64,000 bases of DNA, taken from Psychroflexus lacisalsi. Lineage in GTDB: Bacteria > Bacteroidota > Bacteroidia > Flavobacteriales > Flavobacteriaceae. The number at the start of each line of letters is the position of its first letter. Position 1 is the first letter of the stretch. The notes beneath the pieces were generated by a model that was given only the letters and a program-made list of their open reading frames with translations, made no database searches and had not been told where the DNA came from. The stretch covers positions 124,001-188,000 of the forward strand of contig NZ_JAIQYZ010000002.1 of the NCBI RefSeq assembly GCF_020164495.1, read 5' to 3'. The position numbers and the translations under genes were made by a program. Of the stretch, positions 1 through 64,000 are shown piece after piece.

Positions 1-311
1 GTAGAATTATTAAAGTCCCATACTTCATGACACTCTACTGGATGTCTATTTCCACGGTCGTCACAAATCTCGCATTTATACTCTGCAAGACCGTATGTTA
101 CATATCTAATCCGGTTCCATTCTGACTTCTTGACATTTGAACGAACATTATTAAACCAACTGCTTTTTGGAACTAATTCAATACTAAGTTGGATTTTTTC
201 GTTTTTTCTTTTTTCTTTAATTCGCTCCCTGTTGTCTCTGATCGAATCAAAATCCACCATTTTAGAATAGACATTGAATTTTCTTATATATTGTTCTTCT
301 GATATAAACAT
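1..311 (-). CDS. HNH-like zinc-finger protein, C-terminus cut by window edge
   Basis: The frame opens at an ATG (309-311) and runs off the window start without a stop, giving 103 residues of a partial protein. It contains a CEICDDRG segment followed by HPVECHEVWDFN, i.e. a CxxC pair and an ECHE-type His. This pattern is familiar from small stand-alone HNH-like proteins that begin with a charged helix and a W-x-x-N-V-R-S segment (here SSWFNNVRSNV). Members of that group are usually predicted nucleases of unknown substrate. The second zinc-ligand pair expected near the C-terminus lies outside the window. It heads the accessory region and reads leftward like its neighbours. Confidence 0.6.
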   Translation of the reverse strand, partial: MFISEEQYIRKFNVYSKMVDFDSIRDNRERIKEKRKNEKIQLSIELVPKSSWFNNVRSNVKKSEWNRIRYVTYGLAEYKCEICDDRGNRHPVECHEVWDFNNS

Positions 312-827
312 GATTTGGAATTAATATGCGAAATACATTATCCTGATTTTGTGTAGTTGTTTACACCTAACTTTATACAATTAAGCCCGGATATTAGCAA
401 ACATTATTGTGAGTAGTTGGGATAAAGAAATTATTTAAAAGTTGGTTTTATGTTTTTACCTTAATTCTATTTGAAATTAATTATAATTTATGATATTTTT
501 TTTGGATCTTCTATTACATAATGGTTTATTCTAATTTCATTTCGTAAATCTTTTTAATTGTCTAAAACAAATAGTTTTTCAAGTAGTAAGATATTCTTAA
601 AAGTGTGTTCTAAGTTACTCTCATCAACATTCTTATTTAGCTTCTGTTTTTCCATACGGTTGAGTTCAACTTACGAACAACGGTTCTCTAGTATGGCCAG
701 TAGCGTGCAAATACTAGCTTAATTTTTGGTTTATCTTACAAGTTTCTAAATATACCAAAACTTACGGATTAGCACATAAAAGTTATTAGTATACTAGATG
801 TTATGTGCTAGCTTTTCATTCAGTTTC
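312..827. other. Non-coding gap with a hairpin and a repeat copy
   Basis: No convincing gene was found on either strand. The right end holds a 10-bp perfect inverted repeat (770-779 against 801-810, arms tagcacataa / ttatgtgcta) with a 21-nt loop, just beyond the 3' end of the minus-strand gene at 828. It may be that gene's terminator or part of a cassette-like boundary. At about 671-705 there is a stretch (acaacggttctctagtatgg, then ccagtagcg) that resembles boundary sequences seen between single-gene accessory units in flavobacteria; that resemblance is from memory. Confidence 0.4.
801..816 (+). repeat. Short dispersed repeat, flanking copy 1
   Basis: The 15-mer tatgtgctagctttt at 802-816 occurs again exactly at 42428-42442. 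A diverged inverted copy (agcttgcacataa) is at 1451-1463 on the other side of the 828-1412 gene, and a partial inverted copy forms a hairpin with it at 770-779. The origin is unknown. The exact long-distance match and the flanking arrangement are what is seen; a recombination role is inference. Confidence 0.4.
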
Positions 828-1412
828 TTATTCGATAATTATTTTAAATTCGTCAATCATTGCATTTCCATCGTAGCTAAACTTTCCGCCATTTTTGTCA
901 GTTATGATAGCGTATCTATTTATGATGATATGAATATTGTTATTTCCTTTTTGATAAACTTTACCATTTGATTCCATATTCACTTTTTCTCCAATTTTAT
1001 AATCACCCATGTAATGTGATTCATAAGGACAATTTTTATCTGTCAGTTCGAAGTTCGAGGCCAAAATATCTTGCAGTACATTTTTATAAACTAAACTATT
1101 CTCACTCTTTATTTCTATTTTGTTAGAGTCTTTATCAGCATAATTGATTACAGAAAACAAAGTTTGGTCACCAGCGTATCCGATATATTCATAAGTTCTC
1201 GAAGTATAGGTTTCAGCTTCGAATTCCCAAATGCTTTTCGGATTAGTGTTAGCCTTTCTATTTTCAGAACTCACAAATTTCCAGTCAGCCAAAATTAAAG
1301 TCTCCTCGATTTGATTTAAGTTCATCGTTTTAAATCTTACAACATCATCAAGACTTTGACTGCAAACAAATGAATTATATAAAACTGCAAATAGTAAAAT
1401 AATTTTTTTCAT
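828..1412 (-). CDS. Secreted protein of unknown function
   Basis: The protein is about 194 residues. The ATG at 1412 is preferred over the one 27 bases upstream because it starts directly with MKKIILLFAVLYNSFVCSQ, a clean type I signal peptide. The mature part is polar, beta-rich in appearance, with only one cysteine after the signal (KNCPYESHYMGDYKIGEKV), and no family was recognised. It stands alone. Copies of a short motif (ttatgtgc[a/t]agc) lie in opposite orientation on its two sides (802-816 and 1451-1464), as if it were a movable single-gene unit. Confidence 0.65.
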   Translation of the reverse strand: MKKIILLFAVLYNSFVCSQSLDDVVRFKTMNLNQIEETLILADWKFVSSENRKANTNPKSIWEFEAETYTSRTYEYIGYAGDQTLFSVINYADKDSNKIEIKSENSLVYKNVLQDILASNFELTDKNCPYESHYMGDYKIGEKVNMESNGKVYQKGNNNIHIIINRYAIITDKNGGKFSYDGNAMIDEFKIIIE

Positions 1413-1537
1413 TTCATTTAGATTTTTATAACAACGCACAGGCCTTTTTCAGCTTGCACATAATTCATTTTGTATTCATAAAAATACACGTTTATATCAA
1501 ATATCTAGAGAGTTAATGAACCAATATATAGTTTTCC

Positions 1538-2308
1538 CTAAATAAGCCTATTAATAATATATCTCAACCTTTTATCCTCAATCATCACATGCTTATTTCT
1601 TAAACCCTCTAAAAGCTTATTCTTTATATCCTCAAATTCAGTTTTTTTGAATTTTGTGATATAATTGATGATCTCCCTTTGGTAAGGACTACTAGATCTT
1701 GTTTTCAGAATTTGCCGTTCTGTTGTTTTATAAAAGCCTATATGTTTTCCTGTTTTTATGATGGTTAGGCTAGTCATTAACTCTATGTTTTTAATCATCA
1801 CAAGAATCAAGCTTGGGTCAGCTAACTTTAATGCGTAAGAGGCAAGCATGATGTATTGGAGTTGTCTTGAATCTTTGTAGGCATTAAACTGCTTCATAAA
1901 TTCAAAATCTTGTTCTTTCACTTTATAACCCTTGAAGAAAAGGCGCATAATTCCATCCTGGAAAACTATATACCTTCGACTTAGTTCTTCTAATCGTATA
2001 CTTAAATAATGCTGGACGAAGCAAATAAACAATCTTAGATCCTGCTTTTCTTCATTGGGATCAACCATGATACTACTGTCATACAGGAAATGATTTACCA
2101 AGTCCCTTTGACCTTTTTGCATTAGATCTATCAACGGTGTCTCTGAATCCATAAATCGACTGAGATTGAACTTAGAGTCCAGATAAGATTGCTCCTCTTT
2201 ATTAAAGCTATAGTCTTTTATAAACCTGTGATTATAAGATTTGTCTAATAGCTTTAATTCCAAGTTTTGAAGATATTGATCAACTAAATATTTCCTCCAT
2301 TTAATCAA
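1538..2308 (-). CDS. Helix-rich protein, unknown, linked to excisionase-like gene
   Basis: This is a 256-residue protein rich in Leu, Lys and Tyr with no signal peptide or membrane segment. It looks almost entirely helical (for example YLDSKFNLSRFMDSETPLID and YIMLASYALKLADPSL). No domain was recognised. Its start is 21 bases downstream of the stop of the HTH gene at 2330, so the two are probably co-transcribed. Unknown helical proteins paired with a small HTH protein are common in Bacteroidetes integrative elements, so a role in element maintenance is possible but not shown. Confidence 0.6.
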   Translation of the reverse strand: MIKWRKYLVDQYLQNLELKLLDKSYNHRFIKDYSFNKEEQSYLDSKFNLSRFMDSETPLIDLMQKGQRDLVNHFLYDSSIMVDPNEEKQDLRLFICFVQHYLSIRLEELSRRYIVFQDGIMRLFFKGYKVKEQDFEFMKQFNAYKDSRQLQYIMLASYALKLADPSLILVMIKNIELMTSLTIIKTGKHIGFYKTTERQILKTRSSSPYQREIINYITKFKKTEFEDIKNKLLEGLRNKHVMIEDKRLRYIINRLI

Positions 2309-2329
2309 AATACTATTTTTAAGATCCCT

Positions 2330-2644
2330 TTAGTTAGATACATCAACTCTATTTTTCTTACTATTTATATCTTCTAAGTCATAACGCACAACCTTACCTA
2401 TTTTATGAGCTTTAAGTTTGCCAGACTTATTCCAGTTATGCAAAGTAGCTACTGTAACCCCTAAAAGCTCTGAAGCTTCTTGTCTTGTAATCCATCTTGT
2501 AGGTTCACTCGGTTTTAGTTCTTTTAAAACCTTCTTTAGTTCCTTAGTAAAATCCTCCTTAAATTCTTTCTTAATTTCTTTTACAAGTTCATGTTTAAGC
2601 TCTTCTAAAGTAACGTCAATTAGTCTTTTGTAGGTAGATTCCAT
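2330..2644 (-). CDS. Excisionase/MerR-like helix-turn-helix protein
   Basis: The product is 104 residues. Residues 1-50 form a highly charged Lys/Glu helix, probably coiled coil. Residues 51-95 read RWITRQEASELLGV, then TLHNWNKSGKLKAHKIGKVVRY, the winged-helix pattern of helix_turn_helix_17-type excisionase or MerR-like proteins. Such proteins bind DNA at att sites or element promoters in Bacteroidetes mobile elements. It precedes the 256-residue unknown gene and follows the protease gene across a 150-base gap. No integrase was found in the window, so the excision role is inferred from family only. Confidence 0.75.
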   Translation of the reverse strand: MESTYKRLIDVTLEELKHELVKEIKKEFKEDFTKELKKVLKELKPSEPTRWITRQEASELLGVTVATLHNWNKSGKLKAHKIGKVVRYDLEDINSKKNRVDVSN

Positions 2645-2795
2645 TTTGAAGTATTTTTGATTTCAGACCTTTAAATTATCAATAAATTCTTCTTCTTTAA
2701 TTTTTTTGAAGATATTGCTTTCTTTCAAAAATCAAAAGTCGTTTTCTATGCTTTCTCGATAAATGAAAAATTAAAAGTCAAAGGATTTATTTCAT

Positions 2796-4097
2796 CTATT
2801 TTCTTAAAATACTGATTACTTTATCTTGATATAATGGATGTGTGATTTTTTCTAGATCAGATTTTTTCAAGTATCTATTAAATGATAATTTCTGAATCCC
2901 ATTATTGATGAATTTAATTTCGAAATTTATATTCAAAAATATTTTAAGCACTTTTAGATTTTCACTGCTTGGTAAAATGTAATTTAATACATCGAATGCA
3001 AAATAATCCGCAAACTTTATAAAATTAAAATCTTCATCTTCTTCTGTAATAAATAGTAATTCAATTTTTAAATCAGATTTCTCAGATATAACTCTAGTTT
3101 TTATATTATATCCATATCCTGAATCTATCCAGGTGTCAATTTGTTCAGCAACTTCTTTCCTGAGTGTTGCCAATTCCCTCTCTTTTTCACTTATCTTTTC
3201 AGTTGATAAGGTTCCTATTCTCTTTTCATCAATCAAAATCTTAGGGATATAAAACAAACCCACGTCATAATTTTCTTGGACATTAATATTAATTTCAAAA
3301 TTTTTGGTATTCCAATCAGAAATTTTGCTTTTATCATTATCAGGTTGACCAAAATTTAAAATAAGTCTCTTACGAAGTTTATCATAAAATTCTCTTGATA
3401 ATTTTTTCTTAGAATTTTCATCATATTCATCAAATTTTTCTACTAATCCAATCATAAATATTTTACCATTTTCATCAAAAATTAAGCTCTGTTTATCGAA
3501 ATTAAGATCTTTTAATTCATGGTCCCTGGGGATTTTTAAACTTTCAAATGGAACTCCTGTTAATGGTTTTGATTCAAACAAGTTAGCATTACTTAATCCG
3601 AAGTCTTCTATAGTTTTTGTCAAATCAATGCCTAAGAACTCATAGATTTTTTTTTCAGATTTAGGGTATATTCTTAATATATTCCCTTCGATTTCAAAAC
3701 TTCCAAGTCTTGACATGAGGGATTGACCTAGCAATAAAGGTGCATTGGGGTTTTCAATAACTGCCACAGTTACGTCCTTAATATTAATATCACCGATTTT
3801 AATATTATTTATTCTTATTTTAGTACCCTCGTTAATAGAGCCATCCGCTAATCGATAATTTTTTTTACCTATTACGTCTTCTTTAGATATTAGCCCCTGT
3901 TTTATAAGAAAGCTAGCTTCTGTTCCCGAAATTGTAACATCAGAAGCACCTGTATCAAGTACAAACTTCATTTTAATCCCGTTAACCTCACATGGTATTT
4001 TGTAAACTCCATTAACTTTTTCCATTTTTATAACAGTTTGGGAAATAGCTGGTATAAACGATAAAAGTGTAAGAAAAATGTATATTTTTTTTATCAT
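2796..4097 (-). CDS. Retropepsin-like aspartic protease, exported
   Basis: This is a 433-residue protein. Residues 1-19 are a signal peptide (LTLLSFIPAISQ), so the product should act in the periplasm or at the cell surface. Residues 25-140 carry a retropepsin-like clan AA domain: the catalytic motif FVLDTGASDVTI begins near residue 43 and the second hallmark APLLLGQSLMSRLGSFEI lies near 125-145. Such single-domain proteases act as dimers. The remaining roughly 290 residues are unlike anything recognised. The start lies 8 bases after the stop of the GmrSD-like gene, so it is the last gene of the defence-like operon. An exported protease is an odd member of a restriction operon and could be an independent passenger. 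Confidence 0.75.
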   Translation of the reverse strand: MIKKIYIFLTLLSFIPAISQTVIKMEKVNGVYKIPCEVNGIKMKFVLDTGASDVTISGTEASFLIKQGLISKEDVIGKKNYRLADGSINEGTKIRINNIKIGDINIKDVTVAVIENPNAPLLLGQSLMSRLGSFEIEGNILRIYPKSEKKIYEFLGIDLTKTIEDFGLSNANLFESKPLTGVPFESLKIPRDHELKDLNFDKQSLIFDENGKIFMIGLVEKFDEYDENSKKKLSREFYDKLRKRLILNFGQPDNDKSKISDWNTKNFEININVQENYDVGLFYIPKILIDEKRIGTLSTEKISEKERELATLRKEVAEQIDTWIDSGYGYNIKTRVISEKSDLKIELLFITEEDEDFNFIKFADYFAFDVLNYILPSSENLKVLKIFLNINFEIKFINNGIQKLSFNRYLKKSDLEKITHPLYQDKVISILRK

Positions 4098-4105
4098 ATT
4101 TTTTA

Positions 4106-6610
4106 TTATGTAAGTTGGCCTAAATAGTTTTTAAAAGCCTCCTCAAACTTTGGTAAATTCTCAATGAAAAAATTATCCATTTCATCCCAGTCATCTTCAT
4201 TAAAAAGATTGACATGGTTTATCTCAATTTTGATTCTGCTCATTTTGTTGTTGGGTAATTCTTCCCACACTAATTGACCTCCAAATCGATTTTCTATTTC
4301 GGTTTTATGATTTACTAATCTTTTGAAATAACGCTTATTTCGTTCCTTACTAGATGAACCTAGAGTCAATTCTATTCTTGTGATACTTTTGGTGATAACC
4401 ATTGTATAGGCAACACCAGCTTTACCTGCACCAGTACTTAACCAATGATCTTTGGTAGGATTTACATTTTCAAATAGGTGGGTGTTTTCAATTTTGTCCA
4501 AAATTCTTTCCCAATACTTATGTCGTACTACATGTCTATTGGCTTTAAAAGAAATTGGATTGTTATCGCTGTATTTTATAACAAGCTCATCCTCTAAATC
4601 GTAAAGCGTGAGTAGTTTTTTTAAATAATTAAATTTTGATTTACTGTCAATATTAAACTCTATTTGATAGCCGTTAGCGATTTCACTAGGTGCTCTAAAA
4701 TCCTCTTCATTTTTAGTTATTTTCATAATATCCTGATTCTCGATTAAGAGTTTAGGATTTTTTTGAAATAAGGTCTTCACAACTTCAAAATACATCATTG
4801 AAACCGCTGATTCATCGTATTTTGTATCTTCAAAAATAAAATATTCCAGCTTCTTTCCAGTAGGGTTACCAGCTTCAAAAATATTTATTTCTGTGCCCTT
4901 TTCTTCTTCAGGCAATTCTATGTCTGGATATTCCCAAATTTTTAAAAAGCGAATATAAATAAGCTCAAATCGTTCTTCATAATTCTTTATCGACCACTCA
5001 TCTAACGTGGTTAAATAAGAGTTTAACCAAAGTCTGCTAAATTGATAGCCCTGTTCGTCATTGTTATTGTTCATCACTTTTTTGGCACTAAAAGATTTAT
5101 TACTTAAAGCACCGTTATTGCCTGATAAAGTTAAGTTTGCTATTGTGTTGAGATACCGTTCTTTGAACATGAAAAAATCTTCACTGTTTAACTGATTTGA
5201 CCAATCTGGATTTGGATTTTGAGGAAAAATGTGTTCAATGGAAATATTAGGATTACTGGTGTCAACGTGTTCTTTATTATTGAAGTTTTCAAGCAGCTCA
5301 AACATATAATTTCTATTCTTCGTTTGAATATTATATAGATCCTTATCCTTTAGAGCTGTTCTCACTTCTTGGTCATTAGGAAACTTTCCACTACCACGTT
5401 TTTTGTATAATGCTAGCACAACGGATTCGTAATAATCCTCAGTATCAATTTCAGAATATAATGTCATAAACACCTTGTTGAGAGCATTTGTTGGTAAGCC
5501 CACTATAAACCTTCGCCAGGTATAAGACTGGATGAGTTTGAGTATTTTAATTAGAATTTCATCACTAATAATTCCATTATCGGCATCTTCAAAAACCTGC
5601 AAAAGAAAAGGGAAAGCCACATTAATTTCTAACCTTGATATGTAGTTCAATTCCTTTCTGATGGTATCGTTTTTTACAGTCTGTGGATTTACCAACTTTT
5701 TATAATGAACAGAGTATGATTTGATATTTTCAAGCTCTTGTTGGTAAGCCTCATCTTTATCTTGATACATCTTCTTAAACTCCTCATAGACTTTACTTTT
5801 GTTAGGTATTTTCTTCTTTTTCAAAGTCAGGTAATCCCTGATGTACTCAGAGACTAAGGATTTTTGCTTTATTAAATCTTTAGCATTTTCTTCAATAGGA
5901 TTCCAGATCTGATTGTACACTTTATCCTGTTGTCTAGGAGGTAAATCCATGAGGATATAATTCCTGATTAAGTCTGACTGTGATAAGTCTAAGCCAGTTG
6001 AGTTTAAACTTTCAAAAATACGCTGAGGATCATCTTTGTCGCGTTCCAAAGAAATCTCGACGAAGATCAATTTTCTTAAACCATCTAGGATTGTCTGAAA
6101 ATTTGCTTCATTTATTTTGGATTTAAAGTAATTGAAATTCTCTATGACATTGGAATAAGCATCAAATTCACCTTCTGTAGCGTTCATTATTGCCTTAAAA
6201 GCTTGGGAATTTGTATCGGTCTGCTTCAGTTTTAGTTTGCTGGATTCATTTTGGACATACTGATTGGTTAAAAACATGTTGTAGAGCTTTTCAGCTTCAT
6301 GCCCTTGATTTGTTTCCTTAGCAAAACGGAATAAGGCAACATACAAAATGTTGATGGTAGTTAGCCGTTGCTGACCATCTATGATAACCAATTCCTTTAC
6401 TTCTCTAGTGCTGTAGGCTCCTTCGTGGATAAATACTATACTCCCTATAAAGTGAGATCCGCTTTGCTCTCTAGCGACAGTAATTATATCATTTGATAAT
6501 TTATGGCATTCATTCGTTGACCAATCATAATTACGTTGATAAACAGGAATGACAAACTGTACATTTCGTTTTTCTATAAATTCAACTATTGGTAATTGGG
6601 TAGCTATCAT
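4106..6610 (-). CDS. GmrSD-like DUF262/DUF1524 nuclease with DUF4268-like tail
   Basis: The 834-residue protein has three parts. The N-terminal DUF262 (ParB/GmrS-like NTPase) shows FVIPVYQRNYDW near residue 19 and IDGQQRLTTIN near 78. A FESLNSTGLDLSQSDLIRN motif lies near 203. The DUF1524 His-Me-finger nuclease region has ISIEHIFPQNPNPDW near 445 followed by an asparagine-rich stretch. The C-terminal 150 residues (LSTGAGKAGVAYTMVITKS, then a KxxKRYFKRL region) resemble DUF4268. The family includes type IV enzymes that cut modified DNA, often glucosylated phage DNA. It sits between the Abi-like gene and the protease gene in one direction, supporting antiphage function. Specificity cannot be read from sequence. 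Confidence 0.85.
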   Translation of the reverse strand: MIATQLPIVEFIEKRNVQFVIPVYQRNYDWSTNECHKLSNDIITVAREQSGSHFIGSIVFIHEGAYSTREVKELVIIDGQQRLTTINILYVALFRFAKETNQGHEAEKLYNMFLTNQYVQNESSKLKLKQTDTNSQAFKAIMNATEGEFDAYSNVIENFNYFKSKINEANFQTILDGLRKLIFVEISLERDKDDPQRIFESLNSTGLDLSQSDLIRNYILMDLPPRQQDKVYNQIWNPIEENAKDLIKQKSLVSEYIRDYLTLKKKKIPNKSKVYEEFKKMYQDKDEAYQQELENIKSYSVHYKKLVNPQTVKNDTIRKELNYISRLEINVAFPFLLQVFEDADNGIISDEILIKILKLIQSYTWRRFIVGLPTNALNKVFMTLYSEIDTEDYYESVVLALYKKRGSGKFPNDQEVRTALKDKDLYNIQTKNRNYMFELLENFNNKEHVDTSNPNISIEHIFPQNPNPDWSNQLNSEDFFMFKERYLNTIANLTLSGNNGALSNKSFSAKKVMNNNNDEQGYQFSRLWLNSYLTTLDEWSIKNYEERFELIYIRFLKIWEYPDIELPEEEKGTEINIFEAGNPTGKKLEYFIFEDTKYDESAVSMMYFEVVKTLFQKNPKLLIENQDIMKITKNEEDFRAPSEIANGYQIEFNIDSKSKFNYLKKLLTLYDLEDELVIKYSDNNPISFKANRHVVRHKYWERILDKIENTHLFENVNPTKDHWLSTGAGKAGVAYTMVITKSITRIELTLGSSSKERNKRYFKRLVNHKTEIENRFGGQLVWEELPNNKMSRIKIEINHVNLFNEDDWDEMDNFFIENLPKFEEAFKNYLGQLT

Positions 6611-6691
6611 AGTTTTAGATTGATAGGTGTTATTCTTATTTATCAGGAAGGTTTATTTTTTTTTGGTTTACTCTTGTAATTAAGATCTTGA

Positions 6692-7762
6692 CTATTCTAT
6701 TTTTCTTTCAATTTTTAGTTTGATAGATTTAAGTTCATTTAAATTATTGTTATCAAAACAGAAATAATCGTCAAAAAATTCTTCCAAATTTTCAGCGTAT
6801 TGTTTACTATATTCCTCTACTTGCCATATTTCTTTTCTGATAGTAGAAGCTAACTCAATTATATTGCGACTACCTTTATTGTCATAACCTATATCTTTTC
6901 TCAAAATCATAGCTTGATCTATTAATTTTAAAAGAAGGTTATCAGAAATATGTCTAAAATTAGGAGTTTCATCCTCTTCTTTTATCTCGTTTATATAAGT
7001 ATAATGGGCATAAGTGTATTTATTCATCAAGTTAGACCAAGGAAAATCTAAATACTCTTCCTTACCATGTTCTTCCATATAACGATCTACTAGTCTTGAA
7101 TTAGAGTCTAAAAGATTTCTCATATCTAAAGAAATACTTTTCATTGTTTTTACTTTATCATCAATGTGTAATTCATATTTCTTTTTTAATTCTTTAAACG
7201 CTTCGTTATAAAAATCAGTTATTTCATACAAATCGACGAAATGTTTCTGCCAATTTTCTTCATCTTTACTGTAAAAAGCTTGGAAAGCTTTAAAATTTGA
7301 TAGAATATCCATTTCAATCACTCTCTCAAAGTTTTTATTTGTATTAAAATACATCGTATTCATCTCTGAAGGATTTTCCTTTTCCGCATTAAAAAAAGCC
7401 TCCATTCTTTCACCATGACTCAATATATCTTTTTCTAAAGTTTTTAGATAATTAGTTAATAAAAGCAGACGGTCTTTTAAATCTATAAGTTTTTCATTTT
7501 CTAATTCCTGTTTTTCTGTAATAATTTGTTCTCTCTGTTCATAAACTTGATAAAGAACAAATAAGATTGACAAAAAAGCTAGAATTCCTCCTAAAAGTGA
7601 TCCGTAAGCTAAAATTATATGATTTCTAGAATCAAAATCAATATTGAATGGCTCCCAATTATCAGTTTCATTTATTGCTTGACTGGTTATAAATATGAGA
7701 AATCCTATTATAGCAAAAAACAAAAATTTAATTACTCTTTTATAAAGCAGTATTGATTTCAT
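6692..7762 (-). CDS. Membrane protein resembling putative phage abortive infection (PutAbiC) proteins
   Basis: The 356-residue protein has two N-terminal membrane segments (about 10-30 and 50-72) separated by a short loop. A long charged coiled coil follows (EQREQIITEKQELENEK), then a cytosolic helical domain with late aromatic motifs (FFDDYFCFDNNN). This layout matches proteins called putative phage abortive infection protein, which are membrane-anchored and sit beside restriction genes. The call rests on architecture, not on a verified domain hit. Its ATG lies 4 bases beyond the stop of the tiny gene at 7767, which suggests coupled translation. An 81-base gap separates it from the GmrSD-like gene. 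Confidence 0.6.
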   Translation of the reverse strand: MKSILLYKRVIKFLFFAIIGFLIFITSQAINETDNWEPFNIDFDSRNHIILAYGSLLGGILAFLSILFVLYQVYEQREQIITEKQELENEKLIDLKDRLLLLTNYLKTLEKDILSHGERMEAFFNAEKENPSEMNTMYFNTNKNFERVIEMDILSNFKAFQAFYSKDEENWQKHFVDLYEITDFYNEAFKELKKKYELHIDDKVKTMKSISLDMRNLLDSNSRLVDRYMEEHGKEEYLDFPWSNLMNKYTYAHYTYINEIKEEDETPNFRHISDNLLLKLIDQAMILRKDIGYDNKGSRNIIELASTIRKEIWQVEEYSKQYAENLEEFFDDYFCFDNNNLNELKSIKLKIERKIE

Positions 7763-7766
7763 ACCA

Positions 7767-7913
7767 CTATTCTTTGTCTCTTTTATTATCCGTTTGTTCT
7801 TTCGGAGTCAAACTGGTTGGTGGTTTCGGTATAGTGGCACCGTTCTTAACTTCGTCCATGATTTTATCCCACCTTGTATTTTCACCAATATTTGGATTTT
7901 CTTTTTTTGACAT
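7767..7913 (-). CDS. Tiny basic protein C of a three-member series
   Basis: This frame of 48 residues is intact from ATG (7911-7913) to TAG (7767-7769) and was too short for routine calling. It begins MSKKENPNIGENTRWDKIMD and contains GATIPKPPTSLTPKEQ, then a charged tail. The core TIPKP-x-x-x-L-x-P is echoed in the two genes just upstream (TIRKP and SIPRP). The stop is 4 bases from the ATG of the Abi-like gene and its ATG is 4 bases after the preceding stop, the spacing of a translated operon member. No membrane segment or known domain was seen. Function unknown. Confidence 0.6.
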   Translation of the reverse strand: MSKKENPNIGENTRWDKIMDEVKNGATIPKPPTSLTPKEQTDNKRDKE

Positions 7914-7917
7914 AAAC

Positions 7918-8034
7918 TTATTTTTTAGATTTTTCCTTTTTAGATAGAGGTTTAAGATTTAATGAAGGCTTCCGTATAGTGTTTCCTAAATCTATTTGGA
8001 CTACTTTTTTCTTCTTGTTACTATCATTTTTCAT
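7918..8034 (-). CDS. Tiny basic protein B of a three-member series
   Basis: This is a 38-residue frame, ATG 8032-8034 to TAA 7918-7920. It reads MKNDSNKKKKVVQIDLGNTI followed by RKPSLNLKPLSKKEKSKK. About a third of its residues are Lys or Arg. The segment TIRKPSLNLKP aligns with TIPKPPTSLTP of the next gene. It starts one base after the stop of tiny gene A. Its strongly basic character could mean RNA, DNA or acidic-protein binding, but this is a guess. Confidence 0.55.
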   Translation of the reverse strand: MKNDSNKKKKVVQIDLGNTIRKPSLNLKPLSKKEKSKK

Positions 8035-8035
8035 A

Positions 8036-8173
8036 TTATTTCTTCTTAGGGTTGTTATTTAATTGGGATGTAGGTCGAGGTATCGATTGACCTTTCTGAA
8101 TCTGATTGCTCGGTTTGGGTTGTTTTCGGGTTTGTGGTTTCGACTGAGGCTTCTGATTTTGTTGTTTTGCCAT
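8036..8173 (-). CDS. Tiny basic protein A, overlapping the 3' end of the 3-TM gene
   Basis: This is a 45-residue frame, ATG 8171-8173 to TAA 8036-8038. It starts MAKQQNQKPQSKPQTRKQPK and ends with QSIPRPTSQLNNNPKKK. The last part matches the SIPRP/TIPKP/TIRKP core shared with the two following tiny genes. It overlaps the last 119 bases of the 3-TM protein gene in a different frame and stops one base before the ATG of gene B. The alternative is that a frameshift produced the Thr/Ser/Glu-rich tail of the 3-TM protein and that A is that protein's original C-terminus. Either way the A frame carries the conserved motif. Confidence 0.5.
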   Translation of the reverse strand: MAKQQNQKPQSKPQTRKQPKPSNQIQKGQSIPRPTSQLNNNPKKK

Positions 8174-8639
8174 AATGAATGTTTATTGATACGTATATTA
8201 TTATAAGTAATAGTCCAATACCTAACAGAGTTATTGAGACTTTATTTAGATTATTAATATGCTTGTTGCGCTTGCTTAAATTTTTCTGAAAGACAGAATA
8301 TGAAATCTTGTAATCCATAATTTTATCAATTTCATCAATCGAATCGTCCGTAGATTTACTTGATTGATAATGACTAATAAGATTTAAAAAAAGTGTTGTT
8401 ACTAGAAGTGCCCAACCAATTGCTATTATGATAACATAGATAGCATTATCTACAGGTGCTATTTTGTCGTGAAAGGTTAGAGTAAGTCCTAATGCTCCTG
8501 AACTAATAAATGTTATCGCTTTTTCAAAAAGATCATCGCTTTTAGATTTTTGTATATACAATGCCTGGCGATATTCCTCCCATCCAGCTAATTGCTCAGG
8601 AGTAAACTCAGTAATACTAATTTCCTTTTCTTTTCCCAT
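8055..8639 (-). CDS. Small membrane protein with three predicted TM segments
   Basis: The product is 194 residues. A cytosolic N-terminal helix (TEFTPEQLAGWEEYRQALYI) precedes hydrophobic segments near 45-57 (weak), 66-88 (AIYVIIIAIGWALLVTTLFL) and 135-153. Between the last two is a charged helical region. The tail after residue 157 is Ser/Thr/Glu-rich and shares DNA with tiny gene A in another frame. The layout recalls small membrane effectors found in defence loci, including SLATT-like ones, but no signature was confirmed. Its ATG is 2 bases after the stop of the restriction-methylation gene. Confidence 0.6.
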   Translation of the reverse strand: MGKEKEISITEFTPEQLAGWEEYRQALYIQKSKSDDLFEKAITFISSGALGLTLTFHDKIAPVDNAIYVIIIAIGWALLVTTLFLNLISHYQSSKSTDDSIDEIDKIMDYKISYSVFQKNLSKRNKHINNLNKVSITLLGIGLLLIIIYVSINIHYGKTTKSEASVETTNPKTTQTEQSDSERSIDTSTYIPIK

Positions 8640-8641
8640 CC

Positions 8642-11600
8642 CTAACTATTCTCAACTATCTCTATCTCCTCCTCCGTCAACCCATACAACTCATAAACCA
8701 TCTGGTCGATTTCATGATCTGTGGTATCGATTTGGGTTGCAATTTCTAATGCTTTTGTTTGTTCGGTTAAAAAATAATCTTCCCACTCAGCTTCCTGGGA
8801 AAGACTGAGTTTGATTTTTTTCTTTTTCAGTTGTTTGATAAATTCAGCGTAACTTAACTCATACCAGTCTTGAAGCTTTTTAGGTAGTTTTTCTAATTCT
8901 TCTGGAAATTGGCGTTGTAAATTTCGTTGAAACTTAGCTGATGCTTCTTGTAATCCTTTGTTTAATTTTAGTATTAAACTTACTATTTCTACGTAAGGTT
9001 CTGGATTTTCAGGAACTTCAGGAAGGGGGAAAGGTTTTAAATAATTTGTCTTAAACCTGAAATAGCCTCCTCTCAGTTCTGTGCTTGTATTTTTGAGGAA
9101 AAACCACATAACTTTTGAATTGAATATCCCTAAATAAAATTTATCATCAACTTTAAACTTTTCTTTTTTTACAAAAGAATAAATAGTGGTTGGATGATAA
9201 AATTCACCTTTTTCATCATAAGTCATATTGCATCCAAAAGAAATCTCCTGAGTCATAATCTTTGGATGTGGAAACTTATCATGGTTTTTTTTGTAAATGT
9301 ATGAGTACCATCCTGTTTTAATATCCATTTTACCTTTCTCCCTTCCTTTAATTTCTGATTCAAAATGTTTTAAATATGAAAATGTGTATGGTAAATTGGT
9401 CTTGATATAATTTTCATCAACTAGAGTCCCGTCATTATTATATGGGAATAAAACAAAATTCTTATTACTTAAGGCTTTGTACTTATATATTTCATTGCCT
9501 TTTATAAAAGGTTTGGTCAACTCTTTTTCAATTTTAAATCTATAATCAAATTTTGAGTTGTATGCATCTATATGGTCCCCTTTGTCAATACCTTCAAATA
9601 CATAGACTGCATCCAAGCTAGTTTGCATTCCTACAAATATTTTGTCAAATACATCATTGATTTTATAAGGGCGTTCTTTCAGTTTATCAATTAAATCAAG
9701 TACTGTTTGGCTTTGAAGATCCCAGTTACCATCATCTAAATTTTTATATAGAATATAATCCCATTCAAATGAAATGTTGATTTCTAATGGATTAATCTTT
9801 TTGAAAAGTACTTGATCCTTTTTAGATTTATCTAAGTTGATTATACAGGTGTAAGTGGAAGCATCAGAAAACACCATGTCTGAACCAAAATGTAAAACAC
9901 TTTTCACAGCTTGTTTTTCAATAAAAAACTGTCTTATTCCTACTCCAAAATCTGTGACTAAAAACTTATGTGGTAAAATGTAGGAGACAATACCAATATC
10001 GTTTATAAGATCAAAGCTCCTTTCAATGAAAAGTGCATAAATGTCATAATTAGAGGTTGCTGATTGATATTTATTTTCATAAAAATCACACATCTTAGGA
10101 TAACTTTCAATCAAACCTTGCTTTCGTAAATATGGTGGATTCCCTATCACCACATCAAATCCTCCTTTTTCAAATACTTGCGGAAATTCGTTTTCCCAGC
10201 TAAAAGCTTTATCACCAGCTACGTCGGGATTATCAATTAAAGAATTACCACATTTAATGTTTCCGCTTAGATCATTCAGTTTTCGATTAGGTTGTGCTGT
10301 TCTAAGCCATAATGAAAGTTTGGCAATCTCTACAGACTCATTATTAATATCAACACCAAAGAGATTGTTTTCCAAAATGCTGTTCTCCACATTTGGAAAG
10401 ACCAGACCACCACCCATGAGTTTGGTTTCCAATTCATCAAGATATTGATGTTCGTCTATCAAGTAGTTCAAAGCTTCGTTTAGAAAAGCTCCAGACCCAC
10501 AAGCAGGATCTACAACGGTGAGTTGTAATAACCAATCTCGGTAAGTATTCAGTTTTTCTAATAAGTCCTTTTTAGTTTTAGTCTGTCTCTTTATAGTGTA
10601 ATCTTCATCAACAAGATTAACCTCGGTTTTCTTTTCTTCACATAGCTTTCCCATGGTGTTTTCAACAATATATTTGGTGATGTATTTTGGGGTGTAAAAC
10701 ACACCGTCTTTCTTACGTTTAGAGATTTTAGTCTCATTAGAGTTTTCCTCCAACTGAGTTTGAACTTCTTCAATCTCATTCAAGGAATTTTCAAAAATGT
10801 GTCCCAGAATATTGACGTCAACCTCGCTGGCAAAGTCATATTCAGACAATTTAAGCGTGTACTTATATAAAAGTTCATCATCAATCTTTACATGATCCAG
10901 CACTTCATCTGGTTTGAACAAACCACCGTTGTAGGGATAAACATCATATTTCTTACCTTTGTGTCCCGTGTTGAGATAGCCAAAGTATTTCATGAACCGT
11001 TTATAAAGGGGCGAATAAGCGTCCAATTCCTGAAGCTGTTTCCATTGCTTCAGGATCATTCTCACAGAATTAGGTGGTAACAAATGACGATCTTCAGCAA
11101 AGAATAAAAACAAGAACCGATCTAGTAATTTCTGCGACTTTTTGAATAGGAGTAGGGATTCAAACTTGGGGTTAAGCTCTACCAGATTATTGTATAATTC
11201 TCTCTTGAAAATACTGTAATCTTTATAAAGCTGTTTGGTGGTAATATCCTCCTGATTATGCGAATCATTTTTGATCTTTTTAGGAAGATCACGCTTGACA
11301 TTGTCATAAGCGAGGCAGAGATACAATAAGCTAAAATCTTCTTTTGTAAGTTCAAACAGATTGAAAGTCTTATGCTCTATAGCATTATCAATGTAAAATC
11401 TAAGCTTTTCAAAATTGGAGGTAATGACATACGTACAGCCAGATTGGTTGTTTTTATAGCCAAAAGCCTGAGCTTCAATTTTACTTAAATCGGTTGTGTT
11501 AGTGCCTTTCAATTCAATTACAGCTCTCACTTTATCATCAATGATGATTGCACCATCCGCTTTTTTACTGTCTTTGACGTTTTTAAGCTCAGTGGTTAAG

Positions 11601-11818
11601 TTGAAAGCATTATTTGGATTAAGGGTATAGCCTAAAATTTTGACAAATAAATCCCTTAAAAAACCTTCCTGGTACTGTTCTTCTTTGGAATTTCTAATGT
11701 TTTCCTGAACATTAGAATCATGGAAGTAAGTTTTATAAGCTTCCCACTTTTCTTTTAATAAAGCTTGATCTTGGGCATTGATGTATTTCTGGATAACCGT
11801 ATTCTGGAATAACCCCAT
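8642..11818 (-). CDS. Single-chain restriction-methylation enzyme (type IIG-like, N6-adenine)
   Basis: The 1058-residue protein joins three activities. An N-terminal PD-(D/E)XK-type nuclease core shows D88 in KADGAI and E102-L-K104 in AVIELKG. A gamma-class adenine methyltransferase follows, with the SAM-binding DPACGSGAFLNEAL near residue 434 and the catalytic VVIGNPPYLRKQG near 556. The last 450 residues resemble TaqI/Eco57I-type target recognition and specificity regions (WFFLKNTSTELRGGYFRFKT). Such enzymes both methylate and cut near an asymmetric site, so no separate methylase or specificity subunit is needed. It is the first gene of the operon reading down to the protease. No BREX or DISARM partner genes are present, so PglX is not preferred. 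Confidence 0.88.
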   Translation of the reverse strand: MGLFQNTVIQKYINAQDQALLKEKWEAYKTYFHDSNVQENIRNSKEEQYQEGFLRDLFVKILGYTLNPNNAFNLTTELKNVKDSKKADGAIIIDDKVRAVIELKGTNTTDLSKIEAQAFGYKNNQSGCTYVITSNFEKLRFYIDNAIEHKTFNLFELTKEDFSLLYLCLAYDNVKRDLPKKIKNDSHNQEDITTKQLYKDYSIFKRELYNNLVELNPKFESLLLFKKSQKLLDRFLFLFFAEDRHLLPPNSVRMILKQWKQLQELDAYSPLYKRFMKYFGYLNTGHKGKKYDVYPYNGGLFKPDEVLDHVKIDDELLYKYTLKLSEYDFASEVDVNILGHIFENSLNEIEEVQTQLEENSNETKISKRKKDGVFYTPKYITKYIVENTMGKLCEEKKTEVNLVDEDYTIKRQTKTKKDLLEKLNTYRDWLLQLTVVDPACGSGAFLNEALNYLIDEHQYLDELETKLMGGGLVFPNVENSILENNLFGVDINNESVEIAKLSLWLRTAQPNRKLNDLSGNIKCGNSLIDNPDVAGDKAFSWENEFPQVFEKGGFDVVIGNPPYLRKQGLIESYPKMCDFYENKYQSATSNYDIYALFIERSFDLINDIGIVSYILPHKFLVTDFGVGIRQFFIEKQAVKSVLHFGSDMVFSDASTYTCIINLDKSKKDQVLFKKINPLEINISFEWDYILYKNLDDGNWDLQSQTVLDLIDKLKERPYKINDVFDKIFVGMQTSLDAVYVFEGIDKGDHIDAYNSKFDYRFKIEKELTKPFIKGNEIYKYKALSNKNFVLFPYNNDGTLVDENYIKTNLPYTFSYLKHFESEIKGREKGKMDIKTGWYSYIYKKNHDKFPHPKIMTQEISFGCNMTYDEKGEFYHPTTIYSFVKKEKFKVDDKFYLGIFNSKVMWFFLKNTSTELRGGYFRFKTNYLKPFPLPEVPENPEPYVEIVSLILKLNKGLQEASAKFQRNLQRQFPEELEKLPKKLQDWYELSYAEFIKQLKKKKIKLSLSQEAEWEDYFLTEQTKALEIATQIDTTDHEIDQMVYELYGLTEEEIEIVENS

Positions 11819-11906
11819 TGGATGAATAATTACATAAAGATTGGATTACTAAAATAGGAAACTTATTTAGATTTAGGGATTCTAAGAATTTTATTGCACA
11901 ATGATT

Positions 11907-12899
11907 TTATAACATAGTTTGACAAAGAATGTCGGCTATATCTGCATTGTAATACCCTAAAGCTTTTAGCTCCTTATCGGACTTCCCGTAAGTAAGATCA
12001 AGGATCTTAAAATCAATATCGAGGCTTTGTAGTTTTTTCATTTGTTTTTTAGCAATGTCAACAGCTTGTTGACTTATATCAGGGATAATTACAATTTGTC
12101 TCCCCTTGAGGGCATACATCTTATTGTAGGTCATACCGTTGATGCCTGAATAGGCTAGCCAATTGTACTCTGGGAACTCAATTTTACAAATAAGGGCTGT
12201 TTTTTCACTTTCGACAAGAATTAGTGGCTTTGTCAAATCAGTGATTAGGTGTTCACCAAAAAGGCAAAAGAAGTAGTTGTCTTCATTTTTATAGGGAACC
12301 TTGAAGTAATTTGTTCGTTTTCCATTAAGCTTGTAAAGCACCTCTTTAGATTTTTGAACCTTTCCTTGCTTATTGATAAACCAAAATATAGCAAATCCCC
12401 GAGTTGAAGTTCCCAGGTAATAATCTTGAAGCACATTTTTCACTTTTTGAGAATCAAAATTATCGTAAAGGTATTTAGAAAGAGAATTCACATTAGTCCT
12501 TTTCATTGATGCTTCTACAATGCTAAAATCAATAGTCCTACTTTTTTTGATGGTAGGTTTTTCAATAGACCTGTTTGTAATTGAGTTATCATAATTATTG
12601 TCACCTGTTTCCATTGAAGAAGTGTAATCAACAGTGTTTTTATATTCAAATCCTAGAATATCATTCCTCTCGAACTTATTTGTATTTGAATTCCACTTGT
12701 AAAGATTTCCAAACTCATCTTTATAAAATGTTGATGGAACTAAGGCTTTTCCACAGGAATGACAAAACCCATACTGCTTAGATAGCCCTTTGTAATTAAC
12801 AAACTTCCCATCCCTATTCGATTTATGGCAACAAGGGGTTATTAAACTATAATCTCGTTTTTTGTCAAATTTTAGATTTTGTTTTATTCGTTGGAGCAT
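11907..12899 (-). CDS. DUF6371-like primase-type protein of a mobile element
   Basis: The 330-residue protein has an N-terminal CHC2-like zinc finger (TPCCHKSNRDGKF, then YGFCHSCGKAL; residues about 20-55). A Toprim-like region near 220-300 shows LILVESEKTALI and GRQIVIIPDIS. This order is typical of replication or primase-like proteins of Bacteroidetes integrative elements, annotated as DUF6371. It would synthesise primers or help element replication in the cytoplasm. It lies between the truncated DUF3987-like gene and the restriction operon, all reading left. It appears full length. Confidence 0.75.
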   Translation of the reverse strand: MLQRIKQNLKFDKKRDYSLITPCCHKSNRDGKFVNYKGLSKQYGFCHSCGKALVPSTFYKDEFGNLYKWNSNTNKFERNDILGFEYKNTVDYTSSMETGDNNYDNSITNRSIEKPTIKKSRTIDFSIVEASMKRTNVNSLSKYLYDNFDSQKVKNVLQDYYLGTSTRGFAIFWFINKQGKVQKSKEVLYKLNGKRTNYFKVPYKNEDNYFFCLFGEHLITDLTKPLILVESEKTALICKIEFPEYNWLAYSGINGMTYNKMYALKGRQIVIIPDISQQAVDIAKKQMKKLQSLDIDFKILDLTYGKSDKELKALGYYNADIADILCQTML

Positions 12900-13011
12900 G
12901 ATGAAAATTAGTTTGAAACAGGAAACTCGAAACCTTTTAATAATCGACTATAACTTATTGATAATTAGATGTATAAGTCTTAATTTATGAAGAAGTGAAG
13001 TTTCCAGTTTC

Positions 13012-13869
13012 CTATTGTTTATTCCAATATTTAGAAACCTGACCTTTTGAGAGTCCTGTAACCTCAACTACAGATTTTTGAGATGCATTATTCTTTTTTG
13101 CTAACTTTATTAAACTTTTGAGTGGAGGCTCATCGCTCACTTTGTTTAAGCTTATTATGGCTTTAAAATTTAATTGATAAAACTCAATTAATTCGATTGC
13201 GAAAGTCACATCTCGTCTCTCAACGCTTCTCTTAAAAGTGCTCTCTTTAGCATTTCTCATTAGAAAGCATATAATAGATAGCTTATGGAGGTATATCATT
13301 AATTTCGAATAATACTCCTTTATAGGTGACTCACTTTGCTCTTTACGATCAAGTAATGTCTGAGAGTAGGAGCGAAGAAGATCCACCGCACTATCGGTCA
13401 TTAATAACCTTCGCTCTTTTATCGTTTCATCAGTCTGTTCGCTCTGGAGCTTATACTCTAATAAATTCGTCACTGCTCTACTATAATTTTCGATAATATC
13501 CTTAGACATTGTGTTACTTGAGATGGTCGTATTACGTGTTATCTGCGTTGTAAACAAAAGCCTGTCGATAAAACCTGAAGCAACCAAAGAATCATTATGT
13601 AAATCATTTATGAATTGATTCTGTATTCCTCCAATGAGCGTTACATAACCAGACTCAATCCTGAAGCTTTCAGTCGTCTTTCTTGAAATATCAATAACAT
13701 TGTTCGTAAAACCTTCCAAAAAAAACACAAGCCATTCTATACCGTCTCTACTGTTTGGGTTTATCATCTTTTGAATGATCGGCCGTACTTCATCATAATA
13801 AACACCAACACCACTTAAGTTTTGATAGTGAATGTGCTGTGCTTTTTCAATAGTAGCGTTTTGAATCAG
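13012..13869 (-). pseudogene. 5'-truncated DUF3987-like helicase/primase-associated protein
   Basis: An ATG at 13767 gives 251 residues, but recognisable protein continues upstream in the same frame to a TGA at 13870-13872. The added residues include NATIEKAQHIHYQNLSGVG and YYDEVRPIIQK, matching the ATIE...YxDE segment of DUF3987 proteins. The later GIQNQFINDL and ASGFIDRLLFT match the same family. The N-terminal half, with the expected Walker A, is absent. The C-terminus ends in a small HTH (SQKSVVEVTGLSKGQVSKYW). This is what remains of a mobile-element gene after a break at about 13866-13870. The remaining frame is intact, so a shortened product from 13767 is possible. Confidence 0.75.
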
Positions 13870-14201
13870 TCAAACACGAAGATTTAAGAGTAAAGATTTC
13901 TTATAAAAGTTTGAAAATTAAGGATAATTATTTCACAATTGAAGTGGATTTAAGACCACTAAAAGACAAAGGACTTTTAAAAACAGTAGAAAAAGAATGC
14001 AAGTTTAATCATCTAAAACCAGAGTTGAGTAAAATAGAAGAAAAGGTTTTTGCCATAAAAACCTATCATCCTAGTAAAAAAGAGAAAATAAATTTAACTC
14101 AGTTTATTTCCCACAAACTTGTTGAGGATGGTTTCATAGAAATCTTCAATAAATTAAACGATATTCTGACTAAAGAAAAGCCTAAATCTTCACACTCATA
14201 A
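13866..14201 (+). pseudogene. Fragment of an unrecognised gene, both ends doubtful
   Basis: A plus-strand frame is open from 13857 to the TAA at 14199-14201. The only early start is a TTG at 13911, yet the protein-like sequence begins before it (SVKHEDLRVKISYKSLKIKD). It therefore looks like the C-terminal part of a larger gene that lost its 5' end at the same point where the DUF3987-like gene is cut. The last residues (KEKPKSSHS) overlap the minus-strand zinc-ribbon frame, so the 3' end may also be artificial. No domain was recognised. Confidence 0.45.
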
Positions 14202-14284
14202 TCACATTCTGGGCATTCATAACATGTCCCATTATGGTAAGCGTCTTCACTGTGGCATTTTGGACATTCTGTATTAAAACTCAC
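14099..14284 (-). pseudogene. Truncated zinc-ribbon protein (YjdM/PhnA N-terminus-like)
   Basis: The frame starts at 14284 and its first 31 residues form a clear zinc ribbon: TECPKCHSEDAYHNGTC then YECPECDYEC, two CPxC knuckles spaced as in the N-terminus of YjdM/PhnA-type proteins. After that the sequence becomes the antisense of the plus-strand fragment and no longer resembles the family. The native gene was probably cut near 14190. A stand-alone 61-residue product cannot be excluded. Confidence 0.5.
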
Positions 14285-14464
14285 AATTTATTTATTGTGT
14301 TATTTATTTAAAAGCTCTGCATTAATTATAGCTTTTTAGTTTATTAATATTAAGTTGTTCTTTTATTCTGATTAACTCCCAATCCAAGCATTATTTTCAA
14401 TTAACCTTTAGCTTCAAGTCCAGATTGATCAAGTTTAATACAAATCCAAGTTTAAAAAAAACAT

Positions 14465-15289
14465 TCATCCAACATACTCTGTATAAAGGTCTGTTACTTT
14501 ATAATAAGAAAAGTTGAATGGTTCATCCTCTAAAGTTTCAGCCCTGCCAGAAAATATGATTGTATGATCTATCTGAAGTAGCTCAATGTCATTTTCAGGT
14601 TCTTCAAATAAAGGGTTTAATTCAAAATCACCTTCACCTTCAAACTCAATGATAATTCCTTTATCATTTAAACCCTGAACACTGTAATTCCTTAATTGGA
14701 GATGAGTTAGATTATGACGCTTATAAGATTGATCAATAGATGAAGCATAGGATGAAATAGATTTTAAAAGGGAGGTTTCTTCAATTTGCTCAGATAATCC
14801 TTTTATGACTTCATTACTATTGAACTGAATAACTTCAATAATCTTTAGAAGGCAACTTAATGCAATTTCAACATTACTTTCTGTTGCATAAGTTTCTTTT
14901 AATAAAAAGCTGTCAGGGAGTGAGGTCAAAGATTTCAAGGTTTCCATCTCTTTTGAAATAATTGAAATAACCTCATCAAGCTTTAAACTATAAGCTGTTG
15001 TATTGACAAAGGCTGAGTCTGGAAGCCCGCCTTGTATTGCATATTTTACTACAGAGGATATTGAAATTTCTTCATGAGTTTCAGTAAACCAAACGCATGA
15101 CTTTATTTTTTCCTGGTGCGCTATTGAATTCAAAAAAGATGAACTAATGCTTTCAAGCGAAAGAAGAAAATAGAGATAGTTTAAATTATTCTTCCGATTT
15201 TTAAAATCCTCGTAAGCTAATTTCAAAATGTCTTCCTGGTAAGAATACGGAAGTTGTTTTTGGATTTGCTTGTAAAGTAGGTCAATCAA
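14465..15289 (-). CDS. Unknown protein, partner of the DnaB-like gene
   Basis: The 274-residue soluble protein has no signal peptide. The first 190 residues are helical, and the last 80 look like beta strands with acidic loops (GIIIEFEGEGDFELNPLFEE). No family was recognised. It starts about 50 bases after the stop of the degenerate DnaB-like gene and shares its direction, so the two are probably one unit. The codon use looks like that of its neighbours. The gap to its right end at 14285-14464 shows nothing notable. Confidence 0.55.
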   Translation of the reverse strand: MIDLLYKQIQKQLPYSYQEDILKLAYEDFKNRKNNLNYLYFLLSLESISSSFLNSIAHQEKIKSCVWFTETHEEISISSVVKYAIQGGLPDSAFVNTTAYSLKLDEVISIISKEMETLKSLTSLPDSFLLKETYATESNVEIALSCLLKIIEVIQFNSNEVIKGLSEQIEETSLLKSISSYASSIDQSYKRHNLTHLQLRNYSVQGLNDKGIIIEFEGEGDFELNPLFEEPENDIELLQIDHTIIFSGRAETLEDEPFNFSYYKVTDLYTEYVG

Positions 15290-15339
15290 AATCTTATTTT
15301 TTTTTTGAGTTCAATCCTAAAATGCTCCAATCGATTTAA

Positions 15340-16344
15340 TCAAGAATGGCTTTTAGCTGTAAAGGATGAAATTAAGTGAGTTTTTGTATCAAAAAACACA
15401 TCAACAGCTCGCATAGGAAAAGATTTCAAATTGTATAATTCGAAAAAAGGAACCTCACTTGTAGAATCCGCTTCATAGGATTGAAAGTGTAACGCATGAG
15501 CTGTAAAGTTTAAAATATTACCAAATTCAAAGCTTATTTTATTTAGCTCTTTAGGCGCATACTGATTCCTAATGATAAAACAAAGCTCATACCTGTTCCC
15601 CAGATGAAGTAACAACTCCCCTACTCTTTGAAGATGTAACTGTCTGGATGAATCTTCAGACCCCTCTAAGTTGACAGAAAGTATATCGTCGATATAAATG
15701 ACCTGTGGGTTATGTTTATCCTTTAGATATTTGACATGATTTTCAAAATGCAGACTGTCGTGAAAATAACTATGATCGATAAAGTTGTCATTGTTTTTGA
15801 GTTGAACTAAAGCTGAATTATAATTTAAGTCCTCATCATGAGCTGAAAGTGTATTTAATAAATTAGAAAAAATATAATTCTTCTTGGCTTCTTCCATAAA
15901 GCTAACACATTTCAGATGCTTTGGAATCAATAAATTAAAGATCAAGTGCTGATAAATTTCAGAAGATAGATCTTGGTTAGAATTGATCATCATGACTTGT
16001 CCATGGCATAACTCCCAGGAATATTCCCCAAAATTCAATTTGGCAAAGCTTCTGGGATCTTTATCGCCAGCAAATTCTTTAATAGCTTCATTGACTATTG
16101 AACGAGAATCTTTCAAATTAAGATCCTGTTGCTGTTTTAATAGCTCTATCAACGATTTAAATACATCTTCAACACAAACTACATGATTAAGGAGTAAGGA
16201 CATCTCTTTGCTTAAGAGCACTAAATCCACTTTTTCAAGATTTGTATCCTGAAAACAAAGGGATAGCTTTTCATTAAGGTCTTTAATTTGATGAATTGAG
16301 TTGGTTTTCATTTTAAATTTTATTGATGATTTGAGGCTTTTCAT
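15340..16344 (-). CDS. RecA/DnaB-fold protein that has lost its Walker A motif
   Basis: The product is 334 residues (or 323 from the internal Met at 16311). From about residue 105 it follows the order of DnaB-type RecA-fold helicases. GQVMMINSNQDL stands where the GxxxxGKT P-loop should be, without Gly-Lys-Thr. QVIYIDDIL (near 213) matches the Walker B strand. LLLHLGNRYELCFIIRNQY stands for the LAKEL...LSQ motif, ILNFTAHALHFQSY for the IEQDADVV segment, and FELYNLKSFPMRAVDVFFD for the KNRxG...F end. ATP hydrolysis is thus unlikely. This reading is by eye. A regulatory or structural partner of a replicative helicase is one possible role. Confidence 0.55.
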   Translation of the reverse strand: MKSLKSSIKFKMKTNSIHQIKDLNEKLSLCFQDTNLEKVDLVLLSKEMSLLLNHVVCVEDVFKSLIELLKQQQDLNLKDSRSIVNEAIKEFAGDKDPRSFAKLNFGEYSWELCHGQVMMINSNQDLSSEIYQHLIFNLLIPKHLKCVSFMEEAKKNYIFSNLLNTLSAHDEDLNYNSALVQLKNNDNFIDHSYFHDSLHFENHVKYLKDKHNPQVIYIDDILSVNLEGSEDSSRQLHLQRVGELLLHLGNRYELCFIIRNQYAPKELNKISFEFGNILNFTAHALHFQSYEADSTSEVPFFELYNLKSFPMRAVDVFFDTKTHLISSFTAKSHS

Positions 16345-16497
16345 GTTATCTATACCTTAATTCTGAAAGCTTATTGGAGTAACGTATCTTATAATGAGTT
16401 CAGCTTTTGAGCAGCTTCAGTCAATTTGTAGTTTTATACTAGAAATAAGCTATCATATTTAGAAAACTTAGTTCTAATCTTAAATTTAAAAAATTAT

Positions 16498-17154
16498 TTA
16501 CTTTGAAAATTTTCTTACAGCTGTAAGAATATCCTTAACGTAGGTCTCCTCTTTAAAAGGATACATTGGATGATAAGCACTTATAAATAAAGTTCCTTGA
16601 TGATTTGTAGCTTTACAACTTCCAAAATCATCAAACTCAAGATCAAAGTCATTCTGAAAAAATTTAAATGTGCCTCCGAATATTATAATATTTGGACTAA
16701 ACTCTTTGATTTGATTATGAAGCAGTGTTTTCGAAAACTCGTAATACGTCTGAATTTCTTTATGATTAGCTGATGAACCACCTCCAGTTTTTTTAATATT
16801 TATATATGCTATTTTTTTTAGATTGTCTATGACTTCAGGTTTATAAGATGGGTGATATAGTTCGTCATTCCATGATAAATTATTCAGTATAGCATTTGTA
16901 ACGTAAATAATTTTTTTAAAAGTTGAACTCCAACCTTTAAAAATTCCTGTATCTGTCTTTAATTTATTTTTTATGTGTTCTCGCATATCCCATGAATTGT
17001 TTTCTCCAGAGCTATTTGCTTCTTTAAGAACCCATAATATTTTAATATCAGATTCTTGATAGTCCTTTTCACTTACAACACCGTCAAAAATTGGTGCACG
17101 TCTATGATGCTTTGCGATTTTTTCTATTTCTGTATTAAAATTATTCATACTCAT
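16498..17154 (-). CDS. Uracil-DNA-glycosylase-fold-like protein
   Basis: The 218-residue cytosolic protein shows an early KILWVLKEANSSGE strand-loop, a mid-protein AYINIKKTGGGSSAN, a strand PNIIIFGGTF, and a late FISAYHPMYPF. The order and the final S-x-YHP motif recall family 4/5-type uracil-DNA glycosylase folds, where a His-Pro motif contacts DNA. The N-terminal water-activating motif is not clear, so it may be a non-repair relative. The product begins with two near-adjacent Met codons (17154 and 17148). It lies between the WYL gene and the DnaB-like gene, all on the minus strand. Confidence 0.5.
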   Translation of the reverse strand: MSMNNFNTEIEKIAKHHRRAPIFDGVVSEKDYQESDIKILWVLKEANSSGENNSWDMREHIKNKLKTDTGIFKGWSSTFKKIIYVTNAILNNLSWNDELYHPSYKPEVIDNLKKIAYINIKKTGGGSSANHKEIQTYYEFSKTLLHNQIKEFSPNIIIFGGTFKFFQNDFDLEFDDFGSCKATNHQGTLFISAYHPMYPFKEETYVKDILTAVRKFSK

Positions 17155-17202
17155 AGTCTACAATTTGATAATTTAATTTTGTCATTTTTGATAATTAGGC
17201 AC

Positions 17203-18102
17203 TTAGTCATACATATTAAAAACCTCCTCAGCGTTCAAAGTCATTCGCTTGCGCAACTGTTCGGGTTGCATAACTTCAACATCATCTCCAAAAGATCGCA
17301 ATTCCATAAAAAAATCATGAGTGATGTACAATTGAAGTGAGATCCTGAATTCTTCTTCATTATCGATTAAGACTTCTTGTGTATGATGAAGCGGCAAGGT
17401 CTTGATGTACTTCCCCTGAAAAGGTGTAAACGACAAAACTATCTTTTCTGGCGATTTCGCATTAGGCCCAACGACACCAAAACAATATTTGAAATGGGTA
17501 TTGACACTAAAATCTAAAGGCTTCTCAAATTTGGCTTTGGTAATCTCTAAATCTGATAATCGATCAAGGCCGAAACTTTTAGTCAAACCGTCCTTACGGT
17601 CTTTGGCAATCACATACCAGCGGTTTTTAAATTCTTTTAAGGCATAAGGTCCAACCTGACGCTCCGTAACATGATCTTCCCAAAATTTTTGGTGATTAAA
17701 TCTGATCAGCATTTGATTTTTAATCGCATGGAGTAACCCATAAAGATGTTCGGTTCCCTGGGGTTTCCTATTTTCGAAATGAATATGGTCCGAGAGTCGG
17801 TCTGAGACATTGAGAGCATTAAAAATATCAAAAGCTTCCAGCACTCTACCTTTCACATCTGGCTCCTCTTCAAAATCTATGTAGTATTTTTTTAAAGAGA
17901 AATCATATTTGATGTCGATATTAAAAATAGAACTGATATCCTTAAGATCCCGCTGAAAGGTCCGCTTAGATATATTGAAGTCGTAGTCCTGCAACTCAGA
18001 CTCCAGGGCCAACTTGTCCTGAATTTCCTTAAAGGTGGATGGTCGTTTTCTAATGTAGTTGACGATGATATTGTATCTGTTGATAGATTCTTTCTTTGAC
18101 AT
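17203..18102 (-). CDS. WYL-domain transcriptional regulator
   Basis: The 299-residue protein has an N-terminal helix-turn-helix (residues 5-65, with RTFQRDLKDISSIFNI) and a WYL domain (about 125-215) showing YALKEFKNRWYVIAKDR. The C-terminal WCX-like extension follows. WYL proteins sense nucleic-acid ligands or small molecules and often repress defence genes. The start lies 5 bases after the stop of the AAA+ gene, so both are co-transcribed and the regulator may control the pair. The C-terminal RKRMTLNAEEVFNMYD is complete. Confidence 0.85.
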   Translation of the reverse strand: MSKKESINRYNIIVNYIRKRPSTFKEIQDKLALESELQDYDFNISKRTFQRDLKDISSIFNIDIKYDFSLKKYYIDFEEEPDVKGRVLEAFDIFNALNVSDRLSDHIHFENRKPQGTEHLYGLLHAIKNQMLIRFNHQKFWEDHVTERQVGPYALKEFKNRWYVIAKDRKDGLTKSFGLDRLSDLEITKAKFEKPLDFSVNTHFKYCFGVVGPNAKSPEKIVLSFTPFQGKYIKTLPLHHTQEVLIDNEEEFRISLQLYITHDFFMELRSFGDDVEVMQPEQLRKRMTLNAEEVFNMYD

Positions 18103-18107
18103 GCTGT

Positions 18108-19796
18108 TTATGCTTTACTAAAACCGATTTCTACACGTTTATGCGCTAATGTTTCTTCAGAACAAAACATGAGCAAGTTCTCTAAGGAAACCTGTTCACC
18201 GTGAATGATTTCATTGATTTCACTTTTACGAATAATGTTATCGATCTGTCCGCCCGAAAAGTTAAACTTTTCTGCCAGAACGTTACACTCCTTTTTGGAT
18301 AAATTCGGTAATTTCAGTTTCCAGATCTCTGCTCGCACTTCACTTGATGGTGGATTGAACAGAATTTTAAATAAGAACCGTCTTTCGAATGCAGAATCCA
18401 GATTATTAGCCAGGTTGGTCGTGGCGATAAGTATGCCTTGAAAATTTTCAAATTCTTCCAATAAAATATTTTGGATTGCATTTTCTGTTTGCCTGGTATT
18501 TGAGTTTCCTGACGATGTACGTTTCGAGATGATAGCATCAGCTTCATTCAAGAATAATATTGGAGTTTCATCACTCTCATTCATGAAGTCTGTATAATCG
18601 GTGAATATTTTTTTAATCACTTTTTCACTTTCTCCAAACCATTTGGATTTAGACTGGCTGATGTCCACTTTCATGATTTCACGATTGGTTTCTTTTGCTA
18701 TTTGCTTCACCACTTCTGTTTTCCCAGTCCCTGGAGCACCGTGAAGTAATGATATTATTCCTTGAGGCAGGTTCTTCTCTTTGAGTCGGGTTTGGGTCGT
18801 TCTAAATTGAAAAGGTTGTAACACATCCTTTAATAGATAAAGTTGCTTCATTTCCGATGGACTATAAATTAATTTGCGCTCGGGTATGTCTGAAGGCGAA
18901 AGGATGTTGTCCTTATTTTTTTTATTGTTTTGGAATACTGTAATACCACAGTCCTTTAGCATGGTATTGGATACAGAACTTAATTTCATTTCAGTATCAT
19001 TGATGAAATTGGAGGAAATTAATTCTATAAGCTTATGGTTCAAAAGTGAATTTTTACCAACTAACAAGTCCTGCATGTAATTCACTCTATCGGTTGACTT
19101 ATCATAAAATCCCTCCAGAGCCCTGTCTACATCGCAGGATTCTCGACCTGTTATAGTTTTCCATATCAGATAGAAATATAAAACTTTATCAATGAGGCTA
19201 AGCTCAAAATTTTCTAACTTTTGAAGAAGTTTAAAATCTTTATGCTCTTCCAGTAAATCACCAACAAGTTTAAAGAGCTGAAAGCTATTGATTTCTTTTT
19301 CGTCCCGTTTCCTACCCAGTTCATAGATTTCTTGCAGGAACTCAAAAATATCTGTGATTTTACTCTTCACCTCTGGTATTGGTTCATCATTAAGAATGGC
19401 TTCACAAATACTTTCATCTATAGTGAATTGATCATTCGCCCCAGCCACTTTAACCCTATGTCTGGATAATCTTTTATTAAAAATGCCTATTGAATGCAGA
19501 TGAGTAAAATCTTTGTTAAACTCCAAAAGTTTCATAGGATTACAGCCAAAGTACCCAATCATATCATTCAGGTCTACCGTGTCCCCTTTGTAATTTAAAG
19601 TGAACACTATTGCGATAAAAAAAGACTGACTTTTGGACGTACCGAAGTGTTCTGATAAAATATTTAATTCAGTATTAAGTTCATCAAAAAAAGAATCCCT
19701 GAGTTTGCAATCTTCAGCCTTTTCGTAAACTTTTCCAATGCAATCCAGTAGCTTAAATTTTTCTCTTACCTCCATATGTTTTTTTATTTTGAACAA
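18108..19796 (-). CDS. AAA+ ATPase
   Basis: The 562-residue protein has about 300 residues of unrecognised helical N-terminal region. A classical AAA+ module follows: Walker A LLHGAPGTGKTEVVKQI near 351, Walker B ILFLNEADAIISKR near 410 (Asn replaces the usual Asp before Glu), and an arginine-finger region SAFERRFLFKI near 470. It should act as an ATP-driven hexameric remodeller. The first 8 codons include two Met; initiation at 19775 is also possible. It leads a two-gene operon with the WYL regulator. Such pairs are frequent in Bacteroidetes accessory regions; their target is unknown. Confidence 0.85.
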   Translation of the reverse strand: MFKIKKHMEVREKFKLLDCIGKVYEKAEDCKLRDSFFDELNTELNILSEHFGTSKSQSFFIAIVFTLNYKGDTVDLNDMIGYFGCNPMKLLEFNKDFTHLHSIGIFNKRLSRHRVKVAGANDQFTIDESICEAILNDEPIPEVKSKITDIFEFLQEIYELGRKRDEKEINSFQLFKLVGDLLEEHKDFKLLQKLENFELSLIDKVLYFYLIWKTITGRESCDVDRALEGFYDKSTDRVNYMQDLLVGKNSLLNHKLIELISSNFINDTEMKLSSVSNTMLKDCGITVFQNNKKNKDNILSPSDIPERKLIYSPSEMKQLYLLKDVLQPFQFRTTQTRLKEKNLPQGIISLLHGAPGTGKTEVVKQIAKETNREIMKVDISQSKSKWFGESEKVIKKIFTDYTDFMNESDETPILFLNEADAIISKRTSSGNSNTRQTENAIQNILLEEFENFQGILIATTNLANNLDSAFERRFLFKILFNPPSSEVRAEIWKLKLPNLSKKECNVLAEKFNFSGGQIDNIIRKSEINEIIHGEQVSLENLLMFCSEETLAHKRVEIGFSKA

Positions 19797-20027
19797 AAGT
19801 AACTGGAGAGTCGGCCAAATCGTGTCGTAGTCTAACTATTTTTAAGAATTAATAGTCAAGTATTTTTTGAAACTACAAAAGCGGAATTTTGAAGACTAAG
19901 TATAGGTGCCTAAACCAGGTTGGTTCAGATACCTTCTAGCCATTCCTTTTGAGAGAAATTAATAGTGGAAATATCTGTTTATTGAAAAAACTGAAACCTC
20001 TTTTATTGGCAGATCAAAGGAGTTGAA
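19797..20027. other. Gap without gene
   Basis: This stretch of 231 bases separates the AAA+ gene start from the 3' end of the broken nuclease gene. It is AT-rich, and I see no ORF, repeat or clear terminator in it. Confidence 0.5.
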
Positions 20028-21158
20028 TTATGATTTTTTTGAAAGTTCTTCAAAGTAAGGTCCCCATTCTGATAGGTCTGTTTCAGGGTAAAGAAATTTA
20101 ATACTTTCAAGTGTAATTTTAGCGAAATCATTTTTGATGTTTTGAACCACATGCTTCCCTAAAGTTTTAAGCTCTTCTTTAGAGAGTGTGTAGTCTTTCA
20201 TTAGAAAATGACTGTGATGCGAATTTTTCTCACCAGTTTTGTAAATACTCAAATCAAATCCTTTATTTTTTAGGTTTGTTTTTAGCTGGGTCTCTTTTTG
20301 AATGTCTTCTCCGTAGAGTTCAAGTATGAGTGTATATTTAAAATGGCCTGCCAGTAAATCAGCCGTAATTAAAGTAAGGTAAGTACTGAGTTCATTGGGT
20401 GCATCCCAAAATATCTTATGGTTTACACTATTGCCGTAATTATACCAGTTTAGTTCGTTTGCTATAACATTAAATTGAGCATTTAGAAATTCATGAGCCG
20501 CAGCCTCAGTATCTTTTATTTGTATAACTTTTTCGGCATTTTCGAAATAAAATTCAGCAGTTTCATTCATTTTGTAGGATTTTGTTAGCTGTTTAATGGT
20601 ATTGATAAAGTCAGTGATATACATTAGATATTTCCAGTCGATATCAATCAGATCTGGATGAGCTCTGATTTTCTGCATCCACTCCTGATGAGTAATGTTG
20701 ATATAAAGGTCACTTACATGGGTTGGTATGTCATGAGCTTCCAAAGTCAAAAGTATACCTATTTTAGAATCTACATCACCTTCTACACTATCCCAGTAAT
20801 CAAGTAAATCATTATGTACATGGTGATAAATTTTATTTTCAATAATAACTTTATGACCAGAATTCCTATCTTCTTTAAGCATATCTATCCTGCCATTTTT
20901 GTTTGTCGACACTTCAGTTGAAGTGAAAGAATAGAAGAGTTCTAATTTGCGTTCGGTTTTTTATTTAATAATTTCTACAAGGCTTGAAAGAAATAAAATT
21001 TTTACGTCTTTATTATTAGAATTCATAAAGTGAGCGTAAACTACACTATTGGTATTTTCGTGATGCGCTTTGCCTGCTATTTCAAGGAAACCGATTTGGG
21101 TTTTTTCTTCAGGAATATTTGTATTGTAAAGAAAATCTTGTAATTCATTGAGGTTCAT
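20028..21158 (-). pseudogene. PD-(D/E)XK nuclease-like gene interrupted by one in-frame stop
   Basis: Two frames called separately are one gene. The first starts at ATG 21156-21158 (MNLNELQDFLYNTNI) and hits TAA at 20961-20963 after EIIK. The same frame continues without shift as KTERKLELFYSFTSTEV, then GRIDMLK and VIIENKIY, the D and E-x-K of the PD-(D/E)XK nuclease superfamily (PF14281-like). The start and N-terminal part (FLEIAGKAHHENTNS) also fit that family. The region after the stop could be re-started at a GTG (20912), but would then lack the N-terminal helices. The single ochre stop is the only lesion seen, so the mutation may be recent, or it may be a sequencing error. Confidence 0.75.
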
Positions 21159-21160
21159 AT

Positions 21161-21324
21161 GTAGGCTTCCCCATAAATGTAGGCTTCCACATAAATCTTT
21201 GGGAAATAAATCCCCTAAAGAATATATGCCCAGATTTGATGAAGAATTTAAATTCTTCATCAAATCTGACTTAAATAATAATTATTTATCGAACTTTAAG
21301 GTGTCCTAAAAAGGGGAAGCCTAC
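21161..21324. repeat. 164-bp inverted-repeat element (MITE-like)
   Basis: The outer ends are a perfect 12-bp inverted repeat: gtaggcttcccc at 21161-21172 and ggggaagcctac at 21313-21324. A second, subterminal direct copy (gtaggcttcca) lies at 21179-21189. Inside are a 38-bp perfect palindrome and a hairpin at about 21198-21221 (ctttggga / tcccctaaag). The right terminus supplies the TAG stop of the sensor kinase. The left end abuts the start of the nuclease gene. No target duplication is evident. It is either a miniature transposable element or a structured intergenic RNA. Confidence 0.5.
21231..21268. repeat. 38-bp perfect palindrome
   Basis: The left arm of 19 bases (cagatttgatgaagaattt, 21231-21249) is followed with no spacer by its exact reverse complement (21250-21268). 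The centre is ttt|aaa. A loopless perfect palindrome of this length can extrude as a cruciform or act as a strong RNA hairpin. It lies between the 3' end of the kinase gene and the 5' end of the broken nuclease gene and is not followed by a T-run on the minus strand. Confidence 0.85.
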
Positions 21325-24300
21325 AGCTTTTTTTTCAAAATATCCGTTAGAACATTCCATTCTTCTTTTAATTCTTGAAACAATTTAAAGTATGCCTCTT
21401 TGTTTTTTGAAATAATTTCTTTTTCAATATTAATTAGAAGTTCTGAAAATATTCCCCACCTTAGATTCAGTGAAGTTCCTTTTAATGAGTGAGCAATTGT
21501 TTCAGCTTTTTTAAAATCAGGCTTACTAAGTTCTATCTCCAAATCAGAAAGTTTCTTTTCTACATCTTCAATAGCATTAGGTATTAAGAACTCTAAAGTT
21601 TCTAAGTCATCACCTAATTGATAAAGAAGCTCTTTTCGATCAAAATGTTTCAAATCTTTTGCTGAAAATTCATTCTCATTTTGAGTCTTTATTTGTCTGT
21701 TTCCATTTATCAAATATTTGTTTAGAATGGATTCTAACTTACTTGTTTCAATGGGTTTAGTTAAAAAATCATCCATTCCGCTATTAAGCGCCTTATCTTT
21801 TTTATCTATCGAAGCTCCAGCAGTAAGGCCCACAACAATTGTTCTTTTAATATTTTTCTTTGACTCATATTCTCGTAATTTAGAAGTAGCTTCATTACCG
21901 TCCATTTCTGGCATTTGAACATCCATAAATACAAGATCTGGTTTTAGAGAAATAATTTTGTCTAGTGCTACTTTTCCGTTCTCAGCCTTAATTAATTCAA
22001 CATTTGGAATAACACGTTTAATAAGGGAAGAAGCTAAAAGCATATTGTTCAAATTATCTTCCACTATAAGGACTCTAAAAGATGAATAGTTAACGACATT
22101 TGATTTTTCTTTTTTTATTACTTTTTTGATCTTATTATCAACATTTTCTTGAAAATTGCCTTGATGAATACTTGAAAGACAATTTAACAACTCATCCTGT
22201 TTTAGTGGTTTTATGAGTTTGAAGAATATTCCAAGTTCTTTGCTTTTTTTTTCTATTTCTGAATCGTCAGTAAGAGAATGCAAAAGAATAATGGGCGACT
22301 TTTGTGGAGGTAATTTTAGCTTTTCCCTGATCATTTTTACAGTTTCCAAACCATTTAAATATGACATTTGGTATTCACAAAAGATTACATCAAATGCCTC
22401 GTTATTTTCGATTACTTTAAGTGATTCAAAACCATTATCACAAGTTATAGACTTTATGTTCCATGCCTTAAGAATATCTTCTATAATAGTTTTGCTGTTT
22501 TGATTGTCACCAATAATAAGGCATCTTTTGATATTACTTATGTCAATCGCTTTTATTGTTTCGTTGTCTCTAAGTTCAGTTTCTAGAGTAAAATAAAACT
22601 CGCTGCCTTCATCCTCAATAGATTTAACTTCTAGTTTTCCTCCCATTTTTTGAACAAGTTGGTCTGAAATTACCAATCCAAGTCCTGTTCCTCCATACTT
22701 ACGCGTAGTAGAACTATCTGCTTGAGAAAATGCTTTGAACAGCTTCTCTTTTTGAGCATCTGAAATACCAATGCCTGTGTCAAAAACTGAAAATTGTATT
22801 TGGCCAAAATCCCCCTCTCTTTCAAGCAGGGATAGTTTTAGCTCAACCACTCCTTTCTCTGTGAATTTTAAAGCGTTGCTTAATAAATTAGTAAGTATTT
22901 GACGTATCCTAATAGGATCAAGCAAAGCAAACTTTGGTATTTTAGGATCAATACTAATTTTAAGCTTTATATCTTTATTACGGGCCAGAGGTTTTACCAA
23001 ACCCGCTGTCTGCTCAACCAAATCGATTATATCAGTTTCAATTACTTCAATATCTAGTTTACCTGCTTCTATTTTTGAAAAATCAAGTATGTCATTAATA
23101 ATACTCAAAAGACCTAAGCCACTATCATGAATAGTATCAACGTATTGTTTTTGTATTTTGTTGAGTTTAGTACTCTTCAATAATTCTGAGAATCCTATCA
23201 CACAGTTCATTGGAGTGCGAATTTCATGAGACATGTTGGCTAAAAATTCAGATTTAGCTTTATTCGCCCTTTGAGCATCTTCCTTAATTTCTATTAAGTG
23301 TTTTTCAAGTACTTTTCTACTGTTTAGATTAGCAATCATCCCAGCAAAAACATTTAACAACTTCTTGTCTTGTTCTGAGAAAGAATGTTTAGACCTTACA
23401 TAATCGAATCCAACATATCCTGTGCACTGCCTCTCAATCATCATCGGAACTGTAATAATGCTTTTTATACCTTGTGGTTCTAATACTTTTTTGATGTTGT
23501 CATTAGCAGGCAATTGCATTACATCTTCAATATATACTTGAATACCATTTTTATGAGCCTGTATCATACCAGACTTACTTTCATTGGGTATATCTTGTAA
23601 ATTCTCAATCTGGGGATCAATGTTTTTATTACACCACTCATAAGTGTTACTACGGAGATTCTTTTCCCAATCAAAATTAAAAACATAAGCTCTGTCTGCT
23701 GAAACGAATTCTCCAAGCTCTTTTAAAGAACGATTAATTGTGGCATCCACCAAATTAAGAGGTACATTGATATAATTTGATGCACTCTTCATTAAAAGCG
23801 ATTGCATCTCATTAAGCTTTTTTAGTTTGTCTGAAGCTAACTCCTGATCTGTTACATCAGTAATCACTCCAAATAGTTTCGTCATTTTTCCATTTTGAAA
23901 ATTAGGATGTCCAATCGAACGCACCCACTTTTCATTACCTTTAGCCGATATAAACTTACATTTTACGTCATAAGAAATTCCTTCAGAAATTGATTTAGAA
24001 ATAGCATCTGTGATTACTTTTCTGTAGTCAGGATGATAAAAATTAATATCCTTTTCTTTATTGTGATCGAATATTTTTTCAACTTCATAAATTGAATACA
24101 CTTCGTTACTCCAGATGGTTTGACCTGTTTCAATGTCCAATTCCCAAGACCCCGTTTTATTGATTTTCTCTGCCTCTTCGAGTATCGTATTAGTCCTTAA
24201 CAGATTGTCTTTTGTTTTTTCCCTATCTGTTATGTCCATTACAGAGCCGTGCATTTTATATGGCTTACCATTTTCATTAAAAGTAACTTTCCCCCTGGCT

Positions 24301-25013
24301 TTTACTATTCTGACTTCATTATCAGTTGGTCTGATTAAGCGGTGTTTTATATTATAAGGTGCAATATTTTTTAAAGCATTATCGAAGGCATTTTCAATTT
24401 TTTCTCTGTCATCAGGGTGAGAGATGAACATCATTTCATCTTTGCTCATCGTCTCATTTCCTCCAGTAATCTTTTGCCAGCCATCTGAGGTTGTAAATTT
24501 ATTCTCAGGTATAAGAAATTCAAAGCTTCCGGTCTCTGTTAACTCTTCGGATTCCTTAAGTATTGTATTAAATTTAATTAACTCTTGCTCATTTTTTTTG
24601 AATTCTGTGATGTCAATATGAGCGCCTAATACTCGCACAGCTTTTCCATTTTTATCACGTATTGCTTTTCCCCGAGCGTAAATCCAAACAGTAGAACCGT
24701 TCTTGTGTGTATATCTTATTGTTTGCTCGTAGGGAATTAATGGGTTTTCACAATGTTGCCTAACTCTTTCCATTGCAATCTTTAGATCATCCAGATTTAT
24801 TATATTCTGCCAAGCACTTTGTTTATGTGGCATTTCATCTGGACTATAACCCAATATTTCCCAAAATTTTGGGCTCATCCATTCTTCGTCAGGATTATCC
24901 AGATCCCAGTACCAAATACCATCTAATTGTGCCTCCTGGATAAAATCAAAAATGCTTTCATCAGTTTTTATTAGTTCGTAAAGCTCTTTTTTGAGATAAT
25001 TATTGTCTTTCAT
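21321..25013 (-). CDS. Hybrid sensor histidine kinase (PAS-PAS-PAS-GAF-HisKA-HATPase-REC-REC-Hpt)
   Basis: The 1230-residue cytosolic protein has three PAS/PAC units (about 20-395; the first shows WYWDLDNPDEEWMSPKFWEI) and a GAF domain (about 410-575). The dimerisation domain has phospho-His in NMSHEIRTPMNCVIGFSELL (about 598), and the ATP-binding domain ends with GTGLGLVISDQLVQKMGG. Receiver 1 (about 835-955) reads IGDNQ and FDVIFCEYQM, with Glu in place of the phospho-acceptor Asp. Receiver 2 (about 978-1095) is canonical: IVEDNLNN and LVFMDVQMPEMDG. A C-terminal Hpt domain contains AHSLKGTSLNL. Signal and target are unknown, and no response-regulator gene is adjacent. Confidence 0.92.
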   Translation of the reverse strand: MKDNNYLKKELYELIKTDESIFDFIQEAQLDGIWYWDLDNPDEEWMSPKFWEILGYSPDEMPHKQSAWQNIINLDDLKIAMERVRQHCENPLIPYEQTIRYTHKNGSTVWIYARGKAIRDKNGKAVRVLGAHIDITEFKKNEQELIKFNTILKESEELTETGSFEFLIPENKFTTSDGWQKITGGNETMSKDEMMFISHPDDREKIENAFDNALKNIAPYNIKHRLIRPTDNEVRIVKARGKVTFNENGKPYKMHGSVMDITDREKTKDNLLRTNTILEEAEKINKTGSWELDIETGQTIWSNEVYSIYEVEKIFDHNKEKDINFYHPDYRKVITDAISKSISEGISYDVKCKFISAKGNEKWVRSIGHPNFQNGKMTKLFGVITDVTDQELASDKLKKLNEMQSLLMKSASNYINVPLNLVDATINRSLKELGEFVSADRAYVFNFDWEKNLRSNTYEWCNKNIDPQIENLQDIPNESKSGMIQAHKNGIQVYIEDVMQLPANDNIKKVLEPQGIKSIITVPMMIERQCTGYVGFDYVRSKHSFSEQDKKLLNVFAGMIANLNSRKVLEKHLIEIKEDAQRANKAKSEFLANMSHEIRTPMNCVIGFSELLKSTKLNKIQKQYVDTIHDSGLGLLSIINDILDFSKIEAGKLDIEVIETDIIDLVEQTAGLVKPLARNKDIKLKISIDPKIPKFALLDPIRIRQILTNLLSNALKFTEKGVVELKLSLLEREGDFGQIQFSVFDTGIGISDAQKEKLFKAFSQADSSTTRKYGGTGLGLVISDQLVQKMGGKLEVKSIEDEGSEFYFTLETELRDNETIKAIDISNIKRCLIIGDNQNSKTIIEDILKAWNIKSITCDNGFESLKVIENNEAFDVIFCEYQMSYLNGLETVKMIREKLKLPPQKSPIILLHSLTDDSEIEKKSKELGIFFKLIKPLKQDELLNCLSSIHQGNFQENVDNKIKKVIKKEKSNVVNYSSFRVLIVEDNLNNMLLASSLIKRVIPNVELIKAENGKVALDKIISLKPDLVFMDVQMPEMDGNEATSKLREYESKKNIKRTIVVGLTAGASIDKKDKALNSGMDDFLTKPIETSKLESILNKYLINGNRQIKTQNENEFSAKDLKHFDRKELLYQLGDDLETLEFLIPNAIEDVEKKLSDLEIELSKPDFKKAETIAHSLKGTSLNLRWGIFSELLINIEKEIISKNKEAYFKLFQELKEEWNVLTDILKKKL

Positions 25014-25461
25014 ATTACACCTCTAGCATTTTTTGAAAAATATTATCAAATAAAGTTAAATCTTTTTTAAAAACTATTCTTCGGAAAGATTACTTCAAAT
25101 CAAAATTCGTTTGATTTAATGTTTACACATAGAATTAAGAATCGGTAGCTAAAGATAAATTCAGTTTGTTTTTTGAGCTTATTAGTTTGTCAAAAAACGA
25201 ATAAAACCTAGTGAGTATAAGTTTATATTCTAATTCGTGGGATTCTCTTTCAAAAAATATATTAGTGTTGAGACACTTGTTTATCGAAACTAATCATAGA
25301 CTGACGATTTTTATAGTCCTGGATTTTAGAGAAAATAAAAGCAATGTCTTTTTAAATGGGCGTTGTATGCAATAAATGAAAGCCTTAGTTTTGAAGGATA
25401 ATTTAAAATAATGGAGACTACATAGATTTATGTTTTATCCTTTTACATAGCCTAGAAGAAT
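25014..25461. other. Divergent intergenic region
   Basis: This 448-base gap separates the start of the sensor kinase (minus) and the ATP-grasp gene (plus), so it must hold both promoters. It is AT-rich. I found no complete TTG-N19-TAnnTTTG promoter, no ORF and no repeat in it. Confidence 0.5.
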
Positions 25462-26625
25462 ATGATACTTATAGACCACCCGTATATTTCAGATTTTCTA
25501 CTTAGAACAATTAAGGAAAATAATTTTGAAATTGTTTCTACTCAGGAAGCAAGATCATTGATCCGAGATGATGCTATGAATTGGATTTCTGAGCATGAAG
25601 CAAAGCATAAACTGCTCAACACTGCAAATCCTCTTCTTTATACCAATTCTGAAAATTCGTTGAAATGGATTTTCGATAATCTAAAAGGAACTGACTTACC
25701 TGACCAGATCAAATTATTTAAGGACAAATTCAAATTTAGAGAACTGATCCAGGATATCTTCCCTGATTTTATATTTAGGAAAATCAAAATCGATGAAATC
25801 CAAAGCCTTGATATCGATGCCTTAAAACTACCCTTTGTTATTAAGCCTTCCTTAGGTTTTTTCAGCATTGGAGTTCAGATTATTCATACCAAATCTGACT
25901 GGCATTTTGCTCAAAAAAAATTGACCTATGATAATCTAAAGAGCATTTATCCAAAAGAGGTGATGGATGCATCTACTTTTATCATAGAAGAATACATAGA
26001 AGGAGAAGAATTTGCCATCGATGCCTATTTTAATAACGAAGGAGGAGTCGTTGTTCTCAATATTATGCACCATGTGTTTTCGTCTAGAACAGATGTTAGT
26101 GATAGGCTCTACTCGACTTCTCAAAATATCATTCGCAGTTACAAAGAAAGTATTGAAAAGTTTTTAAGTCCCATAGGTGATAAAGCTGGTTTGAAAAACT
26201 TTCCCTTACATCTGGAGGTGAGAATTGATGAACGAGGAACCATAAGACCTATTGAAATCAATCCACTACGCTTTGGAGGCTGGTGTACGACAGCAGACCT
26301 TTCCTGGTATGCTTTTAAATTCAATTCATACCAGTATTTCATTCAGAATAAGAAACCTGATTGGGATGAAATATTTAAAGACAAAAAAGATGAGATCCAT
26401 AGTATTGTTTTACTAAACAATAATTCAGGTATCAAGCCTTCTGAAATCTGTTATTTTGATTTTGAAAAGCTTCAACAAGATTTAGAACATATTCTAGTCA
26501 TCAGAGAATTAGATTATAATAAATATCCTGCATTTGGGATCGTATTTACTGAGACCAGTCAAGACAATAAAAAAGAACTAAAAGAGATTCTAAACTCTGA
26601 TTTGGGAAAGTATATAAGACAATAA
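25462..26625 (+). CDS. ATP-grasp domain protein
   Basis: The 387-residue protein shows ATP-grasp landmarks. A lysine strand, PFVIKPSLGFFSIGVQII (about 119-136), is followed by the adenine-binding FIIEEYIEGEEFAIDAYF (about 172-190), and the Mg-binding end is LHLEVRIDERGTIRPIEINP (about 250-270). Such enzymes ligate a carboxylate to an amine or thiol through an acyl phosphate. The late Arg-Phe-Gly-Gly-Trp (NPLRFGGWC) follows the metal site. The substrate is not readable, and no peptide or biosynthesis genes adjoin it. It stands alone between two gene-free gaps. Confidence 0.8.
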   Translation: MILIDHPYISDFLLRTIKENNFEIVSTQEARSLIRDDAMNWISEHEAKHKLLNTANPLLYTNSENSLKWIFDNLKGTDLPDQIKLFKDKFKFRELIQDIFPDFIFRKIKIDEIQSLDIDALKLPFVIKPSLGFFSIGVQIIHTKSDWHFAQKKLTYDNLKSIYPKEVMDASTFIIEEYIEGEEFAIDAYFNNEGGVVVLNIMHHVFSSRTDVSDRLYSTSQNIIRSYKESIEKFLSPIGDKAGLKNFPLHLEVRIDERGTIRPIEINPLRFGGWCTTADLSWYAFKFNSYQYFIQNKKPDWDEIFKDKKDEIHSIVLLNNNSGIKPSEICYFDFEKLQQDLEHILVIRELDYNKYPAFGIVFTETSQDNKKELKEILNSDLGKYIRQ

Positions 26626-27085
26626 TAGATAGACACTAAATGTTAGAAATTAGAAATAAAATGGCTTGATATCAAACCTCCAGCTCATCAAACTCTACTC
26701 TTTCCATGATTTCTTCCACATCAGGATTTTCTTTGGAACTAAAGAAATCGGTGCTTGCGGGATAATAATCCAGTTATTACTAAAGCATATTCAACAGCCT
26801 TCTAACCAAAATAGCCTCAGGAAATAGAATTTATCAATCTGAATTAATAAGTAATTACTGACTTCTATTTTATTATAGCCAAAAACTGAATAGATATTGA
26901 TATTTATCTGGCCTTCTAGATAAAACAACTACTAAACTATATGAAATTACTGTTCACTTCACTATGCAATTTGTGATTGGAAAATTATGAAATACTAACT
27001 TTCGCCTTTAGAGTTAAACATGTAGCGAAATCAACTATAGGAAAAAACCCTATTACATAATAATTCCCTTATAATTTAAATTTTT
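26626..27085. other. Gap with a possible gene remnant
   Basis: There is no intact gene. On the minus strand, 26672-26773 reads as 33 sense codons then TGA, with protein-like text (LDYYPASTDFFSSKENPDVE, then EIMERVEFDELEV). Two stops lie immediately upstream, so it may be the last piece of a decayed gene. The rest is AT-rich and shows nothing. Confidence 0.35.
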
Positions 27086-28420
27086 ATGAGTGATCAGCAG
27101 ATTAATAAAGTCACCACAAAAAAACAAAATTTAGTACTATCAGAAAATCCTGTATTGCGATACTTAAGCTTTGCGGGTTTGTATTTGGGGCAAGGAATTC
27201 CAGATGGAATGATCTTTTATGCCATACCAGCGTGGTTAGCGATGAATGATAAAACCCCAGTGGAGATAGCCAGTTTTGTGGCGGTTATTGGTGTCCCTTG
27301 GAGCTTTAAAATTCTAATTGCACCTTTAATGGATCGCTACACCATATTATCCATGGGACGAAAACGTCCTTGGGTTATTTTTGGACAGTTGGGTCTTATT
27401 CTCAGTTTTTTATCTATGAGTTTTGTTGCAGACCCTCTAAACAATTTGTCCGGACTCATGATTGTCGGTTTTTTCATTAGCTTTTTTGGTGCTTTTCAAG
27501 ATGTAGCTACTGACGGTATGGCCATAGACGTGGTGCCTGTTAAAGAACAAGCTCGAGCTAATGGTTTGATGTGGGGTACCAAAATTATAGGGACTTCATT
27601 ATCTCTTCTTATTGGAACAGCCTTAATAAATTTGTTGGGTTTATCAACAGCAGTCGCTTTGTTGTCAATAGCGGTGGCCTTCATTATTCTCATTCCTATT
27701 TTTTTTAGAGAACGTGAAGGTGAAAAAATAATGCCATGGACTAAAGGTAAAGCCTCAGATACTTCCAAAGAAACACAGCTCACAAATTGGAGGCAAATTT
27801 TTAAAAGTCTTTTGAAAGTCGTGCTATTACCATCAACTTTAGTAATGATAATGGCTACTTTTTGTTTTGGTATTATGTATGGATATATCGATACGCTTTT
27901 ACCCATTTTTACAGTACAAGAGCTGGGCTGGAGCAATACCGAATATTCGCAGGTATTTTCTATAACCACCATAGTGGGCGGTTTATTAGGAATGTCTGTT
28001 GGTGGTGTATTAATAGATTTCTTTGGGAATAAACGGGTGATTACTATTTACTTCTCTATTACATTACTACTGATTATGAGCATGGGGCTTATTTCTGAAT
28101 TCTGGGAAAACGATAAAATTATTTTTGGATTTATTATGATCTATTATTTATTCTACACCTTTATTACTATTGGCATATTTTCAACTTCTATGAAATTGTG
28201 CTGGCCTGTGATAGCAGCCACTCAATTCACACTTTTTATGACATTTTCAAATTTAGGAAGAGCCGTTGGAGCTTGGCTTTTAGGCACTTTAAAAGGCCTT
28301 ATGTCATGGGAATATGTTTTTCTGTGCATTGCTATTTCACCTCTCATATCCATTATTTTTTTAAGCTTTATAAACTTTAAAAAACAAAAACAAGCCATCG
28401 AAAAATTTGAAATCGATTAA
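27086..28420 (+). CDS. MFS transporter, AmpG/SLC33-like
   Basis: The 444-residue protein has about 12 membrane segments. Landmarks are the N-terminal FAGLYLGQGIPDGMIFYAIPA, the loop 2-3 motif LIAPLMDRYTILSMGRKRPWV (the MFS D-R-x-G-R-[KR] signature), and GAFQDVATDGMAIDVVP in helix 4-5. These match the AmpG/acetyl-CoA-transporter-like branch, which imports muropeptides or related solutes across the inner membrane. A charged loop (EREGEKIMPWTKG) separates the two halves. The true substrate is uncertain. It stands alone, with the agarase-like gene downstream in the opposite direction. Confidence 0.8.
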   Translation: MSDQQINKVTTKKQNLVLSENPVLRYLSFAGLYLGQGIPDGMIFYAIPAWLAMNDKTPVEIASFVAVIGVPWSFKILIAPLMDRYTILSMGRKRPWVIFGQLGLILSFLSMSFVADPLNNLSGLMIVGFFISFFGAFQDVATDGMAIDVVPVKEQARANGLMWGTKIIGTSLSLLIGTALINLLGLSTAVALLSIAVAFIILIPIFFREREGEKIMPWTKGKASDTSKETQLTNWRQIFKSLLKVVLLPSTLVMIMATFCFGIMYGYIDTLLPIFTVQELGWSNTEYSQVFSITTIVGGLLGMSVGGVLIDFFGNKRVITIYFSITLLLIMSMGLISEFWENDKIIFGFIMIYYLFYTFITIGIFSTSMKLCWPVIAATQFTLFMTFSNLGRAVGAWLLGTLKGLMSWEYVFLCIAISPLISIIFLSFINFKKQKQAIEKFEID

Positions 28421-29063
28421 CCATTCAAATTTATATAATAGGAACACACTCTATAACTTCAAGAATACTACTTACTCAAATCAAAACTTGAAGAAGCTTA
28501 CTGAAGAAAGACGAAACATCAATAAAAAATTACAGATCAGGATAAAAGAGCTTTTCTGAGGAAGTTGTTTTATTAATAGCCTATTTAGTGATTGATATTT
28601 TGCCGAGTCAAACTATTACGATAAAAAAAGGGGAATAATTAGAATCCCTATGTCAACGCTACACATCTGAAACTAGAGATCAATTCTTTCCCTATGCTGA
28701 GATGAAGAGGGCCTTAAAAACCAAATTGTCATCTCTCATAGTGTTAACCATAAATTTAGTTACACTTTTACAGCTAACGGTCATTTTGGGTTTAGAATCA
28801 TTTTTATAACTCACAATCACGTCCTGGTTTTTTTTGACCTGAACAGATGTCTCTTATGGATAACTTTTATAAAGGTCTGGATATTATAAAATTTAGCAAG
28901 TCATTTTGATGAGACTTTCTGTATTTGCAATGTATAGCTCTAAAATCAGCTCAATACTCTACCGTTTCTACAAAAAATTGCTTCAAAATTTTTCCTTACA
29001 AATTTGGAATATTATTTAAGAGGTTTAGCACAGTTTCTAGTTTATATTCATACTATTTATTTC
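28421..29063. other. Gap with decayed coding fragment
   Basis: No intact gene is seen in these 643 bases between convergent genes. The minus strand of 28692-28853 is open for 53 codons ending in TAG and reads like a protein C-terminus (SVQVKKNQDVIVSYKNDSKP, KMTVSCKSVTKFMV). A stop precedes it directly. It is probably the remnant of a beta-rich protein lost from this place. Nothing else was recognised. Confidence 0.4.
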
Positions 29064-31034
29064 CTATTCATTCCACAAATCAGGAATAAGTTCATACCCA
29101 GTAGCGCCTAAAGGTTTTTGATCATAGGCTTGCAATTTTTCTGTATGAACATCATACAATCGCTTTGCTGTTTTTTTAATCGCTTTAACCATATGTGGAT
29201 AAGGACGATCGGTTACATCTATAATGCCGCAATTATAATTTTCGCCATCATAACTTCTTCCTGTTAAGTCCTGATCAGCCCACTGAAAATACCCTACACC
29301 GATTAAGCCAGGATGACTAAAAGCCTGCTCCGTATAGTGTCTGTAAGCAACACACCGCTCCTCCTGATTTTTGACTTGTACCAAAGCCTGAGCCATTCCT
29401 CTATTGACAGTCCCAGTGTGATATTCCCCTATAAGCATTGGTAAACCTGTAACTTCACTAATCCTATCCATCGTTTCTCTTGGAGGAACAACTTCATAGG
29501 CATTAAAACTAAACACATCGAAAACGTCTTTGCACATTTTTAGAATCTCGTTCTCCGGAACTTCTCCAAATCGAATTCCTAAGGTGAGGTGATTGGGATC
29601 GTATATTCTTACCGAAGCTTCTACGGTTTGGAGAAATATTTTAAACGTATTAAAAATAAAGGCTTTACGTCTTTCTAAGGTATCCCCTTCAGTTAGATGG
29701 TTTATCAAAGCTTGTTTTATAGGCTTATCATCATTTTCGGCCAGAATCAAATCACATAATCTAGATTCCTGACCTAACCATGAGGGCTCATTTCCGGTAA
29801 AATAGCCTATCAACCATTTATTATCCTTGTAGGGAGAAACTGTCTTCTTAACTGCCTCTTCAATTTTCATTTGAAAGTCGGAAGCATACACATCCACGAG
29901 TCCCATTACCCCTTCATCTATACCAAGACCAGAAAGTTGCAGCATAAATGGTTTTAGATTCATGTCTATCACCTTTTTGCTACTCCAGTTGGCTATGGTA
30001 TTAAGCCCCCAGCTAGACATTCTCTCAATGATCATTTCTCGGGATTTGGTAGGATATTCATCTCCAAAGCGACGATGCAAGTTCCAGGTTCCAAAAGAAA
30101 CTGTATTAGGCTTTTCGGAATCGTAACCCATACCTTCCGGAGGTAGTTTCTTGATGAAACCAGACCGTTCGCGCTTATCCAGTCTATTCACCTGACCTCC
30201 ATTTCCTGGAGATACACAATCTACACCAAGGGACAAAAACTGATAACCTTCAGGATCGACAAACCACCATTTGCCATTCACCTTTTGTGTTCTAAAAAAA
30301 CCTGTGCTTTCTACTTTCGCATTCAGATAGCCTCCAAATTTAGAATAATTAAAATCCTCTCTTTCACTTAAGCCTTCTTCTTCGGTTTTCCAGGCAGTTT
30401 CTAGCTGTTCCAAGGATTTGATTTTCTCTTCAAAGTCCAGGAGATTAGATTGACCAAATTCGTCTACGATAGATGTTACTCCAAGATATTCGTCACCAGG
30501 ATCTTCTTTGTGTAAACTTATGGACCGCAACTCAAATGACGGGTTTCCAATTGGTACATGCATCCTAATTCCAATAGTATCTACCCCTTTGAGAGGTCCA
30601 CGACCTCCACCTAAATTAAACCAACCGGTATAGCGTGGCTTATTCATAGTTCCGGCAATATCGTTTGCTGCATCTGGAAGCTGAGTATAATACTTTAATG
30701 GAATCGCTAGTTTAATCCAGCCTCCAGGTGCATAACTCATGACTCGAAGATCGTTATATCCCGCATCTGAAGTAAAACCAACCTGGAATCGTTGCGAAGT
30801 GCTTATCATCATTTCAAGTAGCACAAAATTATAATCACTCCAGTCAGTTTCAAGTTTGGGATTTATATCTTTTAATGCAAATTTTTCTCCCGAAACTGTT
30901 TTAGTACTATCAAATTGAACTTTAAATGCTTTGTCAACAGATTCATCACATCCTGAGAATGAAATGCCAACCACAATGAAGACGAAGGCAGGTAATAAGA
31001 AGTTAATCTTGAGTGCGTATTTAATCTTATTCAT
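29064..31034 (-). CDS. Lipoprotein glycoside hydrolase, agarase-like (GH50-type features)
   Basis: The 656-residue protein begins with a lipoprotein signal (FIVVGISFSGC, Cys29), so it should be anchored in a cell-envelope membrane. Residues 30-190 look like a carbohydrate-binding beta domain. From about 235 a TIM-barrel region shows GKWWFVDPEGYQFLSLGVD, GLNTIANWSSKKVI, the acid/base candidate GYFTGNEPSW, and the nucleophile candidate MLIGEYHTGTV. This set matches beta-agarases of GH50 and their relatives. Substrate is therefore probably a galactan such as agarose, but porphyran or another red-algal glycan is possible. No SusC/SusD pair or sulfatase adjoins it, so it is an orphan enzyme. Confidence 0.75.
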   Translation of the reverse strand: MNKIKYALKINFLLPAFVFIVVGISFSGCDESVDKAFKVQFDSTKTVSGEKFALKDINPKLETDWSDYNFVLLEMMISTSQRFQVGFTSDAGYNDLRVMSYAPGGWIKLAIPLKYYTQLPDAANDIAGTMNKPRYTGWFNLGGGRGPLKGVDTIGIRMHVPIGNPSFELRSISLHKEDPGDEYLGVTSIVDEFGQSNLLDFEEKIKSLEQLETAWKTEEEGLSEREDFNYSKFGGYLNAKVESTGFFRTQKVNGKWWFVDPEGYQFLSLGVDCVSPGNGGQVNRLDKRERSGFIKKLPPEGMGYDSEKPNTVSFGTWNLHRRFGDEYPTKSREMIIERMSSWGLNTIANWSSKKVIDMNLKPFMLQLSGLGIDEGVMGLVDVYASDFQMKIEEAVKKTVSPYKDNKWLIGYFTGNEPSWLGQESRLCDLILAENDDKPIKQALINHLTEGDTLERRKAFIFNTFKIFLQTVEASVRIYDPNHLTLGIRFGEVPENEILKMCKDVFDVFSFNAYEVVPPRETMDRISEVTGLPMLIGEYHTGTVNRGMAQALVQVKNQEERCVAYRHYTEQAFSHPGLIGVGYFQWADQDLTGRSYDGENYNCGIIDVTDRPYPHMVKAIKKTAKRLYDVHTEKLQAYDQKPLGATGYELIPDLWNE

Positions 31035-31252
31035 AAGCTTATTTTATTCTATATGATTCAGTGTTTGACTTCAAAATTATTTACAGACAATTCGAAATGC
31101 ACTTAAAATTTTTTCGCTTTCAGTTTCGCATGATATTTTTTACGAGAACGAAAATGCCTCTCTCACTTAATTAAAGCAGACAAGATGGGTTTTTATTGTA
31201 CTTTAGCTAGTAACACTTGGATTGCAAGTATACCAAACTTTAAAAAAATCTT

Positions 31253-31531
31253 ATGCACTATATCCTATTTTACAAAGCTGTCGAAAATTATATTGAAAAA
31301 CGAGCACCTTACAGAGATGAACATTTGAAATTGATTGAATCGTTTTACAACCAAGGGGATTTACTCATGGCAGGAGCACTTGACGATCCTGCAACCGGTG
31401 GTGCATTTATCTTTAAGGGAAATAATGCAGAAAAAGCGGAAGAATTTGCCAACAAAGATCCGTATGTCAAAAACGGACTGATTACCGAATGGGAAGTTCG
31501 TCCCTGGACTGTCGTCATAGGGGATTCATAA
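31253..31531 (+). CDS. YciI-like protein
   Basis: The 92-residue protein has the dimeric alpha-beta barrel pattern of YciI. The first strand HYILFYKAVENYIEKRAPYR is followed by H-x-x-L near 24, then LLMAGALDDPATGGAFIFKG and a C-terminal ITEWEVRPWTVV. The conserved His and Asp of the family (H24 and D42) are present. YciI-like proteins have mostly unknown activity. It stands alone, convergent with a small membrane protein gene. Confidence 0.85.
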   Translation: MHYILFYKAVENYIEKRAPYRDEHLKLIESFYNQGDLLMAGALDDPATGGAFIFKGNNAEKAEEFANKDPYVKNGLITEWEVRPWTVVIGDS

Positions 31532-31558
31532 TTATTATTCCCATTTAAAATCAAAAAA

Positions 31559-31762
31559 TCACTTCTTTTTTCTCTTAACAGATAAAAACATTCTGAAGAA
31601 AAAAAGGCTAAAAATTCCAAATCCAATAATCGAAAAAGGCTTTTGAGTATTTTCTAGACTGAATATAGAGTAATAGAAATGTATGCACAATGAGATAAAT
31701 CCAACCACATAAATAATTTTAAGAATCCAGTGCTCCTTTTTAAAAAATTCTTTTCCTGTCAT
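31559..31762 (-). CDS. Small membrane protein
   Basis: The 67-residue protein has two hydrophobic segments (about 14-31 and 41-60) and a basic C-terminal tail VKRKKK. An acidic-basic start MTGKEFFKKEHWILK precedes the first helix. No family was recognised. It is on the minus strand, 27 bases from the convergent YciI gene and downstream of the serine hydrolase gene with an 88-base spacing. Confidence 0.55.
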   Translation of the reverse strand: MTGKEFFKKEHWILKIIYVVGFISLCIHFYYSIFSLENTQKPFSIIGFGIFSLFFFRMFLSVKRKKK

Positions 31763-31850
31763 ACAGTCTTTTTTAAAATTTAAGTCATTCTACAAATAAA
31801 CATATTAAAATAATTGAATCATTTTTTGGTGTAACTAACTACTTAACGAA

Positions 31851-32987
31851 TTAGTTGAATGATTTTTGCAACAATCTCATCACATCATCTATTTTTGAAT
31901 TGTCGATCCAGCGGGTGACGACTAGCAGGTCATTTTCCTCATCGATGACGATATAATTGCCACCAAAACCTGCGGCATAATACACCTCTTTAGAAACGCC
32001 TTCCCAGTTTCCCTGACTGTTGTTCCACCACAAATACCCGTAGTCTGGTTTTGGCTGAGAAGACTTTTGTACGCTTTTTACCCAATCTTTAGAGATCAAT
32101 TGCTGGTTTTCCCATTTTCCATTTCTTAAAAACAGCAGACCAAACCTGGCATGATCCAGCGAGTTAATAAAGATTCCGCCACCAAAATGCCCGCCGCCAC
32201 TCACCGACTGCATTTGCAAGCCATCCACATTGACGTAAGAATTTGGGTAGCCAAGCCATCTCCAAGTGGTAGAAGCACCAATCGGATCCATAATTTCCTC
32301 TTTTAGAACCTGAGGCAGTGGCTTTCTCCAAACCTGTAAAAGCGAATAAGCCAGAACATTAACTCTTACATCGTTATACTTATAATGTGTTCCTGGCTCA
32401 TAGAGTTGTCGATCTCTCCAATCGTCAATACTTCCTTCTCCAGGTGGTCGGTCAGCCCAATCATAAAGTCCGAATTGTTGTCCGGACCAGTCTGAAGACT
32501 GAGTCAATAAATGATCCCAAGTGATCTTTTGATTATGCTCTCCTTCAAAAGTACCATCCCATACATAATCCTGAGCTTTATCATTTACATCATGAATTAA
32601 CTTATGGTCCAAAGCTAATCCTGCTACAGTTGACAAATAACTTTTGGCGACGCTAAAGGTCATATCCACCCGCTCAACATCTCCCCACTCTACAACGATA
32701 TATCCATCCTTGATGATCAATCCTGCTGTGCCACCCCTTTCTTTGGTTTTACCTAAGATTTCAAAATCAGGCTCTCCAGAAAAAACCTCTATTATGGCTA
32801 TTCTCAAATCTTTATCTACAGAGTTTTCATATTCAGAAGCTATTGTTACAGCGCTGTCTAACAAAGCAGAATTCAGTCCTAGCTCCTTCGCCGACTTTCG
32901 TTCCCATTCGTGATTGGGGTAATATTGCGCAAACGCGACATTTGAACATAAAAATACAAGACTTATAAAAGTGAGTAAAAATTTCAT
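31851..32987 (-). CDS. Exported serine hydrolase, beta-lactamase class C family
   Basis: The 378-residue protein has a cleavable signal peptide (LVFLCSNVAFAQ). The active-site Ser-x-x-Lys is in MTFSVAKSYLST (near residue 115), the Tyr-x-Asn is in HYKYNDVRVN (near 199), and a late Gly-Gly region is in YYAAGFGGNYIVID. Members of this family include carboxylesterases, peptidases and true AmpC enzymes. Antibiotic hydrolysis cannot be assumed. It is transcribed alone or with the small membrane protein gene after it. Confidence 0.85.
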   Translation of the reverse strand: MKFLLTFISLVFLCSNVAFAQYYPNHEWERKSAKELGLNSALLDSAVTIASEYENSVDKDLRIAIIEVFSGEPDFEILGKTKERGGTAGLIIKDGYIVVEWGDVERVDMTFSVAKSYLSTVAGLALDHKLIHDVNDKAQDYVWDGTFEGEHNQKITWDHLLTQSSDWSGQQFGLYDWADRPPGEGSIDDWRDRQLYEPGTHYKYNDVRVNVLAYSLLQVWRKPLPQVLKEEIMDPIGASTTWRWLGYPNSYVNVDGLQMQSVSGGGHFGGGIFINSLDHARFGLLFLRNGKWENQQLISKDWVKSVQKSSQPKPDYGYLWWNNSQGNWEGVSKEVYYAAGFGGNYIVIDEENDLLVVTRWIDNSKIDDVMRLLQKSFN

Positions 32988-33143
32988 CGTAAATTTAAAA
33001 TATGTTAGGAGTTGAAATTATTCATAAAATTTGAATTAGCTAAATGTCAGATTGAAAATATTTATGATGACGTTTATATTACAGAAATATCATTAAACAT
33101 ACCTGTTCTTATGTATTTCGAGTTTTCCTAAAAAGACACAAAC

Positions 33144-34292
33144 ATGAAAAACCAGAAACATCTTTTTAATCTACCAGAAGATCTGCATTATTTAAATGGA
33201 GCATATATGTCTCCCAACCTCAAATCTGTGGAACAGGCAGGGATAAAGGGGATTTTGAGAAAATCTGATCCAACTTCCATCAAAGAACATGATTTCTTTG
33301 AACCTGCTGAAGAGGTTAAAATGCTTTTTGGAAAATTAATCAATAGCTCAGCTTCGCAAATTGCTCTAATTCCATCAGCTTCTTACGGATTGATGAACGC
33401 TATTCAAAACGTCCCAATCAAGAAAGGTCAGCATGCGATCACGGTGAGTAAAGAGTTTCCAAGTGATCATTTGGCTTTGAGAAAATTTTGCGAGGAAAAT
33501 AAAGCTGAACTTAAAATCATAGATCCCCCTGAATTCATAGTAGGAAGAACTAAAAAGTGGACAGAAGATATTCTTGAACATATCAATGAGGATACAGCAG
33601 TTGTCGTTATGTCGGCTATTCATTGGATGGAAGGTCTTAAATTCGATTTGAAAGCCATTGGGGAAAAGTGTCGCCAGACCGATACTTATTTTATAGTTGA
33701 TGGGTCGCAATCTGTAGGCGCGCTGCACTTGGATGTCCAGGAGTTTAAAATTGATGCCTTGATTTGTGCGGCTTATAAATGGCTTCTAGGGCCCTACTCC
33801 ACAGGTTTAGCCTATTACAGTGAAAAATATAATGATGGTGAACCCATAGAATATTCATGGATGACCAGGAAAGACAGCAATGATTTTAAAAAACTCACGT
33901 CTTATCCCAGAGAATATGGCAAGGGCGCCATGCGTTATAACGTTGGCGAGTTCAGCAATTTTATTGCATTGCCCATGCTAAAGTCCGCATTGGAGCAGAT
34001 TCTCGATTGGGGTGTAGAAAATATTCAAGCTTATTGTTTTAACTTGCTTGAGCCTTTAAGAGACTTTCTGGAAGAGAAAGGTCTGGAAAAGGACGAAGAT
34101 GTTTGGGTAAGTTCGCATTTATACGGTATGCATCTGCCACCCAAACTTCAGACTCCTCAACTTACAGAAGACTTCAAAGCCCATAAGATTCATTTATCCA
34201 CGAGAGAGGATTACATCAGAATTTCGCCTCATGTTTATAATGATAACCATGATATTGATGAATTGATTAAAGTTTTGGACAAACATATTTGA
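33144..34292 (+). CDS. Aminotransferase class V (PLP) enzyme
   Basis: The 382-residue cytosolic protein fits the class V fold. The PLP lysine is in DALICAAYKWLLGPYSTG (near 212) and the aspartate contacting the ring nitrogen is in YFIVDGSQSVGALHLD (near 190). The early LNGAYMSPNL and GLMNAIQN contact phosphate or cofactor. It belongs to the cysteine desulfurase / kynureninase-like branch. No Cys in the expected active-site loop is visible, so desulfuration is not claimed. It stands alone. Confidence 0.85.
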   Translation: MKNQKHLFNLPEDLHYLNGAYMSPNLKSVEQAGIKGILRKSDPTSIKEHDFFEPAEEVKMLFGKLINSSASQIALIPSASYGLMNAIQNVPIKKGQHAITVSKEFPSDHLALRKFCEENKAELKIIDPPEFIVGRTKKWTEDILEHINEDTAVVVMSAIHWMEGLKFDLKAIGEKCRQTDTYFIVDGSQSVGALHLDVQEFKIDALICAAYKWLLGPYSTGLAYYSEKYNDGEPIEYSWMTRKDSNDFKKLTSYPREYGKGAMRYNVGEFSNFIALPMLKSALEQILDWGVENIQAYCFNLLEPLRDFLEEKGLEKDEDVWVSSHLYGMHLPPKLQTPQLTEDFKAHKIHLSTREDYIRISPHVYNDNHDIDELIKVLDKHI

Positions 34293-34586
34293 GTGTGGTT
34301 TTGACTTCAGGAAGCATATTCTAAAACTCAAATTCTTCTACAGTAGCTTTAGTTGATCTTCTATCAAAGCTGAAGACTTTAATTCAACGAAAAGTATTAA
34401 GCAATGTATTGTGACTGATGAAGTGAACTCAATCAAAATCAAAAGAAATTAAAAATAGAGCATACATAACATTTTATGGTTGGTAAGATCGCATTGATTA
34501 ACTCATAAACTAAATAAAAAAACACTGTGATTAAAAAGCTATTTAATGAATTGAATGGATATTCATACAAGATTTAAACTCATAAA
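34293..34586. other. Gap without gene
   Basis: The 294 bases between the aminotransferase and YkuK-like genes are AT-rich. No ORF, hairpin or recognisable promoter was found. Confidence 0.5.
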
Positions 34587-35039
34587 ATGCATTTTAAAAA
34601 ATTGACCGACGAGCGTGTTTTTGATGTTGCTGACTATGTACAGGCTTACTTCTCTAAGTATAAAAATGAAAAGATTGAGCTTTTTCTTGGCTGCGATAGC
34701 CAAAATCGGTTACAAACTACTTATGCAACGACTTTAGTTTTTAATGTGGCTTCAACGGGTTGCCATATTATCTATAAAAAAGAAGTTGTTCCTATGATCA
34801 CTGATATGTGGACAAGGTTATGGGGTGAGGCGGAGCGCTCTGTAGAGACTGCTTTGTATTTGCGGGAACACGATATAAAAATCGATACGATAGACCTGGA
34901 TTATAACGAAAATCCTAAATACAAATCGAATAAACTGGTCACAGCTGCTGTGGGTTATGTGGAGTCGCTGGGCTTTAAAGCGAGAATTAAACCTCACCTC
35001 CTCCCTGCGGTGTATGCTGCAGACCATATTGTGGGGTGA
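34587..35039 (+). CDS. YkuK-family (DUF458) RNase H-like protein
   Basis: The 150-residue protein begins MHFKKLTDERVFDVADYV, then IELFLGCDSQN with an RNase H-like first strand and Asp, and TIDLDYNENPKYKSNKL in the middle. The late YAADHIVG is the family's final motif. Length and motif order fit ribonuclease H-like YkuK proteins, whose substrate is unknown. It is followed by the tRNA-Asp terminator on the other strand. Confidence 0.8.
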   Translation: MHFKKLTDERVFDVADYVQAYFSKYKNEKIELFLGCDSQNRLQTTYATTLVFNVASTGCHIIYKKEVVPMITDMWTRLWGEAERSVETALYLREHDIKIDTIDLDYNENPKYKSNKLVTAAVGYVESLGFKARIKPHLLPAVYAADHIVG

Positions 35040-35055
35040 AATCAAAGTTTGTTGC

Positions 35056-35087
35056 AAATAAAAAAGCCCTTCCTATTGGAAAGACTT
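35056..35087 (-). terminator. Terminator of tRNA-Asp
   Basis: On the minus strand a 10-bp stem (arms 35064-35073 and 35078-35087, with G-U pairs and loop aata) is followed by a T-run at 35056-35063. It lies about 70 bases downstream of the tRNA 3' end. Confidence 0.75.
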
Positions 35088-35154
35088 CTAGCGGTTTATT
35101 TTTCTAAACCTAAGAATGTTTTTACACATTCACAACACAACTTCTTAAAAAAAG

Positions 35155-35228
35155 CGGTCTGGACGAGACTCGAACTCGCGACCCCCTGCGTGACAGGCAG
35201 GTATTCTAACCAACTGAACTACCAGACC
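35155..35228 (-). tRNA. tRNA-Asp (anticodon GTC)
   Basis: The minus strand folds into a full cloverleaf of 74 nt. The acceptor arms are GGTCTGG / CCAGACC, the D-arm is GTTCAGTTGGTTAGAAT, the anticodon loop is CTGTCAC with GTC, and the T-arm contains GTTCGAGTC. The discriminator base is G, and no CCA is encoded. An exact Bacteroidetes-type promoter lies upstream and a terminator follows. Confidence 0.95.
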
Positions 35229-35246
35229 GTTGCTTAATTGCGAGTG

Positions 35247-35276
35247 CAAATATAAACCCAATTTTTGATTACACAA
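35247..35276 (-). promoter_or_regulatory. Promoter of tRNA-Asp
   Basis: On the minus strand, TTG (35274-35276), exactly 19 bases, then TATATTTG (35247-35254) match the Bacteroidetes housekeeping consensus TTG-N19-TAnnTTTG. The -7 box lies 19 bases from the mature tRNA 5' end. It shows what this organism's promoters look like. Confidence 0.85.
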
Positions 35277-35312
35277 ACATGTTTTGACAAAATAATTAGG
35301 CAAAATTTGATG

Positions 35313-36242
35313 CTAAGACTTTAGCTTCTGTTTTTCAACTAAATAAGTCGATAAAATTTTTTCAAAATCTTTTCGAATATCTGCTTCAACGTATCTGATT
35401 CTATATTTTGCACAAGTCAGCTTCACTTCTTGGATAAATTCTGACATCTTTTCTACATATTCTTTTTGGATTTGCTGACTATGCAAATCTATTTTAGATC
35501 CAGTCTCAAGGTCAAAAAACCGCTTTGGAGCTTCATCAAACTCAAAATTAACTTCCGTTTTATGATCCAAAGTGTGAAATAGAATCACTTGGTGCTTATT
35601 GTATTTAAGATGCCTTAATGCTTCAAATAAATCTGATCTTGACAAATTTGCCTGAAATAAATCTGTGAATAAAAAAACAAGTGAACGTCTTTTAAGTTTT
35701 TCTGCAATTTCGTGAAGAAATTGATAAGTATTGGTTTTAGTGTTTTGCTGTGGTGTATTTATACTTTTTTCAAGCTCATTATAGATCATGTTATAGTGCA
35801 GACCACTCCCCTTTTCTGTTGCCTGAAACCTTAGCTCTTCATCATAAATAGACAAGCCCACTGCGTCTCTCTGGCTATTGAGCAGTTGCATGATGGCTGC
35901 AATCGATAGCGCGGAAAAACTTAGCTTATCCAAATTGGATATAGATGGAGATGAAACTTCTGGATAATACATGGAAGCCGATTGATCTAGAATGAAATGA
36001 CATCTAAGATTGGTCTCTTCCTCGAATTTCTTAGTATAGAGCTTATCTGTCTTGCCATACAGCTTCCAATCTATATGTTTAGTACTTTCACCTGTATTAT
36101 AAAGCTTGTGCTCGGCAAACTCCGCAGAATATCCATGAAACGGACTTTTATGAATGCCAGAAATGAAGCCCTCAACAACTTGAGAAGCTAATAGAGGAAG
36201 GTTGGTTATATTCGACTCTCGAAGAGAATTTTTAAGGTCCAT
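35313..36242 (-). CDS. DUF58 domain protein (VWA-like)
   Basis: The 309-residue protein shows the DUF58 core YNTGESTKHIDWKLYGKTDKLY (about 50-72), followed by a von Willebrand A-like domain with CHFILDQSASMYYPE (the DxSxS MIDAS-like motif) and LVFLFTDLFQ. Such proteins usually work with a MoxR AAA+ ATPase, but none is in this window. No TM segment is seen. It lies downstream of trxA across a strong terminator, so it is probably transcribed separately or at reduced level. Confidence 0.9.
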   Translation of the reverse strand: MDLKNSLRESNITNLPLLASQVVEGFISGIHKSPFHGYSAEFAEHKLYNTGESTKHIDWKLYGKTDKLYTKKFEEETNLRCHFILDQSASMYYPEVSSPSISNLDKLSFSALSIAAIMQLLNSQRDAVGLSIYDEELRFQATEKGSGLHYNMIYNELEKSINTPQQNTKTNTYQFLHEIAEKLKRRSLVFLFTDLFQANLSRSDLFEALRHLKYNKHQVILFHTLDHKTEVNFEFDEAPKRFFDLETGSKIDLHSQQIQKEYVEKMSEFIQEVKLTCAKYRIRYVEADIRKDFEKILSTYLVEKQKLKS

Positions 36243-36256
36243 AGTTGTCAGAAGTA

Positions 36257-36288
36257 AAAAAGGCTTGGTAAATTTACCAAGCCTTTAA
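36257..36288. terminator. Terminator after trxA
   Basis: A 14-bp perfect inverted repeat without spacer (aaaggcttggtaaa / tttaccaagccttt, 36259-36286) is flanked by A and T runs. It sits between the trxA stop and the DUF58 start on the minus strand. Confidence 0.85.
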
Positions 36289-36309
36289 ATTATATAACCT
36301 TATTGAAAA

Positions 36310-36627
36310 TTACAATAGGTTATCGATAGCTTCTTTGTAAGTATCTTTTTGTGCAACTCCTACTTGGCGATTTACCATTTCTCCATCCTTAAATAAAAGA
36401 ACAGTTGGTATATTTCTTACACCATATTTTGCAGCAAATTCTTGGTTTTGATCAACATCCATCTTCGCAACTACTGCTTTCCCTTCATATTCAGAACTTA
36501 GTTCATCTATAATTGGACCTACCATTCTACATGGCCCACACCAAGCTGCCCAAAAATCAACCAAAACTGGCTTATCACTTTGTAATACTTTCTCTTGAAA
36601 ATCTTTATCTGTTACTTCTAATGTCAT
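36310..36627 (-). CDS. trxA: Thioredoxin
   Basis: The 105-residue protein has the active site FWAAWCGPCRMVGP (Cys30 and Cys33) and the cis-Pro in NIPTVLLFKDGE. Length is normal for cytosolic thioredoxin, and there is no signal peptide. It reduces protein disulfides using thioredoxin reductase. Its own promoter is an exact TTG-N19-TAATTTTG, and a strong terminator follows, so it is monocistronic. Confidence 0.96.
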   Translation of the reverse strand: MTLEVTDKDFQEKVLQSDKPVLVDFWAAWCGPCRMVGPIIDELSSEYEGKAVVAKMDVDQNQEFAAKYGVRNIPTVLLFKDGEMVNRQVGVAQKDTYKEAIDNLL

Positions 36628-36644
36628 AATTATTATGTTTTATA

Positions 36645-36674
36645 CAAAATTAGGTTTTGTCGTGGGATATACAA
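36645..36674 (-). promoter_or_regulatory. Promoter of trxA
   Basis: On the minus strand TTG (36672-36674), 19 bases, then TAATTTTG (36645-36652), 18 bases before the ATG. It is a perfect Bacteroidetes-type promoter. Confidence 0.85.
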
Positions 36675-36722
36675 CTTAATAATATATTAATTAATCTTAT
36701 TTAAGAATCAGTGCATCTTATG

Positions 36723-37283
36723 TTAATAGCTTCTCCATTTGATATTACATCCCATACTAGGTTTTTGGAGCTGAGGCACGGGTCTGTTGTTCAAAAGTGC
36801 ATCTAAAGCTTCTCTTATACTTCTCCCAGAAGTTGGAATTCCATTTTTGGGTCTGGAGTCATCAAGCTGACCTCTATACACTAATTTTAGACTTTCATCG
36901 AACACATAAAAATCTGGGGTGCATGCAGCATTGTATGCTCTTGCAACCTCCTGACTTTCATCGTACAAATAAGGAAATGGGTAATTGAGCTGCCTTGCCG
37001 TTTTAAACATTTGTTCCGGATGGTCCTGTGGATATGCTTTTACGTCATTACTTGAAATCGCCACAAAACTAAATCCTAAAATTCTATAATCGTTTGCTAA
37101 CCTAACGACCTCATTATTGACGTGTTTTACGTAAGGACAATGGTTACAGATGAACATGATAATTGTTCCTTTTTCTCCTCGGAGTTTTTCTAAAGAAAGA
37201 AGGGAACGAGAAATGCTGTCTGGAAGTTCAAAATTTGGAGCTTGCGTTCCAAGCTTCAACATTTTAGAGGGAGTTAAAGACAT
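36723..37283 (-). CDS. Thioredoxin-family redoxin with a single CPYV site
   Basis: The 186-residue protein starts MSLTPSKMLKLGTQAPNFEL. It has the peroxiredoxin-like fold, with the N-terminal Cys in IMFICNHCPYVKHVNN (the CxxV site, lacking a second Cys) and a further motif YNAACTPDFYVFD. The C-terminal MGCNIKWR is typical of the group annotated as thioredoxin family protein. It probably acts in peroxide or disulfide chemistry in the cytoplasm. It lies between trxA and yajC, with terminators on both sides. Confidence 0.85.
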   Translation of the reverse strand: MSLTPSKMLKLGTQAPNFELPDSISRSLLSLEKLRGEKGTIIMFICNHCPYVKHVNNEVVRLANDYRILGFSFVAISSNDVKAYPQDHPEQMFKTARQLNYPFPYLYDESQEVARAYNAACTPDFYVFDESLKLVYRGQLDDSRPKNGIPTSGRSIREALDALLNNRPVPQLQKPSMGCNIKWRSY

Positions 37284-37314
37284 TATTTTTTATTTGATAT
37301 CAAATTTAAACAAA

Positions 37315-37340
37315 AAAAGCTATCGTTTCCGATAGCTTTT
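37315..37340. terminator. Terminator after yajC
   Basis: A 10-bp stem aaagctatcg / cgatagcttt (37316-37325 and 37330-37339) with a 4-nt loop is flanked by A and T runs. On the minus strand it ends the DUF1573-yajC transcript. Confidence 0.8.
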
Positions 37341-37363
37341 AAAACACTTAATGCTCAAGAAAA

Positions 37364-37669
37364 TTATTTCTTTTCTTCTTTCTTTTCTTTTACAGGAGCA
37401 TTTATTTTTTGAGTAAGCTCATAGGATAAAGCAGACTTATCAAAAGTCATTTTACCAGATCCTGTTTCAAGTATTACAGCATCTAGCTTTTCACTGATAT
37501 CAGCTACTTTTCCGTGCAAGCCACTTTTAGTGATAATTTTATCTCCACGCTTGATGGATTCTATAAAACTTTTTTCTTTCTTCTGTTTCTTCATTTGTGG
37601 CCTTATCATAAAGAAATAAAGCACTACAAAAATTAAAACTAAAGGTAATAGACTTCCTATTTGATCCAT
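37364..37669 (-). CDS. yajC: Preprotein translocase subunit YajC
   Basis: The 101-residue protein has one N-terminal membrane segment (LLPLVLIFVVLYFFMIRPQMKKQ), the family's FFMIRPQ-basic motif, and a soluble GDKIITKSGLHGKVADI domain. The C-terminal tail is very lysine-rich. YajC joins SecDF at the inner membrane. It begins 5 bases after the DUF1573 stop and closes the nusB-DUF1573-yajC unit. Confidence 0.95.
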   Translation of the reverse strand: MDQIGSLLPLVLIFVVLYFFMIRPQMKKQKKEKSFIESIKRGDKIITKSGLHGKVADISEKLDAVILETGSGKMTFDKSALSYELTQKINAPVKEKKEEKK

Positions 37670-37674
37670 AAATG

Positions 37675-38148
37675 TTATTTTACTGGAGAACCAGCGTTGC
37701 TGTTTTGTGGGTTAACAAAAGCCTTTATTCTAAGCGTTTCCCTTCCAGATTGTGTATTAGCTGTAATTCTTACAGCCTTCATTTGTTGATTAGGCTTTCC
37801 TCTTGTGTTGAACTTGACTAGCATCTCCCCTTTGTCACCTGGAGAAATAGCTTTTTTTGTCCATGTTGGAACTGTACATCCACATGTTGCTACTGCATTA
37901 GACACAATAAGAGGTGCATCACCTGTATTTGTAAAAACAAATGTGTGTTCTACAACTTCTCCTTCTTCTACTGTACCAAAATCAAATTCCTGCTCTTCAA
38001 ACTCCATCACTGGATAGGCCTGTGTTTTAGAATCACGCTCTTCAGCAATTTCTTTCTTAGATTCATCAACTTTTGCTGAAGCACCTTCTTTACAAGCTGT
38101 AAACGACAATGTTGCTAAGGCAACTAGTGCAAACATTAATTTTTTCAT
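37675..38148 (-). CDS. DUF1573 lipoprotein
   Basis: The Met at 38148 is the real start, because it gives MKKLMFALVALATLSFTAC, a lipoprotein signal with lipobox Cys19; an upstream in-frame ATG adds 15 unlikely residues. The mature protein has the DUF1573 beta-sandwich: FDFGTVEEGEVVEHTFVFTN, then APLIVSNAVATCGCTVP and KGEMLVKFNTRGKPNQ. It is probably attached to an envelope membrane. The family's function is unknown, although nusB-DUF1573-yajC order is conserved in Bacteroidetes. Confidence 0.9.
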   Translation of the reverse strand: MKKLMFALVALATLSFTACKEGASAKVDESKKEIAEERDSKTQAYPVMEFEEQEFDFGTVEEGEVVEHTFVFTNTGDAPLIVSNAVATCGCTVPTWTKKAISPGDKGEMLVKFNTRGKPNQQMKAVRITANTQSGRETLRIKAFVNPQNSNAGSPVK

Positions 38149-38193
38149 GAGTATTAAATTTAAGTTTATACAAAAATATGACAAATTAGGCAA

Positions 38194-39135
38194 TTACATT
38201 AGGCCTCTACCTACTTTATTAATTTTACCATTAGTTTGATATTCTTTAGACACCGTATCCAAAACCCCGTTTATAAATGTGCTACTTTTCGGAGTGCTAT
38301 ATTCTTTGGCTAGTTCCAGGTATTCATTAATAGTGACCCTAACAGGAATAGAAGGGAATTTCATAAATTCACATAAAGCCATTTTCATAAGAATGCTGTC
38401 AATTTCTGCTATTCTATCCTGATCCCAATTGGGAGTTTTATTTTTTGTGATTTCAGAAAACTGTTCATCTGCAAGAAGTGTTTTTGTGAATAGCTCCCGA
38501 GCAAAATTTTCGTCCTCTGCATTTTTATACAAGCGAGGTATTGATAATGCCTCGTCGTCTTCTTTTTGCTTCTGAAGGAATTTTAAGACAGTTGTATTTA
38601 CGATAGGAAAATCACCAATCCAAGTCAGATTATGATCTTCGTAATAATCATATAAATCATCGTTTGGTGCAATAATATCTTTGAATATATTGACAATAAA
38701 ATCTTTATCTTCTTTAAAACTTGTGGTTTCTGTAAAAATATAATCTGCATAAAGATCAGACTCTAGGATTTTATTCCAAATCAATTTCGGATACTCATTA
38801 TCTTTAGACCAATGGTTAAGCTTTCTATCTTCGATAAGCTCACTTAGTGCATTACTGTTAGCGATTCTCAACAAAAGCTTATTATTAATGAATTTAGTGT
38901 TTGGATTCTTTTCTTCTTGAGTAGCCAAAAACTTCTTTTTCACAATATTGAAGTAGTCTTCCGCCTGACTTCTAATGCTAACCAAGAGTTCTAAATTCAG
39001 CAGGAAAAGATTGTACATGTCTTCTGTGCTCTTTTTTAAAAATTTCTCTTCAGCTTGCATAGAGTCTTTACTTCCCTGGTGGAACGCATAAAGAGATTGC
39101 ATTACTTTGGCACGAATATGTCTTCTTGTTAACAT
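38194..39135 (-). CDS. nusB: Transcription antitermination factor NusB (long form)
   Basis: The 313-residue protein starts MLTRRHIRAKVMQSLYAFHQ and ends with the NusB signature VRVTINEYLELAKEYSTPKSSTFINGVLDTV. Bacteroidetes NusB has this extra 150-residue middle region compared with the 140-residue enterobacterial form. It binds boxA RNA with NusE for rRNA antitermination. A TATTTTTG -7 element lies at 39159-39166 on the minus strand. Its end is followed without gap by the DUF1573 gene region. Confidence 0.94.
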   Translation of the reverse strand: MLTRRHIRAKVMQSLYAFHQGSKDSMQAEEKFLKKSTEDMYNLFLLNLELLVSIRSQAEDYFNIVKKKFLATQEEKNPNTKFINNKLLLRIANSNALSELIEDRKLNHWSKDNEYPKLIWNKILESDLYADYIFTETTSFKEDKDFIVNIFKDIIAPNDDLYDYYEDHNLTWIGDFPIVNTTVLKFLQKQKEDDEALSIPRLYKNAEDENFARELFTKTLLADEQFSEITKNKTPNWDQDRIAEIDSILMKMALCEFMKFPSIPVRVTINEYLELAKEYSTPKSSTFINGVLDTVSKEYQTNGKINKVGRGLM

Positions 39136-39320
39136 CTGTAAGTTCTAGAATTTTAGCGCAAAAATAATATTTAAAAGAAGAGTTTGAACCCTATTTTGGT
39201 TTTTTTAGAAACAAAATGAAATAGAGCAGGCACCTAAGATGTATAGACCTTTAAACTTTTGTTATTAGAAAGGGCAATACAGTCTTTTGATTACATTTGC
39301 AACCTCAAAGTTAATTGTGG

Positions 39321-41081
39321 ATGAAGGCCTTAAAGAGTCTAAATAAATACTTGTACAAATATAGAGGGAGACTGCTTCTTGGTTTTATTATAACTATTGG
39401 TGCTCGAGTGTTTTCTGTATTCACTCCTCAACTTATAAGAAATTCTACAAATGCTATAGAAGATTACCTTAATGGTGAAGTAACTAGCGTTGCAGAGGTA
39501 AGAGAAGAATTATTAATCAACATAGGGCTTATCGTTGGAGCAGCCCTCGCCTCTGCTATTCTTACTTTTCTCATGCGCCAAACTTTTATTGTGGTCTCCA
39601 GATACATCGAGTTTGATTTGAAGAATGAAGTCTATATTCAATATCAAAATCTATCGCTAGATTTTTACAAAAGAAATAGAACAGGCGATTTAATGAATCG
39701 AATCTCCGAGGATGTGTCAAAGGTCAGAATGTATGTTGGTCCTGCCCTCATGTATGGAGTGCAAACGCTCACACTATTTGTAGTAGTCATTTATTTTATG
39801 ATAAAAGCTGCACCAACTCTAACATTATACACATTAATCCCCTTTCCTATTTTATCTTTTGCCATCTATAAATTGAGTGTGGCCATAAATAAAAGAAGTG
39901 CTGAGATTCAGAGGTTTTTATCTCATCTTAATACATACACTCAAGAAAGCTTTAGTGGCATCGCTGTTATAAAATCTTACGGAATCTTAAAAAGATTCAA
40001 TACAGATTTTGAAAAATTGTCTCACGAAAGCAAGGACAAAAACGTCAATCTTGCAAAAGTTGAAGCTTTTTTCTTCCCGCTTATGATTTTACTAATTGGT
40101 TTTAGTAATCTTTTTGTAATCTATTTTGGCGGAATGCAATACATAGACGGAAAAATCGAAAACGTGGGAGTTATCGTTGAATTTTTACTTTATGTAAATA
40201 TGCTTACCTGGCCAGTCGCCTCTGTTGGATGGATAACATCAATGGTGCAAAGGGCAGAAGCCTCTCAGGAACGTATCAATGAGTTTTTAAGCGAATCCCC
40301 AAACGTCAAAAATAATTCACCAGACACTTCTGAAGTTATTAAAGGTGAAATTGAATTCAAGAACGTCAGCTTTACTTATGAAGACACCAATATTGTGGCT
40401 CTGAGAAATATTTCCTTTAAGGTGAAAAAGGGTGAAACCTTGGCCATCATGGGCAAAACCGGATCTGGTAAATCTACAATTCTGGAATTGATAGGGCGAT
40501 TGTACGATGTCGACAAAGGCGAGATATTGATAGATGGAAAACCCATTGAAAGTTTTAATTTGGATAACTTAAGACAGCAATTGGGATATGTTCCACAGGA
40601 TGCTTTCCTCTTCAGTAGTTCGATACGTGATAACATTAAATTCGGAAAAGCAGACGCTACAGAAGAAGACATTATCAACGCTGCTAAAAACGCTGCAGTA
40701 CACAGTAATATAATTGAGTTCAGTAAAGGATATGATACTATTCTTGGAGAACGTGGGATTACTCTCTCGGGAGGGCAAAAACAAAGAGTGTCTATCGCAA
40801 GAGCAATTATAAAAAACCCACAGATTGTATTGTTTGATGATTGTTTGTCCGCAGTAGATACAGAAACGGAAGAAGAAATCTTCAACAAGCTCAACAAAAT
40901 TTCTAACAATAAGACTTCTGTTGTTGTAAGTCACCGTGCGTCTTCAGCAAAAAATGCAAACCACATTATCGTACTTGATGATGGTGAGATCCTTGAAGAA
41001 GGTACACATTCAGAGTTAATCGCTCAAAACGGTTACTATAAAGATTTATATAACAAACAACTTTCAGAAAAAGAAAGTTGA
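39321..41081 (+). CDS. ABC exporter, fused TM and ATPase (MsbA/multidrug-like)
   Basis: The ATG at 39321 gives 586 residues; a TTG six bases upstream is unnecessary. The first 310 residues hold six TM helices, beginning YRGRLLLGFIITIGARVFSV. The ATPase domain has Walker A GKTGSGKST, signature LSGGQKQRVSIARA and Walker B QIVLFDDCLSAVD, where Asp replaces the catalytic Glu, as in one half of some heterodimeric exporters. It moves lipid or drug-like substrates out of the cytoplasm. A TACATTTG -7 element is at 39292-39299. Confidence 0.92.
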   Translation: MKALKSLNKYLYKYRGRLLLGFIITIGARVFSVFTPQLIRNSTNAIEDYLNGEVTSVAEVREELLINIGLIVGAALASAILTFLMRQTFIVVSRYIEFDLKNEVYIQYQNLSLDFYKRNRTGDLMNRISEDVSKVRMYVGPALMYGVQTLTLFVVVIYFMIKAAPTLTLYTLIPFPILSFAIYKLSVAINKRSAEIQRFLSHLNTYTQESFSGIAVIKSYGILKRFNTDFEKLSHESKDKNVNLAKVEAFFFPLMILLIGFSNLFVIYFGGMQYIDGKIENVGVIVEFLLYVNMLTWPVASVGWITSMVQRAEASQERINEFLSESPNVKNNSPDTSEVIKGEIEFKNVSFTYEDTNIVALRNISFKVKKGETLAIMGKTGSGKSTILELIGRLYDVDKGEILIDGKPIESFNLDNLRQQLGYVPQDAFLFSSSIRDNIKFGKADATEEDIINAAKNAAVHSNIIEFSKGYDTILGERGITLSGGQKQRVSIARAIIKNPQIVLFDDCLSAVDTETEEEIFNKLNKISNNKTSVVVSHRASSAKNANHIIVLDDGEILEEGTHSELIAQNGYYKDLYNKQLSEKES

Positions 41082-41156
41082 AAATAAATTTGCATTTTTG
41101 ATTTTTTTTAAGACTTTTGAACAAACGTTATATTAATCTTATTTAACAAAGGTATT

Positions 41157-41555
41157 ATGAGTGAACAAGGGTCGATGAAGAATGAAGACATTTTTTCAAA
41201 AGTGATAAGAGCTGGCAGGAGGACTTACTTTTTTGATGTCAGGTCTACAAAAGCAGATGATTATTATCTAACGATTACAGAAAGTAAAAAATTCACAAAT
41301 GAAGACGGCTCTTTCTTTTACAGAAAACATAAAATTTACTTATACAAAGAAGATTTTGAAAACTTTAAAGAAGCTCTGGATGAAACTACCAATTTCATAA
41401 TTGACAAAAAGGGAGAAGAAGTTATAAGCGATAGACATCAAAAAGATTTCACGAAGCCATCAGAAATAGAGACAAATAACTCTGTAAAAACTGAAGAGCA
41501 TGAAGCAAAAACAAGCGCGACTGCTTTTACAAATATAAGCTTCGACGATATTTAA
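41157..41555 (+). CDS. DUF3276 (PUR-alpha-like) protein
   Basis: The 132-residue protein contains KVIRAGRRTYFFDVRSTKADDYYLTI-type text (about 15-40), then FFYRKHKIYLYKEDFENFK, which is the PUR-domain strand and helix pattern characteristic of DUF3276 in Bacteroidetes and Spirochaetes. PUR proteins bind single-stranded DNA or RNA. The acidic/Lys tail is variable. The start is 76 bases downstream of the ABC exporter stop, with a separate promoter-like region (TTTTG at 41116 and TATTTAAC at 41140). A strong terminator follows. Confidence 0.88.
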   Translation: MSEQGSMKNEDIFSKVIRAGRRTYFFDVRSTKADDYYLTITESKKFTNEDGSFFYRKHKIYLYKEDFENFKEALDETTNFIIDKKGEEVISDRHQKDFTKPSEIETNNSVKTEEHEAKTSATAFTNISFDDI

Positions 41556-41577
41556 ACATTAGCAAACTATACGGTAC

Positions 41578-41616
41578 AAAAAACCCTCTAAACTTAAGTT
41601 TTAGAGGGTTTTTTTA
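41578..41616. terminator. Bidirectional terminator
   Basis: The stem aaaccctctaaactt / aagttttagagggttt (one T bulge), with flanking A and T runs, lies between the convergent DUF3276 and TonB genes. Confidence 0.88.
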
Positions 41617-41620
41617 ATGG

Positions 41621-42349
41621 TTAATCAGAAACTTTGAATGTAATAGGTAAAGCAAAAATAACATCGACTGGATTTCCACGTTGTTTCCCTGGCTGCATTC
41701 GAGGGAGTTTTTCAATAACTCGCTGACTTTCTTCTTTCAATTTGGGATGTGGAGCTCTTGCATTAATAAATTCGACTTCACCATTTGCCTTAACTTTGAA
41801 AGAAGTATAAATGCGGTTGGTTCCTTGCAAACCTAATTCGGAAGCCAGACCTGAATTAAACTCCTTATTGATAAACTTCCTGAGTTGCTCACTCATACAG
41901 GATTTTCTCTGTTCGTTGTCTGAGTATAGTTCACAGCCAGGAAAGATGGGAACGTCTTCAATGAACTCAAAGCTAATTTCTTTAATCGGCTCTTCTTCGA
42001 TTTTTTCTAATTCATCAAAATCTAAGAGTGCCTCTGTAGGTTTTAATTCCTTTTGCTCTGGTAAATCCTCTTTTGTCTCCGGTGATTTTTCATCAATGAT
42101 GTAATCATCAGTATCTATTTTGGGCTCTGGTATAGGCTCGTGTTGCTGTTTTTGAATATTTACAATGGGGATTTCTTCCTCCTCAAGCATGACATAAGAA
42201 ACAACTTCGTGATCTGATGTTGATTTTGCCACTGTCTCCCACTCTACTAAAATCAATATAAAAGTAAGTGCGGCTACTAAACCAATTTGAAAGAACAACG
42301 TCTTTTTTTGATCTAGATTTTTATTGGAATATTTTTTTGGTTTCATCAT
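41621..42349 (-). CDS. TonB-like energy transducer
   Basis: The 242-residue protein has a cytosolic basic start, one membrane anchor (FFQIGLVAALTFILILVEW, about 20-38), and a Pro/Glu-rich periplasmic spacer (EPIPEPKIDTDDYIIDEKSP). The C-terminal domain has FINKEFNSGLASELGLQGTN, then IYTSFKVKANGEVEFINA and RMQPGKQRGNPVDVIFALP, a clear TonB_C domain. It transmits proton motive force to outer-membrane receptors such as the one at 60875. ExbB/ExbD genes are not adjacent. Confidence 0.9.
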   Translation of the reverse strand: MMKPKKYSNKNLDQKKTLFFQIGLVAALTFILILVEWETVAKSTSDHEVVSYVMLEEEEIPIVNIQKQQHEPIPEPKIDTDDYIIDEKSPETKEDLPEQKELKPTEALLDFDELEKIEEEPIKEISFEFIEDVPIFPGCELYSDNEQRKSCMSEQLRKFINKEFNSGLASELGLQGTNRIYTSFKVKANGEVEFINARAPHPKLKEESQRVIEKLPRMQPGKQRGNPVDVIFALPITFKVSD

Positions 42350-42427
42350 TCGTTTTTTGTGTGTGAATAGTCAATAGCTTTATAAGTTTAAAAACTCATA
42401 TGCTTTAAGGTCAAAAACGAATTCGTC

Positions 42428-42442
42428 TATGTGCTAGCTTTT
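42428..42442 (+). repeat. Short dispersed repeat, distant exact copy
   Basis: The 15-mer tatgtgctagctttt is identical to 802-816, in the gap between the TonB gene and the secreted beta protein gene. Role unknown. Confidence 0.4.
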
Positions 42443-42472
42443 TCAACAAAACCAATAATAATGCCAGAGCAT

Positions 42473-42505
42473 AAAAAATCCCTTGCAAACTAAATTTACA
42501 AGGGA
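42473..42505 (-). terminator. Terminator of the 42526-43110 gene
   Basis: Stem tcccttg / caaggga (42479-42485 and 42499-42505) is followed on the minus strand by a T-run (about 42473-42478). It lies 21 bases after the stop. Confidence 0.7.
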
Positions 42506-42525
42506 TAAATACAAAACTTAAATAC

Positions 42526-43110
42526 TTATTTAATGTAAAGCTTTTCCAAATAACTGAGACCTCTGCTATTAATTGCTACAGAATACTCTCCTGCTGGTGC
42601 CTCAGAAAAATCTAAAGTCTTTTTAAAAACCAAATCTTTATCCTTCACATCCATGATAAGATGCCCTTCTGCATCATATATTTTCATTTGAGTAAAATCC
42701 TTGGTAGGATTTGTAAAAGAAACTCTTACCTGTCTTTTGTTGGTATTCATCACCTTAAATTTTGGCTTAAAGACAACACCATAATCTTCAACTTTAATTC
42801 CTCTACTAGTTTTCAGTACTGATTTGTATGAAATAATGTTTGAATTTTCCAGACTGATTGTGTAAGTACCTTTTGGAAGTGTTTTTAAACTTATTTTCTT
42901 AAAGTATGGTTGAGATAATTCTGTATCTACAAATAAAAGTTCTCCTTTTGCATCAATAAAACTAAGTTTGTTATTATCATCATTTCCAGTAATCTGAATT
43001 TCCAATACATTTTCTGAATTTACATTTACTTCAAATTGTCTCGCTGCATTTACATTAAAATTCACAATTAACAACAAAAGAGATAAGCTTGTTTTAAAAA
43101 TAGTGTTCAT
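42526..43110 (-). CDS. Secreted two-domain beta-sandwich protein (DUF3244/T9SS-tail-like)
   Basis: The 194-residue protein has a signal peptide (MNTIFKTSLSLLLLIVNFNV...NA). Two similar beta repeats follow: residues about 30-95 with LKTLPKGTYTISLENSN and about 115-194 with SEAPAGEYSVAINSRGLSYL. Each has the D-x-x-G-x-L-x-x-x and P-x-G-x-Y pattern seen in Por-secretion-tail and DUF3244-like domains. The final YLEKLYIK resembles a type IX sorting end but lacks the usual KxxK. A TATATTTG -7 element lies upstream on the minus strand (rc at about 43155-43162). Function unknown. Confidence 0.65.
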   Translation of the reverse strand: MNTIFKTSLSLLLLIVNFNVNAARQFEVNVNSENVLEIQITGNDDNNKLSFIDAKGELLFVDTELSQPYFKKISLKTLPKGTYTISLENSNIISYKSVLKTSRGIKVEDYGVVFKPKFKVMNTNKRQVRVSFTNPTKDFTQMKIYDAEGHLIMDVKDKDLVFKKTLDFSEAPAGEYSVAINSRGLSYLEKLYIK

Positions 43111-43325
43111 GATTTTATTTTTTATGTTAATAAATAATCTTATTTAATACGTTACAAATATAAGTGCCATTAAAGGCTTTAATAAATTCAAAATAAACAC
43201 ATATATGTGCTATATTAACCATAATTAGCTATAACATGTATCAATTCAAATTATATTGCACATTTAGAGGTATTAATACTTTTAAAAATTTGTAAATTGA
43301 TTTTGATTTATTTTCAATCAGAAAC

Positions 43326-44210
43326 ATGAGTAAAAAAACTAAACCCATATTAGAAAAACTTGAAACTGGATTTGGTACTTCCTTTACCTACAAACATTTC
43401 AATGTTCATCATCAAAATAAAAATGATACGTTCTGGCATTATCATCCTGAGATTGAGTTGGTGTATATCAATGAAGGATCTGGAAAACGACTTGTGGGTA
43501 GCCATTCTTCATTTTATAGAAATGGGAATTTGATTTTAATTGGGTCTAATCTTCCACATTGTGGATTTACAGATACGCTGGAAAAGCATCAAAGAGAGAC
43601 CGTCATACAAATGCTGCCTACATTCCTTGGGGGTTCCTTTTTTGACTTACCAGAATTTCATCAAGTTAAAAGTTTATTACAACGTGCTCAAAATGGGATC
43701 GTTTTCCATGGTGAAGATAAGCGCCAGATTGGAGCGTTAATTGAAAATCTTAACGAACAATCTCCGCTTTCCCGATTACTTGGGCTAATCAATATTTTAA
43801 AAGAATTGTCTGAAGCAAAAAACTATACCCTTTTGAATGCAGAAGGCTATATGCTTGAAACCAAAATAGAGGACAATCAACGAATTAATTTGGTTTTCAA
43901 TTTTGTAAGAGAAGAGTTCAAGAGAACCATTAGCTTAGATGAAATTTCTGAACTAGTGAATATGACAAAACCTGCATTTTGTAGATATTTCAAAAAAATC
44001 ACAGGAAAAACCTTTATAGAATTTGTTAATGATTATCGATTAACTCATGCGGCCAAAATGCTTCACGAAAAACAAGTCAGTATTCTAGATATTTGCTATG
44101 AAAGTGGTTTCAATAATTTTAGCCATTTCAATAAAAAGTTTAAAGCTTTCACAAGTCGCACTCCCTCTCAATACAGAAATGAACTGGTTTATTCTGTAAC
44201 TGAAAAGTGA
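43326..44210 (+). CDS. AraC-family transcriptional regulator
   Basis: The 294-residue protein has an N-terminal cupin sensor (residues 15-110, with FWHYHPEIELVYINEGSGKR) and a C-terminal double helix-turn-helix (about 190-288) with TISLDEISELVNMTKPAFCR and SILDICYESGFNNFSHFNK. Ligand is unknown, probably a sugar-like or small molecule. The TGA stop lies inside a 7-bp tandem repeat. It is divergent from the secreted beta protein gene at 43110, which it may regulate. Confidence 0.92.
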   Translation: MSKKTKPILEKLETGFGTSFTYKHFNVHHQNKNDTFWHYHPEIELVYINEGSGKRLVGSHSSFYRNGNLILIGSNLPHCGFTDTLEKHQRETVIQMLPTFLGGSFFDLPEFHQVKSLLQRAQNGIVFHGEDKRQIGALIENLNEQSPLSRLLGLINILKELSEAKNYTLLNAEGYMLETKIEDNQRINLVFNFVREEFKRTISLDEISELVNMTKPAFCRYFKKITGKTFIEFVNDYRLTHAAKMLHEKQVSILDICYESGFNNFSHFNKKFKAFTSRTPSQYRNELVYSVTEK

Positions 44211-44245
44211 GTAGTGAGTAGTGAGTAGTGAGTAGTGAGTAGTGA
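44206..44245 (+). repeat. 7-bp tandem repeat over the araC-like stop codon
   Basis: The unit agtgagt is repeated 5.7 times (44206-44245) without a mismatch. It contains the stop codon of the AraC-like gene. Loss or gain of one unit would not change the protein because the stop is in the first unit. Confidence 0.9.
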
Positions 44246-44335
44246 AAAAATCAATTAATCTATGTTCTTTTGATAATAGAGATGTTGAATCAAGTTAAAC
44301 AAGACAGGGTTTAAAACAAAAGAGTAGACTAAAAG

Positions 44336-44560
44336 TCCCCCCTCCTTGGGAGGGGGTTAGGGGGAGGAACCCTTATAGCCCCGATAGGAATGGAAAGCCC
44401 GCAAAATGGCAGCTATGCAACACCGAGACTCAAAAAGCGACCAGCGGAAGCTCTTTTGGGACTTTTAGTTTTGCCAGCTGACGGTGGTGGACTTGTAATG
44501 TATAGCGGGAATAGCTCTTGATACTCTTCTTGATTATTAAAAAAAGCGCCTCTACCCTAC
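44336..44560 (+). ncRNA. Structured flavobacterial intergenic element, possible RNA
   Basis: A G/C-rich hairpin (ccccctcc-ttgg-gaggggg region, 44337-44355) and a trailing gttagggggagg begin this stretch. Next comes tatagccccgataggaatgg near 44374 and a matching end tatagcgggaatagctc near 44501. I recall the order of gtcccctcc hairpin, agccccgatag and tagcgggaatagct from many flavobacterial genomes as an unannotated intergenic element. It is far more GC-rich than the surroundings. Whether it is an RNA, a REP-like repeat or a terminator is not decided. A reverse-oriented relative may be at 63183-63310. Confidence 0.4.
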
Positions 44561-44568
44561 TCGTTTGA

Positions 44569-45606
44569 TTAATAGCCTTCGGCATCTGTTTTGACTTTTC
44601 CCCAGAACGTTTTATACACAAAATAACTATACATCAAAACCAAAGGTCCTCCTACAGCTACAAATCCCATCATGATTTTGAGAGTTTTGGTGGAAGCAGC
44701 GGCGTTATATATGGTAATACTATTTTCAATTTCTGAATTGGATAACAATAAACGTGGATACAATTCAAAAGCGACAATTCCCAGCAACAATGCAATGGTA
44801 AGGCTTGTAAAAATGAAGGCCCAGCCGTACTTCTTTTTACTGGCAAGTCTTGGTACGTTTGCAATGCTTAAAAACACCAAAAACGGAACCACATAAAGCA
44901 CTTTATTTTCATTGAAAACTAAAAGTAAATGTTCTAAATTAAAGAAGCCATATCCTGTGGTTACCACGTAAGAGATGATAAAAAAGGCGATTCCAATTTT
45001 TAGAAATTGCTGTATTCGAGTATATAATTTACCTTCGGTCTTGAGCAATAGATAAATAGCACCGTGCATCATAAACAGGGCTAAACTTGTCACTCCAACC
45101 AAGACTGAAAATGGATTAAGAAACTCAAAAAAACCACGTCCTGTGTATTCAAAATTTTCATCTAAAGGCATTCCGTTTAAGATATTACCAAGGACAACCC
45201 CCAATAAAAAAGCAAGCATAATACTAGAAATAGAATACCCCCAATCCCACATACGCCTCCACCAGAGCATCTCTTCCATATTCCTGAATTTAATAGAGAT
45301 TCCTCTAAAAATGATAAATAAAAGAAATAAAATAAAAGGGGTGTACATGGCAGAAAACAGAGTCCCATAAAATACGGGGAAGCCAGCAAATAAGGTTCCA
45401 CCTCCTATCACTAACCACACTTCATTCCCGTGCCAGGTAGGATCAATGGCTTTTAAAGCGGTTTCCCGACTTGAATTTTTCTTAAAAAACATGTGCCAGG
45501 CTCCAGCTCCAAAATCGAAGCCGTCTAAAATAGCGTACCCGGAAAAGAGTCCTCCTACAACTAAAAACCACCAGGTGGGATAATCTAAACCTAAAAACGT
45601 TTCCAT
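44569..45606 (-). CDS. cydB: Cytochrome bd ubiquinol/menaquinol oxidase subunit II
   Basis: The 345-residue protein with eight or nine TM helices starts METFLGLDYPTWWFLVVGGL. Family landmarks are AILDGFDFGAGAWHMFF, then PTWHGNEVWLVIGGGTLFAGFP and FRGISIKFR, and all are present. It lies 13 bases after the cydA stop and forms the inner-membrane oxidase with it. Cytochrome bd has high oxygen affinity and tolerates nitric oxide, which fits the neighbouring NO genes. Confidence 0.95.
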   Translation of the reverse strand: METFLGLDYPTWWFLVVGGLFSGYAILDGFDFGAGAWHMFFKKNSSRETALKAIDPTWHGNEVWLVIGGGTLFAGFPVFYGTLFSAMYTPFILFLLFIIFRGISIKFRNMEEMLWWRRMWDWGYSISSIMLAFLLGVVLGNILNGMPLDENFEYTGRGFFEFLNPFSVLVGVTSLALFMMHGAIYLLLKTEGKLYTRIQQFLKIGIAFFIISYVVTTGYGFFNLEHLLLVFNENKVLYVVPFLVFLSIANVPRLASKKKYGWAFIFTSLTIALLLGIVAFELYPRLLLSNSEIENSITIYNAAASTKTLKIMMGFVAVGGPLVLMYSYFVYKTFWGKVKTDAEGY

Positions 45607-45619
45607 AACTTGAGTTTTA

Positions 45620-46996
45620 TTATTTTGTGACGACGTCTGCTATTTCTTTATTTAAACTTCCTTGATCAAAGTCGATATCGCTTTCTGGGCCGCTTTTAAT
45701 TTTCTTATTCATTAGATAGACAAACAAGAGGAATAGAATAAAATACACTATGAAGAACAAGATAAGAGAAAACAAAACCTGATTGGCTTGTACACTCTTA
45801 GACAAGGCGTCTGATGTTCTCAGCAAACCATAGACCACCCAAGGCTGCCTACCCATTTCTGCAGCAAACCAACCAAATTGGTTAGCCAATTGAGGGAGTA
45901 AAGCTGTAAAGACGAAGGTCCACAGCAACCATTTTTTTTCAAATAATTTACCACGTTTCCATTGCCAAACAGCAAATAAGCTCAAGGCAATTAAAAACAT
46001 TCCAATAGCCACCATAAGATGATAAAATTGAAAAACGGCAATCACTTGAGACGGCTGGTCTTCAATAGGAAAAGCATCAAGACCTGTGACAGGAGTTTCA
46101 AAATCCTGATCCAACATAAAGGACAATCCTCCAGGAATTTTGAGGCCGGTTGTGGTTTTGCTATCTTTATCTACCCATCCCAATAAATATAAATCGGCAG
46201 GGGCTTCTGCTTCAAAATGACCCTCCATGGCGGCCAATTTTGCTGGCTGATTTTCAGAAACACCTTCCGCAGAACTGTGTCCTGTAAATAATTGAGCTAA
46301 TGAACAAATGGTGGCGACAATCAAGGTGATTTTAAAAGCTTTTTTTGAAAGAACCACAAAGCGACCCTTCAGTATATAGTAAGCATGTACACTTAAAATC
46401 AGGAATGTGCCCGCCAGAAAAGCTCCCAACCAGACGTGTGTGAGTCGATCTACGGACGAAGGATTAAAAACCATAGCCCAAAAGTCAACAATTTCTGCCC
46501 TGGCCTGCATACCTTCCCCTACAATGTGGTAACCTGCAGGAGTTTGTTGCCAGGAGTTAGCTATAACAATCCAGACAGCAGAAAACATAGAACCTAGAAA
46601 GACAGCCCAGGTAGCCACCAAGTGTACCCAAGGTTTTACTCGATTCCACCCAAATAACAAGACTCCTAAGGCACTGCTCTCCAAAGCAAAAGCAAAAATA
46701 CCTTCTGCGGCCAAGGCACTACCAAAAATATCACCTACGTACCTGGAATAGGTGGCCCAATTGGTACCAAATTCAAATTCCATAACAATTCCTGTTACCA
46801 CACCAATACCAAAAGTAATAGCAAAAATTTTAGTCCAGAATTTGGCCAATACTTCATATTGTTTGTTTTTCGTTCGTATATAAATGCTTTCAAAAACAAC
46901 CATAATCAATCCTATACCAATACTAAGAGGCGGATAGATATAATGAAAAGCGACGGTGAAGGCAAATTGGATACGAGAGAGAATTTCTACATCCAT
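45620..46996 (-). CDS. cydA: Cytochrome bd oxidase subunit I
   Basis: The 458-residue protein starts [20 protein letters not shown] with the heme-ligand His18. Other landmarks are [19 protein letters not shown], the acidic [18 protein letters not shown], and [16 protein letters not shown] close to the quinol site. The quinol-binding loop is of the short type. With CydB it reduces oxygen to water at the inner membrane. It begins 103 bases after the end of the ABC operon and has its own -7 element. Confidence 0.96.
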
Positions 46997-47008
46997 AATT
47001 TTTTTTTA

Positions 47009-47053
47009 CAAAACTAAAAAATGACGTAAAGTAACTATGCCACAAATGTTACT
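47009..47053 (-). promoter_or_regulatory. Possible cydAB promoter
   Basis: On the minus strand TAGTTTTG (rc at 47009-47016) is a good -7 element. A 6-bp inverted repeat agtaac-N12-gttact (47030-47053) is centred 25.5 bases upstream of it. No TTG at -33 was found, so an activator may be needed. The repeat is not of the TGA-N6-TCA type. Confidence 0.4.
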
Positions 47054-47099
47054 CAAATTTTAATTAATAAAGTGAATTTCAATTCATTTCTTAATAGCG

Positions 47100-48221
47100 T
47101 CAAATCTTTTTACGATAGCTCCACACTGCCAAAGAATTCATGATAACGGCGTAAATAAAAGTTTTAATAATCAGTCTCGATGCATCTTGGAAATTTGACC
47201 CTTTAAGCATAACCATACGCATCATCTCAACAAAATAGGCTACAGGATTGAACTCCGTAAAAATTTTTGCCCACGTTGGCATGCTTTCTACAGGAGTGAA
47301 TAATCCACTCATGAGAATAAAAATAACTACAAAAAACCAAGCGATAAACATGGCCTGTTGTTGGGTATCTGTGAAGTTGGAGATAAACAAACCCATCCCC
47401 AAAATCACTAATAAATAAAGACTGGTGTAGCCGTAAATCAAGAAAATGCTTCCAAGCATAGGAATATTAAAAATCAGTTTTGAGATAAGTAATCCTACAC
47501 TAAGTAGTAACAAACCGATTACCCAGAATGGAAACAATTTCCCGACTATGAATTGCCATTTTTTGATAGGGGTCACATTGATTTGTTCTAAAGTGCCAAT
47601 TTCTTTTTCCCTAACAATATTCATACTTGACAGAAATATAGTTAGCATGGTAATGATGAGTACCAAAATTCCTGGCACCATCAAAGTTTTGTAATTCAGA
47701 TTTCGATTGTACCAAAATGAAGCTATACTTTCAGTCTTTGAAAAGCTCTGATTAAAAGTGTTCAGAGTCTTATTTTTTAGTTGAATATTTTTATTAAAAT
47801 GCATCACTATTTGCTGGATATAAACATTTTGGACACCAGCAGTTGCTCCATCAATCGCATTAATTCTAAGAGCAATTTGCGGATGTTGGGAATTGATGAT
47901 GTTTTTTTCAAAATCACCCGGAATTTCCAGTACCATATCAACTTTATCCTTCAAAATGACCTCCTCAGCCTGCCTAGAGGTTTCAAAATGTATAGGAGCT
48001 AAAAAATAAGAAGATCCTTTGATATGCTCTATTAATAAGCGTGAAGAAATGCTATTGTCATGATCGATATAGGCAACCTGAATATCCTTTACTTCATAAG
48101 TTGCTGCATTGGATAAAATAACGAGCTGAAGTAAGGGCAACACAAAAATAATAGGAATCATGGCTTTGTTCCTGAAAATTTGCTTGAACTCCTTCCGGAT
48201 GATAATAAATACAATTTTCAT
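47100..48221 (-). CDS. ABC-2 type permease (YbhR/YhhJ-like), second copy
   Basis: The 373-residue protein has an N-terminal membrane helix, a periplasmic domain (about 45-170) and a C-terminal set of five TM helices with NIVREKEIGTLEQINVTPI, the ABC-2 signature ahead of the second helix. It is related to the gene just upstream and should pair with it as a heterodimer. Substrate is unknown; relatives export drugs, cations or lipids. It is the last gene in the operon. Confidence 0.88.
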   Translation of the reverse strand: MKIVFIIIRKEFKQIFRNKAMIPIIFVLPLLQLVILSNAATYEVKDIQVAYIDHDNSISSRLLIEHIKGSSYFLAPIHFETSRQAEEVILKDKVDMVLEIPGDFEKNIINSQHPQIALRINAIDGATAGVQNVYIQQIVMHFNKNIQLKNKTLNTFNQSFSKTESIASFWYNRNLNYKTLMVPGILVLIITMLTIFLSSMNIVREKEIGTLEQINVTPIKKWQFIVGKLFPFWVIGLLLLSVGLLISKLIFNIPMLGSIFLIYGYTSLYLLVILGMGLFISNFTDTQQQAMFIAWFFVVIFILMSGLFTPVESMPTWAKIFTEFNPVAYFVEMMRMVMLKGSNFQDASRLIIKTFIYAVIMNSLAVWSYRKKI

Positions 48222-48243
48222 ATTTTCTTTTTAATAGTAAAGC

Positions 48244-49350
48244 CTAGGCTAGTCTTATTTTATATTTTTTGATACTTATACTCAGGAAAACAAAAGTCAT
48301 AAACAGCAAAATCAGTGTTTCCTTCCAGAAGAATCCAAAACCAACACCTTTAAGCATAATGGATTTTAAAATGATAATGAACCACTTGGCCGGAATAATA
48401 TTACTTATCACCTGTAAAGGCAGAGGCATGCTTTCGATAGGAAAAATAAAGCCTGAAAGTAAGATGGTAGGTAACATCAGGCCCATCAATGAAATCATCA
48501 TCGCCGTTTGCTGAGTTGATGATAAGGTAGAAATTAAAATACCCAGGCTCAATGAAGTGATAATAAATAAAATGCTCTCCAGCGCTAACCAGGATAGGCT
48601 TCCCACAATGGGCATTTGAAATACAAACACACTCAAGAGTACAATGACAGTGGCATTTATGATGGATAGAAAAATATAAGGAACAACTTTGCCTACAATA
48701 ACTGTTATCGGTTTCAAAGGAGAAACCAGTAAAATTTCCATGGATCCGACTTCTTTTTCCCGAGTGATAGAAATAGAAGTCATCATAGCTGAAACCAACA
48801 TTAAAATGACCGTCATCACTCCAGGCACAAACATATACACACTTTCCAAAGCTGGATTGAACAGCATTCTGCTTTCAGTCCCTACCAGTTCAGGTGATGT
48901 GTTTTGCTTTAAAGAAATATGGCTATATTTTGTGAGTATGGAATTGATATAGTTGGTTATGGTATTTGCAATGTTAGGATTGGTTGCATCAGTAATAATT
49001 TGCAGTTTACTCGCTTGAAGACGTTGAAGGTTTTTAGCAAAATCTTTTTCAAAAGTAACGACTGCTTTAATTTTTCCTTTTTGAAAGGCTTTTTCAATCT
49101 CTTTTTCACTTTGCAGCTCCTCCAAAACATTGAAATACTTGGAGGCCTGAAGATTCTCAATAATTTCTATTGAATTTTTATCGTCAGCTTTATTAAGAAC
49201 AGCAATATCTACGTTATTGATTTCATTGGAAATGGCAAAACCAAACAGCAAAATTTGAGCGATAGGCATACCGAATAAAATAAAAAGCGAACGTTTATCT
49301 CTAAAGATGTGGTAAAACTCTTTTTGTACAAATCCTATAAATTTCTTCAT
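48244..49350 (-). CDS. ABC-2 type permease (YbhS-like), first copy
   Basis: The 368-residue protein has the same plan: N-terminal TM (SLFILFGMPIAQILLFGFAI), a periplasmic region, then SITREKEVGSMEILLVSPL and several TM helices. Its start overlaps the end of the ATPase gene by 4 bases (49347-49350), so the two are coupled. It pairs with the next permease and two ATPases. Confidence 0.88.
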   Translation of the reverse strand: MKKFIGFVQKEFYHIFRDKRSLFILFGMPIAQILLFGFAISNEINNVDIAVLNKADDKNSIEIIENLQASKYFNVLEELQSEKEIEKAFQKGKIKAVVTFEKDFAKNLQRLQASKLQIITDATNPNIANTITNYINSILTKYSHISLKQNTSPELVGTESRMLFNPALESVYMFVPGVMTVILMLVSAMMTSISITREKEVGSMEILLVSPLKPITVIVGKVVPYIFLSIINATVIVLLSVFVFQMPIVGSLSWLALESILFIITSLSLGILISTLSSTQQTAMMISLMGLMLPTILLSGFIFPIESMPLPLQVISNIIPAKWFIIILKSIMLKGVGFGFFWKETLILLFMTFVFLSISIKKYKIRLA

Positions 49351-50066
49351 CGTGCAAGTTTTAGAAATACGTCATTTAAGCTACTTACACCAAATTCTTT
49401 TTTCAGGACTTTGGGCGTATCCAGAGCTTTAATTTCGCCTTCTACCATAATAGAAATTCGGTCGCAATATTCAGCTTCATCCATATAATGCGTGGTTACA
49501 AAAATGGTAGTCCCCTGGTTTGCCGCTTCGTAGATCAATTCCCAAAACTGCCGACGCGTAACGGGATCAACACCGCCGGTAGGTTCATCCAAAAACACTA
49601 TTTTAGGCTGGTGTAACAGGGCTACCGAGAAGGCTAATTTCTGCTTCCAACCCAGGGGCAAACTTCTTACTAGCTGTTTAGCATAGTCTTGAAGTCCCAA
49701 ATTTTCGACTACTCTGTTATACTTTACTTCAATTGATTTTGAATCTAACCCGTATATACCGCCAAAAAATTGAATGTTTTCTTTGATGTTCAAGTCATCA
49801 TATAAAGCAAACTTCTGGCTCATATAACCAATGTTTTTCTTCACCAATTCTGCCTGATTGGATACCTGATATCCCGCAACAACTGCATCGCCGGCTGAAG
49901 GTTTGGAGATACCAATAAGCATTTTCATAGCTGTGGTCTTACCAGCTCCATTGGCACCCAAGAAGCCAAAAATCTCACCTTTTTCCACTTCAAAATTGAG
50001 CTTATCAACAGCGGTAAAGTCCCCAAAGGACTTCGTTAGATTTGTTGCTTTTATTGTAGTTTCCAT
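49347..50066 (-). CDS. ABC transporter ATPase (second)
   Basis: The 239-residue protein shows Walker A GFLGANGAGKTTAMKM, a signature segment VRSLPLGWKQKLAFSVA in which the usual LSGGQ is replaced by LPLGW, and Walker B KIVFLDEPTGGVDPVTRRQF. The LPLGW-type signature is seen in YbhF-like second domains. It powers the pair of permeases downstream. It begins 3 bases after the stop of the first ATPase. Confidence 0.9.
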   Translation of the reverse strand: METTIKATNLTKSFGDFTAVDKLNFEVEKGEIFGFLGANGAGKTTAMKMLIGISKPSAGDAVVAGYQVSNQAELVKKNIGYMSQKFALYDDLNIKENIQFFGGIYGLDSKSIEVKYNRVVENLGLQDYAKQLVRSLPLGWKQKLAFSVALLHQPKIVFLDEPTGGVDPVTRRQFWELIYEAANQGTTIFVTTHYMDEAEYCDRISIMVEGEIKALDTPKVLKKEFGVSSLNDVFLKLAR

Positions 50067-50069
50067 GAT

Positions 50070-50975
50070 TTATTCTCTAGAGAGTTCCATAAATATATCC
50101 TCAATTTCCGGTGTAATCAACTGGACTTCAACGTCTTCAATTCCTTCATCTTCCAAGTGTTTTTTTATCTCATTCGGATCAAAATCATCTCGAGAATCCA
50201 TATAATGAAGCGATTCACCAAAAGGATAATTACTATGCGTGTATTGATATTTTCCTAAAACTTGTAAGCTTTTGTAAATCGAATTGGTACGTATATTAAT
50301 GACTTCTTTAGCAAAGTTCTTCACAATAGCTGAAGGTGTATCAACCTGAAGGATTTCACCCTGGTTGATAAATGCAATGCGATCACACAAAGCTGCTTCA
50401 TCCATATAAGGCGTGGACACAAAAATGGTGATATCCTTTTTTTGAAGCTTCTTTAACATGTCCCAAAATTCCTTTCTTGAAACTGGATCAACGCCCGTTG
50501 TCGGTTCGTCCAGAAACAACACTTTTGGTTTGTGGATCAAAGCACAACTCAGAGCTAATTTTTGCTTCATTCCGCCAGATAAATCTCCAGCTTTCCTCTT
50601 TTTGAAAGGCTCTATTTGGATATAGATGTCTTTTATTAAATCGTAGTTTTCCTCAATATTTGTGTCGAAAATTGTAGCAAAAAAATTAAGATTTTCTTCA
50701 ACCGTTAAGTCTTGATAAAGCGAAAACTTTCCGGGCATATAACCTATATTTTTCCTTAATTTTTTATAGTCTTTAATAACATCAAATCCAGCAACGTTTG
50801 CACTACCTTCATCAGGTAAAAGCAAACTTGCCAGAATCCTAAATAGCGTGGTTTTACCAGCACCATCGGGTCCTATCAACCCAAAAAGCTCATTTTCTTT
50901 GACTTCAAGGCTGATGTGTTTTACGGCTTTTAAGTCCTTAAAGGATTTGGAAATGTTGTTGATATGAAGGCTCAT
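50070..50975 (-). CDS. ABC transporter ATPase (first)
   Basis: The 301-residue protein has Walker A GLIGPDGAGKTTLFRI, signature GDLSGGMKQKLALSCALI, Walker B KVLFLDEPTTGVDPVSRKEF, and a C-terminal 60-residue extension after the DxLCDRIAF region. This split pair of ATPases corresponds to the fused YbhF. The stop/start spacing to the next gene is 3 bases. It follows the OsmC gene by 3 bases. Confidence 0.92.
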   Translation of the reverse strand: MSLHINNISKSFKDLKAVKHISLEVKENELFGLIGPDGAGKTTLFRILASLLLPDEGSANVAGFDVIKDYKKLRKNIGYMPGKFSLYQDLTVEENLNFFATIFDTNIEENYDLIKDIYIQIEPFKKRKAGDLSGGMKQKLALSCALIHKPKVLFLDEPTTGVDPVSRKEFWDMLKKLQKKDITIFVSTPYMDEAALCDRIAFINQGEILQVDTPSAIVKNFAKEVINIRTNSIYKSLQVLGKYQYTHSNYPFGESLHYMDSRDDFDPNEIKKHLEDEGIEDVEVQLITPEIEDIFMELSRE

Positions 50976-50978
50976 GAC

Positions 50979-51437
50979 TTAGGATTGTACAGTGACCGTT
51001 GGATGAATAGTGATTTCAGATTTCACTGAATTTGAAATAAGGCAGGCTTTCTTTGCTTTCCAAAGTACTTTTTCGGCCTTTTCAATGAATGACTCATCTG
51101 AAACAATTACTTCAGGATACAATTGAATTTCACTCATCATCGGGCGCCCATCGACTTTATCTAAAATTCCTTTAGACTTGCAATTAAAGCTAACAAAGTC
51201 AAGTTTGGAGTACTCTGCAATCGCAAGAAACGTCGTCATCAAACAACTGCTCACTGCAGACGTAAATAAATGCTCTGGAGTCCACGTGTAAGGGATTCCA
51301 CCCGAAAATTGAGTTGGAGGTGCAACTTCCATCGCATTTGCGATATTCTCCTTAGCATTATGCAATTCTGGGGAATACATTTTTCCCTTGCGGGTATGCA
51401 ACCATTCTATGTCAACATTATAAATATGCTCAGTCAT
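50979..51437 (-). CDS. OsmC-family protein
   Basis: The 152-residue protein has the OsmC/Ohr fold: GGIPYTWTPEHLFTSAVSSCLMTT holds the first redox Cys (near 67), and WKAKKACLISNSVKSEITIHP the second (near 131). Such proteins reduce organic hydroperoxides in the cytoplasm. Its place between the membrane-fusion gene and the ABC ATPases is common in Bacteroidetes. Confidence 0.88.
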   Translation of the reverse strand: MTEHIYNVDIEWLHTRKGKMYSPELHNAKENIANAMEVAPPTQFSGGIPYTWTPEHLFTSAVSSCLMTTFLAIAEYSKLDFVSFNCKSKGILDKVDGRPMMSEIQLYPEVIVSDESFIEKAEKVLWKAKKACLISNSVKSEITIHPTVTVQS

Positions 51438-51476
51438 TTCTAATCTTGTTTTATTATGAGTTTATTTTAAGATAAT

Positions 51477-52412
51477 TTACTTCAGCCAAACTTCAGCCGG
51501 CATGCCTATTTTCAGTTTACCATCGTTTTCAACTTCAACTTTAATGGCATAAACTAAAGCCACTCGCTCCTCCTTGGTTTGGATAATCTTAGGCGTGAAT
51601 TCAGCTTCATCAGAAATCCAGGTGATAACCCCTTCATAAGAAATCATCCCATTTTGTGAGTCTACTTTCACTTCTACCTTATTTCCCAAACTGAAATCGG
51701 TCAACTGGAGTTCTGAGATGTATGCTCTGATTTCTAATCTTGATAAATCAGCAATTTCAAATAGCGGCTTGCCGTATTGCGCCACTTCGGAAGCCTCTGC
51801 GTAGGTGTTGAGCACTCGACCATTAATAGGGCTTTTTATCATACTTTTTTGAAGTAAATCCTCCAATTCTTTCAATTGAATTTCAATGAGCTGAAGCTCG
51901 GTAAGCACTGAGGTGTTTTTGGACTTCACACTATTTATTTGCTGATTTAAAGCATTGATTTCTCCTTGGATATTATCTAATTGCTGTTGAGTTGCGGCAT
52001 TTTCACCTAACATCTGTTTGATGCGATTTCGATTTATTTTAGCGGTTTCTAACCTCGCAGAAAGCACACTGATTTCTGCCAACACGCTGCTAGAATTGGC
52101 TTGTATGACTTCTTTAAGTTCATTCCATTGGTATACTTGACCTTCTAATTTTTCTTGTGCTTCTTTAGCCTCAGCTGTAGAAGCGAAAGCCGTTAAATTC
52201 GCACCCATTGGACTTGGTAAATTTTCACTGATTAAGTAAGCCGAATTTTCAGCTGAAATCATTTCGCCAGGTTGATTATAATTAGCGACAAGCAACTTAG
52301 CATTTTCAAAATTTTGTGGCTCTTCTTTTATATAATTCACCATACATTCTATAGCGTCAAACTTTCGTTGTTTGCCTTTTTCTGTCACGAATTGAGCTGA
52401 ATGTGTTTTTTG
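51477..52412 (-). pseudogene. In-frame chimera: inverted nosL fragment joined to HlyD-type membrane fusion protein
   Basis: An open frame runs leftward. The first part is NosL without its lipoprotein start: upstream of the GTG at 52388 the frame still reads QKTHSAQF, then VTEKGKQRKFDAIECMVNYI, PSPMGANLTAFAST and GQVYQWNEL, the nitrous-oxide-reductase copper chaperone. Near residue 95 it passes directly into a HlyD/YbhG-like coiled coil (ENAATQQQLDNIQGEINALN) and the distal lipoyl/barrel part (SPINGRVLNTYAEASEVAQY, ending IGMPAEVWLK). Neither half has its signal peptide or N-terminal half. A functional periplasmic adaptor is therefore unlikely. Confidence 0.8.
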
Positions 52413-52931
52413 AACAATAATGTGTTTAAAAAAAATTGGGGAACCGCTTCTTATGGGTTGTTACTAAAGGAAATCAGTGACGGCGAAATCTACCACAATG
52501 CTTTTGAGAACAACACCACAGGAATCACAGCAGATGGTTCTACGAGAATAACATATCGTGAAAATGACTTCATAAATAATGGTTACGCTGTAAAATTCGT
52601 AGGTGGTAGCTATCAGAATAATTTTTCAAGAAATAATTTCCTCTATAATAACTTCGATTTGAGTTATTCTGGTGGCTTAAATGATAATAGCTTTGATAAG
52701 AATTATTGGAGTGATTATACAGGTTATGATTTGGACAAAGATGGATATGGAGATGTGCCTTATCGCCCTGTGAAGCTATTTAGTTACCTGGTAAATGAAA
52801 CGCCTGAAAGTATCATTTTATTAAGAAGTTTATTTATAGATATCATCAACTTTTCTGAGAAAGTGACTCCAGTTTTCACTCCAAAAAATCTCACCGATCA
52901 ACAACCTTTAATGCGCGAAGTACAATGGTAG
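52413..52931 (+). pseudogene. nosD: nosD, 5'-truncated
   Basis: The plus-strand frame opens at an ATG (52401), but recognisable NosD begins around 52413 (NNNVFKKNWGTASYGLLLKE). It shows the right-handed beta-helix repeats of periplasmic NosD (NAFENNTTGITADGS, NDFINNGYAVKFVGGSYQNN) and the conserved late FDKNYWSDYTGYDLDKDGYGD. The signal peptide and about half of the protein are missing. The cut end directly abuts the cut end of the inverted nosL fragment. It overlaps the nosF start by 7 bases, as in intact nosDFY. Confidence 0.8.
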
Positions 52932-53632
52932 AATTTAAAGATATTCATAAAAATTTTGGTAAAAATGAGGTGCTCACAGGCATCAATTTAAAGATTCAAA
53001 AAGGTAAAACTACCGCTATTTTAGGTCCTAATGGCTCTGGAAAAACCACCTTAATCAAAATATTACTCGGAATGTGTCATTCAAGTAAAGGCGATATTTT
53101 AGTGGGTGAATCCAATACCAGAAACAATTGGTCCTACAGAAAAAATATTGATTATTTACCACAAATCGCCAACTTCCCTGGAAACATAAAGGTGAAAGAA
53201 ATCATAGCAATGATCAAAGATTTGCGACATCAAAAAACACGTGATACAGAATTGATTGACTATTTTGAACTTGAACCCTACCTCAACACCAAACTGAGTC
53301 ATCTATCTGGTGGTTACAAGCAAAAAGTAAACTTGGTACTTAGTCTTATGTTTGACAGTCCATTTGTTATTTTGGATGAACCCACTTCAGGCCTGGATCC
53401 TCTATCCCTGATTAAATTAAAAGACCTGCTCAAAAAAGAACAGGACAATGGAAAAACAATCCTGATAACTTCTCACATCATGAGCTTTGTAGAAGAAATC
53501 TCAGACCATATCAGTTTTATTTTAGATGGTAAAGTCTATTTTGACGGAAGTATAGACGATTTAAAATCAAACACAGGAGAAACCGATTTTGAATACGCCA
53601 TTGCTAACTTATTAAAACACAATCATGCTTAA
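52925..53632 (+). CDS. nosF: NosF, ABC ATPase for nitrous oxide reductase maturation
   Basis: The 235-residue protein has Walker A AILGPNGSGKTTLIKI, signature LSHLSGGYKQKVNLVLSL and Walker B FVILDEPTSGLDPLSLIK. With NosY it energises delivery of sulfur or copper species to NosZ via NosD in the periplasm. It overlaps nosD at its start and nosY at its end (8 bases). It is intact, although its partner NosD is truncated and NosZ is not in the window. Confidence 0.9.
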   Translation: MVEFKDIHKNFGKNEVLTGINLKIQKGKTTAILGPNGSGKTTLIKILLGMCHSSKGDILVGESNTRNNWSYRKNIDYLPQIANFPGNIKVKEIIAMIKDLRHQKTRDTELIDYFELEPYLNTKLSHLSGGYKQKVNLVLSLMFDSPFVILDEPTSGLDPLSLIKLKDLLKKEQDNGKTILITSHIMSFVEEISDHISFILDGKVYFDGSIDDLKSNTGETDFEYAIANLLKHNHA

Positions 53633-54407
53633 AATATTAAAATACAGTTTTTTTGATTTGGTAAGAAGCCGTTGGAGCTATGTCTATTTCTTATTCTATC
53701 TGCTTTTGAGTTCGGTGTTGTTATTTTTGAACAACGACCTATCAAACACCATTATCACCCTGCTCAATGTTGTGATCGTTTTAGTACCACTCATCGGAAC
53801 TATTTTCGGGGTAATGTATTACTATGATTCACAGGAATTTACAGAACTGCTTTTAGCACAACCCATTAAAAGGCGGTCAATATTTTTGGGGCAGTTTTTA
53901 GGTGTGGCTACTTCCCTATCCTTAAGTGTGTTATTAGGCCTGGGCATTCCCTTTGCGTTGTATGGTTTATTCGAATCCAATGTTATTTTCGATTTTTTAA
54001 TTCTGATTGTAGTCGCTGTTTTTTTAAGCTTCATATTTAGTGCTTTGGCTTTCAATATTGCCTTGTCCAATACCAATAAAATTAAAGGATTTGGATATGC
54101 CATTTTATTATGGTTGTTTTTGGCAGTCATTTATGACGGTACTTTTTTGATTGCCCTCATTTATTTTCAGGAATATCCTTTAGACCAATTTACCCTCATC
54201 GCTACGCTGTTTAATCCTATCGATTTATCACGAATTCTAATTTTATTGAAACTTGATATCTCCGCACTACTGGGTTATACAGGAGCTATTTTTAAAGACT
54301 TTTTCGGCACTTTAACAGGAAGCCTAGTGTCCTTAGGGGTATTAGCAGTGTGGGTAGTTTTACCTTTATGGCGAATGCTTTGTATAGCCAATAAAAAAGA
54401 TTTTTAA
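53625..54407 (+). CDS. nosY: NosY, ABC permease for nitrous oxide reductase maturation
   Basis: The 260-residue protein has six TM helices starting YFLFYLLLSSVLLFLNNDLS. The cytosolic SQEFTELLLAQPIKRRSIFLGQFLGV matches the NosY/ABC-2 coupling region, and the late TLFNPIDLSRILILLKLDISAL matches NosY. The overlap with nosF and the preceding nosD fragment confirm identity. Confidence 0.9.
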   Translation: MLKILKYSFFDLVRSRWSYVYFLFYLLLSSVLLFLNNDLSNTIITLLNVVIVLVPLIGTIFGVMYYYDSQEFTELLLAQPIKRRSIFLGQFLGVATSLSLSVLLGLGIPFALYGLFESNVIFDFLILIVVAVFLSFIFSALAFNIALSNTNKIKGFGYAILLWLFLAVIYDGTFLIALIYFQEYPLDQFTLIATLFNPIDLSRILILLKLDISALLGYTGAIFKDFFGTLTGSLVSLGVLAVWVVLPLWRMLCIANKKDF

Positions 54408-54417
54408 TATCCTGAAC

Positions 54418-54461
54418 TTGATTCAAGTCATAAACTAAGGCCTGATCTAGTCGTAATTTTA
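54418..54461 (+). promoter_or_regulatory. Crp/Fnr-type operator and promoter of ric
   Basis: The operator ttgattcaagtcat (54418-54431) has TGA-N6-TCA symmetry centred at 54424.5. The -7 element taatttta starts at 54454, 29.5 bases from the centre, and the ATG of ric is 33 bases after it. The last base of the -7 element is A, not G, which suggests dependence on an activator. Confidence 0.7.
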
Positions 54462-54486
54462 AGTTATAATTTAAATCCTAAGCATT

Positions 54487-55206
54487 ATGTCCTTAATAAA
54501 AGATAAAACAGTTGCTGAGCTGGTCAGTGAAAATATAAATACAGCTCATGTTTTTAAAAAACACGGTATTGATTTTTGTTGCGGAGGAGGTATCAGCGTT
54601 GATAAAGCCTGCGAAAAAAATCAAGTTCAATTAGATGATTTACTAGAAGATCTTCAGAATCTGGAAAACAAAGGCAGAACCTATGATTATAAAAAGTGGG
54701 ACTTGCATTTTCTGGCTCAACATATTGAAAATGTTCATCACAGCTATGTAGAAGAAACTATCCCGATACTGATTCAATATACCAATAAAGTAGCAAAAGT
54801 TCACGGCAGCACCAATCCAGAATTGATCCAAGTGAGAGATTTATTTGTTGAAGTCGCTAATGAGTTAACTCCACATTTGAAAAAAGAAGAGCTGATATTA
54901 TTTCCTTTTATTGCTAAAATGGAACGCGCATTTAAAGATGCTAAGAAAGTAGAGCGACCTCATTTTGGAACGGTAGAAAACCCTATTGCGATGATGGAAG
55001 ACGAACATGAAGCCGCAGGAGATCTATTTAAGGAAATTGCTTCTTTAACTCATAACTATACCCTACCAGAACATGCCTGTAATACATATCGAGCTATGTT
55101 TCATAAACTAGAAGAATTTGAAAATGATTTACATTTACATATTCATTTAGAAAATAATATCCTTTTCCCAAAGGCTTTAGCTTTGGAAAAGGAAGTCCTT
55201 TCATAG
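54487..55206 (+). CDS. ric: Iron-sulfur cluster repair di-iron protein (RIC/YtfE/ScdA)
   Basis: The 239-residue protein has a DUF542 N-terminal domain (FKKHGIDFCCGGGISVDKAC, with the CCGGG motif) and a hemerythrin-like four-helix domain with HIENVHHSYVEETIP, LTPHLKKEELILFPFI, MMEDEHEAAGDLFKE and LHLHIHLENNILFPKAL. These supply the His/Glu ligands of the di-iron site. It repairs Fe-S clusters after nitric oxide or oxidative damage in the cytoplasm. It follows nosY by 79 bases that hold a Crp/Fnr-type promoter. The next gene begins 13 bases downstream. Confidence 0.93.
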   Translation: MSLIKDKTVAELVSENINTAHVFKKHGIDFCCGGGISVDKACEKNQVQLDDLLEDLQNLENKGRTYDYKKWDLHFLAQHIENVHHSYVEETIPILIQYTNKVAKVHGSTNPELIQVRDLFVEVANELTPHLKKEELILFPFIAKMERAFKDAKKVERPHFGTVENPIAMMEDEHEAAGDLFKEIASLTHNYTLPEHACNTYRAMFHKLEEFENDLHLHIHLENNILFPKALALEKEVLS

Positions 55207-55219
55207 TTTGTTTTGATTG

Positions 55220-56461
55220 ATGATGACCCTAAAACAGCACTTTATAAATAGTCTTTACTATTTTCTTATAACAGCTGTTTTAGGGTTTTTTTTGAGACTA
55301 GAATCTACAGCGTTCAGCTTTGATATCATAAGCAACTACAAATATGTGGTGCATGCGCACTCTCATATTGCGTTATTAGGTTGGGTCTACTTAGGTTTGA
55401 GTAGCTTTATTGTCCATTTTTTTATTAAAAAAACAAAAATTAGGCAATACTACATCAAGATATTCTGGGCCGCACAAGCCTGTTTAATCGGGATGCTTAT
55501 CGCTTTTCCTATTCAGGGTTATACTTTAGTTTCTATACTATTCTCCACCTTATTTCTAATTGTAAGCTATATATACTTCGGATTTATCATAAGGCATACG
55601 CCCTCAAAATTCAAATCTAGAAAATCATACCTTCTCATAAAACATGCTTTGTTTTACATGGTGCTATCATCGGTTGGGCCGTGGGCTCTTGGAGCTATCA
55701 TGACCACTTTAGGTAAAACCTCAGTATGGTATAAATTGGCTATTTATTTTTATCTGCATTTTCAGTACAACGCTTGGTTTGTACTGGCTATGATAGGGAT
55801 CTTGGTATTCATTTTGGAGAAGTATAAATTCAAAATTGAAACCAAATCCTTTTCTAAATTTGTTTACCTATTCCATATAGGAATTATCAGCACCTTCTTT
55901 TTGTCCACACTTTGGGCAACCTCACACTGGTCGGTCTATCTGCTAGGTAATTTAGGAAGTCTGTTTTTATGGATTGGCTTATTTTACTTATGGAAATCGA
56001 TTCAAAATCCGTTTAAGGCTTTTTATAGTTCATTGGCTAAACAATCTAAATTTATTCTGAAATTCCTCATATCCGGTTTCATCTTAAAGTTGATCATGCA
56101 AACTTTAAGCGGAATTTCTTTTTTTGCTGAAATGGCCACTGCTAACTTAGATGTGGTTATTGGTTATTTACATTGGTTTTTCTTAGGGGTTGTCAGTTTG
56201 TTTTTATTGTTTTTAGCTTCTCATTTGAAATGGATCAAGCTTTCAAATTTCAGCTTAAGCCTTTATCTTATTGCTTTTATAGCAACTGAATTTCTAATTT
56301 TCTACCGGGCTGGTATGGTCATTTACAGGTGGAGTTATTTGTCAAATTTGAATATTTATTTAGCAATGGCTTCATTTATATTTAGTGTCGCTATCATTAT
56401 AATTTTGATTCAAAGTTTTTTGATAAGGAAGAATCAAAATCAGATGATTAAAAAAAATTAA
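55220..56461 (+). CDS. Heme-copper oxidase subunit I-like membrane protein (NnrS/NorB-like)
   Basis: The 413-residue protein (ATG at 55220 or 55223; a TTG at 55217 is not needed) has about 12 TM helices. Early VVHAHSHIALLGWVYLGLSS has the His cluster of cbb3/NorB-type proteins, mid-protein FYLHFQYNAWFVLAMIG and late VIGYLHWFFLGVVSLFLLFL add further His ligands. The family is often linked to nitric oxide reduction or NO tolerance in Bacteroidetes. The exact member (NnrS or a cytochrome oxidase subunit I homologue) is not resolved. It forms an operon with ric. Confidence 0.7.
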   Translation: MMTLKQHFINSLYYFLITAVLGFFLRLESTAFSFDIISNYKYVVHAHSHIALLGWVYLGLSSFIVHFFIKKTKIRQYYIKIFWAAQACLIGMLIAFPIQGYTLVSILFSTLFLIVSYIYFGFIIRHTPSKFKSRKSYLLIKHALFYMVLSSVGPWALGAIMTTLGKTSVWYKLAIYFYLHFQYNAWFVLAMIGILVFILEKYKFKIETKSFSKFVYLFHIGIISTFFLSTLWATSHWSVYLLGNLGSLFLWIGLFYLWKSIQNPFKAFYSSLAKQSKFILKFLISGFILKLIMQTLSGISFFAEMATANLDVVIGYLHWFFLGVVSLFLLFLASHLKWIKLSNFSLSLYLIAFIATEFLIFYRAGMVIYRWSYLSNLNIYLAMASFIFSVAIIIILIQSFLIRKNQNQMIKKN

Positions 56462-56540
56462 GCTAAACGTTTACAGTTAAACGTGAATCTTTAATTTTTA
56501 AAAATGGACTTCTCTTCAATTGTCATTTTGATCTCGCTTA

Positions 56541-56840
56541 TCACTCATCCACTTTAAATACTTTCAACTTGCTTTTAGTCATCCTTAATTCTTCCTGTAA
56601 ATCATCAATTTGATGTAATAAATTATGGATCACGTCAATACCTTCAATATTGATATTGAGGTCATAATGAAACTGAATAGCTCGCTCAAGCGTTTTCAAT
56701 TGTTCATTTAAAATGTACTTTTTATCATCCACAACAATAATTTCAATAACACCGTATTCATTTAAAGCATTAATAAAAGAAAAGTTGATGTCGCAGTTCG
56801 AGCAGAAGTGTTCGACAAGTACTAACTTATTTGTTTCCAT
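56541..56840 (-). CDS. cbpM: CbpM-like chaperone modulator
   Basis: The 99-residue protein starts [20 protein letters not shown] and continues with a MerR-like HTH-type helix and the coiled end [21 protein letters not shown]. Length and pattern match CbpM, which binds and inhibits CbpA. Its start overlaps the end of cbpA by 14 bases (56827-56840), typical of this pair. Confidence 0.8.
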
Positions 56841-57747
56841 GAGATCTGATATTTTGTAATTCGATAATCAATTGCTTTTCTTTATCTGAAAGATTGGTTG
56901 GTAATTTCACATTGTAGGTTACAAACAAATCACCAAACTCATTCTCTTTTTTATAGACAGGAAAGCCTTTCCCTTTCAATTTGACTTTGGTACCAGATTG
57001 GGTTTCTGGTGCAATTTTAAGTTTGACTTTACCATCAAAAGTATCTATCAAAACTTCTCCACCCAATAGGGCAGTGTAAAGATCTACATCTGTTGTGGTA
57101 TACAAATGCTTTCCATCTCGTTTAAAGTCTGTATTGCTATTAATTGAAACGGTTATGTATAAATCTCCATTTGGACCGCCATTGATTCCGGGAGCACCAT
57201 GCCCGTTGATTTTTATAACCTGACCATCTTCAATCCCTGCAGGGAAAGTCAGGCGGATTTTTTTGCTATTGACGGTTAGGGTCTGCTTTTGAGTGGTATA
57301 AACATCCTTTAGGTTGAGTTCTAGTTGAGCATTCAGATCCTGACCTCTAAACTTGGTTTGTCTAGTTCTTCCTTGACTACTTTTACCCTGATCACCAAAC
57401 ATCGATTCAAAAAAGTCTGAAAAATCTCCTGAAAATTCTTGCTGATTTGAATATCCTCCAGCATTTTGATAAGCTTGCTGTTGCTGTCTTTGCTGCCGCT
57501 GAGCTTCTTTAAATTCATCGGCGTGTTTCCAATCCTTACCAAACTCATCGTACTTTTTCCTTTTCTCAGGATCACTGAGCACTTCGTGAGCCTCGCTGAC
57601 CTGTTTGAACTTGTTTTCCGCTTCTGGATTGTTAGGGTTTAAGTCTGGATGGTATTTTCGCGCCAGCTTGCGGTATGCAGCTTTTATCTCCTTTTGATTT
57701 GTCTTTTTATTAAGACCTAAAGTATTGTAATAATCAACAAATTCCAT
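56827..57747 (-). CDS. cbpA: DnaJ-class co-chaperone CbpA
   Basis: The 306-residue protein has an N-terminal J domain ([23 protein letters not shown] in [15 protein letters not shown] near 32-34), a Gln/Gly/Phe linker ([17 protein letters not shown]), and two C-terminal substrate-binding domains ([37 protein letters not shown]). No zinc-finger domain is present, as expected for CbpA rather than DnaJ. It stimulates DnaK and may bind DNA in stationary phase. Confidence 0.9.
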
Positions 57748-58060
57748 AGTTTATAGTTGAGCTTAACCATTAATTACCTTTACTAAGGTATAGACTTTTT
57801 ATGAAAAAATCTGATATATATATATACACTTTAAAACTCGAAGGTGATTAAGATATGCTAAAGTTTAAATTGGATTAAGTTTGACTTTAAATGTTATCTG
57901 ATTCCTGAACAGATTGAACTAAGTCTACCAGGCTTATTATGGAATTTTTAGTTTTGAAAATTAAAATTTTTGATTCTAGTCCAGTATTTATGACATGACC
58001 TTAGTCATATATGAAAAGGACAAGTTTGCTTAACTTTGAATTATTCTGATAAAGATAATT
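57748..58060. other. Divergent gap of cbpA and the cupin gene
   Basis: The 313-base gap holds the cbpA promoter region, not resolved, next to an AT dinucleotide run (57811-57825), and the operator and -7 element of the cupin gene at 57995-58038. No gene is seen. Confidence 0.6.
57995..58038 (+). promoter_or_regulatory. Crp/Fnr-type operator and promoter of the cupin gene
   Basis: Operator atgaccttagtcat (57995-58008), perfect dyad ATGAC-N4-GTCAT, centre 58001.5. The -7 element TAACTTTG is at 58031-58038, starting 29.5 bases from the centre. The ATG lies 30 bases after the start of the -7 element. Confidence 0.8.
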
Positions 58061-58402
58061 ATGAAAAATGCCTCTTTGACTCAAAACCTAAAATTCAATA
58101 AGGATAAGCCACTTATCACTATTCTATTCGAAACCGATTTTACTAAGGAAATCAGAATTGCCTTGCACCAAGGCACAACGATGAAAGAACACAAAACATC
58201 TTTTCCTATTGTTATAGAAATTCATGATGGCGAAATAGATTTCGGCGTTAGTGGAGAGATTAAGAATATGACAAAAGGAGACCTCATCGCCTTGGAAGCT
58301 AATGTGCCTCACGACTTGTTAGCCAAAAAAAACACCATTGTTCGACTAACGTTAACCAAGCAGGATAAATCTGAACGGGTTCAGGATGTTGTCAATCAAT
58401 AA
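58061..58402 (+). CDS. Small cupin protein
   Basis: The 113-residue single-domain cupin shows LHQGTTMKEHKTSFPIVIEI (metal-type His with Glu two residues before) and KGDLIALEANVPHDLLAKKN. It would be a cytosolic metal-binding or sensory protein. The substrate is unknown. The Crp/Fnr-type promoter upstream links it to the nitric oxide and copper genes. It is convergent with the hemerythrin gene and separated by a weak hairpin at 58426-58447. Confidence 0.8.
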   Translation: MKNASLTQNLKFNKDKPLITILFETDFTKEIRIALHQGTTMKEHKTSFPIVIEIHDGEIDFGVSGEIKNMTKGDLIALEANVPHDLLAKKNTIVRLTLTKQDKSERVQDVVNQ

Positions 58403-58452
58403 GAGTATAAGCCATAAAAGCTTATGAAGTCCTTTAGGTCTTCAAAAAACAA

Positions 58453-58914
58453 TCACTTCCAAAACTTGTCAGGCCAAACTTCACATGCTTTTTGTGAATC
58501 GTGAATGTCTTGAAATTCTGCGAGCTGTTTTTCATTCATTTGCTCTTGAATCAAATTAAACAACTCCCGCTCTTCCAAACGGATATGCTTTTGAAGTAAC
58601 TCATAAATAGCTTTGATATCCTCATAAGATTTAGATTCTACTTCAAATAAAGATTTCAATTCCCGGTGTTGTTGTTTTACTTTTTGAACGAGAAGCTGCT
58701 CATTACCAAACTTTGGGAATAAATACTTTTCTTCCATTTCAAAATGCGGAATCAAATGATGTTTCCAAAACCAGGTAGCATAAGCTTCCATGCTTTTTAG
58801 ATTAGCTTTTTTCGCCACTCCCTTTTGTAAACGCAAGGCAAAAATAAGCCCGTCATGATGTTCTCTACTCAAGTTTTTTAAGGCATCATGACGTTTAATT
58901 GGTGAATTATTCAT
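58453..58914 (-). CDS. Hemerythrin-domain protein
   Basis: The 153-residue protein has the His/Glu ligands of a di-iron or heme-free hemerythrin: LSREHHDGLIFALRLQKG, FWKHHLIPHFEMEEKYLFP, KQQHRELKSLFE and LLQKHIRLEERELFNLI. It may bind oxygen or NO or sense iron. It follows the hemoglobin gene by 30 bases in the same operon. Confidence 0.87.
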   Translation of the reverse strand: MNNSPIKRHDALKNLSREHHDGLIFALRLQKGVAKKANLKSMEAYATWFWKHHLIPHFEMEEKYLFPKFGNEQLLVQKVKQQHRELKSLFEVESKSYEDIKAIYELLQKHIRLEERELFNLIQEQMNEKQLAEFQDIHDSQKACEVWPDKFWK

Positions 58915-58944
58915 GTTCCAAAATAACTAAAAATAAGTGAGATG

Positions 58945-59343
58945 CTAATCTGAAGCATCTTTCTTTCTATCCATGTACATGGTCATAAATAGGTGTGAAG
59001 CCATATTTCTGGCGTTATTTTTCGCACGGTTAGCCAGATCGCCCTCGAAATGCTCGTCTATAGTGGCAAACCATAGATTTAACCAGATACCAAAATGCTT
59101 TTGTTCAATACTTTCATTAAAGTGTTTGTCAACATTTTGATGTGCCAATTTGGGATTCCCTTTATAATTTCGTTTAAAAAACAAATTCGTCTCCCAGAAA
59201 TCAGTTAATTTTTCAAGATGTTCATCCCAATCTAAAATCATTTCATTAAAAAAATGTCCTATGTCTTTATTCTGACGAATTTTTTCGTAAAAATGATGCA
59301 CTAATTTGGAGACATCTTCTCTTGTTTTTAAGTCGTGACTCAT
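58945..59343 (-). CDS. Group III truncated hemoglobin
   Basis: The 132-residue protein shows FYEKIRQNKDIGHFFNEMI, then DWDEHLEKLTDFWETNLFFK, HQNVDKHFNESIEQKHFGIWLNLW, with the proximal His region of group III globins. It binds heme and probably detoxifies NO. It is translationally coupled to the upstream gene: the stop and start overlap (TAATG). Confidence 0.9.
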   Translation of the reverse strand: MSHDLKTREDVSKLVHHFYEKIRQNKDIGHFFNEMILDWDEHLEKLTDFWETNLFFKRNYKGNPKLAHQNVDKHFNESIEQKHFGIWLNLWFATIDEHFEGDLANRAKNNARNMASHLFMTMYMDRKKDASD

Positions 59344-59627
59344 TAGAAAAAGGTATAATAAGCAATTGTAAATACACTTGATAAAACGCTAATCACCTGA
59401 AGCAGAAAGGCCATCTTTGGTTTAAAACCAACTAAAACAGCTGCATTATAAACCATGCAGATAATTACAATCCAGCCTAGGTGAACAACATGAAATACTG
59501 TATTTCCATCAGCTAGAATCATCATTGCAGCAATAGAACCCAAGCAACTAGAAGCAATAATCCCCAATACAGAATTAGCCATGTAATACTTTTCAAAATC
59601 ATCTGATAAACTCTTAATTAGATTCAT
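59343..59627 (-). CDS. Small membrane protein of the hemoglobin operon
   Basis: The start at 59627 (MNLIKSLSDDFEKYYMANSV) is chosen because an earlier ATG at 59651 lies within the -7 element. The protein has 94 residues and three predicted TM segments (about 17-35, 45-66 and 73-91). No family was recognised with certainty. It leads the operon with the hemoglobin and hemerythrin genes. Confidence 0.65.
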   Translation of the reverse strand: MNLIKSLSDDFEKYYMANSVLGIIASSCLGSIAAMMILADGNTVFHVVHLGWIVIICMVYNAAVLVGFKPKMAFLLQVISVLSSVFTIAYYTFF

Positions 59628-59648
59628 AATTTGTAGTTTTAAATTACT

Positions 59649-59692
59649 CAAAACTACAAGTATGTCTCACCACTGTTTATGATTTGAATCAA
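59649..59692 (-). promoter_or_regulatory. Crp/Fnr-type operator and promoter of the hemoglobin operon
   Basis: On the minus strand ttgattcaaatcat (rc at 59679-59692), TTGAT-N4-ATCAT, is almost the FNR consensus; centre 59685.5. TAGTTTTG (rc 59649-59656) starts 29.5 bases downstream. The operator is 13/14 identical to the ric operator. Confidence 0.8.
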
Positions 59693-59714
59693 TTGAAAAC
59701 TATTGGAATTCGTC

Positions 59715-60311
59715 TTACCTAAAAATCTTACGTTTTTTTATTTCAATGTCACCTTTTTTCTCCAAAGCTTTACAAGCTCTTATTACCGTTTCTACGCGTA
59801 AACCAGTAAGATCTGCAATCTGTTGACGCGTGAGATCCACTTCCAGAATCTCATGAGTCTCCATCTTTTGAATATGCTTTTTGGTATAGTCCAGCAACCT
59901 GATGATGCGATGTTCAGGATCCTGAGATGAAATTTCTGAAGCCATAATTGCTTTGTAGTAAAGTCGCGAGGCCAGTACTTCAGAAATATTAAAATGTGCT
60001 TCAGGGTGTTTATTTAACAAATCAAAAAAAACATCTTTAGGCAACCGAAAAACCTCTACATCTGTAATAGTTTCTGCTCCTGCTGGATAGTTTACGTCTG
60101 CAAATAAGGGCGGTTCACCAAAGCTTTGATCTGAATAAAAAATCCCTTGAATAAACTCTTTACCATCCCTATTAAAGTTATTCATCTTTACTTCACCCGT
60201 TTTGATTTGATAATAATACTGAGCTTTACTTCCGTATTCGAAAATAACGTTGCCTCTTTCAATTTCGAGAATTTCTGCATTAAATTGAATCAATAATTTG
60301 GGATCTATCAT
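59715..60311 (-). CDS. Crp/Fnr-family transcriptional regulator
   Basis: The 198-residue protein has an N-terminal cyclic-nucleotide-binding-like barrel (VIFEYGSKAQYYYQIKTGEV, then FGEPPLFADVNYPAGAETI) and a C-terminal HTH with DLTRQQIADLTGLRVETVIR, then ACKALEKKGDIEIKKRKI. The recognition helix R-V-E-T-V-x-R fits proteins that read a TGA half-site. No Fe-S-ligand Cys cluster is present, so it is not an FNR-type oxygen sensor; a heme or NO-responsive DNR-like role is possible. Four adjacent operators fit it. Confidence 0.9.
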   Translation of the reverse strand: MIDPKLLIQFNAEILEIERGNVIFEYGSKAQYYYQIKTGEVKMNNFNRDGKEFIQGIFYSDQSFGEPPLFADVNYPAGAETITDVEVFRLPKDVFFDLLNKHPEAHFNISEVLASRLYYKAIMASEISSQDPEHRIIRLLDYTKKHIQKMETHEILEVDLTRQQIADLTGLRVETVIRACKALEKKGDIEIKKRKIFR

Positions 60312-60396
60312 GAAACTATTTTATAAGCTTAAAGATGTGGATTTTAAAAAAATTAAATGTCTCACAAACAGAATTTTTTAAAATTATATTTGGGAA

Positions 60397-60441
60397 TGTG
60401 ATTAAAATCACACAACAAAATAAAGGTTCTACTTATTTTTG
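60397..60441 (+). promoter_or_regulatory. Crp/Fnr-type operator and promoter of the copper receptor operon
   Basis: Perfect 16-bp palindrome tgtgattaaaatcaca (60397-60412), equal to the E. coli CRP consensus TGTGA-N6-TCACA; centre 60404.5. The -7 element tatttttg starts at 60434, again 29.5 bases from the centre. The palindrome may also serve the divergent regulator gene. Confidence 0.85.
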
Positions 60442-60445
60442 CGTT

Positions 60446-60829
60446 GTGCAAAACTGGAAGTTACATATTGCTTTATTCTTAAGCCTCACTGTGCTTTTAT
60501 TCACCATTAAGTCGGCCTTTTGGCTATCTTACTATATGGTATTTACCGAAAATTTTATAGAAAATTACTGTGAAAATACAGATCAGCCTGAGCTGGAGTG
60601 CGACGGTAAATGTTTTCTAAGCGATATGCTTGATAAAAAAGATAAGGATGCTCCAAAAAACACTTCTATTTTTCTGGAAACCGAGCTGGTTTTCACAACC
60701 TCTATTTATGATATAGCTCTTGAATTGCAGGAACCTACATTTACGAGTCAACATTCTTTTTTTTACATATCACACTACAATCCTTTCTACTTAGAAAGCA
60801 GTTTCAAACCTCCCGCCCTTTCTGTTTAA
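60446..60829 (+). CDS. Cys-containing membrane protein upstream of the copper receptor
   Basis: The annotated-looking ATG at 60335 lies upstream of the operator and -7 element, so a GTG at 60446 (giving (M)QNWKLHIALFLSLTVLL) or at 60491 is preferred. The protein has one TM helix (about residues 8-29) and an outward Cys motif YCENTDQPELECDGKCFLSD (C-x9-C-x3-C). Small proteins of this kind sit before TonB receptors in Bacteroidetes. A metal-handling function is inferred only from the cysteines and the neighbour. It ends 45 bases before the receptor gene. Confidence 0.6.
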   Translation: MQNWKLHIALFLSLTVLLFTIKSAFWLSYYMVFTENFIENYCENTDQPELECDGKCFLSDMLDKKDKDAPKNTSIFLETELVFTTSIYDIALELQEPTFTSQHSFFYISHYNPFYLESSFKPPALSV

Positions 60830-60874
60830 CACCAGTATTTTAAAACACATTTGTTAAACTAGAACTGCTTAAAC

Positions 60875-63172
60875 ATGAAATTTATTTTAAGCGCAGTACT
60901 CTATACGTTTAGTTTTATGACGCTTTTAGCGCAAACTAAATCTATAGAAGTAAAAGACGCACAAACCCAAGAAACTCTTACTGGCGTATACGCCATCAAT
61001 CAAAATAACAAAAAAGACTATCGCCTTACCGAAAATAACTTATTGAAGTTAGACTTAGGGGAAGTCTACCTTATAAGTCACATAGGGTATAGCCCTTTAT
61101 TACTAAAGATTGAAACGACTACTCCAGCAATCATAACCCTAGAAGCTTTAGAAACTAAGCTGGGAGAGGTATTGGTAACTGGACGAATTTTTCAAGACCC
61201 GGTTATGAACACTATTACTCCAGACTTGACTGAACGTGTGACGCAACCTAAAAACGTAGCTGACTTATTCAGGGATATTAATGGGTTTGGTCTCATCAAA
61301 AGAGGAAATTACGCCATCGACCCCTCCTTTAGAGCTGCACAATATGAGCAACTCAATATTCAGTATGACGGCGGAACTAAAGTGATGCATGCCTGCCCTA
61401 ACCGGATGGATCCCATTACCACGCACGTCATGCCTGAAGATATTTCAAAAATTGAAGTGGTTCGGGGCCCTTACACTATGCGCTATGGTGCCACGTTTGG
61501 CGGTCTTATCAATATGGTGTCCAAGCGACCAGAAGTAGGTAATTATGGGTTATCAGGGAGTGCGTCCACAGGTTATGAAACCAACGGAAACTCGTTGGTC
61601 AACATGGTTCGACTGCAATATGCAGAAGAGAAATTTGATGTGGTGGGCATGTATGGCTACAGAGATTTTGGAAATTATGATGATGGAGCTGGACGTGAAA
61701 TCCCATCCTCCTTTAGAAGTATCGATTATAGCCTCCGCATGGGTTATAATTTCACTAGCCTAGAGCGATTACAATTGCATTGGAGGCAATCTTTTGGCAG
61801 AGATGTGCTTCACGCGTCCTTACCAATGGATTCAGACTTTGATGATTCTTCTATGTTATCTCTGGATTATTTCAAAAAGAGACCAGGAAAGACACTTCAA
61901 AACATAAAAGCCAAAGCTTATTATTCTTACGTAGATCATCTGATGAGCAATAGCAGAAGAAGCAATTTTGCAGTTGCAGAGGCAGTAGCTCCTGTAGAGG
62001 CCACCACAGCTGGAGGTCGATTTGAACTGGAGTGGAAACTCGATGAGTTCTGGACGCTCTTTACCGGGACAGATGCCCTTTTAATTAGTAGAGATGGGCA
62101 AAGAAACCGGCTGGTCAAACAAAACATGATGGGCATGCCGCTAGATCCGCCGCTGGCATTTACAGATAAGATCTGGCAAGATTCATTTATAAACAATTAT
62201 GGTTTCTTTGCAGAATCACGGTATAGACTCAATTCCTCAACAGTACTCAATGCTGGTGTTCGCTATGATTTGGTCAACTCCGATATTCAAGATCCTGAAG
62301 CAGATTTTCAGGCTTACTACCCTGGATTAGGAAACAGAACTGAGCATAATTTTAGTGCTACCGCATCGCTTAAGAAACTGCTGGATCCAAATAATCAATT
62401 GGAATTTGCCTTTGGCCGTGGGGTACGATCTGCCAACATGATCGAACGGTTCATCAATCATTTTCAGGTAGGTCAGGATTCATTTGAATACATTGGTAAT
62501 CCCAATCTGGATGCTGAAGTCAATAATCAATTTGAAGTCGCTTATACGGGCAAGAAGATATTAGATGGTGCCATCAATAGGTTAGACTGGGGCGCCTCCG
62601 TGTATTTTTCTCATTTTGAAAATTACATCGTGGCCATCATAGACTCTACCAAAACCAGGAAGTTTATGCCTGCACAAGAACCACAAAATCCCAAGGTATT
62701 TAGAAATCTTGAAGATGCTTACAAAACAGGGTTTGAAGCTAACTTAAGCGTAGCATTTTTGGACAATTTTCAATTGGATGCAGAGACTGCTTATGTGTAT
62801 GCCAGAAATGAAGATTTGAGTGAGTCTTTACCGCTCACTCCACCATTGCGAACCAGGTTGAGTTTGCAGTACAACAAAGATAAATTTTGGGCTGCAACAG
62901 ATGTAAGGTTGGTGAGCCGGCAAGATGAGCTAGCCACATCCTTTGGTGAAAACCAAGCGACTCCTGGTTACGAATTGATAGACTTCCGTTTGGGCTATGA
63001 ACTATTTCCAGGCTTGGATTTGGGTGCAGCGGTTCTCAATGCATTTGATCAGCAGTATTACGATCACCTTAATTTTGCTTTCAGAAATCAAGCCGATGCT
63101 GGCTTGAGTGGTCTGGAACGCTTAACAGATCCGGGGCAGAATTTTACAGTATTTGTTAAGTATGCGTTTTAA
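60875..63172 (+). CDS. TonB-dependent copper receptor (OprC/NosA-like)
   Basis: The 765-residue outer-membrane receptor has a signal peptide (LSAVLYTFSFMTLLAQ), a carboxypeptidase-like N-terminal domain (about 20-95), a plug domain with DISKIEVVRGPYTMRYGATF, and a beta-barrel ending in VKYAF. The plug contains MHACPNRMDPITTHVMPEDI: a Cys-x3-Met pair and a His-x-Met pair. Pseudomonas OprC binds copper with CxxxM and HxM motifs, and NosA-type receptors share the RMDP text. It probably imports copper for NosZ and other enzymes. TonB at 41621 could energise it. Confidence 0.85.
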   Translation: MKFILSAVLYTFSFMTLLAQTKSIEVKDAQTQETLTGVYAINQNNKKDYRLTENNLLKLDLGEVYLISHIGYSPLLLKIETTTPAIITLEALETKLGEVLVTGRIFQDPVMNTITPDLTERVTQPKNVADLFRDINGFGLIKRGNYAIDPSFRAAQYEQLNIQYDGGTKVMHACPNRMDPITTHVMPEDISKIEVVRGPYTMRYGATFGGLINMVSKRPEVGNYGLSGSASTGYETNGNSLVNMVRLQYAEEKFDVVGMYGYRDFGNYDDGAGREIPSSFRSIDYSLRMGYNFTSLERLQLHWRQSFGRDVLHASLPMDSDFDDSSMLSLDYFKKRPGKTLQNIKAKAYYSYVDHLMSNSRRSNFAVAEAVAPVEATTAGGRFELEWKLDEFWTLFTGTDALLISRDGQRNRLVKQNMMGMPLDPPLAFTDKIWQDSFINNYGFFAESRYRLNSSTVLNAGVRYDLVNSDIQDPEADFQAYYPGLGNRTEHNFSATASLKKLLDPNNQLEFAFGRGVRSANMIERFINHFQVGQDSFEYIGNPNLDAEVNNQFEVAYTGKKILDGAINRLDWGASVYFSHFENYIVAIIDSTKTRKFMPAQEPQNPKVFRNLEDAYKTGFEANLSVAFLDNFQLDAETAYVYARNEDLSESLPLTPPLRTRLSLQYNKDKFWAATDVRLVSRQDELATSFGENQATPGYELIDFRLGYELFPGLDLGAAVLNAFDQQYYDHLNFAFRNQADAGLSGLERLTDPGQNFTVFVKYAF

Positions 63173-63182
63173 CTATTTGGAC

Positions 63183-63310
63183 GTTTTACGGGCTGTCCGT
63201 TGCAAGTCCGCAGTATAATAGCCAGAAATTTCTAGCAATGGCAGTAGCTTCCTTAAGGTCGCTCTGCCACTGCTTTTTTCAAGGCTATTATCCTTTACGG
63301 GCTATCCACT
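63183..63310 (+). repeat. Structured intergenic element after the receptor gene
   Basis: Two similar pieces, ttttacgggctgtccgttgc (63184 on) and ctttacgggctatccactac (63292 on), flank a long imperfect hairpin. The outer stem is ataatagcc / ggctattat (63215-63223 and 63283-63291), and the inner stems are gcagt / actgc and cctt / aagg. The piece cgggctatccac resembles the reverse complement of the 44336-44560 element (cgggctttccattcc). Possible terminator, repeat or RNA. Confidence 0.5.
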
Positions 63311-63445
63311 ACCATCCCGAACGCAAAAAAATCTGATTAGTAAAAATGAGCTTAATAGTAAACCTAACGTAGAAGTTGCTAATCTAAAAGTTAATAAACA
63401 TAACTAAATTCATTATCTTAACAATTAAATAAAAATCGAACAATT

Positions 63446-64000
63446 ATGACAACAACAAGAACATTTTATTCTTTTACTCTAATGATAGTCTTAGCTTTTG
63501 CAACAATGTCTTGCAATCAAAAATCAGATCAAAAAGAGGATTCGGCAAAAGAAACAGTTATGTCTTCTGATGGGGCAAGTAAAGCAGACAAAAAAACTGA
63601 ATCAATTGATGCTGAAGCAACGTTCACCTTACCAGACTTACCTTACACTTATGATGCGTTAGCACCTTATATCGACGAACTTACCATGAGAACACATCAT
63701 GGTAAACACTTTCAAGGCTACACTAATAAACTCAATAAAGCTATTGAAAACACGGAATTTAAAGAAAGCTCAATCACTGAAATTTTAAAATCGGTTGATC
63801 CAAATTCTTCTGCGACTCGAAATAACGGCGGTGGATATTATAACCATAAACTATTTTTTGAGAGTCTTTCTCCAGAACCAAAACTAAAGCCTGGAGGTGA
63901 ATTAATGGATGCCATTGAAACTGATTTTGGTTCTTACGATGCTTTTATAGATGAGTTCTCCAAAACAGCTGGGAGTGTTTTTGGTTCAGGCTGGGCTTGG
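63446..64000 (+). CDS. Fe/Mn superoxide dismutase with lipoprotein signal, cut by window edge
   Basis: The frame gives 185 residues to the window end. It starts with a lipoprotein signal (MIVLAFATMSC, Cys23) and a charged Lys/Glu/Ser linker of about 40 residues. The SOD domain begins TFTLPDLPYTYDALAPYIDE. It has the first metal His in THHGKHFQGYTNKLN and a second in YYNHKLFFESLSPEPKL, and GSGWAW is at the edge. It would remove superoxide at the cell envelope. The last metal ligands (DxWEHAY) lie beyond 64000. Confidence 0.9.
   Translation, partial: MTTTRTFYSFTLMIVLAFATMSCNQKSDQKEDSAKETVMSSDGASKADKKTESIDAEATFTLPDLPYTYDALAPYIDELTMRTHHGKHFQGYTNKLNKAIENTEFKESSITEILKSVDPNSSATRNNGGGYYNHKLFFESLSPEPKLKPGGELMDAIETDFGSYDAFIDEFSKTAGSVFGSGWAW

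Follow-up and report, generated by a model that had tools for sequence, protein, structure and literature searches.

In Escherichia coli, the class II promoters of FNR and CRP have a dyad centred at about -41.5, and the FNR recognition helix reads V-E-T-x-x-R. How promoters are activated in Bacteroidota is poorly understood, since the sigma-A boxes there are unlike those of E. coli. Among the closest described systems are Crp/Fnr regulators of nitrosative stress: NssR of Campylobacter jejuni is described as a positive regulator of the globins Cgb and Ctb under such stress (PMC4601167), and DNR and HcpR as NO-responsive members of the family, the HcpR2 regulons of most Bacteroides being predicted to contain hcp only and most HcpR2 genomes having a GTAACnnnnGTTAC motif (PMC1274295, PMC12750200). 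A literature search of titles and abstract openings returned no description of the regulon presented below or of a flavobacterial Crp/Fnr layout at -41.5, which may exist in print.

The window analysed here is a stretch of 64,000 nucleotides from Psychroflexus lacisalsi. According to the original prediction, four of its promoters carry a TGA-N6-TCA dyad at one identical distance from a TAnnTTTG-type -7 box, lack the -33 TTG ascribed to trxA and tRNA-Asp, and form a regulon activated by the neighbouring Crp/Fnr protein. The features concerned are:

35154-35228: tRNA-Asp
54419-54430, plus strand: ric operator TGATTCAAGTCA, then TAAA; gap of 23 kept in four close relatives (L267-L270)
54454-54461, plus: ric -7 box TAATTTTA, predicted start 54466; box position after PMC9723704
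54487-55206, plus: ric, di-iron protein of ScdA/YtfE type for iron-sulfur cluster repair (TIGR03652, above cut-off)
55217-56461, plus: 414-aa membrane-like protein, 10 bp 3' of ric (ORF list)
57996-58007, plus: cupin operator TGACCTTAGTCA, then TATA (dyad and gap scan)
58031-58038, plus: cupin -7 box TAACTTTG, predicted start 58043 (dyad and gap scan)
58061-58402, plus: cupin-like protein, 113 aa (Cupin_2, E 2e-5, under cut-off)
58453-58914, minus: hemerythrin-like protein, 3' of globin (PF01814)
58945-59343, minus: group III truncated hemoglobin (phmmer to PDB 2ig3, E 1.6e-13; Pfam matches sub-threshold only)
59343-59627, minus: MP95, small membrane-like protein, first gene of the globin operon (ORF list, relatives)
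59649-59656, minus: globin-operon -7 box TAGTTTTG, predicted start 59644 (dyad and gap scan)
59680-59691, minus: globin-operon operator TGATTCAAATCA, then TAAA; kept in relatives
59715-60311, minus: Crp/Fnr-family regulator, the proposed activator
60399-60410, plus: copper operator TGATTAAAATCA within TGTGA-N6-TCACA, then CACA; kept in L267 and L269
60434-60441, plus: copper -7 box TATTTTTG, predicted start 60446 (dyad and gap scan)
60446-60829, plus: 127-aa ORF with its GTG exactly on the predicted +1, predicted leaderless (three-species comparison)
60875-63172, plus: TonB-dependent receptor, copper type (TIGR01778, E 3e-73, under cut-off)

All four dyads are present, and at every one of these promoters the dyad centre lies 29.5 bp from the TA of the -7 box because exactly 23 bp separate TCA from TA. 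The TAnnTTTG box holds for the cupin, globin and copper promoters but not for ric, where the box is TAATTTTA and therefore only the looser TAnnTTT[GA] was matched; the -33 element is indeed missing, with no TTG 16-24 bp before TA at any of the four. Following the 40 TGA-N6-TCA dyads of the window, TAnnTTTG occurred three times at gap 23, once at gap 18 and never at another gap between 5 and 60, with 0.059 matches expected per single gap (0.152 for TAnnTTT[GA]); multiplied by the 56 gaps, the Poisson P within the window was 0.0019 for TAnnTTTG and 0.0011 for TAnnTTT[GA]. The genome search placed 9 of 40 matches (gaps 17-29) at gap 23, the remaining gaps averaging 2.58 (Poisson P 0.0014, or 0.019 when corrected for 13 gaps). 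The fixed spacing of the four dyads is real and exceeds chance. The published start-site map of F. psychrophilum puts the sigma-A box at -12 to -5 (PMC9723704), and the window operators, 29.5 bp from TA, would therefore be centred near -41.5, the class II activator position originally proposed, the box being placed from this relative and the starts predicted.

The regulator at 59715-60311 belongs to the Crp/Fnr superfamily (PF00027, E 1.7e-16; PF13545, E 4.8e-9; both above cut-off), and the genome encodes five other proteins of this type. With one cysteine in 198 aa it lacks the N-terminal cluster by which FNR binds 4Fe-4S, and the matched stretches of 29 orthologues hold 0 to 3 cysteines. Against the curated CRP model it scored 57.7 bits, the cut-off being 266, and its cAMP phosphate pocket reads GEPPLF..YPA.A, without the Arg-Ser that forms the canonical cAMP contact in CRP. 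The recognition helix, V-E-T-V-I-R, is well kept (E174 in 30/30 sequences, R178 in 29/30), and an E-x-x-x-R helix also occurs in a receiver-Crp fusion and in a 189-aa protein of L017. DNR was among the sequence matches to PDB chains (3dkw, E 2.3e-11).

Across relatives, the globin-operon site accompanied this regulator. In genomes with an orthologue, the dyad was found in all 23 loci that have MP95 or globin nearby (22 adjoining crp and one, in G027, away from it), properly spaced before xAnnTTT[GA] in 22, and none of 26 globin loci from genomes lacking the orthologue had a spaced site (22/23 vs 0/26, p 5e-13); the scan covered the 250 bp 5' of MP95 or globin at the crp-near loci and up to about 900 bp at the controls. 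Five of the 26 controls contained TGA-N6-TCA, never followed by the box at a gap of 23 or 24, and one additional control had a one-mismatch dyad at gap 22. The spacing, exact in the window (23 bp four times), is less rigid than predicted in relatives, where it was 23 bp in 16 of the 22 sites but 24 bp in 6. Spaced sites were seen at 2 of 7 globin loci read away from crp in orthologue genomes, eight other globin matches being left out, and, in the named relatives, at 16 of the 17 loci where MP95 or globin is present, loci which partly repeat the other orthologue-genome loci (L272 with G034, L276 with G025). The loose box was adopted after inspection of the data, because a mandatory TA proved too strict and hid 11 of the 23 loci with evident dyads; one of these, L075, is not recovered by the looser box either. 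By box, TAnnTTTG recovered 8 of the 23 loci, TAnnTTT[GA] 12, and xAnnTTT[GA] 22. The pattern TATGA-N6-TCATAA-[21,22]-ANNTTTG was present in 23 of 29 orthologue genomes vs 25 of 90 others (p 1.7e-6), with four matches in total for the reversed pattern and none for the pattern itself in the window's own genome; the presence of TCATAAA-type sites showed only a weak difference (18/29 vs 38/90, p 0.087).

For the remaining promoters the association was more varied. Under the loose box, the site was found at 8 of 23 ric promoters from orthologue genomes vs 1 of 31 from genomes without the orthologue (p 0.003), and under the strict box in 2/23 vs 0/31; the other 15 ric promoters in orthologue genomes had no such site even under the loose box. 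The 414-aa protein behind ric had no Pfam or NCBIfam match; its relatives often lie close to ric or crp in other genomes. In P. gondwanensis a single island holds nosZ, nosD, two ABC genes, ric, globin, crp and the copper receptor. Membership of the cupin gene is less certain, the indications being its own site and a homologue 3' of the globin gene in one relative (L236). The outer bases of the copper operator, TGTGA..TCACA, differ from those at ric and globin and are kept in three species, so that its control by the neighbouring Crp/Fnr is likewise less certain. At this promoter each of the three species compared has the GTG exactly on the predicted +1, and a longer ORF from 60335 would start 5' of the promoter; in L267 the preceding stop lies 42 nt upstream, and no in-frame start follows it before the GTG.

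Based on these data, we consider it quite probable that the Crp/Fnr protein is the class II activator of an N-oxide defence island comprising the globin operon, ric and, probably, the cupin gene and the copper-receptor operon. Its dimer would bind TGA-N6-TCA centred at -41.5 (consensus in relatives, TTATGA-N6-TCATAA) and touch RNA polymerase, substituting for the missing -33 TTG, a contact that would turn on ric together with the globin operon, and probably also the other two. Both the binding and its activating rather than repressing effect are what we infer from sequence, and as the signal we favour nitric oxide, or else a kindred cue of nitrosative stress or low oxygen, because the targets include RIC, a group III truncated hemoglobin and hemerythrin, with a nosZ-nosD neighbourhood in a close relative. 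The original prediction is thus well supported in its class II geometry and, by linkage, in naming the neighbouring protein as activator at ric and the globin operon. It is not fully supported as a four-promoter regulon of one regulator: cupin and copper lack the TAAA flank, and the spacing is not private to this protein.

The layout is kept in many related genera and appears common to a second, probably oxygen-linked regulator. Seven more promoters of the same genome, in stretches examined outside the window, share it, including those of the cbb3 oxidase (ccoS), hemN, usp and hpf; one of the seven adjoins the receiver-Crp fusion, encoded beside a PAS histidine kinase (L016). That another paralogue, chiefly this fusion, is the activator at all four promoters or at a part of them, with the neighbour as a bystander, would accord with the fusion's E-x-x-x-R helix, with a gap-23 TGA-N6-TCA promoter just downstream in 28 of 30 fusion loci, and with the flanks at cupin and copper, but we regard it as unlikely. 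TAAA follows the dyad in 20 of 22 window-Crp sites, as at ric and globin, vs 0 of 28 fusion sites (p 5e-12) and none of the seven further promoters, and TnTTT follows in 14 of 28 fusion sites vs 0 of 22. Moreover, TCATNTTT-type sites track the fusion (3.55 per genome with it vs 1.76 without, p 4e-6) and show no increase with the window Crp (p 0.54), and the globin-operon site tracks the latter. The pattern-only matches listed for three sets of 12 genomes showed the spacing with either regulator or neither, and these lists therefore could not assign a regulator.

Repression by the Crp/Fnr, which would keep polymerase out until the signal arrives, seems improbable. A site at -41.5 does overlap the -35 region, a place used by repressors too, but a repressor would need no exact spacing, and here the spacing is kept while the spacer diverges: in Psychroflexus-type relatives (ric 5, globin 4, copper 3 sequences) identity is 100% over the six letters of the dyad and the five of the -7 box, and over spacer bases 4-23 only 38% (ric), 36% (globin) and 52% (copper). 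The missing -33 TTG at all four promoters and the missing T of the -7 TA (position -12) in 10 of 22 relatives' sites are what is expected of activator-dependent promoters; that T is present in 12/22 window-Crp vs 27/28 fusion sites. Least probable is chance arising from composition, TGA/TCA and TAnnTTTG being frequent in AT-rich intergenic DNA. Dyad-box pairs at other gaps in the genome are mostly chance-like and one gap-23 match is intragenic (L021), but the window test (about 0.001), the genome test, the conservation across genera and a reversed-pattern control in another search (5 matches vs 317) rule it out as a general account; conservation contradicts it for the globin operon, ric and, within Psychroflexus, copper, and for cupin it may still apply.

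More tentatively, Flavobacteriaceae may possess a single activation grammar in which several Crp/Fnr paralogues, one of N-oxide type and one receiver-fused and probably of low-oxygen type, act from -41.5 on sigma-A promoters that can do without a -33 element and are discriminated mainly by the dyad flanks, the contact at N-oxide promoters being strong enough to dispense with the T at -12. A geometry kept in many genera together with two distinct operators makes it testable whether class II contact replaces the -33 element. It also makes candidate regulons of NO defence and of respiration at low oxygen readable throughout a large family of bacteria, and allows start sites to be predicted where transcriptomics is lacking, as for the putatively leaderless copper gene.

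In comparison with known systems, the locus resembles E. coli FNR and CRP in the -41.5 dyad centre and FNR in the V-E-T-x-x-R helix, but has, in place of -10/-35 elements, the TAnnTTTG sigma-A box of Bacteroidota, and a protein without the 4Fe-4S cysteines and the canonical cAMP-contact Arg-Ser. DNR and HcpR share with it the absence of the FNR cysteines and the N-oxide target genes, and HcpR2 differs in its hcp-only predicted regulons and GTAACnnnnGTTAC motif. By analogy, the window Crp/Fnr may work like Campylobacter NssR, which, as described, likewise has a single cysteine and a small Crp-family regulon with a truncated hemoglobin. It differs from NssR in phylum and promoter type, and would add ric, hemerythrin and probably the cupin and the copper receptor under the operator TTATGA-N6-TCATAA.

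Four TGA-N6-TCA dyads had been claimed for the window, with coordinates that took in some flanking bases, and reading of its sequence placed all of them ahead of the expected genes:

54419-54430, plus strand, ric
57996-58007, plus strand, cupin gene
59680-59691, minus strand, globin operon
60399-60410, plus strand, copper receptor operon

At each of the four, the dyad centre lies exactly the claimed 29.5 bp from the TA of the -7 box, corresponding to a gap of 23 bp between TCA and TA, and none has a TTG 16-24 bp before the TA, in agreement with the claimed absence of a -33 element. The TAnnTTTG box itself held for three sites, but that of ric is TAATTTTA, which fits TAnnTTT[GA] only. The window contains 40 TGA-N6-TCA dyads in total, and when gaps of 5-60 bp were scanned, there were four occurrences of TAnnTTTG behind them, of which three were at gap 23 and one at gap 18. 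With 0.059 matches expected per single gap (0.152 if TTT[GA] is allowed), the corrected Poisson probability in the window was 0.0019 (0.0011 for TTT[GA]). The genome search suggested in the original prediction likewise placed nine of 40 dyad-plus-box matches (gaps 17-29) at gap 23, against a mean of 2.58 elsewhere.

In the Flavobacterium psychrophilum start-site map (PMC9723704), the sigma-A box TAnnTTTG occupies -12 to -5, the median leader is 24 nt and 5.5% of mRNAs are leaderless. With TA at -12, the dyad centre falls at -41.5, as had been predicted, and the predicted leaders are 21 nt for ric, 18 nt for cupin (counted by hand) and 17 nt for the globin operon. The predicted +1 of the copper operon (60446) falls on the G that opens an in-frame GTG codon, a coincidence that recurs in Psychroflexus gondwanensis (L267) and P. 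tropicus (L269); the 42 nt that separate this GTG from the preceding stop in P. gondwanensis contain no other in-frame start. This suggests that the first gene of the operon is leaderless and encodes 127 aa, which is plausible because of the leaderless fraction in the published map, and to judge from sequence the coincidence is an independent sign of a start 12 bp after the T of the TA. The longest ORF here (60335-60829) begins upstream of the copper promoter and includes the conserved GTG.

By identity of the Crp/Fnr-family protein encoded at 59715-60311 (minus strand; hereafter window Crp), the nearest named relatives were P. gondwanensis (88%), P. aurantiacus (82%), P. tropicus (79%) and Flavobacteriaceae bacterium 14752 (79%). 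The gap-23 site was kept at ric in all four and at the globin operon in three, P. aurantiacus having a globin-promoter dyad with a TA at gap 23 and the box TACTTTGT; the copper site was kept in both named loci with a copper operon. Dyad and -7 letters were 100% identical at the ric, globin and copper sites of the relatives compared, while identity over spacer bases 4-23 was 38%, 36% and 52%, respectively; spacer length is conserved and spacer sequence is not. Across 19 named loci, 17 had the group III truncated hemoglobin (globin) or MP95, the small membrane-like protein opening the globin operon (59343-59627, minus strand), and 16 of these 17 had the site, nine at gap 23 and seven at gap 24. 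The named loci yielded no cupin homologue; G027 has one downstream of globin and codirectional with it, and a gap-23 site precedes globin there.

Orthologues of window Crp (E at most 1e-30) were found in 29 of 119 family genomes, each a different genus. The loci read numbered 30: 29 surround orthologues from genomes other than the window's (two from G112), and one is a globin locus of G027 that lies apart from crp. Of these, 23 contain MP95 or globin, neither of which was found nearby at the other seven; all 23 promoters carried the dyad, and in 22 the gap to xAnnTTT[GA] was 23 bp (16 loci) or 24 bp (6 loci), this box having been chosen after the stricter TAnnTTTG and TAnnTTT[GA] had passed only 8/23 and 12/23. 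The exception, L075, has a dyad with an unfit box. Thus the identical spacing seen at all four window sites relaxes to 23 or 24 bp among relatives. Seven Aquimarina and Flavobacterium loci (L278-L284) have gap 24 at the globin operon (centre -42.5), and the Psychroflexus and Planktosalinus loci gap 23. Globin is closely followed by a second gap-23 dyad at L272:11827-11869, L273:11860-11902 and L274:11893-11935; in the latter two, the dyad precedes a dnaJ-like gene. The orthologues at L232 and L235 have an altered helix (S-T/I-E-A-T-I-R) and a gap-24 dyad directly beside crp, with no globin operon nearby.

For globin loci of genomes lacking an orthologue, the site was found in 0/26 (five had a dyad elsewhere upstream), versus 2/7 of the loci read away from crp in orthologue genomes, where eight further matches were left out. 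The globin-operon consensus was TTATGA-N6-TCATAA, with 18-bp symmetry; a genome-wide pattern of this type occurred in 23/29 orthologue genomes versus 25/90 others (p 1.7e-6; four matches in a reversed control), with no match in the window's own genome. At ric, the looser box gave sites in 8/23 promoters of orthologue genomes (six at gap 23, two at gap 24) versus 1/31 in others (p 0.003), G025 accounting for two promoters in each of the counts 23 and 8, and G001 for two of the 31; the strict box gave 2/23 versus 0/31. Since only some ric promoters have the site, membership of ric in the regulon is confined to certain lineages.

Seven proteins of the window's genome have a cNMP-binding domain, and six resemble Crp/Fnr regulators. 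A second such regulator, a receiver-Crp fusion, lies beside a PAS histidine kinase (L016:2510-4796; C1:671.5-673.8 kb); the pair resembles a low-oxygen system of the FixLJ type whose output is a Crp protein. At 28 of 30 fusion loci, own included, a dyad promoter starts within 100 bp downstream, and all were exactly gap 23 in a scan allowing 22-24; in the window's genome, this promoter precedes a universal stress protein gene. Fetched stretches of the same genome held further gap-23 promoters:

hemN
ccoS with ccoNO
hpf
DJ-1/PfpI gene
gene for a 128-aa membrane-like protein
gene for a WG-repeat-like protein (named by eye)

One more match, inside a gene, is probably due to chance. The spacing therefore unites the four window promoters but does not set them apart as one regulon. 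The flanks differ: TAAA follows the dyad in 20/22 sites of window-Crp loci (all 22 with TATGA on the left) versus 0/28 fusion sites, and TnTTT in 0/22 versus 14/28. TGA-N6-TCATNTTT at promoter spacing occurred in 100/119 genomes (317 matches versus 5 in the reversed control) and was commoner with the fusion gene (3.55 versus 1.76 per genome, p 4e-6; fusion orthologues were scored among the top 17 first-look candidates of each genome, and some were possibly missed), with no excess alongside window Crp (p 0.54, 119 genomes). From these counts and associations, we concluded that the spacing is common to both regulators and the flanks are not. The fusion is not the sole regulator of these sites, because they also occur in 35 of the 47 genomes where neither protein reached the cut-offs used.

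Window Crp as activator is favored by the globin-operon and ric comparisons, but less so for copper, where the outer operator bases are TGTGA..TCACA in all three species compared; because these differ, another or a second regulator may act there. NosZ is a copper enzyme, which gives a reason for an N-oxide regulon to include a copper receptor. Beside ric, the window retains only part of a nos operon, adjoining an HlyD-type efflux operon in opposite orientation:

52401-54407, nos operon remnant: two ABC genes and a nosD of which the C-terminal half is left (profile positions 206-377)

The P. gondwanensis island also has nosZ and a full-length nosD beside the same genes, its two ABC genes, homologues of those in the window, lying between nosD and ric. 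A 414-aa membrane-like protein (55217-56461), a frequent neighbor of ric or crp, had no Pfam or NCBIfam match and is perhaps N-oxide related.

Most likely, a window Crp dimer at -41.5 would recruit polymerase to promoters that lack a -33 element. Its recognition helix, VETVIR, contains the Glu and Arg with which FNR and CRP read TGA. CRP positions 180 and 181 have been linked to operator bases (PMC1274295). On inspection, window Crp has neither the FNR cysteines nor the cAMP pocket signature, and we infer its signal from its putative targets: ric, the group III truncated hemoglobin and hemerythrin. The interest of the system lies in a -41.5 grammar that extends across the family and uses two flank codes. 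Window Crp would work like NssR of Campylobacter, a Crp-family activator of globins (PMC4601167), a likeness in manner of working that need not mean membership in NssR, DNR or HcpR.
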